Of a stretch of 64,000 nucleotides of DNA, positions 1 through 64,000 are shown one piece after another. This stretch comes from Mycoplasmatota bacterium (GTDB lineage Bacteria > Bacillota_I > Bacilli_A > Acholeplasmatales > Acholeplasmataceae), in NCBI GenBank assembly GCA_024650045.1, contig JANKMU010000007.1, forward strand, positions 10,248 through 74,247. The letters are read 5' to 3'. Position 1 is the stretch's first letter. Each line of letters begins with the position of its first letter. The position numbers and the translations under genes are program-made. The notes below the pieces were generated by a model, which ran no database searches, had not been told where the DNA came from, and worked only from the letters and a program-made list of their open reading frames with translations.

Positions 1-940
1 GCTACCAGTTATCATCATTATTTCAGTTATGCTTTTTACCATAATGAAGTTGATGCCTGGTGATCCCGTACGCTATATGATCCCGCCTGGAACCATTCAA
101 GATCCAGAAGTTTATCGGATACTGTATGAAGCTGCTGAGAGAAAACTTGGATTGGACAAACACGTGGTTGTTCAATACTTTATTTGGTTTAAGAATATGG
201 TAATTGGAGATTTTGGTTATTCTTCACATTATCAAGCCGCTGTAAGAGACGTTCTACGCGAGCCTCTAAGAAACAGTATTATTATCAACGTTTTCTCAAT
301 TTCTTTAGCTTTCTTAATCTCGATACCTGTAGGAATTAAATCTGCAGTGAAAAAGGATTCTTTCCATGATCGTGGATGGCAAATCTTTTCACTTGTTGGT
401 ATTTCGATGCCTACATTCTTTATAGGGTTAACCTTGATCTTCGTTTTTGCATTAAACTTTGGATGGTTACCATCTGGAGGTATGCCTTATGAGAATCCAG
501 GTACGACTGCGTTTTATTTATCATATCTAAGATATTTAGTCTTACCAGTAACAACCCTAACCATTGGTGCGTTGGCTGGAACGATCCGATATGTTCGTGG
601 ATCAATGCTTGAAGCATTAAGTAAGGATTATATCCGTACTGCAAGATCTAAAGGACTTAGAGAAAAGGTCGTTATTTATTCACATGCTTTCCGTAATGCG
701 TTAATTCCTGTTGTAACAATCTTATCTTTTTCAATCATTGGATTGTTCGGTGGATCCGCAATTACAGAAGCAATTTTCGTATGGAATGGCATTGGTACAG
801 TCTTAATTCGTGCATTACGTGTTAATGATTACAACCTCGTTCTTGTTATGAATATGTTCTACGCTGTGTTGGCATTGGTAGCAAATATTGTAATGGATAT
901 TAGTTACGCACTTGTCGATCCGCGTGTTAAATTGGAATAG
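1..940 (+). CDS. oppB: Oligopeptide/dipeptide ABC transporter permease OppB (5' end outside window)
   Basis: Inner-membrane permease of a peptide-import ABC transporter (OppB/DppB family). The reading frame is open to the left edge: codons before the Met at base 29 read as a hydrophobic segment (LPVIIIISV), as expected of the first transmembrane helix, so that Met is internal and the true start lies upstream. Visible: the 'MPGDP' motif after TM1, several membrane helices, and the cytoplasmic EAA-type loop (DYIRTARSKGL) that contacts the ATPases. It ends with the family-typical 'YALVDPRVKLE'. It is 13 bases from oppC and heads the operon as seen here; a substrate-binding OppA is not in the window and may lie upstream. 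OppB and DppB cannot be told apart from sequence alone. Confidence 0.93.
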   Translation, partial: LPVIIIISVMLFTIMKLMPGDPVRYMIPPGTIQDPEVYRILYEAAERKLGLDKHVVVQYFIWFKNMVIGDFGYSSHYQAAVRDVLREPLRNSIIINVFSISLAFLISIPVGIKSAVKKDSFHDRGWQIFSLVGISMPTFFIGLTLIFVFALNFGWLPSGGMPYENPGTTAFYLSYLRYLVLPVTTLTIGALAGTIRYVRGSMLEALSKDYIRTARSKGLREKVVIYSHAFRNALIPVVTILSFSIIGLFGGSAITEAIFVWNGIGTVLIRALRVNDYNLVLVMNMFYAVLALVANIVMDISYALVDPRVKLE

Positions 941-953
941 GAGGATTAAATAG

Positions 954-2837
954 ATGGATACTTTAAAGAAAATATGGGCATCAATAGTTAATCTATTTAA
1001 ACGCCTATTTATACCACAAAAGAAGGCTATTGATGTTTATGCAGAAGAAGCATTACTTAGTCCAGGGAAAGTCATTGCAAGAAGATTTATTAAAAATAAA
1101 CTTGCTGTCATTGGTATTATTGGTTTTACTTTTATATTTTTATTTTCATTTGGTTTATCACTAGTAGTACCTTTAAATATGTTTTATACGAATACATTTC
1201 ACCGCAATTTACCTCCCAATTATCAATACCTAAGTGTACCAAAACAAATGGAACGTGAAGGGATTGTTGAAATTGAATCTGGTAATGCTTTTTCAATTGG
1301 CTTATCAGAAGAAGGTAAAGTGTACATGTGGGGTGCGAGTTACCGTGATGTACAAAATATGCCTGATGCAGTTAAAAACGGATCAAATTTCGTTGATGTA
1401 TCAGCTGGATCACAGCATTTAATGGCAGTTGATGCAGATGGTAACATGTATTTTTGGGGATATAATCATCAACAACAAGCTCAAATTCACGAGAGATTTA
1501 TTCTTGGTAATACATTCCAGTTAGACCCAATCACTTATTTAAAAGGTGGTTTTGAAAGAACGATGGCAATCACTGAGTCTGGTGCTGTTTATATTTGGGG
1601 TGTTGGAGCAAATAATATTGGTGATGTTATGAGAGGTTCTCCATATATCTATTATGATGAGTTCCTTAATCCGATTAAAGCTGTTGATGTTGTTTCAAAC
1701 TTTAATAACGCTCTTGTATTATTAGAAGATGGAACGGTAAGACTTATTGGTGTACAATCAGATTTAGTTAATACATTACCTGATGAATTAATTGATGGTA
1801 GTGTTGAAGTGACACAAATTGGTGTAACGGTTTATAACGCATTTGCTGTTGATTCAAATGGGAATTTATATGTTTGGGGTGCTACAAGTTTTGGAGTTCA
1901 TGGACCATTCATACCTGAAGAAGCGAAGACAAATGTAAAACAACTCGGTGTAGGTTATGAACATGCTGTAGTTTTAACAGAAGACGGGCATGTTTATGCA
2001 TGGGGTAATAATGATGTAAGACAAACTGAGTTACCAAGAAGTATCAGAAATGCAGATATTCAAGAAATATTTGTAGATGCTTATCAAAACTTTGCTGTTG
2101 ATGAAGATGGCAATGTACACACTTGGGGTAACAAAGGTTTCTTATTAGGTAGTGATGAACAAGGTAGAGATTTTATTATCCAATTGATTCATGGTGGTAA
2201 AATTACATTAACAGTTGGTGCTGTTGCGGTATTAATATCACTTGTCATTGGTGTCACAGTTGGATTGACAGCTGGATATTTCGGTGGTAGAGTAGATAAC
2301 TTATTGATGCGTTTTGCAGAAATTGTTGCATCATTCCCATTCTTGCCATTTGCAATCACCTTGTCAGCTTTATTAATGGGTGGAGCAACAACCGAAGTTC
2401 AACGAATGCTACTTATTATGGTTATTCTAGGGGTTCTATCTTGGACCGGTTTAGCAAGACTTATTCGAGGGCAAATCCTCTCTGAAAGAGAAAGAGACTA
2501 TGTTCTTGCTGCTAAAGCATTAGGTATTAAACAAAAACATATCATCTGGAGACACATTTTCCCAGCGGTTATTAGTATTGTTATTGTTAACTTAACGATT
2601 GGTTATGCAGGATCACTCTTAACCGAGGCAGGATTATCCTTCTTGGGATTTGGGGTTCAAAAACCTAATCCGTCATGGGGTAATATCTTAACAGCAGCAC
2701 AAGATGTTAATGTTATTCGTACATATTGGTGGCGTTGGATTTTACCTGGTATAGCGATTCTAACAGCAGCTTTAAGTATCAACTTAATTGGTGATGCTCT
2801 AAGAGATGCTATGGATCCTAAGAATGCTGAACGATAG
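954..2837 (+). CDS. oppC: OppC-type permease with a seven-unit RCC1-like propeller inserted in the first external loop
   Basis: Second permease of the peptide transporter. Residues about 49-73 form TM1. The canonical OppC core resumes at 'LLGSDEQGRD' (about 397-406), followed by five membrane helices and the EAA-type loop (LAAKALGIKQKHI). Between them, about residues 100-395 hold seven repeats of the form 'xxxDGxVYxWG': GKVYMWG, GNMYFWG, GAVYIWG, GTVRLIG, GNLYVWG, GHVYAWG, GNVHTWG. This is the signature of RCC1/BLIP-II-like beta-propellers, and seven units would close one propeller. Family OppC proteins are usually about 300 residues, this one 627. By topology the propeller should sit on the outer face, where it could bind peptide, the binding protein or another ligand (inference). 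A clear Shine-Dalgarno (GGAGG) precedes the start. Confidence 0.93.
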   Translation: MDTLKKIWASIVNLFKRLFIPQKKAIDVYAEEALLSPGKVIARRFIKNKLAVIGIIGFTFIFLFSFGLSLVVPLNMFYTNTFHRNLPPNYQYLSVPKQMEREGIVEIESGNAFSIGLSEEGKVYMWGASYRDVQNMPDAVKNGSNFVDVSAGSQHLMAVDADGNMYFWGYNHQQQAQIHERFILGNTFQLDPITYLKGGFERTMAITESGAVYIWGVGANNIGDVMRGSPYIYYDEFLNPIKAVDVVSNFNNALVLLEDGTVRLIGVQSDLVNTLPDELIDGSVEVTQIGVTVYNAFAVDSNGNLYVWGATSFGVHGPFIPEEAKTNVKQLGVGYEHAVVLTEDGHVYAWGNNDVRQTELPRSIRNADIQEIFVDAYQNFAVDEDGNVHTWGNKGFLLGSDEQGRDFIIQLIHGGKITLTVGAVAVLISLVIGVTVGLTAGYFGGRVDNLLMRFAEIVASFPFLPFAITLSALLMGGATTEVQRMLLIMVILGVLSWTGLARLIRGQILSERERDYVLAAKALGIKQKHIIWRHIFPAVISIVIVNLTIGYAGSLLTEAGLSFLGFGVQKPNPSWGNILTAAQDVNVIRTYWWRWILPGIAILTAALSINLIGDALRDAMDPKNAER

Positions 2838-2848
2838 GAGGTATGACA

Positions 2849-3853
2849 ATGGAAAAATATTTATTAGAAATAAAAGACTTACATACCTACTTCACAACTA
2901 AAAGAGGTTTAATTAAGGCTGCTAACGGTGTTTCTTTAAAAGTTCAAAATGGTAAAACATTAGGAATTGTTGGAGAATCCGGAAGTGGTAAAAGTGTTAC
3001 AGCAATGAGTATTTTAAAACTCTTTGAACACAATCAAAAAATACATTCTGGTGAAATTTGGTTTGATGGTGAAAAAATTTCAAGTTTAAGTCAAAATGAA
3101 CTTAGAAAAATTCGTGGGAATGATATATCTGTTATTTTCCAAGAGCCAATGACAAGTTTAAATCCAGTATTAACAGTTACGCGTCAAATTAGTGAAGTTT
3201 TAATGCTTCACCAAGACATGACAAAAGATCAAGCAAATGCGCGTACGATTGAATTATTAGGACTTGTAGGTATTAGTAATCCAGAAAAGATTGCAAAAGC
3301 ATATTCATTCCAGCTATCCGGTGGTATGAGTCAGCGTGTTATGATTGCGATGGCATTAGCTTGTCGTCCTAAACTCTTAATCGCTGATGAACCAACAACT
3401 GCATTAGATGTAACTATCCAAGCACAAATTCTGAAACTTATGAATGAGTTAAAGAGTGAACTTGGAACTTCAATTATTTTCGTTACACATGACCTTGGGG
3501 TTATTAATGAAATGGCTGATGATGTTGCAGTTATGTATTCTGGACAAGTTGTAGAAAGTGCAAACGCAAAAGTGATTTTTAGTGGAAAAGCTAAATACTC
3601 ACATCCTTATACTGAAGGATTGATGGGATCTATTCCACGTCTTTCAGATGAAAAAGGTAAGAAACTAGAAGTTATTCCAGGTTCAGTACCACATCCACTG
3701 GATTTACCTCCAGGATGTAAATTTGCCCCACGTTGTAAATATGCAACTGATAAATGCAGAGTTGAAGAACCTGAATTAGTAGAAGTGGAAAAAGACCACC
3801 ACATTCGTTGTTTCTATCCAGAAACGGGGGTGCGCAGCGATGGCGAAAAATAG
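2849..3853 (+). CDS. oppD: Oligopeptide ABC transporter ATP-binding protein OppD
   Basis: ATPase subunit that powers peptide import together with OppF. Walker A (GESGSGKS, about 42-49), Q-loop (VIFQEP), signature (LSGGMSQR), Walker B (LLIADEP) and the switch His (VTHDLG) are all present. The C-terminal oligopeptide-transporter region has the Cys-rich 'CKFAPRC' element that can bind an Fe-S cluster in some family members. An ATG six bases earlier sits directly on the AGGAGGT ribosome site, so the second ATG (MEKYLLE) is the likelier start. The gene overlaps oppF by 14 bases, indicating coupled translation. Confidence 0.95.
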   Translation: MEKYLLEIKDLHTYFTTKRGLIKAANGVSLKVQNGKTLGIVGESGSGKSVTAMSILKLFEHNQKIHSGEIWFDGEKISSLSQNELRKIRGNDISVIFQEPMTSLNPVLTVTRQISEVLMLHQDMTKDQANARTIELLGLVGISNPEKIAKAYSFQLSGGMSQRVMIAMALACRPKLLIADEPTTALDVTIQAQILKLMNELKSELGTSIIFVTHDLGVINEMADDVAVMYSGQVVESANAKVIFSGKAKYSHPYTEGLMGSIPRLSDEKGKKLEVIPGSVPHPLDLPPGCKFAPRCKYATDKCRVEEPELVEVEKDHHIRCFYPETGVRSDGEK

Positions 3854-5378
3854 TCTACATAAACAAGAACCACTACTTATTATGAATAAGATCAAAAAGT
3901 TTTTCCCTCTTAAGAGAAATTCATTTTTTGACAAGAATCAAATTTATGTTCGTGCTGTTGAAGACGTTAATTTAAGAATTAATAAAGGTGAAACATTTGG
4001 TTTAGTTGGCGAATCAGGATGTGGCAAATCCACACTTGGACGCGTTATTCTTCAATTATATCCACCAACAAGTGGTAGTGCTGTATATTATGGCTCAAGA
4101 ATTGAAGATATGGATTTAAACTATATTGTTAAAGAAATCGAAAAACTTCCTAAATATCAAGAGCACGCTATCAATTGTTATCAAAAGAGTTTAAAATACG
4201 ATGAAGAAATGGCACAACTGAAAAAAGAAATTGATGCAATTGAAAAAAGCAAAGAAATGCCTGATAAAGATTATGAAAAGAAAAAAGCTAAAGTTGAAAA
4301 GTTGGCTTATCTTTCTAGAGAACAAAAAAAGGAAGCATCAAGACAACTTAGAGAAGCTTCACGTACTGTAGGTAGTTTAATCCTAGAAGAAAATATTGAA
4401 CAAATTCGCGATTTGCTTCTTAAAGCAACAGACATATACGGACATAACAGTGTTATATTCGCTGGTCTTGAAGGCAAATACAAAGAAAACTTTAATGAAG
4501 AAGTTAAGTCATTATTTGAAAAAGTTCGTGGATTTAAAGGTCAAAAAACATTAGCAATTACTGAACGTACTTTAGATGCTAAATATCAAGCAAAATTAGA
4601 GAAAAACCGTGAAACTGGTATCAACTTAACAAGACTTGATAATGAAGAAATGAGAAATCTAAGAAGAAAATTACAAATTATCTTCCAAGATCCATATTCA
4701 TCTCTTGATTCTCGTATGACAGTTGGTCAAATTATCGGTGAAGCCGTTGTTGAACATGGTATGTATCCAAAAGGTTCAAAAGAACTTGAAGATTATATTT
4801 TAGAAACAATGTCAAAATGTGGTCTTGATGGTTATATGTTACACCGTTTCCCTCATCAATTTTCTGGTGGGCAAAGACAACGTATTGGTATAGCACGAGC
4901 ACTTGCATTAAAACCTGAATTTGTGGTTTGTGATGAAGCAGTTAGTGCACTAGACGTATCTATTCAATCTCAAATTATTAACTTGTTAATGGAACTAAAA
5001 GATCAAGAAGATTTAACTTACCTATTTATTTCACATGACTTAAGCGTTATTAAACATATTAGTGATCGCATTGGGGTTATGTATTTAGGTAACATGGTTG
5101 AACTTGGACCATCAGCTGAAATATATGCTGACCCACTTCACCCATATACAAAAGCATTATTATCAGCAATTCCTACAACAGATGAAATTAAAGGAGAACG
5201 TATTATCCTTGAAGGTGATATTCCTTCAAATATTTTCCCACCATCAGGTTGTAAATTTAGAACACGCTGTCCTCTGGCAACAGATAAATGTGCTAAAGTC
5301 GTTCCAGAATATCGCGAGATAAATCCTGGACACTATGTAGCATGTCACTACTATGAAAAGACAAAAGATATGAAGTAA
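3840..5378 (+). CDS. oppF: Oligopeptide ABC transporter ATP-binding protein OppF with long charged insertion
   Basis: Second ATPase of the peptide importer. Walker [10 protein letters not shown] (about 57-65), Q-loop IIFQDP (about 280-285), signature FSGGQRQR (341-348), Walker B FVVCDE (361-366) and switch His (ISHDLS) are intact, as is the C-terminal 'CKFRTRCP' Cys motif. A typical OppF is about 310-330 residues; this one has 512. The extra 170-180 residues (about 92-265) lie between Walker A and the Q-loop, are rich in Lys and Glu and look helical or coiled-coil. Long insertions in OppF are known in mycoplasmas, so this fits a Mollicutes relative. Catalysis should be preserved; the role of the insertion is unknown. 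Confidence 0.93.
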
Positions 5379-5379
5379 G

Positions 5380-5568
5380 ATGAGAAAATACGAAACCGAA
5401 GCAGAAAAAGCAGCTAAAAGAGCTCAAGCTCGTAAAAATTTAGCTGAAACTCCGCCAGAGAAAAACGATATATTAGCAATGTTTATTGCAGCATTTATCG
5501 TTTTGTTGCCAGTATTTCTTATTATTGTAGCTATCTTTGTAGTTGTTCTATTATTATTTTTTGGATAA
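5380..5568 (+). CDS. Small single-pass membrane protein at the end of the opp operon
   Basis: A 62-residue protein of unknown function starting one base after the oppF stop. The first 32 residues are charged (many Lys, Arg, Glu and Ala), followed by a single strongly hydrophobic helix (about 33-61, rich in Ile, Val, Leu and Phe). This suggests a cytoplasmic N-terminus anchored in the membrane. The start has only a weak ribosome site, so expression probably depends on coupling to oppF. An intrinsic terminator follows directly, which supports it being the last gene of the operon. It could be a transporter accessory peptide; nothing in the sequence proves that. Confidence 0.6.
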   Translation: MRKYETEAEKAAKRAQARKNLAETPPEKNDILAMFIAAFIVLLPVFLIIVAIFVVVLLLFFG

Positions 5569-5571
5569 TGA

Positions 5572-5603
5572 AAAAGCCAATCAACAATCGATTGGCTTTT
5601 TTT
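5572..5603 (+). terminator. Intrinsic terminator of the opp operon
   Basis: Perfect stem AAAAGCCAATC / GATTGGCTTTT with a 7-base loop followed by a T run. The A run on the other side means it may also serve the convergent minus-strand lipoprotein gene. Confidence 0.88.
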
Positions 5604-5622
5604 CTTTAGATAAATATGTTTT

Positions 5623-7839
5623 TTAGTTAAGTATGTTATTGATTGCCTCTATAATTTTGGTATCCGTTTGAATAAATTCAACTTCTAATACATAATCAGG
5701 AGTTATACCATGTTCAATACTATAATATGTATATCCATCAATATCGTTACCTTCTCGATAACTTAATACATTTAAACTACTCATATGAAAGAAACTTCCA
5801 TCAGGTAGTACAACCGGTATAATAGATGATGCTCCGCCACCAGATTGTGTTCCAATAATTGTAGCAAATCCCATTTGTTGGCCGATGGATGCCATTAAGT
5901 TGGCTGCACTGAAAGTTACTTTTGAGGTTAAGAAAAACCAATTAATTTCAGTATAAGCAACTGTATCAATTTCAGCGAAGTAGGTTACTCTAGAGCCATC
6001 CAATGGGTTTAAATAGCTCATTTCGATTGGATCTTCAGTCATATAACCTAATACTCTTAGTAATGCACCTAGATTTCCTCCAGTATTATAACTTAAATCA
6101 ACAACTATATTTTCTATATTCATCGATTCAGCAAAAATACTATCCAATGTTTCTCTCATATATTTGTTTGAATCTTCTCCATCGGGATCTTCAACAGTTG
6201 CTGTATGAAATCCATCAAGATAGATGATCGCTGTTTTTCCACCATCTATAATTCTATAGTTTGGAGGTAAGTTGTCAGTATTCGTCGGATATGTGGTTTG
6301 TAAAACTTCTTGAACATCCCATAATGTCTCATACCATCTTCTAACAGAAGGACCTACTTGAGCAATATTTGTCAATTCAAATTTTGTTGTTTTTAGTTCA
6401 TAATATCCTGGAAAATGGTGAGAACTGTGTAAATCATCAAGGGTCTTAGTCACAAACCTAAAGATACCATCAGATAATCCATCTGTTGTTCCATTTAACA
6501 TGGTATTATTATAAGGCTTTAATAAGTCGTAATGTGTCACTGTGCCACGCTCTTCTTTTAAACCAAAGAAGTAATCTAGTGTAAATGCAAGCATATCATA
6601 GGTTGCTACAATAAGATCTGCTGGAATATCTAAACCATTATACGAACTCGTCTTTATCGTATTAAATGCAATACCGTCTTCTGTGGAACCAACTGTATCA
6701 GATGGGTCAGGAAAAGCATATATACCAGTATAATTATTACCGTTAAAATAAACGTTATAATAAGATCCACCTGTAAATAAAAGGTTTGCTATATGGAATG
6801 GGAACAAGTATTTACCATCATGTACTACTAAATCAAAACGGTAGGGAGATAATTCAAAGGTAACTGATTGACCTTCTTCAACATAGGAGTCTAAATAGGT
6901 GATTCCAGCTCCATATTCAGTTGCTGTTTCATAAACATAATAATCAAAAAATCCTAATTGATCAACTGTTATAGTGTTTAGGTTAAAATCTATTGTCATT
7001 AAAAAACTTTCAGTTTCAGTATCAATGATGTTACCAAACTCATCTTCAATATCAAATTCTGCTTCATAAGCGATTGTCATAATTTCATTCATATATGTTA
7101 ACTCGAGGTCTTCATAATATAAGAAACCATCTAATAGTTGAAGAAACTCTTGAACATCAACATAAGGAATTGAACTGTTTTCACCAAAATAAGTCATTAA
7201 ATGACCAGAGTCTACATTGAATTCTGATGTAACATTTGAAAATGGCAATGAAGTTGAATTTAAGATAACTATTTCACTAATTGGTGCGACTTCAATTTCG
7301 AAATCATAATTTTTAGTTTCTAACTCGTAGTTTAATTTTGCAGTAAGGGTTACTGTTACTGAATCACTACCTATGGTTGGATGTAGGACAATACCTCCAT
7401 TGGTTATTACTTGTGGGTCTTCAGATATCCAAGTAATTGTAGAACCATGTAATTCACCAAGTTTAGGTAAGTCTATTTTTGACGATATAATCATTTCCTC
7501 AGATACATCAATTTGTGCAGCATCCAAATCCATTCTGTTGATCTGAAGAGCAGAATCTGCTAACCATTTTGCATATAAAGTAATATCTTTGGTTACACCT
7601 TCATCAAAATTATAAGGTTTACTATAAATCGTGTCAGTAAACCAACCATCAAATATATATGCATCTTTTAACGGTTCAGTTGGTTGCTCAAATGTTTGAC
7701 CATTTTCAACAACTAATTCAGATATTTCTGTTCCTCCGCTTGTATTGAATGAGACCATGAAAGATTCAGGATCCTTTTGACCACAAGCAGAAAGGATAAA
7801 TAAAATAATAAAAATTAGGAATATTGTTTTTTGTTTCAT
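5623..7839 (-). CDS. Lipoprotein with an InlB B-type repeat and a C-terminal S41-like peptidase domain
   Basis: A 738-residue surface lipoprotein: signal peptide with lipobox 'LSAC' (Cys19), then one InlB/Listeria-Bacteroides-type repeat (about 27-92, ending 'DGWF...LYAKW'). A Bacterial-Ig-like stretch follows (about 95-185), then a long region of unknown fold. The C-terminal domain resembles S41 (Ctp/tricorn/IRBP) peptidases: 'VDLSYNTGGNLG' and a nucleophile-type Ser644 in 'TFSAANLMA'. The Lys usual in Ctp enzymes (FGKG) is replaced by 'QSGGGASS', as in S41 members that do not use a Ser-Lys dyad. It may process or scavenge peptides at the cell surface, next to the peptide importer. Activity is uncertain. 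Confidence 0.8.
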   Translation of the reverse strand: MKQKTIFLIFIILFILSACGQKDPESFMVSFNTSGGTEISELVVENGQTFEQPTEPLKDAYIFDGWFTDTIYSKPYNFDEGVTKDITLYAKWLADSALQINRMDLDAAQIDVSEEMIISSKIDLPKLGELHGSTITWISEDPQVITNGGIVLHPTIGSDSVTVTLTAKLNYELETKNYDFEIEVAPISEIVILNSTSLPFSNVTSEFNVDSGHLMTYFGENSSIPYVDVQEFLQLLDGFLYYEDLELTYMNEIMTIAYEAEFDIEDEFGNIIDTETESFLMTIDFNLNTITVDQLGFFDYYVYETATEYGAGITYLDSYVEEGQSVTFELSPYRFDLVVHDGKYLFPFHIANLLFTGGSYYNVYFNGNNYTGIYAFPDPSDTVGSTEDGIAFNTIKTSSYNGLDIPADLIVATYDMLAFTLDYFFGLKEERGTVTHYDLLKPYNNTMLNGTTDGLSDGIFRFVTKTLDDLHSSHHFPGYYELKTTKFELTNIAQVGPSVRRWYETLWDVQEVLQTTYPTNTDNLPPNYRIIDGGKTAIIYLDGFHTATVEDPDGEDSNKYMRETLDSIFAESMNIENIVVDLSYNTGGNLGALLRVLGYMTEDPIEMSYLNPLDGSRVTYFAEIDTVAYTEINWFFLTSKVTFSAANLMASIGQQMGFATIIGTQSGGGASSIIPVVLPDGSFFHMSSLNVLSYREGNDIDGYTYYSIEHGITPDYVLEVEFIQTDTKIIEAINNILN

Positions 7840-7881
7840 ATGAAGCCCCTTTCTTCATTAATAATATAATGTATTATATTA

Positions 7882-7910
7882 CTTATATATTTTTTTTCTT
7901 ATTTTGTCAA
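7882..7910 (-). promoter_or_regulatory. Promoter of the S41-like lipoprotein gene
   Basis: On the minus strand, TTGACA (7905-7910), a 17-base spacer and TATAAG (7882-7887). It lies about 40 bases before the start codon, and an AGAAAGGGG ribosome site follows. Confidence 0.65.
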
Positions 7911-7914
7911 GATG

Positions 7915-8078
7915 GTAAAAAAAATGAGCTTCCTAAGAAGCCCAATTTTGGGAGAACCTTTTTGTAAAATAATTGTGGATGGCAGTCCAAATATTTTAAT
8001 AGCAAGATTCACGCTGTATTTTTTGGGAGAAAAATACATTAGATGTAGTCTTGTAATAGAAAAAGTAAACTTGACTAC
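7915..8078 (-). ncRNA. Candidate structured small RNA with two UCUCCC motifs
   Basis: In the 397-base gap between the lipoprotein gene and sufC, the minus strand shows a TATAAT box (8085-8090). A first hairpin follows (TGTAGTC 8073-8079 with GACTACA 8044-8050). A second hairpin, TGTATTTTT/AAAAATACA (about 8014-8038), exposes a CUCCC loop. A second UCUCCC lies near 7949-7954, and an intrinsic terminator ends the unit (GGGCTTC/GAAGCTC, 7926-7943, then T8). No good -35 box is visible. A 61-codon frame overlaps but lacks a ribosome site. C-rich loops complementary to Shine-Dalgarno sequences are typical of RsaE/RoxS-type regulatory RNAs; that function is inference. Confidence 0.45.
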
Positions 8079-8135
8079 ACACATATTATAATACAGTTTT
8101 CTGAAAATGAATGATTATTTACATGAAATTTTCAT

Positions 8136-8149
8136 TGAAAACGTTTCCT
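8136..8149 (+). promoter_or_regulatory. cre-like site upstream of sufC
   Basis: The 14-mer TGAAAACGTTTCCT matches the CcpA operator consensus TGWAANCGNTNWCA with two mismatches. It lies between the suf operon and the divergent candidate small RNA. The call is weak on sequence alone. Confidence 0.3.
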
Positions 8150-8203
8150 CATTTTAACAAATTATAAATTAGCATATAAATAGCAATAAAAGGCCCTTTG
8201 TTA

Positions 8204-8209
8204 TATAAT
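8204..8209 (+). promoter_or_regulatory. Probable -10 box of the suf operon
   Basis: TATAAT 28 bases before the sufC start codon, within TTATATAATAGAT. The -35 region (about 8181-8186, TAGCAA) is poor, so an activator may be needed or the promoter may be weak. Confidence 0.4.
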
Positions 8210-8236
8210 AGATATGGAAATTCAAGGAGGTCTTTT

Positions 8237-9004
8237 ATGGCAAAATTAGAAATTATCAACCTACATGTTGAAATCGAAGGAAAAGAAATATTAAAAGGGG
8301 TTAACTTATCAGTTAACTCAGGAGAAGTACACGCAATTATGGGTCCAAATGGTACAGGAAAATCAACGCTAGCTAGCGCATTGATGGGCCATCCAAAATA
8401 TGAAGTGACCGCAGGAGAAGCATATCTTGATGGAGAAAACATTTTAGAAATGGAAGTGGATGAAAGAGCTCGTGCAGGATTGTTTCTTGCGATGCAATAT
8501 CCAGCAGAAGTTCCTGGTGTAACAAATTCTGATTTTATGCGTCAAGCAGTTAGAGCAACTTCAGGAAAAGATGTTGGTCTTTTTGAGTTTGCAGTTTCTT
8601 ATGAAAAGCAAGTTGAAGAGTTAAAAATGCGTCCAGATTTAGCACATCGTTATTTGAACGAAGGTTTTAGTGGTGGTGAAAGAAAAAGAAATGAAATTCT
8701 TCAATTAAAAGTGTTAAAACCAAAGTTTGCAATTCTTGATGAGATTGATTCAGGACTAGATGTTGATGCATTAAAGATTGTTGGAGAAAATGTGAGTAGT
8801 TTAGTTAATGGTGAATTTGGATGTATTTTAATTACCCATTACCAACGTATTTTAGATCATATCAAACCAACAAATGTTCATATCATGATTGATGGTAAAA
8901 TCGTGTTAAGTGGTGGACAAGAATTAATCGAAAAAATTGATCAAAATGGTTATTTATGGATAAAGGATGAATTAGGTATTGATTTTGCAGAAGAGGATCA
9001 ATAA
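8237..9004 (+). CDS. sufC: Fe-S cluster assembly ATPase SufC
   Basis: ABC-type cytosolic ATPase of the SUF iron-sulfur assembly machine; it partners with SufB and SufD. Walker A is 'GPNGTGKST', the signature is 'FSGGERKRNE' (SufC-typical), Walker B is 'FAILDEIDSGLD' and the switch His is 'ITHYQR'. The start chosen has AAGGAGG eight bases upstream; it gives 255 residues, normal for SufC. It is the first gene of sufC-D-S-U-B, and its stop codon overlaps the sufD start (TAATG). Confidence 0.97.
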   Translation: MAKLEIINLHVEIEGKEILKGVNLSVNSGEVHAIMGPNGTGKSTLASALMGHPKYEVTAGEAYLDGENILEMEVDERARAGLFLAMQYPAEVPGVTNSDFMRQAVRATSGKDVGLFEFAVSYEKQVEELKMRPDLAHRYLNEGFSGGERKRNEILQLKVLKPKFAILDEIDSGLDVDALKIVGENVSSLVNGEFGCILITHYQRILDHIKPTNVHIMIDGKIVLSGGQELIEKIDQNGYLWIKDELGIDFAEEDQ

Positions 9005-9879
9005 TGAATTCAATTGTTGTTAAAAATCACGAAGTTGTATCAACATTACCAAATGATTTTACATATGAAAATCATACATTAACCATACCAAAAAATATCC
9101 ATTATCAAGACCCAATTAAAATTACATTAGAAGATGAATACAACGATTCATTTAAAATAGTTGTATCTGAAAATACAAGCATTAAAATTATTTTAGAAGT
9201 TGTTAGTGAAAAAACAACTGACAATCTCTACAAAATCTCATTGCATGCAAAAGCAAACACTCAAATAAAATACTTACTCATTAGTGAATTGTCGAGCAAT
9301 AATGCTAATCTTGAACACAATTTTAAAGTTGACAGGGATGCTAAACTAGATCTTATTGGCGGATTTGTAAGTAATATACTTACTGCAAAAATGCATGTTG
9401 AACTTGTTGGTGAAGGTGCAGAAGTGAAGTTAAGAGCTATTGCTGTATCGTCTGATGATCACAAACAAAATATTGATGTTATGATCGTTCACAAAGCACC
9501 AAATACATTTGGAGACATGACCAATATTGGAATTGCCAATAAACGTGGTAAAATTGTATTGAACGGTGTCGAAAAAATAGAAAAGGGGATGAAGCATGCC
9601 AATGCTTTCCAAACCTTAAAAGGTATTATTACATCTGATGAAGCAAGAGTTGAAGTTAACCCAATTTTATTAATTGATGAATATGACGTCAAAGCAGGTC
9701 ATGGAGCAACAATTGGTAAAATTGCAGAAGACGCTTTATTCTACCTGCGAAGCAGAGGATTAACACACCAGGAAGCAGAGAAGCTCATTATTAATGGATT
9801 CTTGCGTCCTGTCATCGATGAAATCGATGATGAACCACTTAAGGAAAGATTCGTGCATGTTGTCAATTCAAGAATATGA
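9004..9879 (+). CDS. sufD: Fe-S cluster assembly protein SufD (short form)
   Basis: Scaffold partner of SufB and SufC. The C-terminal half has the SufB/SufD family core, with 'VEVNPILLIDEYDVKAGHGATIGKI' split features and the final 'RGLTHQEAEKLIINGFLRPVID', which parallels the end of SufB. At 291 residues it is much shorter than the roughly 400-435 of many Firmicutes SufD proteins, and the missing part is N-terminal. It starts on the last base of sufC and overlaps sufS by four bases (ATGA), so translation is coupled. Confidence 0.9.
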   Translation: MNSIVVKNHEVVSTLPNDFTYENHTLTIPKNIHYQDPIKITLEDEYNDSFKIVVSENTSIKIILEVVSEKTTDNLYKISLHAKANTQIKYLLISELSSNNANLEHNFKVDRDAKLDLIGGFVSNILTAKMHVELVGEGAEVKLRAIAVSSDDHKQNIDVMIVHKAPNTFGDMTNIGIANKRGKIVLNGVEKIEKGMKHANAFQTLKGIITSDEARVEVNPILLIDEYDVKAGHGATIGKIAEDALFYLRSRGLTHQEAEKLIINGFLRPVIDEIDDEPLKERFVHVVNSRI

Positions 9880-11081
9880 TAGATATTAACAAAGTAAGAA
9901 AAGATTTTCCAATCTATGATATACAACCAAAATTAGCATATTTGGATTCTGCAGCATCATCACTAAAAGTGAGATCTGTAATTAAACAAGTTGATTATTA
10001 TTATATGTCCTTAGGTGTTAATGTACACCGCGGTGCATATGAATTAGCATATGAAGCAACAAAATTATATGAAGATGCAAGAATAACTGTATCTAAGTTT
10101 ATTGGAGCAGAAGAAGATGAAATTATTTTCACTCGAGGAACGACATCTGCTTTAAATCTTATAGCTCATGCATATAAAGAGATTTTAAAGCCAGGTGATG
10201 AGATCATAACGAGTGAATTAGAACATCATTCATCTTTATTGCCGTGGATGGTTGTAGCTAAAAAAACAGGTGCTAAACTTGTTTATATACCATTAACTGA
10301 TGAAGGAAGAATTACTGTAGATGGATTTAAAGCTGTGCTTACTGATAAAACTAAGGTGGTTGCTATAACACATGTCTCAAATGTCATGGGTTACAAAACA
10401 CCGATTGAGGAAATCACTAAGCTTGCACACGAAAAAAATGCAATCGTTATTCTTGATGCAGCACAATCTGTTCCACATATGAAAGTTGATGTCAAGCAAC
10501 TGGGTGTTGATTTTCTAGCATTTTCAGGACATAAAATGTTTGGTCCTTCTGGTGTTGGTGTATTATATGGAAAAGAGAATCTATTAAACAGTATAGAACC
10601 ATTTGAATTTGGTGGAGAAATGGCAGATCAAGTTTTTAAAGATCATGCTACATATAAAGAAGCACCACTTAAATTTGAAGCAGGGACACCAGTCATTAGT
10701 GGAGCAATAGGATTAGCAGAGGCTATTCGTTATATTGAATCTATTGGATTAGACGAAATTCATGACCATACACATCAGTTACATCAATATACACTGGATA
10801 AATTAAAGAAAATTGAAGGTGTAACGATTTATAACCCAACAGCTGATAATCCAGTGATTGCGTTTAACATTGATGATGTACATCCACATGATATTGCAAC
10901 CATGTTGGATCAGCACCATGTAAATGTTCGTGCAGGACATCATTGTGCACAGCTTGTAACAAAATTTTTAGGAGTGAATTCTACATTGCGGGCATCATTC
11001 CATATCTATAATAATATAGCAGATTGTGATACGTTTATTGACAGTGTGAAAGCTGCAAAAGAATTCTTTTTATCGTTTTAG
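9876..11081 (+). CDS. sufS: Cysteine desulfurase SufS
   Basis: Pyridoxal-phosphate enzyme that takes sulfur from cysteine and passes it as persulfide to SufU. The PLP lysine is in 'SGHKMFGP' and the catalytic cysteine in 'RAGHHCAQ'; 'ITHVSNVMG' and 'LDAAQSVPH' are class-V aminotransferase motifs. Its length (401) is typical. It lies fourth-base-overlapped after sufD and 8 bases before sufU, the usual Firmicutes order. Confidence 0.97.
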   Translation: MIDINKVRKDFPIYDIQPKLAYLDSAASSLKVRSVIKQVDYYYMSLGVNVHRGAYELAYEATKLYEDARITVSKFIGAEEDEIIFTRGTTSALNLIAHAYKEILKPGDEIITSELEHHSSLLPWMVVAKKTGAKLVYIPLTDEGRITVDGFKAVLTDKTKVVAITHVSNVMGYKTPIEEITKLAHEKNAIVILDAAQSVPHMKVDVKQLGVDFLAFSGHKMFGPSGVGVLYGKENLLNSIEPFEFGGEMADQVFKDHATYKEAPLKFEAGTPVISGAIGLAEAIRYIESIGLDEIHDHTHQLHQYTLDKLKKIEGVTIYNPTADNPVIAFNIDDVHPHDIATMLDQHHVNVRAGHHCAQLVTKFLGVNSTLRASFHIYNNIADCDTFIDSVKAAKEFFLSF

Positions 11082-11089
11082 GAGATACT

Positions 11090-11536
11090 ATGAATATTGA
11101 ACATTTATATAGACAAGTGATTATGGAACATTATAAAAACCCAAAAAACAAAGGGTTTGTAGCTGACAACAGTTACATGACCGTTCATTTAAACAACCCA
11201 AGTTGTGGTGATGAAATGACCGTTCAATTAAAAGTTGATAATCATAAAATCACAGATATTTTGCACCAAGGAACTGGCTGTTCTATATGCTGTTCAAGTG
11301 CAAGTGTAATGAGTGAAACACTTAAAAATAAGTCACTAGATGAAGCAATATCGATACTTCACGAATTCTATGAATTGATTAAAGGTTATCCCTTTAATCC
11401 AGAAATTCTCAAAGGTGATGCAGTGGTCTATCAAGGTGTTGCTCAGTTTCCAGCTCGAGTTAAATGTGCAACATTGGCATGGAAAGCTGCAGAACAAGGT
11501 ATAATAAAAATAAAGGAGGATGAGCTAAATGGATGA
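11090..11536 (+). CDS. sufU: Sulfur-transfer protein SufU
   Basis: Zinc-dependent sulfur acceptor for SufS. The three family cysteines are visible in 'NPSCGDEM', '[10 protein letters not shown]' and 'VKCATLAW', with the SufU-specific insertion between the second and third that distinguishes it from IscU. It has 148 residues. A GGAGATACT site precedes it, and its last eight bases overlap sufB. Confidence 0.96.
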
Positions 11537-12938
11537 GAACAAGAAGAAGATAGACGCAATTATAGGTGAATATCAGTTTGGTTTCCATACAGAATCAAAG
11601 CCTGTATTTGATACAGGAAAAGGTCTTAATGAAGACATTATACGTGTAATTAGCAAAACAAAGAATGAACCAGAATGGATGCTTAATTACCGTTTAGAAA
11701 GTTATAAAAAGTTTTTAGAATTGAAGAATCCCAAATGGGGTCCTGACTTATCATTTATCAATTTTGATGAGTTTACGTACTTCCTTAGAGCGAGCGATCG
11801 TGCTGAAACAAGTTGGGATGAAGTACCTCAAGCAATTAAAGACACATTTGAAAAATTAGGGATACCTGAAGCTGAAAGAAATTTTTTAGCAGGTGTATCG
11901 ACTCAATTTGAAAGTGAAGTCGTTTATCATAATACTCAAAAAGAACTTGAAGATTTAGGTGTTATTTATGTTGACACTGATACAGCACTAAGGGATTATC
12001 CTGATTTAGTGAAGAAGTATTTTGGAACTATGATTCCAAAAGACGATAATAAATATGCTGCATTAAATAGTGCAGTATGGAGTGGTGGTTCATTTATTTA
12101 TGTACCTAAAGGTGTAAAAGTAACTAAGCCTCTTCAATCATATTTTAGAATTAATTCTGATCAAATGGGACAATTTGAAAGAACTTTAATTATTGTCGAT
12201 GAAGGTGCATCAGTTAACTATGTTGAAGGATGTACTGCACCAATTTATAAAAAAGATTCATTGCATGCAGCAATCGTTGAAATTGTTGTACATAAGGATG
12301 CTACATGTCGTTATACAACCATTCAAAACTGGTCAAACAATGTTATTAATTTAGTAACAAAACGTGCATACGTTTATGAAAATGGACATATGGAATGGAT
12401 TGATGGAAACATCGGTAGTAATGTTAATATGAAATACCCATCATGTGTACTACTCGGTGAAAGAGCAAAAGGAACTACCATTTCAATCGCATTTGCAGGT
12501 AAGGGACAATGGCAAGATACTGGTGCTAAAATGATTCATGTTGCACCTAATACTACATCAACCATTATCTCTAAATCAATAAGTCGTGGTGGTGGAACTG
12601 TAAACTATCGTGGTAAAGTTGATTTTGGCAAAAAAGCTAAAGGTGCAAAAGCACATGTTGAATGTGACACGATTATTTTAGATGATTATTCATTCTCAGA
12701 TACAATTCCAACTAATGTTGTTCGTAACAGTGATGTTTTCCTAGAACATGAAGCAACCGTTTCTAAAATTAGTGAAGAACAATTGTTTTACTTAATGAGT
12801 AGAGGGTTAACAGAGGAACAAGCAACAGAAATGATCGTTATGGGATTCATTGAGCCATTTGCTAAGGAATTACCTATGGAATATGCAATTGAATTAAACC
12901 AACTTATCAAGTTGGAAATGGAAGGTTCAATCGGATAA
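11529..12938 (+). CDS. sufB: Fe-S cluster scaffold SufB
   Basis: Main scaffold on which the cluster is built in the SufBCD complex. The 469-residue protein has the complete SufB beta-helix core, including 'VEGCTAPIY', '[14 protein letters not shown]' and the C-terminal helical end '[16 protein letters not shown]'. The conserved Cys/Glu-rich core (ECDTIILDD) is intact. AAAGGAGG is the ribosome site. It is the last gene of the operon, followed by a terminator. Confidence 0.97.
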
Positions 12939-12954
12939 TTTCAACCAATATACT

Positions 12955-12990
12955 AAAGATATTTGCATTAATTTCGCAAATATCTTTTTT
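12955..12990 (+). terminator. Intrinsic terminator of the suf operon
   Basis: Stem AAAGATATTTGC / GCAAATATCTTT with an 8-9 base loop, followed by T6. Confidence 0.88.
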
Positions 12991-13032
12991 ATTTACTTAT
13001 TTTAGCGTAAAATAATCATAAGAGGTGTTAGG

Positions 13033-13833
13033 ATGAAAAGATTTTTCTCTTTTCTTTTAATGGGTCTACTCATCATAAGTTTATCAGGATGTACAGAAGT
13101 TATAACCTATGATGACTTATATCAAGACTATCAAACACATTTAAATCAAAACGAACCAATATATCAATCTTATATTGATTATTTTAATCATATATCAACT
13201 GAAACAATCAAAAGCGTTGTCTCAGTCAAAAAAACTGTTTTTGCTTCATCTGGATCAATGACTGGTTCTGGTGTCATATTTTTTGAAGATAGTCTTTATT
13301 ATTATGTACTGACAAACAATCATGTTGTTTATGAAGAATCAAATTATTCTGTTAATTATTCTGTAGGTGATTATAATGGGAATAATTATAGTGCAACACT
13401 CGTCGCTAATAGCAGTGCTTATGATTTAGGTATTGTTAGATTCAGAAAAGGCAGTGAGGTTTTAGATGTTATTGAATTTGCTTTAGAGAATACTGCATTA
13501 GATACTAATATTGCAATATTAGGATATCCAAGTTTTCAAATCAATGCAATTACTTTAGGTGTAGCGATTGATTATTCGGTTATTGATATTGAAAATCCCT
13601 CTACAGATATAATTAATGTAGACTTTTCAGTCTTAGTAGCAACCGCACCAGTTAAATCAGGAAGTAGTGGTAGTGTTGTTATTAATGATTTATATGAATT
13701 AATTGGTATAGTTTATGCAGGTAATTTTACAAATAGCAGTGATGTTTCTCAATATGCCTTTATTATTCCAGTTGAGAAGGTGTATGAGTTTTTTGAAGAC
13801 GTTGAATTTGATTTTGGAGGTGACTCTGAATGA
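13033..13833 (+). CDS. Trypsin-like (S1/HtrA-type) serine protease lipoprotein
   Basis: Surface-anchored protease of 266 residues. The signal peptide ends in lipobox 'LSGC' (Cys20). The catalytic triad is visible: His97 in 'TNNHVV', Asp131 in 'AYDLGIV' and Ser212 in 'SGSSGSVV' (the HtrA form is GNSGG). No PDZ domain follows, so it is a minimal protease. It overlaps the next gene by four bases (ATGA), and that gene is its inactive paralogue. The natural substrate is unknown; extracellular protein quality control or peptide supply are plausible. Confidence 0.82.
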   Translation: MKRFFSFLLMGLLIISLSGCTEVITYDDLYQDYQTHLNQNEPIYQSYIDYFNHISTETIKSVVSVKKTVFASSGSMTGSGVIFFEDSLYYYVLTNNHVVYEESNYSVNYSVGDYNGNNYSATLVANSSAYDLGIVRFRKGSEVLDVIEFALENTALDTNIAILGYPSFQINAITLGVAIDYSVIDIENPSTDIINVDFSVLVATAPVKSGSSGSVVINDLYELIGIVYAGNFTNSSDVSQYAFIIPVEKVYEFFEDVEFDFGGDSE

Positions 13834-14591
13834 AAAAATTGATGATGCTTATTATGATATTATCAGTATTACTGAGTGGTTGTACTGTCTTTGTTGTTGA
13901 AGAAGACACTGAAGAGTTTAAGATTTTGGCTAGCCAATACCAAAATTATGTAGCAAATGATATCAATATTTTTGATCAATTCCAATCGTTTATCAATGTA
14001 GTTACACTAGATACAGCTGTTTCTAGTGTTATGATTGAAGTAAAAGTTTATTCACCATTAGGTGTATTACTAGAAATTAGATATGGATCAGGAGTTCTTT
14101 TTGAAGAAGATAGCACTAATTATCATATTTTAACGACATATGAGTTGACTGACCTTAGTTCAGGTCAAACGATATCCATAGAGGTGTCTGATTATCTAGG
14201 CAGAACATATAGAGGATTTGTTAGAAAGTCATCAGAAGAGTTAGGGTTAACAGGGATAAGATTTGCAAAAAATAAAAATAGAGTGCTTCAAACACTAGAC
14301 ATTTCAGAGAGTCTACCTTTAATCGGAGAACCTGTTATGTTAATTGGTTATCAAGGAGAAATAATTAATGCATTGACCATGGGTTTAATTACCGATTATA
14401 TTCGAACAGAAGATGACATTGTACACGCATTAGAAACTAATGTTTTATCAGATGCATTAGGTAATGGTGGTGTTTTGGTTAATATGAATCATGAAATCAT
14501 TGGTATCCAGTATGATGTGAGTAATGGATCTACGTTTGCGTATTCTATTTACGTTTTAAATACTTTTATAGACTATTATTTGCAGCCTTGA
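13830..14591 (+). CDS. Protease-like lipoprotein lacking the catalytic triad (pseudoprotease)
   Basis: A 253-residue lipoprotein (lipobox 'LSGC', Cys18) that aligns along its length with the preceding S1 protease: 'SGVLFEEDSTNYHILT', 'GLTGIRF', 'LIGYQGEIINALTMGLI' and 'EIIGIQYD' match the partner's motifs. The triad positions are changed: His becomes Glu105 (ILTTYELT), Asp becomes Glu137 (SEELGL) and the nucleophile region reads 'LGNGGVLV'. The frame is intact and the start is coupled to the active gene, so it is a maintained non-catalytic paralogue, not a decayed gene. It may bind or regulate the active enzyme (inference). Confidence 0.78.
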   Translation: MKKLMMLIMILSVLLSGCTVFVVEEDTEEFKILASQYQNYVANDINIFDQFQSFINVVTLDTAVSSVMIEVKVYSPLGVLLEIRYGSGVLFEEDSTNYHILTTYELTDLSSGQTISIEVSDYLGRTYRGFVRKSSEELGLTGIRFAKNKNRVLQTLDISESLPLIGEPVMLIGYQGEIINALTMGLITDYIRTEDDIVHALETNVLSDALGNGGVLVNMNHEIIGIQYDVSNGSTFAYSIYVLNTFIDYYLQP

Positions 14592-14619
14592 AAAACATAA
14601 CTAAAGATGAATAGAATGT

Positions 14620-14643
14620 CTAAGATATAAGTCTTAGCTTTTT
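14620..14643 (+). terminator. Weak intrinsic terminator after the protease pair
   Basis: Six-base stem CTAAGA / TCTTAG with a 6-base loop, followed by C and T5. The stem is short, so partial read-through is likely. Confidence 0.5.
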
Positions 14644-14698
14644 ATGATAAGTATATGGTTTAATTTATAATGATATAATAGAGAAAAGGAATGATTGA

Positions 14699-15274
14699 AT
14701 GTATAGATATCTCATCATTGAAAGCAAAAAAGAAATCAAATCAGAAGAATCGCCTATTATATCTATTTTTTCTGAATTCATCGAAATTACTAAAGTTGAA
14801 ACAGAGCCTTACGCGATTCATATATATTATCAACAAGAAACTGATGTTTCTTTTTTAGATGTCATTTTAAATATAATGAGTGATACATTAACCGATTTAC
14901 GTATTTATGTATCACATCAATTTGAAAACGAGAATCAAATAAAACAACATATGAGCTTTATTAAAGATAAATTGAAACTTATACCTTTTATCAAATATGT
15001 TTATCTAGATGATAAGATATTACTCCGTTACTTATTAAATCAAATTGATCAAACACTAAAACAAAACATTTTACGTAAATATATTGAAGATACTTCGATG
15101 ATACTCAGTATAAAAACATATTTAGAGTGTAATCAAAATATGAGTTTGGCTGCTAAAAAATTATATGTTCATCGTAACACACTCATTCAAAGATTAGATA
15201 AATTTTATCAAGTAACTGGTTTCGATGTAAGAGTATTTAATGATGCATTTTTGATTTATCATTTAGTGATTTGA
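14699..15274 (+). CDS. PucR/CdaR-type helix-turn-helix regulator
   Basis: A 191-residue protein whose C-terminus has the PucR-family HTH (HTH_30): 'CNQNMSLAAKKLYVHRNTL' and 'RLDKFYQVTGFD' at about residues 140-178. The N-terminal 130 residues have no recognised sensor domain and are shorter than in CdaR or PucR. It lies 85 bases upstream of the sugar ABC ATPase gene, with a perfect dyad in between, so control of that gene is a reasonable guess. A TATAAT box (14674-14679) precedes it. Confidence 0.72.
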   Translation: MYRYLIIESKKEIKSEESPIISIFSEFIEITKVETEPYAIHIYYQQETDVSFLDVILNIMSDTLTDLRIYVSHQFENENQIKQHMSFIKDKLKLIPFIKYVYLDDKILLRYLLNQIDQTLKQNILRKYIEDTSMILSIKTYLECNQNMSLAAKKLYVHRNTLIQRLDKFYQVTGFDVRVFNDAFLIYHLVI

Positions 15275-15279
15275 AAATA

Positions 15280-15294
15280 TGTGCAAGTTGCACA
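15280..15294. promoter_or_regulatory. Perfect dyad between the PucR-type gene and the sugar ATPase gene
   Basis: TGTGCAA-G-TTGCACA followed by T8. It may act as a small terminator of the regulator gene (5-bp stem, AAGTT loop) or as an operator, because it sits just upstream of the next promoter's -35 region. Confidence 0.45.
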
Positions 15295-15314
15295 TTTTTT
15301 TTATGATTGGGTCT

Positions 15315-15323
15315 TGCTATAAT
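15315..15323 (+). promoter_or_regulatory. Extended -10 promoter of the sugar ABC ATPase gene
   Basis: TTGCTATAAT contains TG-N-TATAAT, 36 bases before the start codon. The -35 region falls in a T run next to the dyad at 15280-15294. Confidence 0.6.
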
Positions 15324-15358
15324 GGTCTTAGAATGTAATATAAATAAGGGAGAAAAAA

Positions 15359-16513
15359 ATGGCTACTTTACAATTAAAAGATATTAATAAAGTATACCCA
15401 AATGGTGTACAAGCAGTTTTCGATTTTAATTTAAAAATCAGAGATAAAGAGTTTATCGTATTTGTTGGACCATCAGGTTGTGGTAAATCTACAACATTAA
15501 GAATGATTGCTGGTCTTGAAGAGATTACATCTGGTGAGTTATATATTGATGATGAATTAGTTAATGACAAAGCACCAAAAGACAGAAATATCGCGATGGT
15601 ATTCCAATCTTACGCGCTTTATCCACACATGACTGTATATGATAACATGGCGTTTGGTCTTAAACTTAGAAAGATGCCTAAAGATATCATTAACGAAAAA
15701 GTTAATGAAGCAGCTGATATTTTAGGTCTAACACCTTACTTAAAACGTAAACCAAAAGCATTATCAGGTGGACAAAGACAACGTGTTGCTTTAGGTAGAG
15801 CGATTGTACGTAATGCTAAAGTTTTCTTAATGGATGAACCATTATCAAATCTTGATGCTAAATTACGTGTACAAATGCGTGGTGAGTTAATCAAACTCCA
15901 TAACAAGATTGAAACAACAACTATTTATGTAACCCATGACCAAATTGAAGCGATGACAATGGCAAGCCGTATTGTTGTTATGAAAGATGGTTATATTATG
16001 CAAGTTGGAGCTCCAAAAGATATTTATGACAATCCAAACAATTTATTCGTTGCTGGATTTATTGGAACACCTCCAATGAACTTCATACATGGTACTGTAG
16101 ATAACAAATCTAACTTCGTTGCTGGGGAACACAAAATTGTTGTTCCAGAAGATAAATTTGCAATCCTAAAAGAAAATGGTATGGTAGGCAAAGAAGTAGT
16201 ATTAGGTATTCGTCCTGAAGATATTCACGACGAACAAGTTGTTATGGATACTTATCCAAATGCAATTTTAAATATCACTGTTGATGTTGCTGAGTTACTT
16301 GGATCTGAAACAAACATTTATACTAACGTCAATGGAAACAACATTTGTGCAGTTGTTAATGCACGTGCAGGTGTTCATATTGGAGACAAAATGAGACTTG
16401 CTTTGGATATGAATAAATGTCATTTCTTTGATCCAGAATCAGAACAACGTTTAATTTCTTCTGAAGCTCAACCTAAGAAAACAATTAAGAAAATTAAAGA
16501 AGAAGAACAATAA
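15359..16513 (+). CDS. Sugar ABC transporter ATP-binding protein (MsmK/UgpC family)
   Basis: CUT1-type ATPase that energises sugar or glycerol-phosphate importers; in Firmicutes one copy often serves several permeases. Walker A 'GPSGCGKST', Q-loop 'MVFQSYALYPHM', signature 'LSGGQRQR', Walker B 'VFLMDEPLSNLD' and the switch His 'VTHDQ' are complete. The C-terminal TOBE region (about 240-370, with 'LGIRPEDI') is where regulators such as EIIA bind in homologues. No permease or binding-protein genes are adjacent, which supports a shared, multi-system role. Length is 384 residues. Confidence 0.92.
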   Translation: MATLQLKDINKVYPNGVQAVFDFNLKIRDKEFIVFVGPSGCGKSTTLRMIAGLEEITSGELYIDDELVNDKAPKDRNIAMVFQSYALYPHMTVYDNMAFGLKLRKMPKDIINEKVNEAADILGLTPYLKRKPKALSGGQRQRVALGRAIVRNAKVFLMDEPLSNLDAKLRVQMRGELIKLHNKIETTTIYVTHDQIEAMTMASRIVVMKDGYIMQVGAPKDIYDNPNNLFVAGFIGTPPMNFIHGTVDNKSNFVAGEHKIVVPEDKFAILKENGMVGKEVVLGIRPEDIHDEQVVMDTYPNAILNITVDVAELLGSETNIYTNVNGNNICAVVNARAGVHIGDKMRLALDMNKCHFFDPESEQRLISSEAQPKKTIKKIKEEEQ

Positions 16514-16518
16514 CAACT

Positions 16519-16541
16519 AAAGGCCATTTGGCCTTTTTTTT
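16519..16541 (+). terminator. Intrinsic terminator after the sugar ATPase gene
   Basis: AAAGGCCA / TGGCCTTT stem with a minimal loop and an 8-9 base T run. Confidence 0.8.
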
Positions 16542-16553
16542 ATGGAGAAAAAT

Positions 16554-16970
16554 ATGATAGAATATATCGTTAATACAGCTAGTGGGTCAATTATTTATCA
16601 AGAAGATCAAATAGAAACATATAAATCCTCAAATTTAAGTTATATTAAACTTCTATGTGAGAAAGGACTATTTACTTATGATGGATATATAAAAACCATC
16701 AAGAAGGTGCTAGACATCAAATATAAGGTTCCAGTATATATCAGCGACTATCTCATGCTGATTCCATTAAAAAGAGTTAGAGATTATGATAACATATGGA
16801 TAAATTACGCATCAATCAAAAATATTAAAAAAAATGATAAAGGTATAGAAATAGAATTTTATAGTCAAAGGAAACTATATTTAAAGTATTCTTTAAATAG
16901 TCTATCGAAGCAGATTAAGTATTTGGAAATGATAAAGATTATGAAAGTAAAACATTTTCATTTTCAATAG
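16554..16970 (+). CDS. ComK-like transcription factor
   Basis: About 138 residues. The central part resembles ComK, the competence activator: 'VPVYISDYLMLIPLKR' then 'DNIWINYASIKN' parallels the ComK 'YFFPT...C-W-I-x-L-x-H' region, followed by a beta segment 'GIEIEFYSQRKLYL'. An earlier ATG (16542) would leave no ribosome site and lies on the terminator T run; GGAG at 16543-16546 fits the ATG at 16554. It has no operon partner. YlbF and YlbG homologues (linked to ComK control in Bacillus) lie 10 kb away. The match is recognised by pattern only. Confidence 0.6.
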   Translation: MIEYIVNTASGSIIYQEDQIETYKSSNLSYIKLLCEKGLFTYDGYIKTIKKVLDIKYKVPVYISDYLMLIPLKRVRDYDNIWINYASIKNIKKNDKGIEIEFYSQRKLYLKYSLNSLSKQIKYLEMIKIMKVKHFHFQ

Positions 16971-16992
16971 TATAGAAAAAGTTTACAAATAG

Positions 16993-17001
16993 TGTTATAA
17001 T
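16993..17001 (+). promoter_or_regulatory. Extended -10 promoter of pgk
   Basis: TG-T-TATAAT at 16993-17001. Downstream, an imperfect dyad GTTAAAATTTAAAC (17009-17022, 12 of 14 positions symmetric) lies in the untranslated leader and could be an operator. Confidence 0.5.
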
Positions 17002-17048
17002 AAGAACGGTTAAAATTTAAACGATTACATCATATAGGAGGAATAATG

Positions 17049-18245
17049 ATGGCAAAAAAAACAATTAAAGATATTCAAATAAAAGGAAAAAAAGTACTTG
17101 TTCGTGTTGACTTTAATGTGCCTATTAAAGATGGCCAAATAAGTGATGAGAACAGAATTGTACAAGCATTACCAACGATTAAGTATATTTTAGAACAAGG
17201 TGGTAAGGCAATTGTTTTTTCTCACCTAGGAAGAGTTAAAGATGAGTCAGACAAAGCTAAAGGTAGTTTAGCTATAGTTGCTAAAAGATTAGGTGAGCAT
17301 TTAAATCAAGAAGTTGTTTTCATTCCCGAAACAAGAGGAAAAAAACTAGAAGATGCTATTGATACCTTAAACGATGGTGAGATCTTAATGTTTGAAAACA
17401 CACGATTTGAAGATTTAGATGGCAAAAAAGAAAGTAAGAATGATCCTGAGTTAGGAAAATATTGGGCATCTTTGGGAGATGTATTTGTCAATGATGCTTT
17501 TGGTACTGCTCATCGTGAGGCAGCATCAAATGTTGGTATTGCATCAAATATTAAACAAACCGTAGCAGGTTTTCTATTAGAAAAAGAAATCAACTTTATT
17601 GGTGGAACATTAGAAAATCCTGAAAGACCATTTGTCGCTATATTAGGTGGAGCGAAAGTATCTGACAAAATTGAAGTTATTAAAAATTTACTTAAAGTTG
17701 CTGATTACGTATTAATCGGTGGTGGTATGGCATATACATTCTTTAAAGCTTTAGGACACGAAGTAGGAACTAGCTTACTTGAAGAAGACAAAGTTGATTT
17801 AGCAAAAGAATTATTAGAACTTGGTAAAGGTAAAATTTTATTAGGTAAGGATATTTATACAGCTAAAGAATTTAATCCGGAAAGTGAAAAACATGTAAGA
17901 GATGCAAATGCAATTCCAAGTGATGAAATGGGTATGGACATTGGGCCAAGAACTGTTGCGTTATTTGAATCTTACATTGAAAAAGCAAAAACCGTTGTAT
18001 GGAATGGACCAGTAGGTGTATTTGAATTCCCAAGGTTTGCTGAGGGAACACTGGCTATAGCTCGCGCTGTTGCTGAACTTGAAGGCAAAGCAACAACCAT
18101 TATCGGTGGTGGAGATTCAGCAGCTGCGGTTATTCAATTTGGCCTAGCAGAAAGATTTTCCCATATTTCAACAGGTGGTGGAGCATCACTAGAATACTTA
18201 GAAGGTAAAGTGCTTCCTGGTATCGAATGTGTTGACGATAAATAA
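17049..18245 (+). CDS. pgk: Phosphoglycerate kinase
   Basis: Glycolytic enzyme: 1,3-bisphosphoglycerate + ADP to 3-phosphoglycerate + ATP. N-terminal substrate motifs 'VRVDFNVP' and 'HLGR' and C-terminal nucleotide motifs '[11 protein letters not shown]' and '[10 protein letters not shown]' are intact; 398 residues is normal. Two in-frame ATGs are adjacent, and the second (MAKKT) has better spacing from AGGAGG. The stop overlaps the start of the cupin regulator (TAATG), so pgk, that regulator, the HPr-like gene and tpiA form one tight cluster. Confidence 0.97.
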
Positions 18246-18784
18246 TGGATATAGGTAAAAAAATAAGAGCACTTAGATTAGGAAATAATCTTACCCAGGA
18301 AGAACTTGCAAACAGGTTGGAGTTAACAAAAGGGTATATTTCACAAATCGAAAATAACCTTACTTCACCTTCAATGCAAACTTTATTTTCAATTCTTGAA
18401 GTGCTAGGAACAGATGTTCACGAGTTCTTTAGTATTGAAGAAGAACAAACTGTTGTCTATAAAAAAGAAGATTTTTATGAAAAAGAAAATGATCATTTAA
18501 AGCATATGATCAGTTGGATTGTTCCCAATGCGTTAAAATATGAAATGGAACCCATTATTATTGACTTAGAACCAGGTGGACAATCAGTTATTGATGATCC
18601 ACATGCAGGTGAAGAGTTTGGCTATATCTTAGAAGGTCAAGTCACTTTGGTTTTAAATAAAAAAAGATACATTGTTCGTAAAGGTGAAACATTTTATTAC
18701 CCAGCAAATAAGGAACATTATTTAATAAATCACAGTCATCAAAACGCAAAGGTGCTATGGATAAGCACCCCACCAATGTTTTAA
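18245..18784 (+). CDS. XRE-family regulator with C-terminal cupin domain
   Basis: A 179-residue regulator: N-terminal HTH_3 domain (about 5-60, 'LTQEELANRLELTKGYISQIE') and a C-terminal cupin_2 barrel (about 105-175, with 'HAGEEFGYILEGQVTLVL' and 'YPANKEHYL'). This layout is typical of small-molecule-responsive repressors and activators (PuuR-like group). Its translation is coupled to pgk and it precedes the HPr-like and tpiA genes, so it may control glycolytic genes or itself. The ligand is unknown. Confidence 0.85.
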   Translation: MDIGKKIRALRLGNNLTQEELANRLELTKGYISQIENNLTSPSMQTLFSILEVLGTDVHEFFSIEEEQTVVYKKEDFYEKENDHLKHMISWIVPNALKYEMEPIIIDLEPGGQSVIDDPHAGEEFGYILEGQVTLVLNKKRYIVRKGETFYYPANKEHYLINHSHQNAKVLWISTPPMF

Positions 18785-18805
18785 CCAAGGAGAGGAAAAG
18801 TTAAA

Positions 18806-19051
18806 ATGGAAAAAGAAATCGTAATTAAGAGTACGCAAGGTTTACATGCAGCTTTAGCAGCAAAAGTTGTTCAAACAGCATCAAAGTATGCAGTTGAAAT
18901 TGAATTGCATTACCACAACAAAGTTATTGACTTAAAGTCAATTCTCGCTTTAATGTCACTAGCAGTCCCACATGGAGAAAACGTACGTATCGTAGCTAGA
19001 GGAACTCGTGCTGAAGAAGCAATTAAAGACGTATCCTCTATCTTAGGATAA
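18806..19051 (+). CDS. HPr-like phosphocarrier lacking the Arg17/Pro18 active-site residues
   Basis: An 81-residue HPr-fold protein. The phosphorylatable His is kept, but the usual 'GIHARPA' reads 'GLHAALA', so the Arg and Pro that support PTS phosphotransfer are missing. The regulatory serine region is conserved (DLKSILALMSL for NLKSIMGVMSL), which is the part recognised by HPr kinase and CcpA. This combination recalls Crh, although Crh changes His15 itself. A CcpA gene lies at 31.8 kb. It may be a signalling variant more than a sugar phosphocarrier (inference). It sits 21 bases after the cupin regulator and 4 bases before tpiA. Confidence 0.82.
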   Translation: MEKEIVIKSTQGLHAALAAKVVQTASKYAVEIELHYHNKVIDLKSILALMSLAVPHGENVRIVARGTRAEEAIKDVSSILG

Positions 19052-19055
19052 GGCT

Positions 19056-19814
19056 ATGAGAAGAAAACCTTTAATCGCAGGGAACTGGAAAATGTATAAG
19101 ACAAGAGATGAAGCATTAGCATTCATCTATGCTGTAAATGTCGAAGTTCCCGACAAAGATGTTGTGGAATCAGTAATATGTTCACCTGCTATATTCTTAA
19201 AAGATCTTGTTAAAAGAGAAGGAGAAAATTTAAGAATTGGTGCTCAAAATATGCACTATGCTGAGGAAGGTGCGTATACAGGAGAAATTTCAGCAGCAAT
19301 GTTGAAATCATATGGTGTTGATTATGTCATTGTGGGTCATAGTGAACGTCGTGCTTATTTTAATGAAACAGATGAGACTGTGAATTTAAAACTTATTTCA
19401 GCTGTTAATTTGGATATCACACCTATAGTTTGTGTTGGTGAATCTCTTGAAATTAGAGAAGCAGGAACAACAAATCAAGTTGTAAGAAAACAAATTGAGA
19501 AAGCTTATTTAAATGTAAGTGCAAAAGATGCTTTAAAAACAGTTGTTGCATATGAGCCTATATGGGCGATTGGCACCGGAGTAACTGCAACACCAGAACA
19601 AGCAAATGAAACTATTGTTGCAATCCGTCAAGTACTTAAAAAACTTTATAGTGAAGAGATAAGTGAACAAATCCGTATTCTATATGGTGGTTCTGTTAAT
19701 ACTAAAAATGTTGAGAGTTTATTGTCAATGTCTGATATCGATGGAGCCCTTGTTGGGGGTGCATCGCTAGATGCTAATTCCTTTTTAACATTGGTTAGAG
19801 CAGCACTTAAATAA
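19056..19814 (+). CDS. tpiA: Triosephosphate isomerase
   Basis: Interconverts dihydroxyacetone phosphate and glyceraldehyde-3-phosphate. 'GNWKMYK' (Lys), 'GHSERR' (His) and 'AYEPIWAIGTG' (Glu) are the catalytic motifs, with the phosphate loop 'ILYGGSV' and 'GALVGGASL'. It has 252 residues, last in the pgk cluster and followed by a terminator. Confidence 0.97.
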   Translation: MRRKPLIAGNWKMYKTRDEALAFIYAVNVEVPDKDVVESVICSPAIFLKDLVKREGENLRIGAQNMHYAEEGAYTGEISAAMLKSYGVDYVIVGHSERRAYFNETDETVNLKLISAVNLDITPIVCVGESLEIREAGTTNQVVRKQIEKAYLNVSAKDALKTVVAYEPIWAIGTGVTATPEQANETIVAIRQVLKKLYSEEISEQIRILYGGSVNTKNVESLLSMSDIDGALVGGASLDANSFLTLVRAALK

Positions 19815-19835
19815 AATCATGATTTAAAAATTAAT

Positions 19836-19868
19836 AAAGCTTAATTCCATCAAGGAGTTAAGCTTTTT
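19836..19868 (+). terminator. Intrinsic terminator of the pgk-tpiA cluster
   Basis: AAAGCTTAAtTCC / GGaGTTAAGCTTT stem with a short loop and T5. Confidence 0.8.
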
Positions 19869-19880
19869 ACATATTGTATT

Positions 19881-20561
19881 TTAGATATGTTTTATACAGT
19901 CAGGAACGTCGTTTGAAGCATTGTTTACAATATTAGAAACTTGATAACTTTCCATTTGGTTTGAATCATAAGGGTTTAACAATCGACTCAGTTCATTTAG
20001 GTCTTTATTATCGGGATTTAACCAAGACTTTCGACTATCCTCAGATAAAATAACAGGCATCCTGTCGTGAATTGTTGACATCATATCATTTGCTTTGGTT
20101 GTAATAATAGCACATGTGTGAATTTTAGTTCCATCATCTTTAGTAAATGTGTTCCATAAACCAGCCATTGGAAACAATTTTTTGTCTTTTAATTGAATAT
20201 GCATGGGTGTTTTTTTATCATCTGACTTTTTCCATTCATAAAAACCATCAGCAATGATTACACACCGTTTACTTTGAAAAGATGTTATGAAAGCTGGTTT
20301 TTGATGAAGGGTTTCAGCTTTTGCATTAATAATATTTAAACTTGTCTTTTCATCCTTTGCAAAACTAGGAATAAATCCCCATTTCAATAATCCAACTCTA
20401 TTTTTTGTACGATCATTAATAATAGAGATAATAGATTGTCCAGGAGCAACATTAAAACGGGGAAGATTAAAATCATTATTCACCTCTTCGATATCATAAT
20501 CATCATACAAATATTGTTTCAATTCATCAAGTGTTACACTAACAGTAAAACGTCCACACAT
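19881..20561 (-). CDS. SRAP-domain protein (YedK/HMCES family)
   Basis: A 226-residue protein that in the family forms a covalent thiazolidine crosslink with abasic sites in single-stranded DNA. Cys2 directly after Met (MCGRF), the conserved Asn in 'NAKAET', Glu in 'DGFYEW' and His in 'HDRMPV' are all present. The start is fixed because Cys2 must become N-terminal. It is a single gene between tpiA and a membrane protein gene. It probably protects against base-loss damage; ung at 47.7 kb makes such sites. Confidence 0.93.
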   Translation of the reverse strand: MCGRFTVSVTLDELKQYLYDDYDIEEVNNDFNLPRFNVAPGQSIISIINDRTKNRVGLLKWGFIPSFAKDEKTSLNIINAKAETLHQKPAFITSFQSKRCVIIADGFYEWKKSDDKKTPMHIQLKDKKLFPMAGLWNTFTKDDGTKIHTCAIITTKANDMMSTIHDRMPVILSEDSRKSWLNPDNKDLNELSRLLNPYDSNQMESYQVSNIVNNASNDVPDCIKHI

Positions 20562-20746
20562 GTGATTAACCTCATTTCTTAATCATACACTTGCATTATA
20601 TCATGATGACTTAAATCTTGTTTTAATGTAAGCAAATGAAAGAATTCTTTCATATATAAATGATATAATGGTCATAAGGAAAACATCGAGCAATACTTGT
20701 AATTCAGTAAATAATGGTTTTAAGTATTGTTAGTGGGGAGGAACTA

Positions 20747-21259
20747 ATGATTACTGAAAGATTAAAACAAGAAAATAAAAGACTTGTTTTTAAGTTTGTC
20801 ATTTACTTATCTTTGATAGCGGCAGCGTTAACAATCATACTCTTATTATTTCAAGATATAGCTAATGAAACTCTTGCTTTAGGGGCTTTAATCACTTTAT
20901 GCATTGTTATTATTTTTTCGTTAAGGATTTCTCGGAATTTAAAAAAGTTTTATGATTATACATATAAGGTAGCTTCTGTGGAACATAAAATTCCCTATCC
21001 AAGATCATTTACTAGAGGACTACCACTTATTCTTATTGATGGTAAAAAAGCATATGCATGTAAGAAGAAGATTGTTCCATCTTGCTTCATTGAGTTTCAA
21101 GAAGGCAAAATCTCATATTTGGTTAAAGAACTTCAACAACCACATCTAAATAATGAGTATAGATTGCTTTATTTACATGAGAATCAATATGCGTTAATCT
21201 CTGATATGAATAACCACAGATATTTAACTCATGTCAATAATCTTGAAATATATGCTTGA
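20747..21259 (+). CDS. Two-helix membrane protein of unknown function
   Basis: About 170 residues. Two predicted membrane helices lie at about 15-37 and 44-60, followed by a 110-residue soluble domain with no recognised motif ('SRNLKKFYDYTYKVASVEHK' follows the second helix). The start was placed at the ATG after GGGGAGGAACTA. A TATAAT-like box lies near 20660. It is a monocistronic gene ending at a terminator shared with convergent rpsD. Confidence 0.6.
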   Translation: MITERLKQENKRLVFKFVIYLSLIAAALTIILLLFQDIANETLALGALITLCIVIIFSLRISRNLKKFYDYTYKVASVEHKIPYPRSFTRGLPLILIDGKKAYACKKKIVPSCFIEFQEGKISYLVKELQQPHLNNEYRLLYLHENQYALISDMNNHRYLTHVNNLEIYA

Positions 21260-21280
21260 AGTATAGAAAAGTATAAAATA

Positions 21281-21310
21281 AAAAGATGATTCGAAAATCA
21301 TCTTTTTTTT
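21281..21310. terminator. Bidirectional terminator between the membrane protein gene and rpsD
   Basis: Perfect stem AAAAGATGATT / AATCATCTTTT with a CGAA loop, T run on the plus side and A run on the other. It can end both convergent transcripts. Confidence 0.85.
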
Positions 21311-21319
21311 GTTTTCTTG

Positions 21320-21919
21320 TTATCTGTTGTAGAATTCAACGATTAACTGTTCATTGACTTCTTGTAAGATTTCATTACGTTCTGGATAACGAACAAATGT
21401 TCCAACGCTATTATCTTTATCAAAAGATACGAATTCAGCAGTTGCATATTGTCCTTCAAGTGCTTCACTAACAACTTTTAAACTCTTTGAGTTTTCGCGT
21501 AAAGTGATTTTTTGACCAGGTTGCAAACGATATGATGGAATATCTACTTTTTTTCCATCAACTAAGAAATGACCGTGGTTTACCAATTGGCGAGCTTGTG
21601 CTCTTGTTTTTGCTAAACCTAAACGATAGACAACATTGTCTAAACGAGCTTCTAGTAAACGTAAGAAGTTTTCACCTTGCTTACCTTTCATTTTGTGAGC
21701 TTCGTTAAAAGTCTTTCTAAATTGTTTTTCTGATAAACCATAAGTAAATCTAACTTTTTGTTTTTCTTGTAATTGGCTACCGTAATCACTTAACTTAGAA
21801 CGACGTTGTCCATGTTGACCTGGTGCATAAGGACGTTTCTTTAATTCTTTTCCTGTTTCAGAAATTGAATATCCTAAACGACGTGAAATTTTCCATGATG
21901 GTCCTGTGTAACGTGACAT
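21320..21919 (-). CDS. rpsD: 30S ribosomal protein S4
   Basis: Primary 16S rRNA-binding protein of the small subunit body. It has the S4 signature '[20 protein letters not shown]' and the S4 RNA-binding domain (about 90-155). The start 'MSRYTGP' follows GGAGGTAAAAATT; an upstream extension would be off-family. It has 199 residues. It is transcribed alone behind a long structured leader, as in Bacillus, where S4 represses its own synthesis. Confidence 0.97.
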
Positions 21920-21924
21920 AATTT

Positions 21925-22075
21925 TTACCTCCTTTTTATTTTTGGTAGGTAAAAACTGCAAAGTACCTTAATAAAAGTAATCCCGATGTTCTTTTCACCT
22001 TAAAGCAGAAAGGTTACTAAGGGCTCCAAATGGTAGGGATTGTTCTTTTAAAAATAGTTTGCCTGCTTTTTACCG
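21925..22075 (-). promoter_or_regulatory. rpsD (S4) autoregulatory leader
   Basis: The roughly 160-base untranslated leader between the rpsD promoter and start is rich in complementary segments (for example the AGCAGG and CCTT...AAGG elements on the minus strand). Its position fits the Firmicutes S4 leader, which binds S4 to block initiation. The family assignment is from location and the known biology, not from a covariance match. Confidence 0.5.
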
Positions 22076-22084
22076 ACGTCTTTC

Positions 22085-22113
22085 ATTTTACCCTATAGGG
22101 TATTAAATGTCAA
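22085..22113 (-). promoter_or_regulatory. rpsD promoter
   Basis: On the minus strand, TTGACA (22108-22113), a 17-base spacer and TAAAAT (22085-22090). The -35 box overlaps the end of the upstream msrC gene. Confidence 0.75.
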
Positions 22114-22552
22114 TTGTTTTTACTAATAAGTCTACGAATTGTTCAAAGAACGCTACAATTTCCTTATCAAAGCGATTTGTGACTGGACTATCTATATCTA
22201 AAACACCGAAAAGTTTATCATGAATAAAGATAGGAATTACGACTTCGGAACGACTATTAGCATCGCATGCTATGTGATTATCATGTTGCAAAACATCATC
22301 AACAACCATTGTTTTTTTGTAAAGAGCAGCTTCGCCACAAACCCCCTTACCAATGGGAATATTTGAACAAGCAACCTTACCTTGAAAAGGTCCAACCGTT
22401 AGTTCAGTTCCATCAAATAAGTAAAAGCCAACCCAGTTCAAACGGTCAAATGAGTCGTTTATAAATGCAGTAGCATTCGCAAGAAGCGCTATTCGATTTG
22501 GTTGTGTTTCTAAAAGTGCCTGAGCAGATTCTAATAATTCTTTATTTTTCAT
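22103..22552 (-). CDS. msrC: GAF-domain free methionine-(R)-sulfoxide reductase
   Basis: Cytosolic repair enzyme that reduces free methionine-R-sulfoxide. The 149-residue protein is a single GAF domain with the fRMsr motifs 'NWVGFYLF', 'GPFQGKVAC', 'GVCGEAA' and 'HIACDANSRSE'; the cysteines in these motifs are the redox/catalytic ones. It was begun at 'MKNKELLES', where a ribosome site GGGTGATAAC precedes; a longer frame upstream is less likely. It shares a divergent intergenic region with thiI. Confidence 0.9.
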   Translation of the reverse strand: MKNKELLESAQALLETQPNRIALLANATAFINDSFDRLNWVGFYLFDGTELTVGPFQGKVACSNIPIGKGVCGEAALYKKTMVVDDVLQHDNHIACDANSRSEVVIPIFIHDKLFGVLDIDSPVTNRFDKEIVAFFEQFVDLLVKTIDI

Positions 22553-22607
22553 GTTATCACCCTTAATTATTATAGCATATATGATAAAATAGTTATGGTG
22601 ATAAAAC

Positions 22608-23885
22608 ATGAAGAAAAAAATACTAATCCGTTTTGGCGATATGATGCTAAAAGGTAAAAATATCGGTTTTTTTATAAAAAGAGTTAGAACACATATGATT
22701 GCAAGATTAAAAGATTTAAATGTGAAGTATGAGTTTACTCATGATCGTATATATATATCTTTTGAAAAGCAAGACGAAGTAGAAATATTTAAAAGACTTA
22801 AACAAATTCAAGGTATTTATTCTTTTAGTGTTGTCGAAGTATCAAAACCTGAAATAGATGATATTGTTGAAAAAGCGATTCATGTATTGGATTCAGAAAT
22901 TAAGCATGATTTATTAAGCATTAAAATAGAAACTAAAAGAGCAGATAAGAACTTCCCGATGACGAGTCAAGAAATCACACAAACTGTTGCAGGAAGAATT
23001 TTAAAAGCTGCTCAACGGAAATTTATAGTTGATGTGAAACATCCTGATGAAACACTTTTTATAGAATTACGTAAAGATGCCGCATACATTTATTTAAAAA
23101 GCATAAAAGGTATGGGTGGATTTCCTTTTGGTGTTGCGGGCAAAGGTTTGTTGATGATGAGCGGTGGTATTGATAGTCCAGTCGCTGGCTATTTAGCAAT
23201 GAAGCAAGGTGTAGAAGTTGAACTCTTTCATTTTGAGTCAACACCACTAACTCCATTAGAATCAGTTCAAAAAGTAATTGACTTAGCAAAAAAAATGAGT
23301 GTGTTCACACCAACAGGGAGTATAAAACTACATCTTGTTCCATTTACAAAAACACATGAAGAGATTTTAGCACAAGTTACTGATCCTTACATCATAACAA
23401 TTATGAGAAGAATGATGTATCGGTTGGCAGAAACTTATGCAAATAGAAATAAAATCATTTGTTTAATTAATGGAGAATCTATTGGTCAAGTAGCAAGTCA
23501 AACGCTACAAGGCATGAAGGCTGTTGAAGCAGTAACAGTTACACCTATATTAAGACCAGTGATTACTTATGATAAACAAGAAATAATTAATATTGCAAAA
23601 GAAATTGATACATTTGATGTCTCAATTCGACCATTTAATGATTGTTGCAGCATTTATGTTCCAAAAAATCCTGCAACAAAACCAAGAGATTCATATGCTG
23701 TTAAGTATGAGCGTTATGTGAATTATGAGCAACTTCTAGAAGAAGCTCTACAAAACATAAAAACTTTAACAGTAACTTCAGATTTAAGTTTAGATATATC
23801 TCAACTAGGATTTACAGTTGAGGAAGCAATGAAAACATATTACAGAGAAAAGAGTGATGAAGTTGATCACATCGAGACAAAATAG
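22608..23885 (+). CDS. thiI: tRNA 4-thiouridine synthetase ThiI
   Basis: Makes 4-thiouridine at tRNA position 8. N-terminal ferredoxin-like and THUMP domains (about 1-165) bind tRNA. The PP-loop 'MMSGGIDSPVAG' (about 185-196) adenylates uridine. The catalytic cysteine is in 'NDCCSIYVP' near residue 347. No C-terminal rhodanese domain is present, as usual in Firmicutes, so sulfur must come from a desulfurase, possibly SufS or another enzyme. It has 425 residues and overlaps the following methyltransferase gene by 29 bases. Confidence 0.95.
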   Translation: MKKKILIRFGDMMLKGKNIGFFIKRVRTHMIARLKDLNVKYEFTHDRIYISFEKQDEVEIFKRLKQIQGIYSFSVVEVSKPEIDDIVEKAIHVLDSEIKHDLLSIKIETKRADKNFPMTSQEITQTVAGRILKAAQRKFIVDVKHPDETLFIELRKDAAYIYLKSIKGMGGFPFGVAGKGLLMMSGGIDSPVAGYLAMKQGVEVELFHFESTPLTPLESVQKVIDLAKKMSVFTPTGSIKLHLVPFTKTHEEILAQVTDPYIITIMRRMMYRLAETYANRNKIICLINGESIGQVASQTLQGMKAVEAVTVTPILRPVITYDKQEIINIAKEIDTFDVSIRPFNDCCSIYVPKNPATKPRDSYAVKYERYVNYEQLLEEALQNIKTLTVTSDLSLDISQLGFTVEEAMKTYYREKSDEVDHIETK

Positions 23886-24561
23886 TTCTTTCAAATTATG
23901 GAAAAACCTTAAGGTAAAAAAATATCGTGATATTCATGATATGTTTTTGGTTTACGGAAAACACTTAATCGAGAAAGCAAAAGAAAAAAATGCTATCGTT
24001 GAAATCATAACTTCAAATGATCAACAAGAAGGTACACTCATAGATAAGAAATTAATGGATGAACTACAACAAACAGAAACATCTTTTGATCAAATAGCAA
24101 TTTGTAAAAAAACAAACCCTGAAATCCAATCAAACAAAATTCTAATTCTAGATGATGTTCAAGATCCAGATAATGTTGGAGCACTGATTAGAAGTGCAGC
24201 AGCATTTGGTTTTCTTCATGTTATGGTTAGTTTAAAATCAGCAGATTTTTACAACGAAAAAGTTATAAGAGCTTCAAAAGGTGCTATTTTTGATGTATAT
24301 TTAGAAAGAAGACCTTTAAATGAAGCGATTAACGCATTAAAAGACAAAGGATATCAAATTGTTTGTGCAGATGCACATGAAAAAAAGGCATCAAATAAAA
24401 AAAATCGAATTGCTTTAATATTAGGTAATGAAGGACATGGTATATCACAAGAAATTAAAGAGCTTGCAGATGCAACAATACAAATTCCTACACAAAATGT
24501 AGAAAGTTTGAATGTAAGTGTTGCTGGTGGTATATTAATGTATGAATGGAGGGCATTATGA
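23857..24561 (+). CDS. TrmH/SpoU-family RNA 2'-O-methyltransferase
   Basis: A 234-residue SAM-dependent RNA ribose methylase. The three SPOUT motifs are visible: 'DPDNVGALIRSAAAFG', 'ALILGNEGHGIS' and 'IPTQNVESLNVSVAGGI', which form the trefoil-knot cofactor site. An N-terminal substrate-binding domain (about 1-85) is present, as in RlmB and related enzymes. The exact target nucleotide cannot be read from sequence. It overlaps thiI and is coupled to the next gene (TTATGA), suggesting a small RNA-modification operon. Confidence 0.9.
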   Translation: MKLITSRQNSSFKLWKNLKVKKYRDIHDMFLVYGKHLIEKAKEKNAIVEIITSNDQQEGTLIDKKLMDELQQTETSFDQIAICKKTNPEIQSNKILILDDVQDPDNVGALIRSAAAFGFLHVMVSLKSADFYNEKVIRASKGAIFDVYLERRPLNEAINALKDKGYQIVCADAHEKKASNKKNRIALILGNEGHGISQEIKELADATIQIPTQNVESLNVSVAGGILMYEWRAL

Positions 24562-25463
24562 GACCGATTATAGCTGGATTTTTAGATCAAGATGGAACCT
24601 CAAGTTTTGATGAACAAATTGAACTTGTAAATAAACATAAGTTATCGAGTATCTGTCTAAGACAATACAATCAAAAACCACTCATTGAACTCAAAGACAG
24701 TGAGATAAAAAAAATAATGTCAACTTTAAAAGAACAAAAGTTAAAAATCGCTATTATTGATACAAACAATAAATCATATGATATTTATAATGACAGAAAT
24801 CACGCAGATATGTTAGATGAATTCAAATATATGGTGAAATTATCTGATAAACTTAAAGTTAGTCATTTATTTTTTAGACTACCTAAATTTACAAATGTTA
24901 TTGAAGAATATGATGCAATTGAAAAAAGATTAACACCATACGTTGATATAGCAATGCGTCATAACAAAAAAATTATCTTACTACCTGTCAATCATTATAA
25001 AGCAAACATATACGCATACATTTTAAAGAAAATGAAGTCAAACGTATTAAGTGTTGTGTTTAATCCAGTAAGTGTTATGTTAAACAATGAACCAACAACT
25101 ACAGCTTATCGTTTATTAAAGAAGAAGATTGGTGCGTTTATGACAGTGGATGCGGATCATCAAGGTGTTCCTAAACTTATTGGTTATGGTAAAACTGATA
25201 TCATTCCCTTGTTTAAAAAATTATTAAGAGATAAATATGCAGGCTTTTTACTTATTGATAATGAGTTTAAACAAACTGTTTTCAAACCTGAACCTATCAA
25301 ACAAGGATTTTTTCAAAAGATCTTTTCAAGAGAAAAAAAGAAAATTGAAAATGAACTCAATGATTTATCTAAAAAAATATTTCCTAATGAAGAAACAAAA
25401 AATGTCACCCATGATGACATTTTAGAGAATCAAATCAAAGTATTAAAGGTTATTTTTAAATAG
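24558..25463 (+). CDS. Degenerate xylose-isomerase-like TIM-barrel protein
   Basis: About 301 residues with the layout of the sugar-phosphate isomerase/AP-endonuclease-2 barrel. The usual metal ligands look lost: the segment normally carrying Glu reads 'LLPVNHY', the FDxxH segment reads 'FNPVSVM', the HxHxKD segment reads 'FMTVDADHQG' and the last Glu region reads 'LLIDNEF'. A short charged tail follows (about 255-301). The start with GGAGGG is preferred over an upstream ATG. It is coupled to the rRNA/tRNA methylase gene and overlaps convergent def by 8 bases. Function is unknown. Confidence 0.6.
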   Translation: MRPIIAGFLDQDGTSSFDEQIELVNKHKLSSICLRQYNQKPLIELKDSEIKKIMSTLKEQKLKIAIIDTNNKSYDIYNDRNHADMLDEFKYMVKLSDKLKVSHLFFRLPKFTNVIEEYDAIEKRLTPYVDIAMRHNKKIILLPVNHYKANIYAYILKKMKSNVLSVVFNPVSVMLNNEPTTTAYRLLKKKIGAFMTVDADHQGVPKLIGYGKTDIIPLFKKLLRDKYAGFLLIDNEFKQTVFKPEPIKQGFFQKIFSREKKKIENELNDLSKKIFPNEETKNVTHDDILENQIKVLKVIFK

Positions 25464-26046
25464 TTTGTTCATCAGATTCATCTTGTTCGATGAACTCAAA
25501 TGCTGGTTTAGCATTTGGAAGATCATTAAACAATTTGGTTGTATACATAATGCCATTGATATGGTCAAACTCATGTTGAAAGACAATACCTACATATCCT
25601 TCTAAACTAATCACGATTGGTATAAGTTGGTCACTTTGTATATCATAAGACAAAGCCTCAAATGTGACAGATTGATATCTAGGTGTTATACCTTCTGTTT
25701 CTCGATCTACACTTAAACAACCTTCACCACCAGGAATATAAATAATTTCAGTTGATCTTTGTTTTAATACAGGGTTAACAAGCGCATATGAGTAGAGTGT
25801 TCCATCGAAATCTGTTACATGAACTGCGAACATTCTTTTAGAAACATTAACTTGTGGAGCTGCTATACCTACAGCTGGACGGAGTCCATATGTTTCTACC
25901 ATTTCATCATCTTGTGAGTTTTTAACATATTCGAGTAAATCGATTAGCAGTTTTTTATCTGCTTTTGACAAAGGAAGTTTAACTTCTTTTGCTACAGTTT
26001 CTAATGTTTTGTGGCCTTCACGAATAATATTTTTCATCAATATCAT
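25456..26046 (-). CDS. def: Peptide deformylase
   Basis: Removes the formyl group from nascent proteins. The three metal/active-site motifs are intact: 'GIAAPQVN' (G-x-G-A-A-x-Q type), 'EGCLSV' (Cys ligand) and 'QHEFDHINGIMY' (HExxH). At 196 residues with the long insert, it is a type II (Gram-positive) enzyme. The ribosome site GAGGTG lies eight bases before the chosen start. It converges on the barrel protein gene, with overlapping 3' ends. Confidence 0.96.
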   Translation of the reverse strand: MILMKNIIREGHKTLETVAKEVKLPLSKADKKLLIDLLEYVKNSQDDEMVETYGLRPAVGIAAPQVNVSKRMFAVHVTDFDGTLYSYALVNPVLKQRSTEIIYIPGGEGCLSVDRETEGITPRYQSVTFEALSYDIQSDQLIPIVISLEGYVGIVFQHEFDHINGIMYTTKLFNDLPNAKPAFEFIEQDESDEQTI

Positions 26047-26089
26047 AATCTATACACCTCACTAGACATTATATCACAAGGAGATATTC

Positions 26090-26779
26090 ATGCGTATTGA
26101 TAAATTTTTAAGTCAACTTAAGTTTTGCAGTAGAAATGATGTTAAAGACTTTCTGAAAACTCATGAAGTGATTTTGGATGGTAAGCGTGTTGTTGAGCGT
26201 TCTTTTGAATTTAATCCAGAACATCAAAATATGATGATTGATCATGAGGTTATCTTTTATGCAAATCCAATTCATTTAGCGGTATTTAAGCCTAAAGGGT
26301 ATTTGTCTGCTAACAAGGATAAATTACATCCATGTGTGATAGAGTTGATTAAATCGCCATATCATCGCTTTGACTATGCAATTGCGGGTCGGCTAGACAT
26401 AGATGCAGAAGGATTATTAATTTTGACAACTGATGGAGCATTAGCACATCAAATCACACATCCGAAATCACATTTACCAAAAACCTATGAAGTTATACAA
26501 GATGCTGATTTTAAACACGAGAAAGATCTATTAAAAGGTGTTATAATAAAAGATGGGAAAAATGAATTATATCAAGCAAAGGCACTTGATATGATGACCA
26601 ATAAAAATCATGTTATACTCAAAATAGATGAAGGAAAATTTCATCAAGTTAAAAGAATGTTTCAAGCAGTAGGTTATGAAGTGTTAGAATTGAAACGTAC
26701 TCATATCGGAAAACTATCTCTTGATGATTTAAAGCCTGGTGGATACCGACAGTTTAGGAAGGAAGACTTATATGACTGA
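26090..26779 (+). CDS. rsuA: 16S rRNA pseudouridine synthase RsuA family
   Basis: Isomerises a uridine in rRNA. An N-terminal S4-like RNA-binding domain (about 1-60) is followed by the catalytic domain with 'GRLDIDAEGLLILT', which carries the essential Asp. 'HPKSHLPKTYEV' and 'EGKFHQVKRMFQAVG' are family motifs. It has 229 residues. RsuA against RluB/E is assigned on length and layout, not on proof of target. Its last eight bases overlap ylbF. Confidence 0.88.
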   Translation: MRIDKFLSQLKFCSRNDVKDFLKTHEVILDGKRVVERSFEFNPEHQNMMIDHEVIFYANPIHLAVFKPKGYLSANKDKLHPCVIELIKSPYHRFDYAIAGRLDIDAEGLLILTTDGALAHQITHPKSHLPKTYEVIQDADFKHEKDLLKGVIIKDGKNELYQAKALDMMTNKNHVILKIDEGKFHQVKRMFQAVGYEVLELKRTHIGKLSLDDLKPGGYRQFRKEDLYD

Positions 26780-27164
26780 TATTATTATTCAAGCTTACAA
26801 TGTCCTCGATGAAATAAAAGAGGATTCAAAATATATAAAGATTAAAGAACTAGACCAATTGATATGCAATAAATATCAAAAAGAAATGAATGACTTTCAA
26901 AAAGCGAAAATGAATTATGACCAAATCATGTCAGAAGGTGGCACATATCATCCAGATTTTAAACAATCTGTTAAACAATTTAGTGATTCAAAAACTATAT
27001 TATATAGTAAAGATGAAGTGAAACAGTATTTTCAAATTGAAAAAGAATTTCAAGATGAACTTAACACATTCTTATATGAAATGACTCAAGCTGTATCGAG
27101 TCATATTAAAACACCGGATAAAATGGGAATTATAAAAAAAGGAGGTAGCTGTCATGTACGCTAA
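26772..27164 (+). CDS. ylbF: YlbF/YmcA-family protein
   Basis: Helical 130-residue protein of the Com_YlbF family. In Bacillus, YlbF with YmcA and YaaT forms a complex that adjusts RNase Y and affects competence, biofilm and sporulation. The start is the ATG after GGAAGGAAG. The ending 'KKGGSCHVR' carries a cysteine, of interest because the Bacillus complex binds Fe-S clusters. It overlaps rsuA and ylbG; the ylbF-ylbG order matches Bacillus. Confidence 0.82.
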   Translation: MTDIIIQAYNVLDEIKEDSKYIKIKELDQLICNKYQKEMNDFQKAKMNYDQIMSEGGTYHPDFKQSVKQFSDSKTILYSKDEVKQYFQIEKEFQDELNTFLYEMTQAVSSHIKTPDKMGIIKKGGSCHVR

Positions 27165-27381
27165 TCGTATGGCATATGTCGTTTTCTATCAAGGGAAACA
27201 AGTTGTAGAAAAATTAAAGTCATTGCCTGTTGATGTCAGTTATATCTCACAAAAACTTAACTATGCAATCGTGTATGGAGATAATCAAATTGAGCAAACT
27301 TTAAAAAAGCAATTAAAAGATGTTAAGGGGTTTAAATATGTTGGACCTTCACATCTCTACGATGAAAACTTAAATTTTTAA
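27154..27381 (+). CDS. ylbG: YlbG-family protein (DUF2129)
   Basis: A 75-residue protein with the YlbG pattern 'YANRMAYVVFYQGKQVV', 'LNYAIVYGD' and 'FKYVGPSHLYDE'. Its function is not established. AAGGAGGT is the ribosome site, and the gene overlaps ylbF by 11 bases. The conserved pairing with ylbF supports the call. Confidence 0.85.
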   Translation: MYANRMAYVVFYQGKQVVEKLKSLPVDVSYISQKLNYAIVYGDNQIEQTLKKQLKDVKGFKYVGPSHLYDENLNF

Positions 27382-27398
27382 CTGTTAAGTAAAAAGAC

Positions 27399-27426
27399 TT
27401 GACAAGATGATGAAAATGATTATAAT
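27399..27426 (+). promoter_or_regulatory. Promoter of the rpsP-trmD operon
   Basis: TTGACA (27399-27404), a 16-base spacer and TATAAT (27421-27426): near-perfect housekeeping promoter 36 bases before rpsP. Confidence 0.88.
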
Positions 27427-27461
27427 AGTACTGGATAATAAAAAGAAAGAGAGTGAACAAC

Positions 27462-27704
27462 ATGGCAGTTAAACTACGTTTACAACGTTTTGGTTCAAAT
27501 AAAAGACCATTTTATCGTGTCGTTGCAAGTGATTCAAGAAAACCAAGAGATGGAAAGTTCTTAGAAATTTTAGGAACATATGATCCATTAATAGGAAAAG
27601 TTGCAGTGGATGCTGAAAAAGTACAAAAATGGTTAGGAACTGGTGCACAACCAACAGACACAGTAAGAAGCTTATTTAAGAAGTACAGCGTACTAGATAA
27701 ATAA
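27462..27704 (+). CDS. rpsP: 30S ribosomal protein S16
   Basis: Small-subunit assembly protein, 80 residues, with '[18 protein letters not shown]' and 'LGTYDP'. The start at 'MAVKLRL' has GAAAGAGAG upstream. It is the first gene of rpsP-khpA-rimM-trmD, the standard Firmicutes order. Confidence 0.97.
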
Positions 27705-27720
27705 TAAGGGGGAACTTATC

Positions 27721-27969
27721 ATGGCGGTTGATTTTGAAAAACTCATCAAAAATATGATAATGCCATTAGTCGTTAACCCAGATGATGTATTAGTTAAAAT
27801 CTTATCAAACGATGAAGAAACAATTACAATTCAACTTTTAGTTAATGAAGCTGATTTAGGACGTGTGATTGGAAAAGGCGGAAAAATTGCGAGTGCAATG
27901 CGTACGATTGTTTATGCTGGTGCTTCTAAAGAAGGCAAGCGTGTTCAAATCGACATTGACTCTTTTTAA
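27721..27969 (+). CDS. khpA: KH-domain RNA-binding protein KhpA
   Basis: An 82-residue single-KH protein with the nucleic-acid-binding loop 'GRVIGKGGKIASAMR' (GxxG form). In relatives it pairs with KhpB/Jag to bind many RNAs and affect cell division. It sits between rpsP and rimM, as ylqC does in Bacillus. Confidence 0.93.
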   Translation: MAVDFEKLIKNMIMPLVVNPDDVLVKILSNDEETITIQLLVNEADLGRVIGKGGKIASAMRTIVYAGASKEGKRVQIDIDSF

Positions 27970-27980
27970 GGATGAACGCA

Positions 27981-28469
27981 ATGTATCAAATTGGTAAAAT
28001 AACAAATACACACGGCATTAAAGGCGAGGTTAAAATCTACAATTTAAGTGATTTTAACCGTTTTTCTATTGGTGCTGAAGTTTATGTTTTATTAAAGGGT
28101 GAAAAAATAACTTTTGTCATCGAAAGAGTGAGACAACAAGGCAAACTATTAATAACTAAATTCAAAGGATACGATAATATTAATGATATTCTGATGTATA
28201 AAGGTTTAGAACTATATTCAGATGAAGATGTTACCGATGAACTAGAAGAAGATGACTATCATTATCATGATTTATTAGATAAAGATGTTTATACTGATCA
28301 AGATGTTTTTGTTGGGAAAGTGATCAGCATGATTCCGGTTCCTCAAGGCCATTTATTGGAAATAGAAAAAGAAGATGGATCAAAAGTCATGGTTCCTTTT
28401 ATAAAGGTATTTGTTTCAGAAGTTTTGGATGATAAAATTATTATTACTCCGATAGAGGGATTGATTTAA
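27981..28469 (+). CDS. rimM: 16S rRNA processing protein RimM
   Basis: Ribosome maturation factor for the 30S head; binds S19. The N-terminal beta-barrel 'IGKITNTHGIKGEVKIY' and the C-terminal PRC-barrel (about 95-162, 'GKVISMIPVPQGHLLEI') are present. The second ATG was preferred: AAGGATG sits at proper distance, while the first ATG (27972) is too close to it. Its stop overlaps trmD (TAATG). Confidence 0.93.
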   Translation: MYQIGKITNTHGIKGEVKIYNLSDFNRFSIGAEVYVLLKGEKITFVIERVRQQGKLLITKFKGYDNINDILMYKGLELYSDEDVTDELEEDDYHYHDLLDKDVYTDQDVFVGKVISMIPVPQGHLLEIEKEDGSKVMVPFIKVFVSEVLDDKIIITPIEGLI

Positions 28470-29191
28470 TGAAAATAGATATCATAACTATATTTCCAGA
28501 GTTCTTTGATACTTTTCTAAAAACATCAATTATCAAAAGAGCAATTGAGGATGGTTTTGTTGAGATCGAATTACATCAATTAAGGGATTATAGTCATAAT
28601 AAACACAAAAAAATCGATGACACACCATATGGTGGTGGAGTAGGGATGTTAATGGCATTCCCCCCGTTTTATGATGTGATTCACAAACTAAAAAAAGAAA
28701 ATTCAAAAGTTATTTTATTATCACCACAGGGAAAACTTTTTAATCAAAAGTTTGCAACTGAACTTTCGAATATGAATCACTTAATCTTGATTTGTGGTCA
28801 TTATGAAGGCATTGATGCCCGTATTGAAGCTTTGATTGATTATGAAATCTCTATTGGTGATTATGTTTTAACAGGTGGAGAGATTCCAGCAATGATTCTA
28901 TCTGATGCTGTAATTAGACTTATCCCTAAAGTGATTCATCAAGATTCAGCAGCTGAAGACAGTTTGCAAAATGGATGGCTAAAGTACCCACAATATACAA
29001 AACCCGAACAGTATAAAGGATTTAAAGTTCCTGATGTTCTTATATCTGGTAATCATCAATTAATCAATGAGTGGCGTATGAAGCAACAAGTTAAAAAAAC
29101 AATGGAAAAGAGACCTGATTTATTAAAACAAATTGAAATGACTGAGAAAGAAGTAAAATTATTAAAAGAATTTAATAAAAACCAAAAATAA
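28469..29191 (+). CDS. trmD: tRNA (guanine37-N1)-methyltransferase TrmD
   Basis: Methylates G37 of tRNAs, preventing frameshifts. The deep-knot SAM site 'CGHYEGIDAR' and 'GDYVLTGGE', and 'TPYGGGVGMLM', are intact. It has 240 residues. It is coupled to rimM, and a terminator ends the operon before the LtaS-like gene. Confidence 0.97.
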   Translation: MKIDIITIFPEFFDTFLKTSIIKRAIEDGFVEIELHQLRDYSHNKHKKIDDTPYGGGVGMLMAFPPFYDVIHKLKKENSKVILLSPQGKLFNQKFATELSNMNHLILICGHYEGIDARIEALIDYEISIGDYVLTGGEIPAMILSDAVIRLIPKVIHQDSAAEDSLQNGWLKYPQYTKPEQYKGFKVPDVLISGNHQLINEWRMKQQVKKTMEKRPDLLKQIEMTEKEVKLLKEFNKNQK

Positions 29192-29224
29192 CGATCTAGA
29201 TTTTCGATGTATCGTTATTTTTTT
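29187..29224 (+). terminator. Intrinsic terminator after trmD
   Basis: AATAACGAT / ATCGTTATT stem with a 15-base loop and a T run. A TATAAT box for the next gene starts three bases later (29227-29232). Confidence 0.78.
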
Positions 29225-29292
29225 GGTATAATGTTAGTATCAAAAGTATGCACTAATTAAAGTATCAAATAATCAAGAAAGGAAGATCGTTT

Positions 29293-31152
29293 ATGAAATT
29301 CATCAAAAAAATATTTGCACACAATCAAATCATTGAGTTTCTTTCAATGATCTTTATCGTTTTGACATTTGATATGATCTTTATTTTACGCTATGGATTT
29401 GGTGTAACATTAGGTCATTGGTTTATTGCATTCTTTAATGTTGCTATTATTGTTGCTGCTCTTTCATTAATCAAGAAGAACACTTCTAGATATATTGCAT
29501 ATGTTTTGTATTTGCTTGTTATGTTTACATTCTTTATTACCGATAGTACTTTATATTTCTTTAAAGAAGATGTGACATCAATAGCAATGTTGCTTGAATC
29601 AGGAAGGGATACGATGCAAATCGGATTAAGATATAATCCGTTATCAGCATATGGTATTTTATCCTGGGCTGTAATTTTAATCTTTTTATTCTTTAGTTTT
29701 CGATTTATGAGAAAAGTTGTTAAAAAACACAATGAAAATCAACCAAGAAGATTAGTTTTCGGTTTAATTGCAATATTAATCTCAATGCTTGGTTTGTTGT
29801 TTACACCTAAGTTTGTTGCTGAAGAAAGTACAACTGTTTTTGAAACCCCAGCTGATAAGAGTGTATTTGTTCAAAGATTTGGTTCAGTTACTTACCATAC
29901 AAGAGATATATTAACATTTGCTAATAATAAACTAAGACCAATATTTTTCGCTGATGAGTATAAAGAAGAGCTTGATGGATTAATTACCGATAAAATTGCT
30001 GATCAATCACCACTATTTGGAGAATTGAAAGACCAAAACGTTATTATGATTATGTGTGAAACGTGTGAAGAATATGCGTTTTCGCGTGAGCATACACCAA
30101 ACTATTATAGATTGGTTGATGGTGGTATCTATTTTCCAAACTTTTATTCTGCAGCAAAAAGTAATTATACTTATGATTCTGAATTTAAATCGTTAACATC
30201 AATGATGTATTTCCAAGCCGATAATTATATGTATACATTCGGAGAAAACACATATAATAATGCATTACCACATGTTTTATCTGAAAACGGATATACATCG
30301 AACTCATTTCATAATTTTAGTAATGATTTCTTCAATAGAGATGAAATCCATTTAAATATGGGATTTGAAAGATTTTATGCGTTAAATGAATTAGATGTTG
30401 AAGAAAATGAGTATTGGCCACTTGATTCAATAATGTTTGATCAGTTTAGAAACTTAATTGTTCCTATACAAGAAGATCCATTCTTTAGTTTTGTTATCAC
30501 AGTGACACCACACGGACCACACAGCAACTATAGAGAAGAATTGTCTGAATATTACAATCAATTAGAAAATGATCCTACATATTTTGGTGCACCTATTGAG
30601 TTGTTAACGCTAACAGCTGCACAAATGGATTTTGATAAAGGATTAGGCATTTTACTTGATGACTTAGAAGAAAAAGAGTTGCTTGATAATACAACAATCG
30701 TATTATTTAGTGACCATAAGAATTATTCAAGTTTAGAAATTACCAATGAATATACACCAAATTCGGATATTCCATTTGAAATTGACAAAGTACCATTTGT
30801 TATTTACAGTCAAAAGCTTGGAAACATGAATCAAGATATATTAACATCACATTATGATATAGCACCTACAATCATGGACTTGTTAGGTATATCTTATTAT
30901 CAAGATTACTATTATGGACAAAGTGTATTTTTAGAAGATAGATTAGATCTCCCTATTATTCTTTCATATTCATCTTGGATTAGTTATGAAAATCATGTTC
31001 GATTTGATGAAGTTGTTTCAGGTAACGATGATTTAGAAGATTATTTCTTTAAGAAAACACAAATTTATGATGTTATAGAAAAATTCGAAAAAATGTTTAT
31101 AGCAGACTATTTTGTTGATTTAGAAACTTATTTAGTACCTTCAAATGAATAA
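29293..31152 (+). CDS. LtaS-like polyglycerolphosphate synthase / sulfatase-family membrane enzyme
   Basis: A 619-residue protein: five membrane helices in residues 1-185, then a large extracellular sulfatase-fold domain. The active-site layout of lipoteichoic-acid synthases is recognisable: metal Glu in 'MIMCETCEEY', nucleophile Thr in 'NYTYDSEF' (KTSDSEF in Staphylococcus LtaS), and 'LFSDHKNY' (GDH type) near residue 477. 'VTPHGPHSNY' matches the substrate loop. It may make lipoteichoic acid or a related glycerophosphate lipoglycan; a DgkB-like lipid kinase gene, which recycles diacylglycerol from such synthesis, lies 3 kb downstream. It is inserted between trmD and rplS, which are adjacent in Bacillus. 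Confidence 0.85.
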   Translation: MKFIKKIFAHNQIIEFLSMIFIVLTFDMIFILRYGFGVTLGHWFIAFFNVAIIVAALSLIKKNTSRYIAYVLYLLVMFTFFITDSTLYFFKEDVTSIAMLLESGRDTMQIGLRYNPLSAYGILSWAVILIFLFFSFRFMRKVVKKHNENQPRRLVFGLIAILISMLGLLFTPKFVAEESTTVFETPADKSVFVQRFGSVTYHTRDILTFANNKLRPIFFADEYKEELDGLITDKIADQSPLFGELKDQNVIMIMCETCEEYAFSREHTPNYYRLVDGGIYFPNFYSAAKSNYTYDSEFKSLTSMMYFQADNYMYTFGENTYNNALPHVLSENGYTSNSFHNFSNDFFNRDEIHLNMGFERFYALNELDVEENEYWPLDSIMFDQFRNLIVPIQEDPFFSFVITVTPHGPHSNYREELSEYYNQLENDPTYFGAPIELLTLTAAQMDFDKGLGILLDDLEEKELLDNTTIVLFSDHKNYSSLEITNEYTPNSDIPFEIDKVPFVIYSQKLGNMNQDILTSHYDIAPTIMDLLGISYYQDYYYGQSVFLEDRLDLPIILSYSSWISYENHVRFDEVVSGNDDLEDYFFKKTQIYDVIEKFEKMFIADYFVDLETYLVPSNE

Positions 31153-31176
31153 ACACGTTGAATTCATGAAAAACAG

Positions 31177-31205
31177 TTGCAAGTTGATTTTAACTTTGTT
31201 ATAAT
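31177..31205 (+). promoter_or_regulatory. rplS promoter
   Basis: TTGCAA (31177-31182), a 17-base spacer and TATAAT (31200-31205). Confidence 0.78.
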
Positions 31206-31211
31206 AATAAA

Positions 31212-31278
31212 GCCGTAACAAATTAGCACAATGGTCCGCTGTCGACGAACATGAACATTGGAAGAAAGAGAGTGAGTC
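31212..31278 (+). promoter_or_regulatory. rplS (L19) leader
   Basis: A roughly 70-base untranslated leader with complementary parts (GTCGAC dyad; AACATGAACATTGG region) between the promoter and the L19 start. Firmicutes L19 leaders are known autoregulatory RNAs. The assignment is from position and general resemblance. Confidence 0.45.
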
Positions 31279-31282
31279 GAAC

Positions 31283-31639
31283 ATGTCAAGATTAAAAGGG
31301 CAAGAGCTGATTGCTGAAATTACAAAATCTTATATCAAAGAAGTACCTGAATTTAGTTCTGGTGATACTGTAAAAGTATACGTTAAGATTAAAGAAGGTA
31401 ACCGTGAACGTCTTCAATTATTTGAAGGTCTTGTTATTAAAAAACAAGGTGGAGGAATATCTGAAACATTTACAGTTCGTAAGATTTCTTATGGTATCGG
31501 TGTAGAGCGTACATTCCCAATGCATTCACCATCAATTGATCATATTGATGTTGCACGTAGAGGTAAAGTAAGACGCGCGAAATTACATTATATCCGTACA
31601 CTATCAGCGAAAGCATCAAGAATCAAAGAAAAACGATAA
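31283..31639 (+). CDS. rplS: 50S ribosomal protein L19
   Basis: Large-subunit protein at the 30S interface. '[26 protein letters not shown]' region and '[32 protein letters not shown]' region are diagnostic. It has 118 residues, has its own promoter and leader and is followed by a terminator. Confidence 0.97.
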
Positions 31640-31646
31640 GTTTGGT

Positions 31647-31676
31647 AAAGAGGCTGCTAGCCTCTTTATTTTTTTG
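31647..31676 (+). terminator. Intrinsic terminator of rplS
   Basis: AAAGAGGCT / AGCCTCTTT stem with a GCT loop, then a T-rich run. Confidence 0.88.
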
Positions 31677-31706
31677 TAAGCGAATGAAAATATTTTCATA
31701 AAATAG

Positions 31707-31735
31707 TTGAAAGCCTTTACATTACATGATATAAT
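31707..31735 (+). promoter_or_regulatory. ccpA promoter with overlapping cre-like site
   Basis: TTGAAA (31707-31712), a 17-base spacer and TATAAT (31730-31735). The 14-mer TGAAAGCCTTTACA (31708-31721) matches the CcpA operator consensus TGWAANCGNTNWCA at all but one fixed position and covers the -35 box, which predicts autorepression. Confidence 0.6.
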
Positions 31736-31772
31736 AATTTCGTATATTATGATAAATGAGGTGACTATATAT

Positions 31773-32768
31773 ATGAGCAATGCAACAATTTATGATGTAG
31801 CTGGTGCAGCTGGTGTTTCATTAGCAACTGTATCACGTGTACTCAATAATCCAGAAAAGGTAAAAGAAGAAACTAGACAACGTGTTTTGAAAGTCATTAA
31901 AGAATTAGGATATCGTCCTAATGTTATTGCGCGTGGCCTAGCAAGTAGAAAAACTACAACTGTCGGTGTTGTTATTTCAGATATTACAAGAGCATCTGTT
32001 GCTGAGATGTTAGGTGGTATTAGTGATATTGCACAAAACTATCATTACTCCATAAAACTATTTTCAATCAGAGAAGATATGGATGTGATTGATACGCTTC
32101 ATGATATCGTAGCTGAACAAGTTGATGGTGTCCTATATTTGAATGATGAACTCAATGAAAATAGAGTTGAAGATATTAAGAGAATGTTTAATTCAAATGG
32201 TATTCCATTTGTATTTGCCAATGTAGTTTCAGATGATCCAGATGTTCCAACTGTTTCCATTGATTATGAAAAAGCAGGATACGAAATCACAAAACTGCTG
32301 TTAAATGATAATCGTAAAAACGTATATCTTTTAAGTACAGCAAGACGTTATTCAGTCAATGATAAAAAAGAAGCTGGATACGTTAGAGCAATGGAAGAAG
32401 CTAAACTTGAACCTAAGATTTTTAGAACAAGTGGCGACACAAATATAAACCGTCAACATTTTTCAACTTTCTTTAGCGATAAAAAAATTGATGCAGCTAT
32501 TGGTGTCAGAGATTCAATTGCAGTATCATTTATGAATATTGCACGAGATAATGGTAGAACGATTCCAAAAGATTTAGCAGTTGCAGGTTTCCAAAATACA
32601 AAATATGCACTTTTATCAAGACCTAACTTGACATCTATTGATGTTCCAGTATATGATATAGGTGCTGTCTCAATGCGACTTTTAACGAAATTGATGAATC
32701 AAAAGGATGTAGATAATATCCGCATTTCATTACCTCATTACATCGTGAAGAGACAATCAACTAATTAA
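31773..32768 (+). CDS. ccpA: Catabolite control protein A (LacI/GalR family)
   Basis: Global carbon regulator; with HPr or Crh phosphorylated on Ser46 it binds cre sites. The N-terminal HTH 'TIYDVAGAAGVSLATVSRVLNN' region (residues 5-26) and hinge 'GYRPNVIARGLASRKTTTVGVV' closely follow Bacillus CcpA. The periplasmic-binding-like sensor fills about 60-331. The start with GAGGTG upstream gives 331 residues, normal for CcpA. A cre-like site overlaps its own promoter. Confidence 0.93.
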   Translation: MSNATIYDVAGAAGVSLATVSRVLNNPEKVKEETRQRVLKVIKELGYRPNVIARGLASRKTTTVGVVISDITRASVAEMLGGISDIAQNYHYSIKLFSIREDMDVIDTLHDIVAEQVDGVLYLNDELNENRVEDIKRMFNSNGIPFVFANVVSDDPDVPTVSIDYEKAGYEITKLLLNDNRKNVYLLSTARRYSVNDKKEAGYVRAMEEAKLEPKIFRTSGDTNINRQHFSTFFSDKKIDAAIGVRDSIAVSFMNIARDNGRTIPKDLAVAGFQNTKYALLSRPNLTSIDVPVYDIGAVSMRLLTKLMNQKDVDNIRISLPHYIVKRQSTN

Positions 32769-32784
32769 ATCGATCAATGATATA

Positions 32785-32970
32785 AAATCTAGTAGAGACT
32801 TGAAAACCTTATTTAGAGACTTCATGAGGGTGTAACATGGAGAGAAAACAAGGCTTGAAATACGTTTATGGAGATCATCAAATATTAAGTGCTAGAGAAT
32901 TTCTCTAGAATTAAGGTGGTACCGCGGAATATTTCGTCCTTAGATTTTTTCTAAGGGCGATTTTTATATA
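32785..32970 (+). promoter_or_regulatory. T-box riboswitch (Tyr) controlling tyrS
   Basis: The leader contains the T-box core 'AAGGTGGTACCGCGG' (32913-32927) and a terminator CGTCCTTAG / CTAAGGGCG with T5 (about 32935-32966). Stem I holds a specifier loop 'GAAATACG' whose UAC codon (32861-32863) specifies tyrosine. Uncharged tRNA-Tyr should stabilise the antiterminator and switch tyrS on. Confidence 0.92.
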
Positions 32971-32988
32971 AAATTCAGGAGGAAAGAA

Positions 32989-34233
32989 ATGAAACTATAT
33001 GATGAATTAATTTGGCGTGGATTAATAAAAGATGTTAGTAACGAGGATAAAGCACGTCAACTACTAGATAATGAGCAAATTAAATTTTACTGTGGGTTTG
33101 ACCCAACAGGAGAATCATTAACGATTGGACATCTCGTTCAAGTTGTTAGAATGCTTTTATTACAAAAATATGGACATACACCTATTGTCTTAATTGGTGG
33201 AGCAACCGGTCTTATTGGTGATCCTAGACAAACAAGTGAAAGAAAATTATTAACACTTGAGGAGTCTTTAATCAATGCTGAGAAGATTAAAAACCAACTT
33301 TCAAAGTTTTTAGACACAAAAAAAGCAATTTTTGTGAATAATTATGATTGGATTGGTAAAATTGATATGATCTCTTTCTTAAGAGATTATGGTAAACACT
33401 TTTCTATCAATTATATGATTGCTAAAGATACAGTCCAAAAAAGACTAGAAATTGGAATATCGTATACAGAGTTTTCATATATGCTCATTCAAGCAATTGA
33501 TTTCCTACATTTATACCAAAATTTTGACTGTAAAGTTCAGTTTGGTGGTTCTGACCAATGGGGAAACATTACGACAGGTCTTGAACTTATACGTAAAATA
33601 GAGGGTGAAACAAGTCAGGCAGTGGGTCTGAGCTCACCATTGTTACTCAAAGCTGATGGTTCAAAATTTGGAAAAAGCGAGTCTGGTGCATTATGGTTGG
33701 ATGGTCAGTTAACATCACCCTATGAAGTTTATCAATATTTTTTAAATGCAGCAGATGCAGATCTTGATAATTATTTAAAATCACTAACGTTATTATCAAA
33801 AGATGAAATCGAAGAATTATTAGATAAATCAAAAAAACAACCAGAGTTAAGGGAAGCTCAAATCAAGTTAGCTGAAGAAATTGTTGCACTTATACATGGT
33901 CCTGAAGCATTAGAAGAGACTCAAAAAGTTACGAAAGCATTATTTTCAGGAGATTTTAATGATTTAAGTGCTTCGGGTCTTACGATGTTATCAAAGACAT
34001 TAGATACAATCGAAATCAATGAACTTAAAAACATTTTAGATGCTTTGATAGAAACAAATCTTGCTTCCTCAAAAAGAGAAGCGAGAACATTTATTCAAAG
34101 CAATGCGATTACATTGAATGACCAAAAGATTACTGATACAGAATATATAGTTACAAAAGAAATCACATTACAAAACCAATTTATTATTGTTAGAAGAGGC
34201 AAGAAAAAATACGCGATGATTATCTATAGATAG
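32989..34233 (+). CDS. tyrS: Tyrosyl-tRNA synthetase
   Basis: Charges tRNA-Tyr. The class I motifs are 'TIGHL' (HIGH) and 'KFGKS' (KMSKS), with 'GGSDQWGN' in the tyrosine pocket. A C-terminal S4-like RNA-binding domain (about 345-414) is present. It has 414 residues. AGGAGGAAAG is the ribosome site. It is controlled by the upstream T-box and followed 8 bases later by the lipid-kinase gene, so the two may be co-transcribed. Confidence 0.97.
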
Positions 34234-34241
34234 GAGCATTT

Positions 34242-35084
34242 ATGGACATTTTGTTGTATAATCCACTTTCTAGAAACGGAAAAAACCCTAAGTTTATCGA
34301 AAAGATTATCAAAAAACTTCAAAAGCAAGGGAATACTGTCGTCAGTTATAGTATTTTAGCAATAGATGATGTTGAGGCGTTCGCTTCAGAATGTCATATT
34401 GACGACAGAATCATTATTGTAGGTGGCGATGGAACGATAAATCATTTAGCTAATCGAATCTATGATTTAGATTTTAAACAAGACCTATATATGTATCAAG
34501 CTGGTACAGGTAATGACTTTATTAGAAGTTTAAAAACTAAAGACAAAGTCGTGTTAATTAAAGACTATATTAAAGAATTACCTAAGGTAACCTATAGAGA
34601 AGAATTCAGGTATTTTTTAAATGGGGCTGGTGCTGGACTCGATGGATATATTGGACATCTCGTTAATACATCAAGATTTAAGAAAAATAAACTAAACTAT
34701 TTTAGACATGCTTTTGAGGGTTTTGCTAAATTTAAGCCTATTTCAGCTGAGATAACAGTAGATGGCATATCATTTAGAGAAGAAAAATTATGGTTTGCTA
34801 GTATGATGCATGGTGCATACTATGGTGGTGGAATGAAGATTGCACCTAAAGCACATCGTAAAGATAAAGAATTACACTTAGTTATCGTTAAAAACGTACC
34901 CAAGTGGATTCTTATATTAATTTTCCCTTCTATTTATTTAGGTTGGCATGTCATATTCAAATCATGGGTAAAAATATATAAAGCACAAGAAGTTTCAATT
35001 CAATTTGATAAACCTACTTACCTTCAGATTGACGGAGATGTAGAATATCCAATTGAATCCTTAACAACAACCATTAGTGAATAA
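34242..35084 (+). CDS. Diacylglycerol kinase-like lipid kinase (DgkB/YegS family)
   Basis: A 280-residue soluble lipid kinase. 'VGGDGTINHLAN' (nucleotide loop) and 'GTGNDFIR' are the family motifs. In Gram-positive bacteria DgkB recycles diacylglycerol left by lipoteichoic-acid synthesis, which fits the LtaS-like gene at 29.3 kb. Some relatives are of unknown lipid specificity. It lies in tandem with tyrS and ends at a terminator. Confidence 0.83.
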   Translation: MDILLYNPLSRNGKNPKFIEKIIKKLQKQGNTVVSYSILAIDDVEAFASECHIDDRIIIVGGDGTINHLANRIYDLDFKQDLYMYQAGTGNDFIRSLKTKDKVVLIKDYIKELPKVTYREEFRYFLNGAGAGLDGYIGHLVNTSRFKKNKLNYFRHAFEGFAKFKPISAEITVDGISFREEKLWFASMMHGAYYGGGMKIAPKAHRKDKELHLVIVKNVPKWILILIFPSIYLGWHVIFKSWVKIYKAQEVSIQFDKPTYLQIDGDVEYPIESLTTTISE

Positions 35085-35105
35085 GCAGCAATTGCTGCTT
35101 TTTTA
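35083..35105 (+). terminator. Intrinsic terminator of the tyrS-lipid kinase unit
   Basis: AAGCAGC-AATT-GCTGCTT palindrome followed by T4-6, starting at the kinase stop codon. Confidence 0.82.
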
Positions 35106-35111
35106 TTTGGA

Positions 35112-35140
35112 CATAAAAAAAAGGGTTGTAGATAACCCTT
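35112..35140 (-). terminator. Intrinsic terminator of trpS
   Basis: On the minus strand AAGGGTTATC / ...AACCCTT followed by T8; its 5' arm overlaps the trpS stop codon. Confidence 0.78.
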
Positions 35141-36269
35141 ATCTTATTCTACCTAATCCTAATTTTTTATAAACCTTAAACATCTTTCTAGAAGCAATAA
35201 CACTAGCACGTTCAGCACCTTGATTTAGAATCTCATCAAGTTTTGTGTCATTAATGATTTCGAAATATTTCTGTTGAATAGGTCTTAAAGCATCTACAAC
35301 GATTTCTGCCAAATCATCTTTAAATGTTGCATAATTAGAGTCAGCATATTTCTTTTCTAAATCTTTGATTGAATAATCTGTTAATGACGAATATATTTGC
35401 AATAAATTTGATATTCCTGGTTTATTTCTAACTTCGTATTTAATGATACCATCAGAGTCTGTTACTGCACTTTTTATTTTCCTTCTAACAAGCCCTAAAT
35501 CGTCTAGCAACAAAATATAAGATTTTTCATTCTCCCCACTTTTATCCATCTTTTTTGTTGGATCAGTTAATGATTTTATTCTTGCTCCTGTTTCAGGGAA
35601 AAACCCTTCAGGGACAACAAATGTTTCTCCATATAGATTATTAAAACGAGTCGCCAAGTTTCTAGTTAACTCCAAATGTTGTTTTTGGTCATCACCAATT
35701 GGAACGACATTTGCATCATATAATAAAATATCTGCAGCCATTAATGCTGGATAAGTTAAAAGAGAAGTTCTAATACCTTCTGTTTGTTTTCCTTTTTTGT
35801 CTTTATATTGTGTCATTCTTTCCATTTCACCTACATAAGCAGTAGATTCCATAATATATCCTAACGCAGCATGTTCGCTGACTTCAGATTGAATAAATAG
35901 ATTAACTTTTTCAGGATCTAGTCCACAAGCAATATACAATGCTGCAACACTTCGTATATTTTTTCTAAGTTCTAATCTATCTTGTGGTGTTGTAATTGCG
36001 TGAAGATCAGCAATAAAAATGAAGTGCTCATGGTCACTTAATTCATCTTGTAGTTTCACAAATTGTCTGAGTGCCCCAATATAGTTACCTAATGTAAGTT
36101 GACCTGTAGGCTTTATGCCAGAAACAAGTCTTTTTTTCTTTTCTGGGATAACAGCAATTGTTGGTGGAACAATTCTAATTTTCTTTTTTGGTTTTTTTGT
36201 CGTTTTGCTTGCTGGTTTAGTTTCAGTTTTCTTAACAGTTTTCTTTACTGTTTTTGTTGCAGTTGCCAT
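35139..36269 (-). CDS. trpS: Tryptophanyl-tRNA synthetase with a Lys-rich N-terminal extension
   Basis: Charges tRNA-Trp. The class I motifs are 'TLGNYIG' (HIGH-like) and 'KKMDKSG' (KMSKS). The catalytic protein normally starts near 'RLVSGIKPTG'; here about 46 extra residues rich in Lys, Thr and Pro precede it (for example 'KTVKKTVKKTETKP'). The start is secure because GGAGGAATATT sits directly upstream, so the tail is translated. It may bind RNA non-specifically (inference). It has 376 residues and is controlled by a Trp T-box. Confidence 0.95.
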   Translation of the reverse strand: MATATKTVKKTVKKTETKPASKTTKKPKKKIRIVPPTIAVIPEKKKRLVSGIKPTGQLTLGNYIGALRQFVKLQDELSDHEHFIFIADLHAITTPQDRLELRKNIRSVAALYIACGLDPEKVNLFIQSEVSEHAALGYIMESTAYVGEMERMTQYKDKKGKQTEGIRTSLLTYPALMAADILLYDANVVPIGDDQKQHLELTRNLATRFNNLYGETFVVPEGFFPETGARIKSLTDPTKKMDKSGENEKSYILLLDDLGLVRRKIKSAVTDSDGIIKYEVRNKPGISNLLQIYSSLTDYSIKDLEKKYADSNYATFKDDLAEIVVDALRPIQQKYFEIINDTKLDEILNQGAERASVIASRKMFKVYKKLGLGRIR

Positions 36270-36295
36270 AATATTCCTCCTATGGTTATCAAATA

Positions 36296-36475
36296 AAAAA
36301 CGCCCTTAGATAAAATCTAAGGACGTAAATTTTACGCGGTGCCACCTTAGTTCTAGAGAAAATCTCTAGCCCTCAATGTCGTTATAGCCGACATACTTAT
36401 ATGCTCATAGGGTCCAACCATTCACAATCTAGCATTGGTTTCCAGCATCCCAACTCTCTATAGATAGATTTATGT
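36296..36475 (-). promoter_or_regulatory. T-box riboswitch (Trp) controlling trpS
   Basis: Minus-strand leader with the T-box core 'AAGGTGGCACCGCG' (36335-36348), terminator CGTCCTTAG / CTAAGGGCG plus T run (36295-36325), and a specifier segment 'GAATGGTT' whose UGG codon (36418-36420) specifies tryptophan. Confidence 0.92.
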
Positions 36476-36518
36476 GAATTATTTCCTAATCATCGCATAA
36501 TTTATTATACATCAATAA

Positions 36519-38285
36519 TTATTTTTCTTCAAGAACTTTCTCAAGTTCATCCACTAAAGATGTAAAACGGTCAATAACTGCCATAAATGTTTCTTTATTT
36601 GTTAAATCCGCACCAGCTTTTGCTGCTTGGTTAACAGGATAGTCACTACCACCAGATTTAAGAAGACCTAAATAGTTTTCCATTGCATTCGGTTTTTTGT
36701 TTTTAACGTCAGCATAAATCTTTAGTGAGGCACTATATGATGTAGCATATTGATAAACGTAAAATGGATAGTAGAATAAGTGTGGAATATATGCCCATAC
36801 ATATTGTTTGCCATTTTCTTCAGTGATATCTAGATCATAATAATGCTTGTATAAATCAACCATAATTTTTGATAAAGCTTCATCTGTAATTGGCATTCCC
36901 TTTTCAACCAATTGATTTGCTTCATACTCAAATGTAGCAAATAAAGTTTGACGATAGAAGGTTGCCATTATGCCATCAATTGCTGATTCTAATAAATCAA
37001 CTTTTTGCGCTTTTGATTCTGCTTTTTGAAGTAAGAAATCAAGAAGTGTATGTTCGTTAAATGTTGAAGCAATCTCAGCAACAAATATCGTGTAATCAGA
37101 AGTAGGCATTGGTTGATTTTTATTTGAGAAAATCGTGTGTGCACTGTGTCCTGCTTCATGTGCAAGTGTAAATACTGAATCTAGTGTATCATCATGATTA
37201 AGCAAAATATAAGGATGATATCCGTAGAATCCTGATGAATAAGCACCTGTGCGTTTGCCTTCTTGAGGATAAGCATCGACAAATCCATCTTCAACTGCTG
37301 ATTTTTGATTTTTTACAAATTCTGGATTCATTTCTTTGATTGATTCAAAAAACATAGTTCTAGCATCCTCAAATGGATATTTAGTATCATCTTTTGCTAG
37401 TTTCATAAAGCGATCATAAGTATGATATTTTTCTAATTTTAAATGTTTTTTTCTTAATGAAATATATCGCTTAATCGGTTCAGTATTTTCATAAGCAACA
37501 TCTTTTAGATTATGGAATACAGATGTAGGAATGTTGTTTTTGAATAATGCAGCATCTAAAGCAGATTCATAATTTCTTGACTTATAGTTTGCTGCTAGTT
37601 GTTGCAATACAAGGTTATATGTACTAGCGAAAGCAGCTTTATTTTCTTTATATCGTTTGAATGCTGCCTCAAAGACGAGTCTACGATCATCAGCATTTGG
37701 TACTTCAGCTAAAAGCGAACGATAATTAGATTGAGTTACTGTAATTTCTTTGCCATCGCTTAAAGTAACTTTTTCATCTTCAGCATCGACAATTGCTAAA
37801 GCTTGATATAGTGAAGCTGGAACACTTTTTGTAGGACCGAAATTAGCAAGGATCTTTTCTTGATCATTACTTAAGACATGCTTTTGTTGTGCAAAAAGTT
37901 TTTCCATTTGAAATTTATAGGTTTTTAGAAAGTCATCACTTTCTACAAATTCCATAATTTTCTCTTGACCAATGCTAATAAGCTCTGGTTGTGTAAATGA
38001 TGTTTTTTGATTCAATTGAGATAACATTAATAACATTTGTTGGTTTTTTGCAGATTTAACAGTGTCTTTTAAGTTTAAATCACTGTTTAAATGAATATAA
38101 GCATATAACTTATAAAGTAATTTAGTTGTTTCCTGTTCTGCTTGGAAGAAACTTCTAAAACTTTCAAGTTCATTTAACTTGCCTTGAAAAGAAGCAAGTT
38201 TTTCAATATGCTCGGGTAATTTCTTCAAATCTTCATCCCAAGCCTCTAAATTTGGATAAAATACAGATAAATCCCATTTTGACAT
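36519..38285 (-). CDS. pepF: Oligoendopeptidase F
   Basis: Cytosolic M3B zinc peptidase that cuts oligopeptides, a natural partner for the peptide importer at the window start. The zinc site is 'AHEAGHSAH' (HExxH, about residue 375) with the second-shell Glu in the downstream 'EIASTFNEH'. 588 residues match the family. The gene is monocistronic; about 200 bases separate it from divergent spx. Confidence 0.95.
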   Translation of the reverse strand: MSKWDLSVFYPNLEAWDEDLKKLPEHIEKLASFQGKLNELESFRSFFQAEQETTKLLYKLYAYIHLNSDLNLKDTVKSAKNQQMLLMLSQLNQKTSFTQPELISIGQEKIMEFVESDDFLKTYKFQMEKLFAQQKHVLSNDQEKILANFGPTKSVPASLYQALAIVDAEDEKVTLSDGKEITVTQSNYRSLLAEVPNADDRRLVFEAAFKRYKENKAAFASTYNLVLQQLAANYKSRNYESALDAALFKNNIPTSVFHNLKDVAYENTEPIKRYISLRKKHLKLEKYHTYDRFMKLAKDDTKYPFEDARTMFFESIKEMNPEFVKNQKSAVEDGFVDAYPQEGKRTGAYSSGFYGYHPYILLNHDDTLDSVFTLAHEAGHSAHTIFSNKNQPMPTSDYTIFVAEIASTFNEHTLLDFLLQKAESKAQKVDLLESAIDGIMATFYRQTLFATFEYEANQLVEKGMPITDEALSKIMVDLYKHYYDLDITEENGKQYVWAYIPHLFYYPFYVYQYATSYSASLKIYADVKNKKPNAMENYLGLLKSGGSDYPVNQAAKAGADLTNKETFMAVIDRFTSLVDELEKVLEEK

Positions 38286-38377
38286 ATGATTAAGTCCTTT
38301 CTCTTTTGTTGACTATATTATAACGCAATCTAACCAGAATCACCTAATGACAAAATTTTAATTATGTAAAATAGTGA

Positions 38378-38391
38378 TAAAAACGTTTACA
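38378..38391 (+). promoter_or_regulatory. cre-like site upstream of spx
   Basis: TAAAAACGTTTACA fits the CcpA operator consensus with one mismatch (position 2). It lies just upstream of the spx -35 box and could also affect divergent pepF. Confidence 0.4.
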
Positions 38392-38395
38392 CATG

Positions 38396-38424
38396 TTGAA
38401 AAATTGTCTAAATAATTATATAAT
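38396..38424 (+). promoter_or_regulatory. spx promoter
   Basis: TTGAAA (38396-38401), a 17-base spacer and TATAAT (38419-38424). Confidence 0.75.
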
Positions 38425-38426
38425 TA

Positions 38427-38485
38427 AGCAACAGGGTAACCTGATGCAAGAACACAAAGTGCTATAGGCTAATACCTATGCTCCA
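38427..38485 (+). promoter_or_regulatory. Structured 5' leader of spx, identity unknown
   Basis: The leader holds CAGG-GTAA-CCTG (GNRA-type hairpin), CAC-AAA-GTG, ATAGG...CCTAT and outer AGCA...TGCT, a compact folded element just before the AGGAGG ribosome site. The segment ACACAAAGTGCTATAGGCTAA resembles part of the c-di-GMP-I riboswitch core seen at 42.8 kb, but the full motif is not there. No known class is assigned. Confidence 0.35.
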
Positions 38486-38499
38486 AAAGGAGGAAGACA

Positions 38500-38961
38500 A
38501 TGATTACTATTTTTACAACCCCAAGTTGTTCATCTTGTCGGAAAGCGAAAAAGTGGCTTGATGATCATAAGATCACTTATGAAGAAAAAAACCTATTTAA
38601 CCAAAGAATTACCGAAGCAGATATTGATCGTATGCTTGAGAACGCAGAAAACGGATTTGAGGACATCATTTCAACAAGATCTAAAATATTCAAAGAAGAA
38701 TCATTAGATGTTGAAGATATGAGAATTAGTGAACTAAAACAGTTTATTATCGAAAATCCAAGTGTTCTAAAACGACCAATCATGATAGACGGTGACAAAA
38801 TGCAAGTGGGTTATAATGATGAGGAAATTCGTGTATTTATTCCTAAGAGACTTAGAGAATTAATTATGTGTGTTGATTGTCCTCAAGGTGAACATTGTGA
38901 CTATCAAAGTGCGCTAAGACGTTATTTTGATGAAATAAAAAAAGACCAACAACATACTTAA
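38500..38961 (+). CDS. spx: Spx-family redox transcription regulator with C-terminal Cys cluster
   Basis: ArsC-fold regulator that binds RNA polymerase alpha and answers thiol stress. The redox switch 'CSSC' (residues 10-13 region) is intact and 'RPIMIDGDKMQVGYND' is typical. Bacillus Spx has 131 residues; this one has 153. The extra tail adds 'MCVDCPQGEHCDY', a CxxC plus Cys cluster that may bind metal or add a second switch. It is preceded by a promoter, a cre-like site and a structured leader. Confidence 0.9.
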   Translation: MITIFTTPSCSSCRKAKKWLDDHKITYEEKNLFNQRITEADIDRMLENAENGFEDIISTRSKIFKEESLDVEDMRISELKQFIIENPSVLKRPIMIDGDKMQVGYNDEEIRVFIPKRLRELIMCVDCPQGEHCDYQSALRRYFDEIKKDQQHT

Positions 38962-38977
38962 AATATGAAAGCAAAAT

Positions 38978-39004
38978 AAAAGGAACTCGTAAGTTCCTTT
39001 TTTG
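38978..39004. terminator. Terminator between spx and the convergent membrane gene
   Basis: AAAAGGAACT / AGTTCCTTTT stem with a CGTA loop and T runs suitable for both strands. Confidence 0.82.
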
Positions 39005-39016
39005 TTTGCGTAATTT

Positions 39017-39409
39017 TTATGCTTTCTTTTCAAAACTTAGTGTTAGATAGGAATAGTAACCTAGTCCAGAACCACCTAATAATAAAATGAATCCTAACAC
39101 AAATGCTGTTCTAACTGCTGGTGCATATTGTGAAACAATAAATATATCACCGTTAAGAACACCCCATTGATCCAAATGAAGACCAAACAACACTGTTAAA
39201 ATGATTGAAGCGGATAATAAGAAACCTTTGTTTTCAAAGTACCACCCAATCCAAAGCAGAACAACTGGTATTAATAATTTATGTAATGACGGCATAACAA
39301 GGACACCGTATGTATTAAACCACCCCTGTGTTCTAATTAGTAACGCTACTAAAAAAAGCACACTAGCAACAACAGCTGTTATAAAATAAAGTAAACTACG
39401 TTCTTTCAT
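39017..39409 (-). CDS. Four-helix membrane protein of unknown function
   Basis: About 130 residues with four hydrophobic segments (near 9-27, 37-55, 62-80 and 96-118) and few charged residues between them. No family was recognised. The start 'MKERSLLYF' has GGAGG nine bases upstream; an earlier ATG includes that site and is unlikely. It is transcribed alone and ends at the terminator shared with spx. Confidence 0.6.
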   Translation of the reverse strand: MKERSLLYFITAVVASVLFLVALLIRTQGWFNTYGVLVMPSLHKLLIPVVLLWIGWYFENKGFLLSASIILTVLFGLHLDQWGVLNGDIFIVSQYAPAVRTAFVLGFILLLGGSGLGYYSYLTLSFEKKA

Positions 39410-39528
39410 TAGGGCCTCCATCGATACTTACTTACATATATTATTATAAGTTGTATACCCTTTAATGTCAATGTTATTATGATTTTAATTGCATAAAAGG
39501 GCTTTAAATAGGTGTAAAACATTTATTG

Positions 39529-40791
39529 TTATGCTGTTTTAGTAGGTTTTTCTTCTTTATCAGGTTTGAAAATCGCATAAAGTGACGATAATACAGCTGC
39601 AACAAACCCAGCAGCAAAGCCATTATTATATAGGTCAAAGCCACCTTGAAATGCTAATGCTAATGGTGTTATTAATAAATGGATAAAACCTGCAATAACA
39701 CCAGCTATAAAACCGTACTTTCCAGCTAAAGGTGCTAACCCTGTTACAAAGAAGATAGCTAGTATCGGGCCAAGTGTTAATTCTAATGGTGTAAGAAGCA
39801 CTGCCAACATCGCTCCTAAAACAACTGGTATTGAGTTTAATGGGTGCTTTCCGAATGCAGCAAACCCTACAATTGTAAGGATTGCACCCATAACAGGACC
39901 GTTTATATAAATACCCAAAGCAAGGACGATTGAGACTGAAAATAGCCCCATAACACCAATATTCAAAATGGTTGCTTCTTTGCCAGCAATCGCGGGGAAG
40001 TCAGTGATTAATCGTCCTGATCTTTTTAATATTAAAGGATATTTTTGATAAACTTTAGGGTCCATCATAAATGCAATAATGATTAATAAAATGGATACAA
40101 TGATGGTAGACCAAAGTAATTCCAAATGATATGCATTATTGACTTCCACACTTCTTTCAATAACGGTGAATGACGAAATAATACCTGTTAACAACATGGA
40201 TAATACACCCATAGAAAATCCGGTGTTATATAAGTTGTATCCCTGGTGGAATTTAATAGCATGTGCGTTAAAAGATGGAAGAACAAAACCAACTAGTAGA
40301 CCAACTGATATCCCAAGTGGAATGGATATATAATATTCTAAGCCAACACCAAACATCAGATAACTAACGATTGGTGAAATACCAGATGATAAAAGAAGAA
40401 CTAGAATGTAATTTTTTAATTCTGTTTTTGTTATTTTAGCATAAAAATAAATACCAACATACATCGGTATTGCGTTAAAAATATTTTTCCCAAAAAAGGC
40501 AAATCCAGCGATTGTTAGTAAACAAGCAAAAATAGGACCTGTCATTTTTAGGTCTAATTTTTTAATCAAAATTAAGTTTAAAATAACTGTCAAAGAAACA
40601 TTGATAAGTGTTGCTGATAATCCACCAATTAAAAGATAATCAGAAATCAAAATACTTGGACTCATTAAGATTGCTATGAAACCGTGATATATTGTATCAA
40701 TAGGTTCAATGATAAATGCAATGATAAAAATAACACCAAATATAAATGGTATCAACATATTCTGTTTCATAAAATTCAATATCTTAGTCAT
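39529..40791 (-). CDS. DUF1576-type polytopic membrane protein with internal duplication
   Basis: A roughly 420-residue protein with about 12 hydrophobic segments. Its two halves repeat: 'TGPIFACLLTIAGFAFFGKN' near residue 115 against 'NGPVMGAILTIVGFAAFGKH' near 295, and 'GYNLYNTGFSMGV' against 'GFDLYNNGFAAGF'. The pattern resembles DUF1576 proteins, by memory of the family, not by search. It could be a transporter or channel; the ligand is unknown. A longer frame exists, but AGGTGAAATAAAT before 'MTKILNF' marks the start. It follows the CYTH gene on the same strand. Confidence 0.72.
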   Translation of the reverse strand: MTKILNFMKQNMLIPFIFGVIFIIAFIIEPIDTIYHGFIAILMSPSILISDYLLIGGLSATLINVSLTVILNLILIKKLDLKMTGPIFACLLTIAGFAFFGKNIFNAIPMYVGIYFYAKITKTELKNYILVLLLSSGISPIVSYLMFGVGLEYYISIPLGISVGLLVGFVLPSFNAHAIKFHQGYNLYNTGFSMGVLSMLLTGIISSFTVIERSVEVNNAYHLELLWSTIIVSILLIIIAFMMDPKVYQKYPLILKRSGRLITDFPAIAGKEATILNIGVMGLFSVSIVLALGIYINGPVMGAILTIVGFAAFGKHPLNSIPVVLGAMLAVLLTPLELTLGPILAIFFVTGLAPLAGKYGFIAGVIAGFIHLLITPLALAFQGGFDLYNNGFAAGFVAAVLSSLYAIFKPDKEEKPTKTA

Positions 40792-40849
40792 ATTTATTTC
40801 ACCTGTTGAAAACATTATAGCAAAAAAAAATACAGGATGTAAAATAAAT

Positions 40850-40880
40850 ATAAAAAAAGATAGCAAATTTTTGCTATCTT
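40850..40880 (-). terminator. Terminator at the end of the CYTH gene
   Basis: AAGATAGCAAA / TTTGCTATCTT stem, overlapping the stop codon, then T-rich sequence on the minus strand. Confidence 0.7.
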
Positions 40881-41425
40881 CTACACATAAACGCTCTTTC
40901 GCTTTTTCTTTTTGTTGGTTGAACTTCAATTTGATATTTGTCTAAAAATTGTTTGAACAACTTTTGACCCTCATCATAATCATTAACTTCATACTCAACT
41001 TCGTAATCGACGATATTACAATATTCACAACGATCCAAGAAAAGTGTACCACCTTCATATGGTGTACTAACCCTATAATTATCTAAAGAAACTCTAAACT
41101 CAACAAAATAATCGATATCATCGAAAAAATCTTTTGTGTTAAATCCATTTTCAATCATATCTTTTGCTTGGTCAGGAGTTAATAAGACATGGCTTTCATA
41201 AGCACCTTTTTCACTTTGACTCTTTAGAGTGACTTTATATCTGTTTTCACCTTTTTGACGAATTCGAAGAATAATTTGTTGCTCCATTAACCTGTATTCA
41301 TCTGTGTCAAAATAATGATTTACTTGCTTAAAAATATTGTTTTCTAGATTAAACAACTTAAGTAGTTCTTGATATTTTTCAAAAGTTATAGCAGTTTTAA
41401 ATTCAATCTCGATATTCTTGGTCAT
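40874..41425 (-). CDS. CYTH-domain protein (YjbK-type)
   Basis: A 183-residue triphosphate tunnel-metalloenzyme fold. The signature 'EIEFK' is at residues 5-9, and charged strands such as 'ILRIRQKGENRYKVTLK' line the tunnel. Family members hydrolyse polyphosphate, thiamine triphosphate or nucleotide triphosphates, or make cAMP; Firmicutes YjbK is linked to (p)ppGpp-gene neighbours, not seen here. The start 'MTKN' follows GGAAAGGTG. Confidence 0.85.
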   Translation of the reverse strand: MTKNIEIEFKTAITFEKYQELLKLFNLENNIFKQVNHYFDTDEYRLMEQQIILRIRQKGENRYKVTLKSQSEKGAYESHVLLTPDQAKDMIENGFNTKDFFDDIDYFVEFRVSLDNYRVSTPYEGGTLFLDRCEYCNIVDYEVEYEVNDYDEGQKLFKQFLDKYQIEVQPTKRKSERAFMCRR

Positions 41426-41503
41426 TGACATCACCTTTCCGAAGAACATGTTGCAATTCATTATGCCCTTTATATTATATCAAATCAGGGATACAAAAGG
41501 AAG

Positions 41504-41517
41504 GAAAAACGTTTACA
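41504..41517 (+). promoter_or_regulatory. cre-like site between gapA and the CYTH gene
   Basis: GAAAAACGTTTACA matches the CcpA operator with two mismatches, 25 bases upstream of the gapA -35 box. Confidence 0.3.
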
Positions 41518-41541
41518 TTCATAAAGACTAAGGATATATAT

Positions 41542-41569
41542 TTGAATTAAATCGTATAAATGGTAAAAT
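41542..41569 (+). promoter_or_regulatory. gapA promoter
   Basis: TTGAAT (41542-41547), a 16-base spacer and TAAAAT (41564-41569). Confidence 0.6.
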
Positions 41570-41606
41570 ATAAATGATGAATAAAACATTCAAGGAGGAA
41601 ATAAAG

Positions 41607-42623
41607 ATGGCTATTAAAGTAGCAATTAACGGTTTTGGCCGTATTGGACGTCTTGCATATAGACTTATGGCAGATGATCCACAATTTGATGTAGTAGGTA
41701 TTAATGATTTAACAGATGCTGAAACTCTAGCATATTTATTAAAGTATGACACAGCACAAGGTAACTTTAAAAAAGACTCAATTAAGTTTGAAGGAACTGA
41801 CTTGGTAGTAGATGGTAAGAAAATTCCTGTCTTCAGCCAAAAAGATCCTAAAGAATTACCATGGGGTAAATTAGGTGTTGATGTTGTATTAGAATGTACA
41901 GGTTTCTTTACCGATGAAGTTAAAGCTGGTTGGCATTTAGAAGCTGGTGCTAAAAAAGTTGTTATTAGTGCACCTGCATCAGGAAACGTTAAGACAATCG
42001 TTTATAATGTTAATGATGATATTTTAGATGGTACAGAAGATATTTTAAGTGGCGCTTCATGTACAACAAACTGTTTAGCTCCAATTGCAAAAGTACTAGA
42101 TGACAACTTTGGTATCAAAGGTGGATTCATGACAACGATTCATGCTTATACTGCTGATCAATCTTTAATGGATCAACCACATAAAAAAGGCATTATGTCA
42201 AGACGTGGCCGCGCAGCAGCAAACAGTATTATTCCAAGTTCAACTGGTGCAGCAAAAGCAATCGGTTTAGTATTACCACAATTAAAAGGTAAATTAGATG
42301 GAACTGCACTTCGTGTTCCAACAATAACTGGTTCAGTTGTTGATTTAACTGTTGAAGTTAAAAAGCATACAACACTAGAAGAAGTAGATGCAGCATTTAG
42401 AAAAGCAGCTAATGAAACATTAGCATATGTATCTGATCCTATCGTTTCATCAGATGTTATTGGTTCAAGATATGGTTCATTATATGATGCACATACTACT
42501 CAAATTGTTAACTATGATGATAGACAACTTGTTAAAGTGATGGCATGGTATGATAATGAAATGAGCTATACTGCACAATTAATTCGTACAGTTAGTAAAT
42601 TAGCAAGTTTAATTAAAAAATAA
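41607..42623 (+). CDS. gapA: Glyceraldehyde-3-phosphate dehydrogenase
   Basis: NAD-dependent glycolytic enzyme. '[12 protein letters not shown]' binds NAD and '[12 protein letters not shown]' holds the catalytic cysteine; the downstream 'IHAYTADQ' has the partner His. 338 residues is standard. The start 'MAIKVAING' has CAAGGAGG upstream; the longer frame adds nothing conserved. It is transcribed alone and ends at a terminator. Confidence 0.97.
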
Positions 42624-42647
42624 AAAAGTGAGTTAATTACATGATTA

Positions 42648-42679
42648 AGGGCAAAATCAACGATGATTTGCCCTTTTTT
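42648..42679 (+). terminator. Intrinsic terminator of gapA
   Basis: GGGCAAAATC / GATTTGCCC stem with a 6-base loop and T6. Confidence 0.87.
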
Positions 42680-42731
42680 GTTTGAATATCAAAAAATTTA
42701 CGAAATAATTACGAAATAAAGCACTTTTTGT

Positions 42732-42760
42732 TTGACACAGCAGGGCATGTATTATATAAT
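42732..42760 (+). promoter_or_regulatory. Promoter of the SipW/surface-protein locus
   Basis: TTGACA (42732-42737), a 17-base spacer and TATAAT (42755-42760): consensus promoter placing transcription start about 35 bases before the riboswitch. Confidence 0.88.
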
Positions 42761-42795
42761 AGTTACGAAAATGAAAGAATATGCATTTTCTAAAC

Positions 42796-42873
42796 AAATG
42801 TTAAAGGCAAACTTAAGGAAACTTAAGGACGCAAAGCTATAGGGCCTAAAAAAAGGTAGCCAGTTGTCATTTA
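42796..42873 (+). promoter_or_regulatory. Cyclic di-GMP-I (GEMM) riboswitch
   Basis: The conserved core is plain: GGCAAAC (42806-42812), hairpin CTTAAG-GAAA-CTTAAG with a GNRA loop, GACGCAAAGC (about 42828-42837), ATAGGGCCTA, then AGGTAGCC and AGTTGTC closing the first helix with GGCAAACT. These match the GEMM-I aptamer in order and spacing. It precedes a strong terminator and a surface-protein operon, a typical class of c-di-GMP targets. Confidence 0.93.
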
Positions 42874-42881
42874 GAATAAAA

Positions 42882-42978
42882 TCTACGATATGTAGATTTA
42901 GAATTCTACGCTTGACGATATGGCTTTTTATATGAAAAGACATTAAAGTTAACGTAGGATACCTATGTTGACTTTTTT
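42882..42978 (+). terminator. Expression platform with intrinsic terminator downstream of the c-di-GMP riboswitch
   Basis: A first hairpin AAATCTAC / GTAGATTT (about 42879-42900) lies after the aptamer. The terminator proper is AAAGTTAACGTAGG / CCTATGTTGACTTT (42945-42975), a 14-bp stem with a 3-base loop followed by T6. It ends before the AAGGAGG of the first surface-protein gene, so c-di-GMP binding probably decides termination or read-through. Whether the ligand turns the locus on or off cannot be read with certainty. Confidence 0.82.
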
Positions 42979-42999
42979 AAGTCTTAAGGAGGCGAAAAC

Positions 43000-43581
43000 T
43001 TGCTAGGGAAGAAATATGTACCAATTGTGATTATCATCATGTTGGTTATTGCATTAGGTTTTACATCCTCAGCAGCATTCGCTTATTGGCAGGATGTATC
43101 ACAAATTGGGAATGTTGTAATTCGGTTTGAAGGTGAAGATGCAAATCTAGTTGTTGAAGCTCAACATGAAGAATTTACCGGAAAACTTGTTCCTCAAGGA
43201 TATATATATTTTGAAGGTGAAGTTGATGAAGTTATCTTTGAATACGATGTGAGTGTTGATAAAACACTAGTTCAAAGCATGAATCTCATCGTGGAAGCAA
43301 AAGATATATTAATTGGTGAATCTGATGAATATGATCATCTTGTAGACATTTCAATTGGAAATGCAAAAGAGTATTTTGTAAATGAACTTTTCAATAGTGT
43401 TGTTACAGTAACAATCGTTGTAAGGTTATTGGAGCCTATCGATAATGATGAGGCAGTAGAAAAAGGTTTGGACCTTGAGTTGGTTAATGTTGAAGATTCT
43501 GAATTAGCATATAACTCAATTAAAGGAAAAGATATAAGTTTTACAATAAGTTTTAGGGTTGAACCTAAAGAAGTAGAATAA
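43000..43581 (+). CDS. Secreted protein with SipW/TasA-type signal peptide (1)
   Basis: A 193-residue protein, TTG start after AAGGAGGCG. Short basic N-terminus, hydrophobic helix (about 7-24), then 'SSAAFAYWQD', the cleavage pattern of SipW substrates such as TasA and camelysin. The mature part (about 30-193) is acidic and rich in beta-type alternation ('VVIRFEGEDANLVVE', 'VTVTIVVRLLEP'), as in small TasA-like fibre subunits. It is the first gene after the riboswitch terminator. No cell-wall anchor is present. It could be a minor or base subunit. Confidence 0.75.
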   Translation: MLGKKYVPIVIIIMLVIALGFTSSAAFAYWQDVSQIGNVVIRFEGEDANLVVEAQHEEFTGKLVPQGYIYFEGEVDEVIFEYDVSVDKTLVQSMNLIVEAKDILIGESDEYDHLVDISIGNAKEYFVNELFNSVVTVTIVVRLLEPIDNDEAVEKGLDLELVNVEDSELAYNSIKGKDISFTISFRVEPKEVE

Positions 43582-43614
43582 AAAAAAGGGAAAATAAAAA
43601 AAGGGGATTTAAAA

Positions 43615-44175
43615 ATGAGACAAAAAAATTTAGTAATTGGTTTATTAGTTATGTTGGCATTAGTAGTATCAGGTTTCACTTATGCATATTGGGCAAATGG
43701 TATTGCAGCTGATAGTGAAACTGCAATTGGAACAATCAGTGTTGGTACTGGGGAAACTGTAACATCAACAGTGAATGTTGCTGCAGCGGTTAATAGTCAA
43801 GGAGCTGATGATTTAGTTCCATCAGGATTTGGTGGTACTGGTAAAATCGAGTCATTGACATTAACATTCTCAGTTGATTGGGATTCAACAGGTTTAGATG
43901 CTAGTAATTTACAAAGTACATTAACAGTAGCTCTTGATTCTGCAGTAAATCCTACCCCAACCGATGTTTCAAGTCTGTTTGGTGTGTCTTATAATGGTAC
44001 TGGAGCTGGAAATGCTGAGTATACTATAGTTTCTGATGGTAGTGCAGTTTCAGTAGTTGTAACTGTTACACTAAACGAACCAGCAAACCAAGCTGAATAT
44101 GATTTAGTAGCTGGTTTAAATATTACATTAACATTTTCTTTCTCAGTAGCAGCTAGCACTACACCTGCACCATAA
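43615..44175 (+). CDS. Secreted TasA/camelysin-like protein, candidate fibre subunit (2)
   Basis: A 186-residue protein with signal 'VVSGFTYAYWANGI' (SipW type, cleavage near residues 24-26). The mature part is poor in charged residues and rich in Thr, Ser, Val and Ala in alternating patterns ('LTLTFSVDW', 'SVVVTVTLNEP', 'LTFSFSVAA'), consistent with a beta-sandwich fibre subunit. An AAAAAGGGG site precedes the start. It lies between the first secreted protein and the repeat protein and is the likeliest major structural subunit (inference). Confidence 0.75.
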   Translation: MRQKNLVIGLLVMLALVVSGFTYAYWANGIAADSETAIGTISVGTGETVTSTVNVAAAVNSQGADDLVPSGFGGTGKIESLTLTFSVDWDSTGLDASNLQSTLTVALDSAVNPTPTDVSSLFGVSYNGTGAGNAEYTIVSDGSAVSVVVTVTLNEPANQAEYDLVAGLNITLTFSFSVAASTTPAP

Positions 44176-44260
44176 GAAGTAATATAGACTACAATATTAT
44201 AAAAATTCAATAGGCGGCTGTCATAAGCTGCCTTTAGTACCAAATCAAGGAGGTGTCATT

Positions 44261-45841
44261 GTGGAAAAACTGAATAGATTAAAAATCATCCCTTTTGTCA
44301 CAATGATCATTTTCTTGATTGTTTTTACACTTGATTATTCTTATGCATACTTCGCATCTGATATTGCTGGAGATATGCAAAATCCAGATGAAATGATAGT
44401 GATAGGAGAATGGGGACTTGCAGTAGCCCCACCACAAGGTATTCCTGAATACGTTCAAGGAGACACTTATGAAGTTGGGGATTATGTATGGTATGAAGGT
44501 AAAATCTACCAAATCATAAGCGGAGATTATGCTTCAGCACCACCTCCATCAAACGCTCCTTATGGTGCATTTAATGAGATTTATCATGAGTATGTTCCAA
44601 CAAACACTTATTACATAGACGATGTTGTACTTCATAATGGTATGTTTTATAGAGTTATCAATGAAGGTATTGCAAATAGCAATGAACCAGGTACCAACGG
44701 TGCTGGATGGTTTAACATGTATTCCATTGTTTGGTCATCAGGTGGTACATATACAATTGGTGATTATGTTATTCATAATGGCTTATTATATAAAGCAGCT
44801 GTTGATTACAATCTACATTTGAATGAACCAGGTACATCTCTACATTGGAGAGAAGTTGGATCAGTCACTTGGAACAACTACACTCAATATGCAATAGGTG
44901 ATCACGTTTTATATAATGGTATTCTATATCGCTCACTAGCTTCTCATACCAATCAAACACCAGGTACTGGTTCAAATTGGATCGAAGTTGGTAGTTATGA
45001 ATGGACTTCATATACTGCCTATGCTAAGGATGATATTGTAAGTTATAATGGAAATTACTATATAGCTAAAAGAAAAGTCACTGGTGGTAACGTACCACCA
45101 TCAAGTAATGCATGGAATAGTTATAACATGCCAGTTTGGTCTATTTCAGGAACATACTCTAATGGTCAATTGGTATTGCATAATGGAGACTTGTATCAAG
45201 TTGTTAACGCGACCAACGCGAATGCAAATGAACCAGGTACTTCATCAAATGCATGGAATCGTGTAGATACTGCTCAATATCAATGGTTTAATACATACGC
45301 AGCAAATGACCATGTACTCTATATTGGAGGCGTTTATCGTGTTCAAAACGTAACCAATGCAAATGCAAACACACCAGGTACATTATATAATGCATGGAAT
45401 CGTATAGATACAGATGAATATCAAACATATAATGTTTATCAAGCAAATGATCACATCTTCTATAATGGAGATCCATTTAAGGTTGTCAACTTAACCAATG
45501 CCAATGCAAATACTCCAGGTACAGCATATAATGCATGGAATCAAGTAAATACGTCCGAATGGCAATGGTATAATACTTATGTCTTAGATGATTATGCATT
45601 CTTTGGTCTTTATGCATACAAAGTTGTTAATGCATCAAATGCAAATAATAATGTTGAACCAGGTACTGCAAACAATGCATGGAATCGTATTGGTACACTC
45701 TATTATCAAAGTTTTAATACATATGAAATAGATGATATTGCTATTTATGACGATGTTGCATATATTGCAATAGCAACATCTACAGATGTAACTCCTGGAG
45801 AAACAGGTTCAGAAGCATATTGGAACCTTTACTCCAATTAA
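44261..45841 (+). CDS. Secreted adhesin with ten carbohydrate-binding-type repeats
   Basis: A 526-residue protein, GTG start after AAGGAGGTG. SipW-type signal 'DYSYAYFASD' at about 25-34. After a 25-residue linker, residues about 57-526 are ten tandem units of about 45 residues of the form W/Y-x-TY-x-x-GD-x-V-x-YNG-x-x-Y-x-x-x...PGT...AWN (for example 'IGDYVIHNGLLYKA', 'NDHVLYIGGVYRV'). This is the pattern of CBM5/12 (ChtBD3-like) carbohydrate-binding modules that use aromatic residues to hold chitin or related glycans. No catalytic domain is present, so binding is the likely role. Confidence 0.82.
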   Translation: MEKLNRLKIIPFVTMIIFLIVFTLDYSYAYFASDIAGDMQNPDEMIVIGEWGLAVAPPQGIPEYVQGDTYEVGDYVWYEGKIYQIISGDYASAPPPSNAPYGAFNEIYHEYVPTNTYYIDDVVLHNGMFYRVINEGIANSNEPGTNGAGWFNMYSIVWSSGGTYTIGDYVIHNGLLYKAAVDYNLHLNEPGTSLHWREVGSVTWNNYTQYAIGDHVLYNGILYRSLASHTNQTPGTGSNWIEVGSYEWTSYTAYAKDDIVSYNGNYYIAKRKVTGGNVPPSSNAWNSYNMPVWSISGTYSNGQLVLHNGDLYQVVNATNANANEPGTSSNAWNRVDTAQYQWFNTYAANDHVLYIGGVYRVQNVTNANANTPGTLYNAWNRIDTDEYQTYNVYQANDHIFYNGDPFKVVNLTNANANTPGTAYNAWNQVNTSEWQWYNTYVLDDYAFFGLYAYKVVNASNANNNVEPGTANNAWNRIGTLYYQSFNTYEIDDIAIYDDVAYIAIATSTDVTPGETGSEAYWNLYSN

Positions 45842-45943
45842 TAAGTTAAAAATACCCTTTATTGGCTGATTTTATTAACATTTATCTAAAAATATGATAT
45901 AATTCATTCGATATATATAAAAACTTTTAAGGGGTAAATACAA

Positions 45944-46507
45944 GTGACAGAATCCAATAAAATTAAACAAATAATGAAACAAATAGGCTCAATTTTATTT
46001 TTTGTGTTATCGGGACTTTTGATTTTATATATTCTTATGGAAATCTTTATTCCCAATACAACCATTAAGGTTTTTCAGTTTAAACCTTATGTGGTGATCA
46101 CAGAAAGTATGGAGCCTGTTTTAAATGTCGATGATATGATTATTGTCTATAATCCAAATTTAGACAACCTTGAAGAAGGAGATATCATCACGTTTATGGC
46201 GGATATTGATTATGATGGAACAAAAGAAGTTATAACTCACTACATTCACTCAATTACTCTAAATACAGAAAATGAAAGAGTGTATAGAACAATTAGACAT
46301 GATGGAACAGTTCCTGATACATGGATATTAGGAGATTCAGATATCATCGGTGTTTATGGATTTAGAATTCCACAACTAGGTGTATTTGTTGCCTTTTTAA
46401 GAAGCCCGTTTGGGATTGCTGCTGTATCGGTTAACATTTTAGTCATTGCAGCAATTATTGTTATCGTTAAGTCTGGAAAGAAAGAGATAAAGAATACTGA
46501 ACAATAG
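45944..46507 (+). CDS. SipW-type signal peptidase I (active)
   Basis: A 187-residue ER/archaeal-type signal peptidase. Membrane helix 1 at about 15-35, nucleophile Ser55 in 'ITESMEPVL', base His99 in 'VITHYIHS' (His replaces the Lys of ordinary SipS) and 'GVYGFRIPQLG' near the second helix (about 150-175). GTG start after AAGGGG. It directly follows the three proteins with SipW-type signals and should process them. Confidence 0.9.
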   Translation: MTESNKIKQIMKQIGSILFFVLSGLLILYILMEIFIPNTTIKVFQFKPYVVITESMEPVLNVDDMIIVYNPNLDNLEEGDIITFMADIDYDGTKEVITHYIHSITLNTENERVYRTIRHDGTVPDTWILGDSDIIGVYGFRIPQLGVFVAFLRSPFGIAAVSVNILVIAAIIVIVKSGKKEIKNTEQ

Positions 46508-46519
46508 GGAAGTGAAAGC

Positions 46520-47122
46520 TTGGCTGAATATTTATCTACAGAAGAATTGCTGGCTCAATTAGCTAGACAAAAAGTCACTTCTGATCCACATATCCAAAAG
46601 AAAATTAAAAAGTTAAATATTAAAATTAACAAAAAAGCTATATTTTGGTCATTTGTGGTTTTAGCTATTCTACACACACTTCTTATTGCAATTCCGTTAA
46701 TAATGCCCAATAGAGGTATTAACATTCTTGGTACAACAAATGTTTTAGCTGTACCAAATAATCAAGAACTTGATGAAGAATTAAACACAAAAATAGTTGT
46801 TATCAAAAAGTTTAAATTACAAGACCTTGAAGTTGGAGATAATATTCTGATTTATGGTCGGTACGGTACGGACATATATTGGATTGAAGAAGTTGTTGAA
46901 ATCAGAGATTCAATTAATGAACTTGAAACGACTTTTGATGGTTTTATTTCCAATACAACTTCAATTGATGATGTGGACTTTATATATATAAAAGATGCAT
47001 CTTTCTTTGGAACAATCTATTATGTATCATCGAATCTAAGAGGGTTTCTTGTAATGGCTTCAGTTCAAGGTTTAATTCTATCAATCATTTATGGCTTTTA
47101 CATTAAAGAAAATAAAAAATAA
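46520..47122 (+). CDS. Signal peptidase-like protein lacking catalytic residues
   Basis: A 200-residue, two-helix (about 41-62 and 172-193) membrane protein. The central part follows SipW layout ('VVIKKFKLQDLEVGDNILIYG' parallels 'IIVxxPxDLxxGDxITF'), but the nucleophile segment reads 'NVLAVPNNQEL' where active paralogues have 'VVSDSMEP', and 'DIYWIEEVVEI' replaces 'VTHYIYSI'. A 30-residue cytoplasmic N-terminal extension is extra. TTG start after GGAAGTG. It sits between two active peptidases. It may be a chaperone, assembly partner or inhibitor (inference). Confidence 0.68.
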   Translation: MAEYLSTEELLAQLARQKVTSDPHIQKKIKKLNIKINKKAIFWSFVVLAILHTLLIAIPLIMPNRGINILGTTNVLAVPNNQELDEELNTKIVVIKKFKLQDLEVGDNILIYGRYGTDIYWIEEVVEIRDSINELETTFDGFISNTTSIDDVDFIYIKDASFFGTIYYVSSNLRGFLVMASVQGLILSIIYGFYIKENKK

Positions 47123-47150
47123 ACCTTTTTTAATAAGAGAGGTTTATTTT
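47118..47150 (+). terminator. Weak internal hairpin between signal peptidase genes
   Basis: AATAAACCT / AGGTTTATT with a 13-base loop and T-rich, non-continuous tail. It could be an attenuator or mRNA-stability hairpin. Confidence 0.35.
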
Positions 47151-47166
47151 ATTAAGAGGAGCTTAT

Positions 47167-47709
47167 ATGGAAAAAGTAGTTAGTAAAAAGATGGTTATAA
47201 ATGCGATGTTTTACTTAATAACTGCTTTATTAGGTGGGTTTATATTGATGCAACTATTCGCACCAGGACATACAATTAAGCTTCTTGGATTTAGAAGTTT
47301 CGCTGTCGTATCAGATAGTATGGAGCCAGTTTATAACATTGGAGATATTATTATTGTTAAGCCTGTAGATCCAGAAGATTTACAAGTTGAAGATGTTATA
47401 ACCTTCAAAGTAGATTTAAATAACGATGGAAGAAAAGAAACAGTTACCCATTATATCTATTCGATAGAAATGATTGATAATGAGCGACAGTTTCAAACGA
47501 ATCCACATGGTTTTAATAATCCTGATCCATGGACGATTTCAGATGACGATATTATAGGATTGGTGCAATCTAAAATATCGTATGTTGGATATATTATTAT
47601 TTTCTTTCAAATATTAATTCAAAATCCGATTTTTCTTGGTTTAATATTATTGAATATTACAATTATAGTTGCTATTGTCATGTTATTAAAGAAAAGTAAA
47701 AAGGAGTAA
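47167..47709 (+). CDS. SipW-type signal peptidase I (active, second copy)
   Basis: A 180-residue homologue of the first peptidase: Ser51 in 'VVSDSMEPV', His95 in 'VTHYIYSI', helix 1 at about 10-32 and helix 2 at about 150-173. 'NIGDIIIVKPVDPEDL' is typical. AAGAGGAG precedes the start. Four bases separate it from ung, so the two genes may share a transcript. A second copy may have different substrate preference. Confidence 0.9.
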   Translation: MEKVVSKKMVINAMFYLITALLGGFILMQLFAPGHTIKLLGFRSFAVVSDSMEPVYNIGDIIIVKPVDPEDLQVEDVITFKVDLNNDGRKETVTHYIYSIEMIDNERQFQTNPHGFNNPDPWTISDDDIIGLVQSKISYVGYIIIFFQILIQNPIFLGLILLNITIIVAIVMLLKKSKKE

Positions 47710-47713
47710 ATTT

Positions 47714-48364
47714 ATGCTTTGGAATGATTTAATTCACGAAGAACTTCAAAAACCTTATTTTCAACAACTTGTCTTATTTTTAAAACAAGAGGATGCAAAT
47801 AAGCAAATACTACCTATAAAAGAAAATAGGATGACTTGTTTTAAGTTGACACCGTATGATGAAATCAAAGTTGTTATTATTGGACAAGATCCTTATCATA
47901 ATATTAATCAAGCACATGGATTAGCTTTTAGTGTTGAACAAGGAAGTTATCCTCCAAGTTTAAAAAATATATATAAAGAACTTGTCGATGACATAGGTAT
48001 TGCATATCCAAATACTGGTAATTTATCAAAATGGGCAAAACAAGGTGTCTTATTATTAAATACAGTTTTAACAGTAGAAGCACATCAGCCTATGAGTCAT
48101 CAAAACAAAGGTTGGGAAACATTCACTTTAGAAGTTGTTAAAAAAATTAATGAAAAAGAACAACCTGTAGTATTTATTTTATGGGGTTCTCATGCACAAA
48201 AATTTATACCCTATATAGATATGAGAAAACATTGTGTTATTAAATCGGTTCATCCTTCACCATTATCTGCACATCGAGGTTTTTTTGGCTCTAAACCATT
48301 TTCTAAAACGAATAAGTTTTTAATCAAAAATAATATTGAACAAATTGATTGGTCTTTAACTTAA
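47714..48364 (+). CDS. ung: Uracil-DNA glycosylase
   Basis: Removes uracil from DNA. Family 1 motifs 'GQDPYH' (catalytic Asp) and 'HPSPLSAHRGF' (leucine loop) are intact, and 216 residues is normal. It follows the last signal peptidase gene by four bases and ends at a terminator, so it probably shares that transcript. Confidence 0.97.
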   Translation: MLWNDLIHEELQKPYFQQLVLFLKQEDANKQILPIKENRMTCFKLTPYDEIKVVIIGQDPYHNINQAHGLAFSVEQGSYPPSLKNIYKELVDDIGIAYPNTGNLSKWAKQGVLLLNTVLTVEAHQPMSHQNKGWETFTLEVVKKINEKEQPVVFILWGSHAQKFIPYIDMRKHCVIKSVHPSPLSAHRGFFGSKPFSKTNKFLIKNNIEQIDWSLT

Positions 48365-48389
48365 AAATGACGTTTTCTGTCATTTTTTT
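48363..48389 (+). terminator. Intrinsic terminator after ung
   Basis: AAAAATGAC / GTCATTTTT stem with a 7-base loop and T run. Confidence 0.82.
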
Positions 48390-48396
48390 CATTTCA

Positions 48397-48426
48397 TTGG
48401 TCATTATTAAATATTTCTAGTATAAT
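48397..48426 (+). promoter_or_regulatory. folT promoter
   Basis: TTGGTC (48397-48402), an 18-base spacer and TATAAT (48421-48426). Confidence 0.65.
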
Positions 48427-48432
48427 GAGTTT

Positions 48433-48562
48433 GCAGAGTAATTAGGAAGCGTTAAGTGTCTAACCATGGGATGTCGGGTTGGAACGAACACGAAAGTGGC
48501 GGTTTTCTAATGCGTCCGCTGTAAGCAATTATGGTGGACCTCAAAAATAGGAGGTCTTTTTT
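48433..48562 (+). promoter_or_regulatory. Tetrahydrofolate riboswitch and ribosome-site-sequestering hairpin
   Basis: The aptamer (about 48433-48526) shows the THF-I signatures 'AGCGTTAAGTGTC', 'ATGGGATGTCGGGTTGGAACGA' region and 'GCGTCCGCTGTAAG'. Downstream, GACCTC (48537-48542) pairs with GAGGTC (48551-48556), which includes the AGGAGGT ribosome site of folT and is followed by T6. The hairpin can act as a terminator, hide the ribosome site, or both. Confidence 0.88.
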
Positions 48563-48563
48563 C

Positions 48564-49094
48564 ATGAAAAACAAACAGATTCAAAAGCTTGTTTTGGCAG
48601 CTTCTTTAGCTGCAGTTTCGGTTGTTATTGACGTATTTTTCGCTTATGCATTAGGAATTCCTAATTTTGGATTACCATTTTATGCAATCCCTATTATATT
48701 AGGTAGTATTATTTTAGGTCCAATGTATGGAGCGATTATGGGTTTTGTTGGTGATTATATTGGTGTCATGCTTTCACCTTATGGGTTCTTGCCATTATAT
48801 GTGATTGGCCCAATCATTTGGGGATTTTTACCAGGTTTAATACTGCACAAGAGATATTCAGTATTTAAACTCGCATGGGTTGTTCCGTTAACTTATTTAT
48901 TAGTTAATTTATCTAACACGCTTGCTGGTATTATTCACTTAGGATTTGAAACAACAATTCCACTTGTCGTACTAAGAATGGCACTCATTCCGTTTAACTC
49001 AATTATTATCTTTATATTGGTTAAGGATATACACAGGAAGTTGTTACCATTACATGAACAATTTAGCTTAGAAGCACAAATTTCAAAGACGTAA
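48564..49094 (+). CDS. folT: Folate-specific ECF transporter substrate-binding subunit FolT
   Basis: A 176-residue membrane S-component with six hydrophobic segments. It partners with shared EcfA/EcfA'/EcfT subunits (not in the window) to import folate. 'GLPFYAIPIILGSIILGPMYGA' region resembles folate-family S-components, and the THF riboswitch directly upstream supports the specificity. The start was set at the ATG after AGGAGGTCTTTTTTC; an upstream in-frame ATG lies inside the riboswitch. Confidence 0.87.
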   Translation: MKNKQIQKLVLAASLAAVSVVIDVFFAYALGIPNFGLPFYAIPIILGSIILGPMYGAIMGFVGDYIGVMLSPYGFLPLYVIGPIIWGFLPGLILHKRYSVFKLAWVVPLTYLLVNLSNTLAGIIHLGFETTIPLVVLRMALIPFNSIIIFILVKDIHRKLLPLHEQFSLEAQISKT

Positions 49095-49113
49095 GTTTAC
49101 TTACGTTTTTTTT
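49089..49113 (+). terminator. Intrinsic terminator of folT
   Basis: ACGTAAG / CTTACGT stem overlapping the stop codon, followed by T8. Confidence 0.82.
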
Positions 49114-49154
49114 ATATTTTGATGAAAATCATGTATAATAAAACTGGTGATAAA

Positions 49155-50441
49155 ATGGTCAAAGTTATTGGTGCGGGACTAGCAGGAGTTGAAGCTGCTT
49201 ACTATCTTGCCAATCAAAACATCAAGGTAAAACTATATGAAATGAGACCAAAAAAGATGACTGCTGCCCATCAAACTGGGCATTTTGCAGAACTGGTTTG
49301 TTCTAATTCACTTAGATCCAATGATCTTCATAATGCAGTAGGCTTGCTTAAATATGAAATGTCTTTGTTCAATTCATTAATTATGCAAGCAGCACAACAC
49401 TCAAGTGTTCCTGCAGGTTCAAGCTTAGCGGTAGACCGTGAGCTTTTTTCACAGTTTATTGAAGATAAAATAAAGAATCATCCAAATATAGAAGTTATTC
49501 AAGAAGAAGTACAAAATTTAGATATAGATCATTATACGATTGTATGTGCTGGTCCATTAGCAAGTGATGATTTATCAAAAAGTATTAGTGAGTTATTTCA
49601 ATTTGAACACTTGCATTTCTTTGATGCTATTGCACCGATTATTGATGCAAGTTCAATTAATATGGATATTGCTTACTTAAAAAGTAGATATGACAAAGGT
49701 GATGCAGCATATATCAATTGCCCAATGAATCAAGAAGAATATGAACGTTTTTATCAAGCATTGATTGAAGCAAAAGTTGTACAAATCAAAGATTTTGAAA
49801 ATAATGTATTTGAAGGCTGTATGCCCGTTGAAGTTATGGCAAAAAGAGGAAAAGAAACACTGCTTTATGGCCCCTTAAAGCCAGTAGGGTTAGAACAAGA
49901 CGGTTTAAAAAGACCCCATGCTGTGATTCAGTTAAGACAAGATGATGCAGCAAAAACAATGTATAACATTGTTGGTTTCCAAACCCATTTGACTTGGGAT
50001 GAGCAAAAGAAAATTATTCAGATGATACCAGGGTTAGAAAATGCAAAAATATTAAGATATGGTGTTATGCACCGTAATACATATATTGAAAGTCCTAAAT
50101 TATTAAATGCAAGTTTTCAAACAAAAAAATATCCTAAACTGTTTTTTGCAGGACAAATCAGTGGTGTTGAAGGTTATGTTGAAAGTGCAGCATCTGGATT
50201 GAATGCAGCGATTCAAATGAATTTACTTATACAAAACAAACCACTTAGACCTCTCCCTATTCAAACCATGATGGGAGCAATGGCAAATTATATATCAACA
50301 CCGAATAACTCGTTTGTTCCTATGAATGCAAATTTGGGTTTGTTACCTGCATTGGACATTAAACATTCTAAAAAAATGCGAAAAGAACTATATGCAAAAC
50401 GTGCTCTTGAAGCACTAAAAGTTTATAAGGAGGAGCTTTGA
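49155..50441 (+). CDS. trmFO: Folate-dependent tRNA (uracil54-C5)-methyltransferase TrmFO
   Basis: FAD enzyme that makes ribothymidine 54 in tRNA using methylene-THF. 'VIGAGLAGVEAA' is the FAD dinucleotide fold, 'ELVCSNSLRS' and 'FEGCMPVEVMA' contain family cysteines. The start 'MVKVIG' has GGTGAT upstream; a longer frame is off-family. 428 residues is typical. Folate need links it to the adjacent folT. The stop overlaps xerC by one base. Confidence 0.95.
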   Translation: MVKVIGAGLAGVEAAYYLANQNIKVKLYEMRPKKMTAAHQTGHFAELVCSNSLRSNDLHNAVGLLKYEMSLFNSLIMQAAQHSSVPAGSSLAVDRELFSQFIEDKIKNHPNIEVIQEEVQNLDIDHYTIVCAGPLASDDLSKSISELFQFEHLHFFDAIAPIIDASSINMDIAYLKSRYDKGDAAYINCPMNQEEYERFYQALIEAKVVQIKDFENNVFEGCMPVEVMAKRGKETLLYGPLKPVGLEQDGLKRPHAVIQLRQDDAAKTMYNIVGFQTHLTWDEQKKIIQMIPGLENAKILRYGVMHRNTYIESPKLLNASFQTKKYPKLFFAGQISGVEGYVESAASGLNAAIQMNLLIQNKPLRPLPIQTMMGAMANYISTPNNSFVPMNANLGLLPALDIKHSKKMRKELYAKRALEALKVYKEEL

Positions 50442-51349
50442 TGCAATGTGTTGAGAATTTCAAAACGTTTTTAACAATTGAAAAAAATTACTCAAACCAT
50501 ACAATAACAAGCTATCTCAAAGACATCCTTGATTTTGAAACATTTATTAAAAGAGAAGAACTTGCTGCAGATTTACTTGATGTGACAAGAGAAAGATTAG
50601 GTAGACATTATCTAGCTTTTTTGGATGAGCAAAAGTATGCGAAAAAATCAATAGCAAGAAAAATCTCAAGTCTAAGAACATTTTATGATTATTTGATAAA
50701 AGAAAATGAAATTGATGTTAATATATTTACAAATTTAGAAACGCCAAAAGTACCTAAAAAACTACCTCAACTTATACAAGATGAAGAAATTGAAATGCTT
50801 TTTAAAAGTATTGATTGTTATAAACCACTTGGGTTTAGGAATTATGTTCTATTGGATCTATTATTTAGTTGTGGATTACGTGCAAGTGAAGTCATTGAAA
50901 TAACGATTAAAGATATTCAGCTGGATCAACAACAAATATTAATTCATGGTAAGGGATCTAAAGATCGTTATATTCCACTTCACCAAAGATTAGTAAATGA
51001 CTTAAGACAGTACTTGACATATATTAGACCCATTTTATTATCTAAAGGTCCTATCTCAAATGAACTAAAAGTCTTTATTAATTACAAAGGTACACCTTTA
51101 ACTGTAAGAGGACTACAAGTTATTCTTAAACAAATTATTAAAAATTCTGGTGAAACATATAAAATACATCCTCATATGTTAAGACATGCATTTGCGACTA
51201 CGCTATTAAATCATGGTGCAGATTTAAGGGTTGTTCAAGAATTACTAGGACATGAGCATCTTAAATCGACTCAAATCTATACGCATGTATCAAGCGAAAA
51301 ATTAAAAGAGAAATATAAAACCACACATCCAAGGATGGTGAAAAAATGA
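50441..51349 (+). CDS. xerC: Tyrosine recombinase XerC (CodV-type)
   Basis: Chromosome-dimer resolution recombinase. N-terminal SAM-like core-binding domain (about 1-95), catalytic domain (about 105-302) with Arg in 'CGLRASEVIEI', 'HPHMLRHAFAT' (H-x-x-R), 'LGHEHLKST' and the nucleophile Tyr in 'QIYTHVS'. 302 residues. trmFO followed by xerC is the Bacillus order, supporting a housekeeping role; no phage genes are near. Confidence 0.92.
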   Translation: MQCVENFKTFLTIEKNYSNHTITSYLKDILDFETFIKREELAADLLDVTRERLGRHYLAFLDEQKYAKKSIARKISSLRTFYDYLIKENEIDVNIFTNLETPKVPKKLPQLIQDEEIEMLFKSIDCYKPLGFRNYVLLDLLFSCGLRASEVIEITIKDIQLDQQQILIHGKGSKDRYIPLHQRLVNDLRQYLTYIRPILLSKGPISNELKVFINYKGTPLTVRGLQVILKQIIKNSGETYKIHPHMLRHAFATTLLNHGADLRVVQELLGHEHLKSTQIYTHVSSEKLKEKYKTTHPRMVKK

Positions 51350-51873
51350 TACAATTTGGACCATTAATCATTGAAGATGGACTTATAGAAAACGGAACTG
51401 AAATCAAACGAAATACAGTGCGTGCAATTATTACTAATGAGAAAAAAGAAGTTCTTTTGGTCTATTCAAAACTATTTGATGACTATACTTTTCCTGGTGG
51501 AGGCGTTAAGTTTGAAGAAACTGAAATAGATGCATTAAAAAGAGAGTTGAAAGAAGAAATTGGTGCAATTGATGTCTCACACATCAAACCATGTGGACAA
51601 GCTCAAGAACGGAAATATGATTTTAGAGGAACTGATAATATCTATCTTCAAACATCAACATATTACACTTGTAAAATAGATTCCAATGGAGAACAAGCTT
51701 TAGTAGGAATTGAGCATTATCACGGTATTGAACCAAGATGGATGAACATCAATGAGGCGATTAAACATAACAATACAGTGATAAAAGATAAACGACATCA
51801 AGCAAAAGGATTAAGAACAGTTTTGATGCGTGAAAATATGGTTTTATCAAAACTTAAGGAGATATTAAAATGA
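51346..51873 (+). CDS. Nudix hydrolase
   Basis: A 175-residue pyrophosphohydrolase. The Nudix box is complete: 'GGGVKFEETEIDALKRELKEE' without gaps, with the metal Glu residues in 'RELKEEIG'. Substrate could be an oxidised nucleotide, NADH-like dinucleotide or mRNA cap-like product; not predictable. It overlaps xerC by four bases and the dUTPase gene by four, so the three form a tight cluster, the last two suggesting nucleotide-pool cleaning. Confidence 0.87.
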   Translation: MIQFGPLIIEDGLIENGTEIKRNTVRAIITNEKKEVLLVYSKLFDDYTFPGGGVKFEETEIDALKRELKEEIGAIDVSHIKPCGQAQERKYDFRGTDNIYLQTSTYYTCKIDSNGEQALVGIEHYHGIEPRWMNINEAIKHNNTVIKDKRHQAKGLRTVLMRENMVLSKLKEILK

Positions 51874-52313
51874 GAAAATTTGAAGTGATAGAAAAATACA
51901 AACATTTAAACCCACAAATTCCGAAAAGAGCTACAGATAGTTCTGCAGGATATGATCTTGCTGCAATAGAAGATGTAACAATAGAACCTAATGAAATCAA
52001 AAGAGTTCCTACAGGTCTAAAAGTTCAAATACCAAAATCAGAAGCGATGTTTATCTTTGCTCGTTCATCAATAGCAACTAAAAAAGGATTAATTTTGAGT
52101 AATGGTGTAGGTGTTGTTGACTCAGATTATTACAACAATGAGAGTAATGAAGGACATATTATGGTTTCTCTTTTGAACATTAAAGATCATGCAGTAACGA
52201 TTGAAAAGGGAGAACGTGTTGCACAAGGTATTTTCTTAACTTATCAAAAGACAGATAACGATGATACGGGAAACGTTGCTCGTCTTGGTGGATTTGGAAG
52301 TAGTGGCAAGTAA
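51870..52313 (+). CDS. dut: dUTP pyrophosphatase
   Basis: Hydrolyses dUTP to dUMP. The trimeric-dUTPase motifs are 'DSSAGYDLAA', 'FARSS', 'GVVDSDYYNNE' and 'GGFGSSGK' at the C-terminus. 147 residues. It is coupled to the Nudix gene and, with ung, keeps uracil out of DNA. Confidence 0.93.
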   Translation: MRKFEVIEKYKHLNPQIPKRATDSSAGYDLAAIEDVTIEPNEIKRVPTGLKVQIPKSEAMFIFARSSIATKKGLILSNGVGVVDSDYYNNESNEGHIMVSLLNIKDHAVTIEKGERVAQGIFLTYQKTDNDDTGNVARLGGFGSSGK

Positions 52314-52356
52314 AAATGCTGAATTTCACCTATAAATTCATTGCATTTCCTTGCTT

Positions 52357-52385
52357 TTGACATATAAATATGTTATATTTATTAA
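52357..52385 (+). promoter_or_regulatory. rpsB promoter
   Basis: TTGACA (52357-52362), a 17-base spacer and TATTAA (52380-52385). Confidence 0.65.
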
Positions 52386-52392
52386 GGCTATG

Positions 52393-52476
52393 AAAATAAG
52401 CATGCATCATGTTTGGTCGTTCTAGTGCCTTCGGGTGAACGATTTAATAGTGTTGCAGAAGAAAAAAACAAAAATG
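52393..52476 (+). promoter_or_regulatory. Candidate rpsB (S2) leader
   Basis: The untranslated leader has a hairpin TCGTTC...GAACGA capped by a CTTCGG-type loop (about 52417-52443), preceded by GCATGC. It is positioned to be an autoregulatory ribosomal-protein leader; no known family was matched. Confidence 0.4.
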
Positions 52477-52491
52477 GAGGAATTAAATTTT

Positions 52492-53649
52492 ATGGCAGTA
52501 GTTTCGATGAAACAATTATTAGAATCTGGTGTACATTTCGGACACGCGACACGTCGTTGGAATCCAAAAATGGCGCCATACATCTTCACGTCAAGAAACG
52601 GTATTTACATTATCGACTTGAAAAAAACAGCTGAAGAAATTGAAAAGGCCTATCAAGAACTATTTACAATTGTTCAAAATGGCGGTAAGGTACTGTTTAT
52701 CGGTACAAAGAAACAAGCACAGGAAGCAGTTAAAGAAGAAGCTATCCGTACAGGTCAATTTTATGTTGATCAACGTTGGTTAGGTGGAACATTAACAAAC
52801 TTTAAGACGATTCGTCGTCGTATCAAAAGACTTCATGATTTATACAAAATGGAAACTGATGGTATTTTTGAAAAACTTCCTAAAAAAGAAGTTCAACAAT
52901 TAAAACATGAACGTGATCGTTTAGAAAAATTCTTAGGCGGTATCAAAGAAATGAAGAAAGTTCCAGAAGCAATCTTCATCGTTGATCCAAGAAAAGAAAA
53001 CAATGCAATCTTAGAAGCACGTAAATTAGGTATTCCAGTATTCGGTATCGTAGATACAAACTGTGATCCTGATGACGTTGATCATATTATCCCAGCAAAT
53101 GATGATGCAATCCGTGCAGTTAAATTAATTACATGGGTTATGGGTAATGCAGTTATTGAAGCTCAAGGTGGAGTTGTTGAAAAATTCGAAGATGAACCAA
53201 TTACATCTGCTCCAAGAAGAGAAAGAACACCAAGACCTACAAGAGAATCTTCAAATGAAGACAGACCAAGTAGAAGACCTCAAAGAGATACAGCAAGTGC
53301 ACCAGTTAAAGAAACTAAAAAAGAAGCAGAAAAAACTGAGGAAGCACCTAAAAAAGAAGTGAAGAAGACTGAAGAAAAACCAGTCGAAACAACTAAAGAA
53401 GCACCTAAAAAAGAAGTTAAAAAAGCTAAAGAAGCACCTAAAAAAGAAGTGAAGAAGACTGAAGAAAAACCAGTCGAAGAAACTAAAAAAGCACCAGCTA
53501 AGAAAGCAGTTGAAGAAAAAACTGTTGAAACAAAAGAAGTAGATCTTAGTGCAATGACAGTTGCTGAATTACGTAGTCTTGCAAAAGAACGTAACCTAAC
53601 AGGTTATTCAACCCTTAAAAAAGCAGAACTCATTGATTTACTAAAATAA
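52492..53649 (+). CDS. rpsB: 30S ribosomal protein S2 with Lys/Glu repeats and a C-terminal Rho-N/SAP-like domain
   Basis: S2 occupies about residues 1-235 ('[19 protein letters not shown]', '[11 protein letters not shown]', '[20 protein letters not shown]' without gap). The start at '[10 protein letters not shown]' has TGGAGGAATT. The C-terminus then adds about 140 residues: a Pro/Arg-rich linker, Lys/Glu-rich repeats built on '[13 protein letters not shown]' (the DNA at 53344-53388 recurs at 53437-53481) and a final 35-residue helix-extended-helix (351-385, '[19 protein letters not shown]') typical of Rho N-terminal/SAP-like nucleic-acid binders. Most S2 proteins lack this tail. Confidence 0.95.
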
Positions 53650-53653
53650 TGCT

Positions 53654-53685
53654 AAAAGGGGACTTAAAAAATCCCCTTTATTTTT
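53654..53685 (+). terminator. Attenuating terminator between rpsB and tsf
   Basis: AAAAGGGGA / TCCCCTTT stem with a loop of 9 and a T-rich tail. tsf has no obvious promoter between, so read-through is likely needed. Confidence 0.7.
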
Positions 53686-53721
53686 AAAACAAATTACTTA
53701 ACTAAATAGGAGGATATATAT

Positions 53722-54597
53722 ATGGCAATAACTGCCCAAATGGTAAAAGAATTAAGAGAAAGAACTGGAGCAGGTATGATGGACTGCAAAGGAGCGCTAG
53801 ATCACACAAATGGTGATATCGAAGCAGCAATAGATTATTTAAGAGAAAAAGGTATTGCAAAAGCAGCTAAAAAAGCTGGTAGAATTGCAGCAGAAGGATT
53901 ATGTTCAGTGGTTGTTGATGGTAACGTTGGTGTTATCTTCGAATTAAACTCAGAAACAGACTTTGTTGCTAAAAACTCACAATTTCTTGATTTATTAGAA
54001 AAAGTTGGAAATACAATTTTAACATCAAATGCTATGGATACTGAAACAGCATTAAGTGCTAAAGTAGATGGTAAGACCATTGAAACATTACTTGCTGATG
54101 CTACAGTGACCATTGGTGAAAAAATCAGTTTAAGACGCGTTTCTAAAGTTGAAAAAACAGATAACCAAAGCTTTGGAGCTTATAAACATATGGGTGGAAG
54201 AATTGCTGTATTAACAGTTATAGAACCAGCAAATGAAGAAGTTGCTAAAGATATGGCAATGCACATCGCAGCACAAAACCCGAGATATTTAGATCGTTCA
54301 CAAGTTGATCAAGAAACATTGGAACATGAAAAGCATGTATTAACTCAACAAGCACTTCAAGAAGGAAAACCAGCAAACATCGTTGAGAAAATGGTTGTAG
54401 GACGCTTAAATAAGTATTTACAAGATATTTGCTTAGTTGATCAAGGATTTGTTAAAGATCCTGACCAAAAAGTAAGCGAATACTTGAAAGCAAATAAAGC
54501 TTCTGTATTAAACTTCATCCGTTTAGCAGTTGGAGAAGGTATCGAGAAAAAAGAAGAAGATTTTGCAGCTGAAGTTGCAGCACAAGTACGTAAATAA
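53722..54597 (+). CDS. tsf: Elongation factor Ts
   Basis: Nucleotide-exchange factor for EF-Tu. N-terminal UBA-like domain with 'LRERTGAGMMDCKGAL' and core 'ELNSETDFVAKN' are present; 291 residues. GGAGGATATATAT is the ribosome site. It is part of rpsB-tsf-pyrH-frr. Confidence 0.97.
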   Translation: MAITAQMVKELRERTGAGMMDCKGALDHTNGDIEAAIDYLREKGIAKAAKKAGRIAAEGLCSVVVDGNVGVIFELNSETDFVAKNSQFLDLLEKVGNTILTSNAMDTETALSAKVDGKTIETLLADATVTIGEKISLRRVSKVEKTDNQSFGAYKHMGGRIAVLTVIEPANEEVAKDMAMHIAAQNPRYLDRSQVDQETLEHEKHVLTQQALQEGKPANIVEKMVVGRLNKYLQDICLVDQGFVKDPDQKVSEYLKANKASVLNFIRLAVGEGIEKKEEDFAAEVAAQVRK

Positions 54598-54621
54598 AAA
54601 TTATTTAAGGAGTGTGGCAAA

Positions 54622-55335
54622 ATGTACCAAAGAGTGATTTTAAAACTTAGTGGAGAAGCATTGAAAGGTAATGGAACATACGGCATTCATCCTGTAACAG
54701 TGAAAAACATTGCCACAGAAATCAAAGAGATTTATGAATTAGGGGTCCAAATCGGAATTGTTGTTGGAGCTGGTAATTTATGGCGAGGCAAAATCGGTGA
54801 AGAACTTGGTATGGACCGTGCACAAGCTGACTATATGGGTATGCTTGGAACGATTATGAACGGTCTTGCTCTACAAGATGCACTTGAATCTGTTTTAGTA
54901 CCAACAAGAGTGATGACAGTCCTTCCAGTAAGTTCTGTTGCTGAGCCTTATATTAGAAGAAGAGCAATGCGACATTTTGAAAAAGGAAGAGTACTTATCT
55001 TTTCCGGAGGAACAGGCTCACCATACTTTTCAACAGATACAGCAGCAGCCCTTAGGGCAGCAGAGTTAAATGCTGATATCATACTGATGGCAAAAAATGG
55101 TGTTGAAGGTGTTTATGATAAAGACCCTAGAAAACATGATGATGCAACCATGTACGATCAAGTATCTCAAGATGAAGTATTAAAGCAAAAACTTGCAGTT
55201 ATGGATCAAACAGCAGCATCCATTTGTAGAGAAAACAAAATTGACATTTTAGTATTCAATATGAACACATATGGAAATATGAAAAAGGTTGTATTACAAG
55301 AACCTATTGGAACTTTGGTTAAATGGGAGGAATAA
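54622..55335 (+). CDS. pyrH: UMP kinase
   Basis: Phosphorylates UMP to UDP in pyrimidine synthesis (bacterial hexameric family). 'ILKLSGEAL', 'VVGAGNLWRG' and 'FSGGTGSPYFSTDTAA' are characteristic. 237 residues. AAGGAGTG precedes it, and frr starts 3 bases after its stop. Confidence 0.97.
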   Translation: MYQRVILKLSGEALKGNGTYGIHPVTVKNIATEIKEIYELGVQIGIVVGAGNLWRGKIGEELGMDRAQADYMGMLGTIMNGLALQDALESVLVPTRVMTVLPVSSVAEPYIRRRAMRHFEKGRVLIFSGGTGSPYFSTDTAAALRAAELNADIILMAKNGVEGVYDKDPRKHDDATMYDQVSQDEVLKQKLAVMDQTAASICRENKIDILVFNMNTYGNMKKVVLQEPIGTLVKWEE

Positions 55336-55338
55336 CAC

Positions 55339-55893
55339 ATGAGTGAACAAGCAGATTTAATTTTAATGGAACTTGAAGACCACATGTCAAAAACACTTGA
55401 AGTGTTGAGAAAAGAATTCGCAGGTGTACGTACAGGTAGAGCAAATCCAGCGCTTCTCGATCGTATTTTAATTAGTTATTATGGTGTTGACACACCATTA
55501 AAACAAATTTCATCTATTGCAGTTATTGAAGGTAATCAACTCTTTATCAAACCGTTTGATAAATCACTTTTGAAACCAATAGAACATGCAATTATGGCAT
55601 CAGATTTAGGGTTAAATCCTCAAAATGATGGTACGGGTATTCGATTATTCTTACCGCAACCTACTGAAGAAAGACGTCGTGAACTCGTCAAAGAAATCGA
55701 GCGAATGGGCGAACATTCTAAAGTTGGTATTAGAAACATTAGACGTGATGGAAATGACCATATGAAGAAACTTAGTTTATCAGAAGATGATGAAAAAGGA
55801 TATATACAAGATGTTCAAGAACTTACTGATAAGTTTGTAAAAAAAATAGATGAAGAAGTAAAAACCAAGTCTGAAGAATTATTAAAAATTTAA
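55339..55893 (+). CDS. frr: Ribosome recycling factor
   Basis: Splits post-termination ribosomes with EF-G. 'RTGRANPALLDRI', 'LNPQNDGTGIRL' and the C-terminal helical part with 'RNIRRDGND' are diagnostic. 184 residues, last of the operon. Confidence 0.97.
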   Translation: MSEQADLILMELEDHMSKTLEVLRKEFAGVRTGRANPALLDRILISYYGVDTPLKQISSIAVIEGNQLFIKPFDKSLLKPIEHAIMASDLGLNPQNDGTGIRLFLPQPTEERRRELVKEIERMGEHSKVGIRNIRRDGNDHMKKLSLSEDDEKGYIQDVQELTDKFVKKIDEEVKTKSEELLKI

Positions 55894-55905
55894 ACAAGAA
55901 TTGAT

Positions 55906-55937
55906 AAACCTACATGAAATTGCATGTAGGTTTTTTT
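55906..55937 (+). terminator. Intrinsic terminator of the rpsB-frr operon
   Basis: AAACCTACATG / CATGTAGGTTT stem with a 6-7 base loop and T7. Confidence 0.9.
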
Positions 55938-55978
55938 GTATTTTATCAATTGATATATGCATTATAGTCTAACATGTA

Positions 55979-56007
55979 TTGATATTCATGTTCGTAAAAT
56001 GTATAAT
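55979..56007 (+). promoter_or_regulatory. Promoter of the first ABC-FtsX gene pair
   Basis: TTGATA (55979-55984), a 17-base spacer and TATAAT (56002-56007), 31 bases before the start codon. Confidence 0.75.
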
Positions 56008-56037
56008 TAATAAATAACATGAAGAGCAGGTGAATAT

Positions 56038-58155
56038 ATGATAAGACTAGAACAGGTATCCAAATTCTATAAAACAAATGCATTAGTAGCAGTTGGTATA
56101 AGAAAAATCAATCTAGATTTTAAACTAGGTGAGTTCATTGTTATTACCGGAGAAAGTGGTTCAGGTAAATCAACTTTACTCAATGTATTAAGCGGACTAG
56201 ACACTTTTGAAGAAGGTGAATTTTTTCTATTTGATAAACCAACATCACATTATACGATAGAAGATTGGGAAGCTTACCGAGCAAATTATGTTGGTTTTGT
56301 TTTCCAAAATTATAATATTTTAGATTCTTATACTGTCTACCAAAATGTATTACTTGCATTAGAATTACAAGGATATGAACCAGATAAGAGAAAAGAACGT
56401 GCACTAGAAATTATTGATAAAGTGGGATTATCACACCGTATCCATCATCGAGCAGTTAAACTATCTGGTGGTGAAAAACAAAGAACAGTTATTGCAAGAG
56501 CACTAGCTAAAGATTGTCCAACGATTATATGCGATGAACCAACAGGTAACTTAGATAGTAAGTCAGCAGAAGAAATAATAAAACTTCTTCATGAAATTAG
56601 TAGAGATAAACTAGTTATCCTCGTCTCTCACAATTATGCTGAGGTTGAACCTTATGCAACAAGACGCATTAAAATGAGTGATGGAGAAGTAGTTGAAGAT
56701 ATTAATCTTGCTGAAAGAAGAGTAGTTTCTAATGATCATTTATTTTATGAAAAAAAGGATGTTCGTTTTCTAACAACACTTCGTATTGCGTTTAGAAATC
56801 TAATCGCAACTCCTAAAAAACTTATGTTTATGCTTTTATTACAAGTATTTTTTGTTGTACTATCATTCTTAATCTATGGAACGATACAAGGTTTATTTCA
56901 TGATAACGTCATCATACCTAATGGCAATGCAGCAAGTGAACACAAACTAACAGTTCAAAAATTAGACCATACACCTTTTAGTCAAGATGAAATAGAATCG
57001 TTTAAAAATAAAAAGTATGTTATTGCAGTGAATGAATATGAAACTATAGGACGTTTATTTAGAGGTATTGGTAGAGAAGATTTCTTTTCAGAAAGAGCAT
57101 CAGTTTTAAAAAGTAGTGATTATGTTGATGGTAGAGCCCCACAAACTGAAAATGAAATTGTATTATCTCAGGGTTTAGCTTATTATCTTGGTGCTAGTAT
57201 TAATGAAGATATAGAATTAAGGACTGCAAGCTCACTTAGATATACATTCTTTATTTCTGGTATCTCAAGTAAAACCAGTAATGCCACTTATTTTCATGAT
57301 GATTACTTTGAAAATAAAGACCTCATTTTTAAATCAATCATACAAGATACCGGTATAAGAAGCATCGATGTTAACTATAATTACATGATTACTAACTATT
57401 CAAACATCACCTTTGACGAGTCATTTCCTGAATCGACAGCATTTGCAAATACAAGATATAACAATAACGGTATTAGAGATTCAGTCATCTTTATGCAAAC
57501 AGGTTATGGAGACCATGCAAGTATTAATGTTGAGACAACATTTGCATTTTCTGAATCAAAATTGGATCTAATTGTTGATACAGAGACTTATCAAGGGCTT
57601 GTTGACTATTTTACAAGTGATGATATGAAACATCGAATTGTTCTCAATGTATACGATAGATTTGATGGTGAAAAACTATTGAACAGTATTGATCAAAGTC
57701 AGTATATTGTCTATTATCCTGCATTAACACAAAATACTCAAGGATCATCATTTGGTATTGCATTAACAGTGGGTTCATATATTGTAATCGGTGTTGTAGC
57801 AATTTTCATGTTTACCATATTACGTTTTGTATTTAAGAATATGTTAGAAACAAGAAGAAAAGATTTTGCAATTTATCGCTCTGTTGGAGCAAGCAAGAAA
57901 TTTCTTAAATCATTGATACTAAGAGAAATTATTCTACAAATTATGATGGGAACACTATTGACAACTATTGTTATTATTGTTTCAAGCTTCTATGTTGGAC
58001 GTATCGAAAACACAATGAGATTTATCACTGTTGGTGATATTCTATTTATACTGTTTGTGTTCTCATATATGACCATAAGAACATCAGTCAAATACAATGA
58101 AAGCATTTATCAAATATCAGTCATTGATACTTTGAACAAAAGTTTGGAGGTGTAA
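56038..58155 (+). CDS. ABC transporter ATPase-FtsX permease fusion, type A (copy 1)
   Basis: 705 residues: N-terminal LolD-type ATPase (1-225; Walker A GESGSGKST at 38-46, FVFQN at about 87-91, signature LSGGEKQR at 142-149, Walker B IICDEP, switch His198), then an FtsX/MacB permease with TM1 at about 262-284, a 300-residue external domain and three C-terminal helices (about 580-695). Such exporters move antimicrobial peptides, lipoproteins or lipids, or act as mechanotransmitters; the substrate here is unknown. It pairs with the next gene, and both have close duplicates downstream. Confidence 0.85.
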   Translation: MIRLEQVSKFYKTNALVAVGIRKINLDFKLGEFIVITGESGSGKSTLLNVLSGLDTFEEGEFFLFDKPTSHYTIEDWEAYRANYVGFVFQNYNILDSYTVYQNVLLALELQGYEPDKRKERALEIIDKVGLSHRIHHRAVKLSGGEKQRTVIARALAKDCPTIICDEPTGNLDSKSAEEIIKLLHEISRDKLVILVSHNYAEVEPYATRRIKMSDGEVVEDINLAERRVVSNDHLFYEKKDVRFLTTLRIAFRNLIATPKKLMFMLLLQVFFVVLSFLIYGTIQGLFHDNVIIPNGNAASEHKLTVQKLDHTPFSQDEIESFKNKKYVIAVNEYETIGRLFRGIGREDFFSERASVLKSSDYVDGRAPQTENEIVLSQGLAYYLGASINEDIELRTASSLRYTFFISGISSKTSNATYFHDDYFENKDLIFKSIIQDTGIRSIDVNYNYMITNYSNITFDESFPESTAFANTRYNNNGIRDSVIFMQTGYGDHASINVETTFAFSESKLDLIVDTETYQGLVDYFTSDDMKHRIVLNVYDRFDGEKLLNSIDQSQYIVYYPALTQNTQGSSFGIALTVGSYIVIGVVAIFMFTILRFVFKNMLETRRKDFAIYRSVGASKKFLKSLILREIILQIMMGTLLTTIVIIVSSFYVGRIENTMRFITVGDILFILFVFSYMTIRTSVKYNESIYQISVIDTLNKSLEV

Positions 58156-58158
58156 TAG

Positions 58159-60618
58159 ATGATTAAAATAAAACAATTATCCAAAACTTTTGGAATGAAA
58201 CATAATCCAACCAAAGTTCTTAAAGATGTCACAGTCGATTTCCCTGAAAAAGGATTGGTTGTTATTTTAGGACACTCTGGTTCTGGAAAGACAACACTAC
58301 TCAATATCATGGGTGGTCTAGAAAGACCTACTCAAGGTGAAGTCATCATTGACGAAAAAATACTGAAAAATAAGAGTGAAAAAGATTTTGACTTTTTAAG
58401 AAATCAAGAAATTGGGTATATTTTCCAAAACTATAATTTAATACCCAACTTAACTGTATACGAAAATGTTGCTTTATCACTAAGAATTAAAGGATATCAA
58501 GATGAAGCAGAAATTGAACAAAGGGTGTTTTATACTCTAAAAGCAGTCAATATGTTCTATTTTAGAGGCAGACTTGTTACCCAACTTTCAGGTGGTCAAC
58601 AGCAAAGGGTTGCTATTGCGAGAGCTTTAGTAAAAAATCCTAAGTTTATTTTAGCTGATGAGCCAACAGGAAATCTTGACAGTAAAAACACTTTTGAGAT
58701 TATGAATATAATTAAAAAGATTGCTGAAGAAAAACTTGTGATTCTAGTATCACATGAAAAAGACTTGGTCAGCCATTATGCAGATCGAATAATTGAAATA
58801 AAAGATGGTTTTATTACAAATGATTATATCAACCAAAAATCTGCACAATATGTTGTTGATGATAACACCATCTATATAAAAGATTTAGAAGAAGATATAA
58901 ACATAAAAGAAAAATCTTGGGATTTAAGTATCTATAGTGATGAGAAAGAAAAAAATCATAACTATAAAGTATCTTTAATATTAAGAAATGGAACACTTTA
59001 CTTAAATACTCAAGGACCAATCAAAAATATTAAAGTCGTTAACAATGAAAGCAATATAACGATTGATGAAACTAAAAAGAAAGCTGATGTTATAGAAGAA
59101 GTTCAATACAGTGATTTTGACTTAAAAGCATTAGAAGATGAAAAAGACCACAAGCAGTATAAATCTTTTATGACATACAAAAAAGCTTTTGGTGATGCAT
59201 TACATAAACTTTTTGCGATGCAAAAAAGAACAAGACTAATGTTTTTTGTCTTCATCTTGATGGGCTTGGTGATTTCAATTGGGGTACCATTTATTAATAA
59301 TGTTTTACAAGACCGCGCTATTTATTTAAGTGATCAACCTAATTATGTTAGAATCAATTCATTTGCTCCTAGCACTACAAATTATCGATTTTTACAGTCC
59401 TTAGAAAATATTGATGATGATGATTTCTTTATTAATGTTTATCCCACGACAAATATTAGATTTAATGTATATAGTATGAGGGGATTTGTTGATAACTTTA
59501 TTTATGCTGATATTGGCATTCATGATCATCTTCGCCATAACGAATTGATTTATGGGAAAATGCCTGAGAATCAATATGAACTTGCTATTGATTATAGTTT
59601 GATACGAGAAGATTATACAAACCCAACATCATTATTAAAAGCTGTAGGTGTATGGGATTATAAACAAATTATCGGAAGAGAAATAGTTAATATTTATATG
59701 CCAAACAAGCCATTTATTATAACTGGTATCGTAGATACAGGGGCGAAGCGATTTTATGCAGCAAAAGAATCTATGCCATTTCTAGCATCTAACAATGGAA
59801 TTCCTTATTTACCTTCTGAAATGTTTATTGGTGATGAGAACTTTATTTTAAACGGAAAAATGCCAGCACCATTTGATCCAATAGCAAGTGAACATGAAGT
59901 CATAGTACCCATTAGTTATATTGATCTCGATCCTACACTAGCAACATTTGATTTCTCTGCAGGCAGATATCAAATAGACTTTAATATTTATGCTACTGGT
60001 ATGTATGAGTATACCGATGGAAATAACTTCGATCATTTAATGTTAGCACACCACGGAGATGTTTCATATAGAATATTCCAATATGCGATTAGTCAAAGAA
60101 CAACATATATATATACTAATAATCCACAAAAAATCATGTTAGCTCTTGAAGATAATTACAGAAATATTCAAGTTGAATCCCCATATATGGAAGCAATGAA
60201 AGAGGGTAAAGTGTTTCTAATGGGTCTACAATCATTTGTAGCATTAGGTGTATTACTTATTATTTTATCTGTTGCGTGTATCTATTTTATGCTTAAATCT
60301 TCAATGACAGCTAATATTTATGAAATCAGTGTTTATCGAGCATTAGGTGTTAAAAAAAGAGATATCACCAAAAGGTTTGTAGCTGAAACATTTGTTATAT
60401 TAACTTTTAGTTCAACGATCTGTTATGCGATTGGGACATATGTATTAGCAAAAATAGACTTAGCAGTTCTACTACAAGCTAATTATTTTCTTGTTACACC
60501 AATGAGTATTATTTCAGGGTTATTGATTATATACTTTATTGGAATGGTTGGTGTTATTCCAATCTATAGATTACTTAAAAAATCTCCAGCTCAAATATTA
60601 AGTTACTACGATATATAG
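58159..60618 (+). CDS. ABC transporter ATPase-FtsX permease fusion, type B (copy 1)
   Basis: 819 residues. ATPase (1-220) with Walker [10 protein letters not shown] (38-46), YIFQN Q-loop, signature LSGGQQQR and Walker B FILADEP. A long charged cytoplasmic segment (about 230-365) sits between ATPase and TM1 (about 370-392). Then follow an external domain of about 290 residues and three C-terminal helices (about 695-815) with 'SVYRALGVKKRDI'. It starts 3 bases after the type A gene, so the two probably form a heterodimeric transporter. A terminator follows. Confidence 0.85.
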   Translation: MIKIKQLSKTFGMKHNPTKVLKDVTVDFPEKGLVVILGHSGSGKTTLLNIMGGLERPTQGEVIIDEKILKNKSEKDFDFLRNQEIGYIFQNYNLIPNLTVYENVALSLRIKGYQDEAEIEQRVFYTLKAVNMFYFRGRLVTQLSGGQQQRVAIARALVKNPKFILADEPTGNLDSKNTFEIMNIIKKIAEEKLVILVSHEKDLVSHYADRIIEIKDGFITNDYINQKSAQYVVDDNTIYIKDLEEDINIKEKSWDLSIYSDEKEKNHNYKVSLILRNGTLYLNTQGPIKNIKVVNNESNITIDETKKKADVIEEVQYSDFDLKALEDEKDHKQYKSFMTYKKAFGDALHKLFAMQKRTRLMFFVFILMGLVISIGVPFINNVLQDRAIYLSDQPNYVRINSFAPSTTNYRFLQSLENIDDDDFFINVYPTTNIRFNVYSMRGFVDNFIYADIGIHDHLRHNELIYGKMPENQYELAIDYSLIREDYTNPTSLLKAVGVWDYKQIIGREIVNIYMPNKPFIITGIVDTGAKRFYAAKESMPFLASNNGIPYLPSEMFIGDENFILNGKMPAPFDPIASEHEVIVPISYIDLDPTLATFDFSAGRYQIDFNIYATGMYEYTDGNNFDHLMLAHHGDVSYRIFQYAISQRTTYIYTNNPQKIMLALEDNYRNIQVESPYMEAMKEGKVFLMGLQSFVALGVLLIILSVACIYFMLKSSMTANIYEISVYRALGVKKRDITKRFVAETFVILTFSSTICYAIGTYVLAKIDLAVLLQANYFLVTPMSIISGLLIIYFIGMVGVIPIYRLLKKSPAQILSYYDI

Positions 60619-60639
60619 GAAACAAAATAAGTTAATCTT

Positions 60640-60676
60640 CATTTAGCGTCATTAAACATGGCGCTAAATGTTTTTT
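60640..60676 (+). terminator. Intrinsic terminator between the two transporter pairs
   Basis: CATTTAGCG / CGCTAAATG perfect stem with a 13-base loop and T6. Confidence 0.88.
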
Positions 60677-60775
60677 ATTACAAAGTTTTAATTGGCATAA
60701 TTCATGTAAAAAATGCCTTAAAATGACGAAAATATAGTAAAATAAAAGGTACAGGGTACAAACATGGGTGATAAA

Positions 60776-62899
60776 ATGATTAGATTAGAAAACGTATCAA
60801 AGTATTATAAATCAAATACGCTGGTTTCTGTTGGTATGCGCAAAATAAGTCTTGAACTAAAACTAGGCGAGTTTGTTGCAATCACAGGAGAAAGTGGTTC
60901 AGGAAAATCAACATTACTTAATATTTTAAGTGGATTAGACACATTTGAAGAAGGTGAGTTTTTTCTATTTGGAGAACCTACCTCACATTACACAATCGCA
61001 CAATGGGAAGCTTATCGAGCAGCTTATGTAGGTTTTGTATTTCAAAATTATAATATTATTGATTCTTATACTGTCTATCAAAATGTTTTATTATCTTTAG
61101 AATTTCAAGGATATGACGAAGCATCTAGAAAAGACAGAGCACTTGAAATTATAGAACGTGTTGGATTAAGCCACCGTGTTCATCATAAAGCAAGCAAACT
61201 ATCTGGTGGAGAAAAGCAAAGAACAGTTATAGCAAGAGCATTAGCAAAAGATTGTCCAGCAATCTTATGTGATGAACCAACTGGAAATCTTGATAGTAAA
61301 TCAGGTGAGGAAATTATCAAACTTCTTCATGAGATTAGTCATGATAAACTAGTTATTATCGTTACACATCAATTTGATGAAGTTGCTAAATATGCAACAA
61401 GAAGAGTTAAAATGAGTGATGGCGAAATCATTGAAGACATTAAACTTACTAAAGGAAAACCGAAACAAATTGGTGCAACTGAAGTCACACAAAAAAAGAT
61501 TGATTTGTTAACAACATCTAAAATTGCAATTCGTAATTTATTTGCAGCACCCAAAAAGTTCACATTTATGTTACTGTTGCAGTTTGTATTTGTTTTTTTA
61601 GCATTATTAATTTATGGTACAACAACAAGTCTTTTTCATCAAAGCGGATTGTTGCCAGATTCATTAGATGCTAGTGAGCATCAATTGGTTATTCAAAAGA
61701 TCGATGAAACTGCATTTACACAAGAAGAAGTAGATTTTTTTGCTAATCATCGATATGTTAGAGCAGTTAATGATTATGAAACTATTTCAAATCTGTTTAC
61801 TTCGATAGGAAGAACAAGAATTTATTCAGAGCGTACAGCTATTTTAAATTCAAGTGATATTTTAGAAGGTCGCTTGCCTGAACAGATTAGGGAAGTCGTG
61901 ATTTCTGAAGATTTATCGATTTATCTTGATGTCGGTATTCTTGATGAGGTTGCGTTAAGAACAACAACGTTTGAACCTTTCTTGTTCACCATTGTTGGTA
62001 TCAGTAGCACTGTTAATCGTGCTGTTTATTTTCACGATGATTTTTATACAGATCCAGATTTTGTTTTTAAGTCACTTGTGAATCGTGTGACAATTAACGT
62101 TATTGATGATGATGGAATTCAAGATGTTCGTGAGAGTTCATACCAAAACTATGTTATTGATGATTTATTAAACGATGATGAAATTCTTGTATATGTGAAT
62201 TATGAAAACTCCGGAACAAGAGATGCAGTATTGACCATAGAAACTGGTTATGGAACCAAAATCGAATTGGATATACTAGCAACTTTCCAATTTTCAGAAG
62301 CTTTTTCAGAAGTTCATTTAAATCAAAAAAATTATGATGAATTACTTGAATATATGACAAGCCTTGATCATCGTTATAAAATTGTGTTAAATGTTTATGA
62401 CCGTTATGATGGCCAAAGATTGCTCAATGCTATTGATCAGGATACATATATTATTTATTATGATGCATTGGCTCAAAATCAAGATTACACATCATTTGGT
62501 TATATTTTAAGAGTTGTATCTTACTTAATGATTGTTATAGTTGCATTGTTATTGTTTACATTACTTAGAGTTGTCTTTAAAAATATGATCATGACAAGAA
62601 AAAAAGATTTTGCAATTTATCGCTCTGTTGGAGCTAGTAAAAAGTTTTTAGGAAGTCTTGTTTTCTTAGAACAAATATTCCAAATTATTTTTGGATCAAT
62701 ATTAACTTTAGTGTTTGTATTTATTTTAATGTATTTTGTTCCATCTATTGCAGAAAGCATGAGATACATTGGATTGCTTGATATCTTAATTGTATTTATC
62801 GTATTTTCTTATATGACAATTATGATACCGATTAAATTTCATCAAAGTATTTATGAAATATCAGTCATTGATACCTTGAGCAAGAGTGCGGAGGTATAA
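60776..62899 (+). CDS. ABC transporter ATPase-FtsX permease fusion, type A (copy 2)
   Basis: About 707 residues, a close paralogue of the type A gene at 56 kb: 'MIRLENVSKYYKSNTLVSVG' matches 'MIRLEQVSKFYKTNALVAVG', and the ATPase motifs (GESGSGKST, LSGGEKQR, ILCDEPTG) are complete. The permease ends with the same 'KKDFAIYRSVGASKKFL'. The external domain is more divergent, which suggests different substrates or sensing. The start at the second ATG follows GGGTGATAAA and fits the paralogue. Confidence 0.87.
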   Translation: MIRLENVSKYYKSNTLVSVGMRKISLELKLGEFVAITGESGSGKSTLLNILSGLDTFEEGEFFLFGEPTSHYTIAQWEAYRAAYVGFVFQNYNIIDSYTVYQNVLLSLEFQGYDEASRKDRALEIIERVGLSHRVHHKASKLSGGEKQRTVIARALAKDCPAILCDEPTGNLDSKSGEEIIKLLHEISHDKLVIIVTHQFDEVAKYATRRVKMSDGEIIEDIKLTKGKPKQIGATEVTQKKIDLLTTSKIAIRNLFAAPKKFTFMLLLQFVFVFLALLIYGTTTSLFHQSGLLPDSLDASEHQLVIQKIDETAFTQEEVDFFANHRYVRAVNDYETISNLFTSIGRTRIYSERTAILNSSDILEGRLPEQIREVVISEDLSIYLDVGILDEVALRTTTFEPFLFTIVGISSTVNRAVYFHDDFYTDPDFVFKSLVNRVTINVIDDDGIQDVRESSYQNYVIDDLLNDDEILVYVNYENSGTRDAVLTIETGYGTKIELDILATFQFSEAFSEVHLNQKNYDELLEYMTSLDHRYKIVLNVYDRYDGQRLLNAIDQDTYIIYYDALAQNQDYTSFGYILRVVSYLMIVIVALLLFTLLRVVFKNMIMTRKKDFAIYRSVGASKKFLGSLVFLEQIFQIIFGSILTLVFVFILMYFVPSIAESMRYIGLLDILIVFIVFSYMTIMIPIKFHQSIYEISVIDTLSKSAEV

Positions 62900-62903
62900 G
62901 AAG

Positions 62904-64000
62904 ATGATAAAGGTTAATCATATCGTCAAGAACTTTGGCGTCAATAATAAAATTAATGTACTTAAAGAACTTTCTATCGATTTTCCTGAAAAAGGGTTAG
63001 TCGTTCTTTTAGGTCATTCTGGATCAGGAAAAACTACGTTCTTAAATGTTATTGGAGGTCTTGAAAAGGCTTCAAGTGGTGAAGTTGTAATTGATGATAA
63101 AATCATAAAAAGTAGAAATGAAAAAGAATGGGATATTTTAAGAAGTAAGGAAATAGGGTATGTTTTCCAAAACTATCATTTAATTCAACATTTAACAGTT
63201 TATGAAAATGTAGCATTTTCACTACGTATATTAGGGATGCAGGATGAAGAGGAAATTGAACGACGTGTGATGTATATATTAAAATCATTACGTATGCATC
63301 ACTTTAGCGGAAGACTAGTCACTCAATTATCTGGAGGACAACAACAAAGAGTTGCGATTGCTCGAGCAATTGTGAAGAATCCAAAAGTTATCTTAGCTGA
63401 TGAACCAACAGGTAACCTTGATAGCAAAAATACTTTTGATATTATGAATATCATTAAAAAGATATCAGAAGATAAACTTGTTATTTTAGTTTCACACGAA
63501 AAAAACTTAGTTAGTTTTTATGCAGATCGAATCATTGAAATTAAAGATGGAAAAATAACTAATGATTATATCAACGAAAAGAGTTCACATTACGAAATAG
63601 ATGATAATACTTTGTATCTGAAAGATATGAAAAAAGACACATCAATCGACCAAAACAAATGGAAGATTGATGCTTATCGAGAAAGTGATGATGATCATAG
63701 CGATTATCATGTAACTCTGGTTGTTAGAAATGATACTCTCTACCTAGATGTCAGTGAACCTATTAAAAACATTAGAATTATTAATAATGAAGCTAATATC
63801 AGTATTGACAACACTTATAAAAGCAGTGATGAACAAAAATGGGAATCAGAGATATCATTTGATTTAGATGAACTTAGCACTGAAAAAGAGTTGACTAAAA
63901 ACAAGAGTTTTATTTCTGTTAAGAAGAGCTTTGTTGAATCTTTCTTCAATCTATTCACATTATCAAAGAGAATGAACTTAATGATTACGGTCTTTTTCTT
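62904..64000 (+). CDS. ABC transporter ATPase-FtsX permease fusion, type B (copy 2, 3' end outside window)
   Basis: Open frame from the ATG at 62904 to the window end (365 codons), parallel to the type B gene at 58.2 kb. Walker [11 protein letters not shown]-loop YVFQN, signature LSGGQQQR and Walker B VILADEP are present, as is the charged cytoplasmic segment, ending just inside TM1 ('MNLMITVFF'). It starts 4 bases after the type A copy 2 gene (GGAGG within its end). The rest of the permease lies beyond the window. Confidence 0.86.

Follow-up and report, generated by a model that had tools for sequence, protein, structure and literature searches.

A Probable Surface-Fibre Locus of TasA-SipW Type under Predicted Activation by c-di-GMP in a Presumably Wall-Less Relative of Acholeplasma

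Introduction

The closest described counterparts of the locus reported here are tapA-sipW-tasA of Bacillus subtilis and sipW-tasA-calY of B. cereus. Both combine SipW-type signals with an ER-type S26 peptidase encoded beside its substrates, and both encode paired homologous small exported proteins with a TasA-like fold; the present locus shares the signals, the adjacent peptidase and the protein pair, and a weak structural match suggests a TasA-like fold. Unlike either of them, the present locus gives no match to the TasA/camelysin family, is headed by a c-di-GMP riboswitch, has a separate promoter for its peptidases, and includes a conserved pseudopeptidase and a CBM5/12 protein, in a host that is presumably wall-less. 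The sipW-bsaA system of Clostridium perfringens comprises SipW and secreted proteins that polymerise without a sortase (PMC7395162). It is regulated by a two-component system and is not described as riboswitch-controlled, unlike the present locus (PMC7395162). No sortase was found among the ORFs of the locus.

On the side of regulation, the riboswitch Bc2 of Bacillus thuringiensis lies ahead of the gene for a collagen adhesion protein. It resembles the present case as a class I ON switch (predicted here) ahead of a surface protein, but that protein is of another class, whereas the present genome reserves the switch class for proteins with a SipW-type signal (five of five). In Vibrio cholerae, the c-di-GMP-I riboswitch Vc1 precedes gbpA, which likewise joins class I to a chitin-binding surface protein; the organism, the export route and the gene neighbourhood are different, and Vc1 is not accompanied by a SipW-type system. 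The protein called P5 below resembles SipA of the Streptococcus pyogenes pilus loci, a conserved member of the signal-peptidase family that lacks the catalytic residues (PMC4049620). However, SipA is a relative of the bacterial Ser-Lys type in a sortase-pilus locus, whereas P5 derives from the SipW-like (Ser-His-Asp) type.

In the open-access literature that was searched, no account was found of c-di-GMP riboswitches controlling SipW-type proteins, nor of biofilm-type c-di-GMP control in relatives of Acholeplasma. Each element of the locus has a precedent. Apparently new are the way in which the elements are combined, the pseudopeptidase, and the fact that a single riboswitch class is dedicated to a single export class. 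The locus occupies positions 42732 to 47709 of the window, by which the whole stretch of 64,000 nucleotides that was analysed is meant. Its riboswitch and gene content are near certain; taken as a whole, it probably encodes surface fibres of the TasA-SipW kind that are activated by c-di-GMP, in a relative of Acholeplasma that lacks a wall. Biofilm-type c-di-GMP control has been little described in wall-less bacteria, and here the whole predicted path is legible from sequence, from the c-di-GMP enzymes through a riboswitch with an explicit antiterminator to the subunits, the peptidases and a polysaccharide-binding protein. Two further points of interest are directly testable: a riboswitch class that is cleanly devoted to a single export class, and a pseudo-signal-peptidase that is conserved although the locus is not of the sortase-pilus kind.

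Host Genome and Conservation of the Locus

The assembly comprises 1.89 Mb in 41 contigs, and its nearest named relative among the compared genomes is an uncultured Acholeplasmataceae bacterium (L021). The locus reads the standard bacterial code. The original prediction had been staked on a covariance match to the aptamer and on a diguanylate cyclase somewhere in the genome; the match was found (see below), and the genome encodes 15 GGDEF and 5 EAL domains. No penicillin-binding transpeptidase was found in this 99.94% complete genome, although the same search was positive in 10 of 14 control genomes. Judged by this one family, the result is consistent with the wall-less cell that had been supposed, which is a fair inference.

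The order gapA-riboswitch-P1-P2-(P3)-P4-P5-P6-ung is contiguous in 20 genomes, which belong to the genus of the window and to the genera g10 and g15; further loci are broken by contig ends. The riboswitches at the loci of relatives were confirmed by covariance model where checked. The combination of genes had been called an unusual assembly; it is not a one-off, as the order is conserved across genera.

Two other regulatory RNAs lie in the vicinity. A tetrahydrofolate riboswitch (69 bits, 48432–48523, + strand) immediately precedes an ORF (48531) whose product resembles an ECF-type transporter subunit, and it is kept beside the locus in relatives. On the minus strand, a T-box leader (99.7 bits, 36316–36502) adjoins the ORF 36519–38285, which encodes an oligoendopeptidase-like protein.

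The Riboswitch and Its Polarity

All features of the locus lie on the + strand. Transcription is predicted to start from a sigma-70 promoter with the sequence TTGACA-17-TATAAT (42732–42760), which matches the consensus at 12 of 12 positions. It is separated by 35 bases from a c-di-GMP-I (GEMM-I) riboswitch aptamer (42796–42871), which matched the covariance model RF01051 over positions 1–87 of 87 with 68.6 bits (E = 2.5e-11), against a gathering score of 35 bits. Folding places the 5′ strand of aptamer helix P1, TTCTAAACAAATG, at 42788–42800 and its 3′ strand at 42868–42876. In and just past the latter lies TAGAAT, for which ATTCTA at 42903 is an alternative partner. The predicted antiterminator strand, ATTCTACGCTTGAC (42903–42916), was located by folding and leader comparison. 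It is followed by an intrinsic terminator (42945–42977), of which the hairpin (42945–42975) has a 14-pair stem and a 3-base loop and runs into a T-run; on its 3′ side, a ribosome-binding site precedes the TTG codon at which protein P1 starts. The consensus promoter, the GEMM-I riboswitch and the strong terminator of the original prediction are thus all borne out, and the riboswitch match together with the leader folds supports its reading that c-di-GMP would control the locus directly.

The polarity of the switch cannot be assumed, since the class I riboswitches of C. difficile act mostly, and by the account of reporter assays uniformly, as off switches (PMC6200980), whereas Bc2 of B. thuringiensis is a class I ON switch (PMC11218506). 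The strand 42903–42916 has two competing partners, namely the 5′ arm of the terminator and the 3′ half of the unliganded aptamer, where ATTCTACGCTTGAC can pair with GCCAGTTGTCA...TAGAAT. For the unconstrained leader of the window, folding gave a terminator probability of 0.96; with aptamer helix P1 enforced, it gave an antiterminator probability of 0.83. Plain equilibrium terminator probabilities separated the leaders poorly (5 of 22 ON, 0 OFF), because the finished terminator dominates, and this test was therefore replaced by a nascent-transcript test with a shuffle control.

In the nascent-transcript test, the mean antiterminator pairing over 20 orthologous leaders rose from 0.40 when the aptamer was free to misfold to 0.77 when it was self-contained. 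The pairing went up by more than 0.1 in 13 leaders, went down in none, and changed little in 7. As the removal of a competitor can only raise pairing, a control was added in which the 5′ part was replaced by shuffled sequence. In the leader of the window, the real 5′ part was a stronger competitor than any of 60 shuffled versions, and over the leaders the mean antiterminator pairing was 0.70 with a shuffled 5′ part versus 0.40 with the native sequence. A comparison of 17 leaders showed one strand to be contested by the antiterminator and the aptamer-platform helix, and the pairing of both helices is kept between species though the sequences differ.

Leader folding, the shuffle control and the conservation of mutually exclusive helices support ON polarity, which is likely: in the window and in most of the 20 related leaders, the folding of the aptamer is predicted to free the antiterminator strand. 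An OFF switch, through which c-di-GMP would turn the surface proteins off, would agree with the C. difficile reporters, but it is improbable at this locus, given that the window's own folding test favours ON, that 0 of the 20 leaders went the opposite way, that the two helices share one strand, and that ON switches such as Bc2 exist in class I. In the ON model, the 3′ half of the aptamer would pair with 42903–42916 at low c-di-GMP, the terminator would form, and transcription from 42732 would end before P1. With c-di-GMP bound, the aptamer would close helix P1 and the freed strand would pair with the 5′ arm of the terminator, and RNA polymerase would continue into P1, P2 and P3.

The Exported Proteins

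The first gene of the switched unit encodes P1 (43000–43581), a protein of 193 aa with a TTG start behind AAGGAGG at 42986, which is a probable TasA-like subunit. It is followed by P2 (43615–44175; 186 aa), the model of which resembles TasA, and by P3 (44261–45841; 526 aa), in which Pfam recognises tandem CBM5/12 modules. The gap between P2 and P3 contains the hairpin GGCGGCT/AGCTGCC (44213–44232), possibly an attenuator or an RNA stabiliser. A short hydrophobic N-terminus that ends in an AYW motif is typical of SipW substrates, and the N-termini of P1 and P2 are of this kind. Three SipW-signal proteins had been predicted, and by motif pattern SipW-type N-termini were indeed found at 43000, 43615 and 44261. 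None of the three passed the SipW-signal profile TIGR04088, where P1 scored 12.3 bits against a cut-off of 19 and P2 and P3 were not among the matches.

P1 and P2 are homologous to each other (hhalign E = 4e-21). Neither gave a TasA/camelysin match in Pfam at E up to 1, and sequence searches of both against solved structures gave no match. A structure model of P2 (pLDDT 82.7) had TasA (5of1) as its best-probability match in the PDB (prob 0.97), but this match is weak, with an E value of 7e-3 and a TM-score of 0.39. The predicted likeness of P1 and P2 to TasA is a lead, not family membership.

The assignment of P3 is based on PF02839, which matched in six stretches with 89.5 bits against a cut-off of 26.2 (E = 1.4e-25). 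CBM5/12 was matched in all seven P3 homologues tested, i.e. the P3 of the window and six in other species. The ‘repeat adhesin’ that had been proposed is thus identified as a tandem CBM5/12 (chitin-binding-type) protein. P3 is absent or a remnant in eight loci of the same genus and is therefore optional rather than essential, which suggests that P1 and P2 form the core and that P3 may serve as an optional tip or tether.

P1–P3 would leave the cell by Sec; P1 and P2 would build thin filaments on the membrane surface, and P3, through its tandem CBM5/12 modules, would bind chitin or a polysaccharide like it. We infer both fibre formation and polysaccharide binding, and consider it fairly likely that the products of the locus form fibres. 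The cell might adopt the sessile state that had been suggested. Alternatively, P1–P3 may stay unpolymerised, as coat or adhesion proteins that are either secreted or held at the membrane, which would give a surface coat instead of fibres. A wall-less cell may protect itself with such coats, and the lack of a TasA family match and the weak fold match fit this reading. It is nevertheless the less probable one, and unlikely overall, because P1 and P2, like TasA and CalY in B. cereus, are paired homologues encoded next to SipW-like peptidases, and because TasA is the best-probability fold match in the PDB.

The Signal Peptidases

A second promoter (45875–45903) serves the S26 genes. It reads TTAACA-17-TATAAT, has a TG in front of the -10, and matches the consensus at 11 of 12 positions. 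In most relatives, TATAAT is found about 30–50 bases ahead of P4, and several have a good -35. With this promoter conserved, the peptidases could be expressed independently of the switch. The single switched block of the original prediction, with the peptidases inside it, was therefore rejected as stated, since the S26 genes carry their own conserved promoter ahead of 45944; read-through may still occur.

P4 (45944–46507) and P6 (47167–47709) scored above the cut-off of TIGR02228 with the catalytic Ser and His kept, which identifies them as SipW-like (ER-type, S26B) signal peptidases. They adjoin P1–P3, in agreement with the earlier reading of SipW-type exported proteins beside dedicated peptidases. 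The catalytic Ser and His were lost from P4 in 8 of 24 genomes, so P4 is not essential; they were lost from P6 in none. P6 would cleave the SipW-type signals, together with P4 in those genomes in which P4 retains its catalytic residues, and both enzymes, being transcribed from the separate promoter, would already be present. At the junction of P5 and P6, an inverted repeat, AATAAACC/GGTTTATT (47119–47156), may be a terminator.

The separate promoter could also mean that 45944–47709 is an unrelated constitutive operon that merely lies beside the switched unit. This is very improbable, as the peptidase genes were never found apart from P1–P2 in 20 contiguous loci, and other riboswitch operons also pair SipW-like peptidases with SipW-type substrates.

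The Pseudopeptidase P5

Between P4 and P6 lies P5 (46520–47122). Its sequence alone gave no family match; the P5 family profile aligns with that of the P4 family (E = 9.6e-8) and also retrieves genuine S26 genes, and by this profile comparison P5 is an S26 homologue. The serine of the SMxP motif and the histidine were found in none of 23 distinct P5 orthologues. Three active peptidases were therefore rejected: of the three SipW-type peptidases that had been proposed, P4 and P6 hold and P5, on sequence grounds, is a conserved pseudopeptidase. By the residue pattern of P4, P5 and P6, no locus lacks an active S26 protein, and none lacks a dead one. A fold search with the model of P5 was uninformative, the best PDB matches being small beta-barrels, with the LexA C-domain among the weaker ones.

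The loss of the catalytic Ser and His might indicate that P5 is a decaying paralogue without function. This is highly improbable, since 23 distinct genomes from three genera each carry a single P5 gene, as an intact frame at a constant location, and P5 has conserved positions of its own. Its nearest precedent is SipA, a dead relative of signal peptidases that S. pyogenes requires to assemble its pili (PMC4049620). By analogy with SipA in streptococcal pili, P5 may bind substrates or the active peptidases and so help processing or assembly; the chances that it is such a partner are about even.

The c-di-GMP-I Riboswitch Regulon

The genome contains five c-di-GMP-I riboswitches, all of which precede genes for proteins with a SipW-type signal. 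One belongs to the gapA-ung locus described above. Two form a tandem pair before an operon that encodes several SipW-type-signal proteins along with two SipW-like peptidases, the fourth lies within the same island, and the fifth is ahead of a GLUG-motif protein. The operon has a second copy, without a riboswitch, just upstream of the island, where two GGDEF-EAL genes also lie.

Across the order, c-di-GMP-I riboswitches were found in 91 of 160 genomes. Among 59 additional sites at which the first gene could be read, 45 had a SipW-type signal in the first or second gene, versus 0 of 58 other genes in the window that served as controls; the motif pattern, including the TFYG variant, was composed after the examples of this genome had been seen, and most of the count comes from canonical AW/AF motifs in the second gene (39 of 59). 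In a small sample of other orders of the class, 7 of 20 sites had a SipW-type signal. The genes at sites without one include GGDEF and MreB-like genes. We propose, tentatively and with somewhat less than even confidence, that the c-di-GMP-I riboswitch of wall-less Acholeplasma relatives serves as the dedicated master control of the SipW-type secretome, and that the gapA-ung locus specifies a fibre machine that needs neither sortase nor wall, with an active SipW-like peptidase and a conserved, catalytically dead S26 partner acting together in a membrane complex.

Several further observations were made at these sites. The second copy of the SipW-type operon, which gave no c-di-GMP-I match (L230 480–7680, i.e. 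C22:20481–27676 of this genome, and L231), lies directly behind the two GGDEF-EAL genes, and a protein-coupled control by c-di-GMP is possible there. The SipW-type operons end in very large ORFs of 2238 and 1771 aa (L051 12287–19000; C22:27688–33003), the former without a Pfam match. An AAA ATPase-like gene is present in the riboswitch-controlled SipW-type operon (L051 5851–7386) and has a counterpart in the second copy. In another order of the class (L247), P1- and P2-like genes were found behind a c-di-GMP-I riboswitch, which indicates that the module may predate the order. In other Bacilli (L237, L240 and L252), c-di-GMP-I riboswitches lie ahead of MreB-like gene pairs, and at L208 and L213 GGDEF genes lie behind such riboswitches, which suggests feedback on c-di-GMP synthesis.
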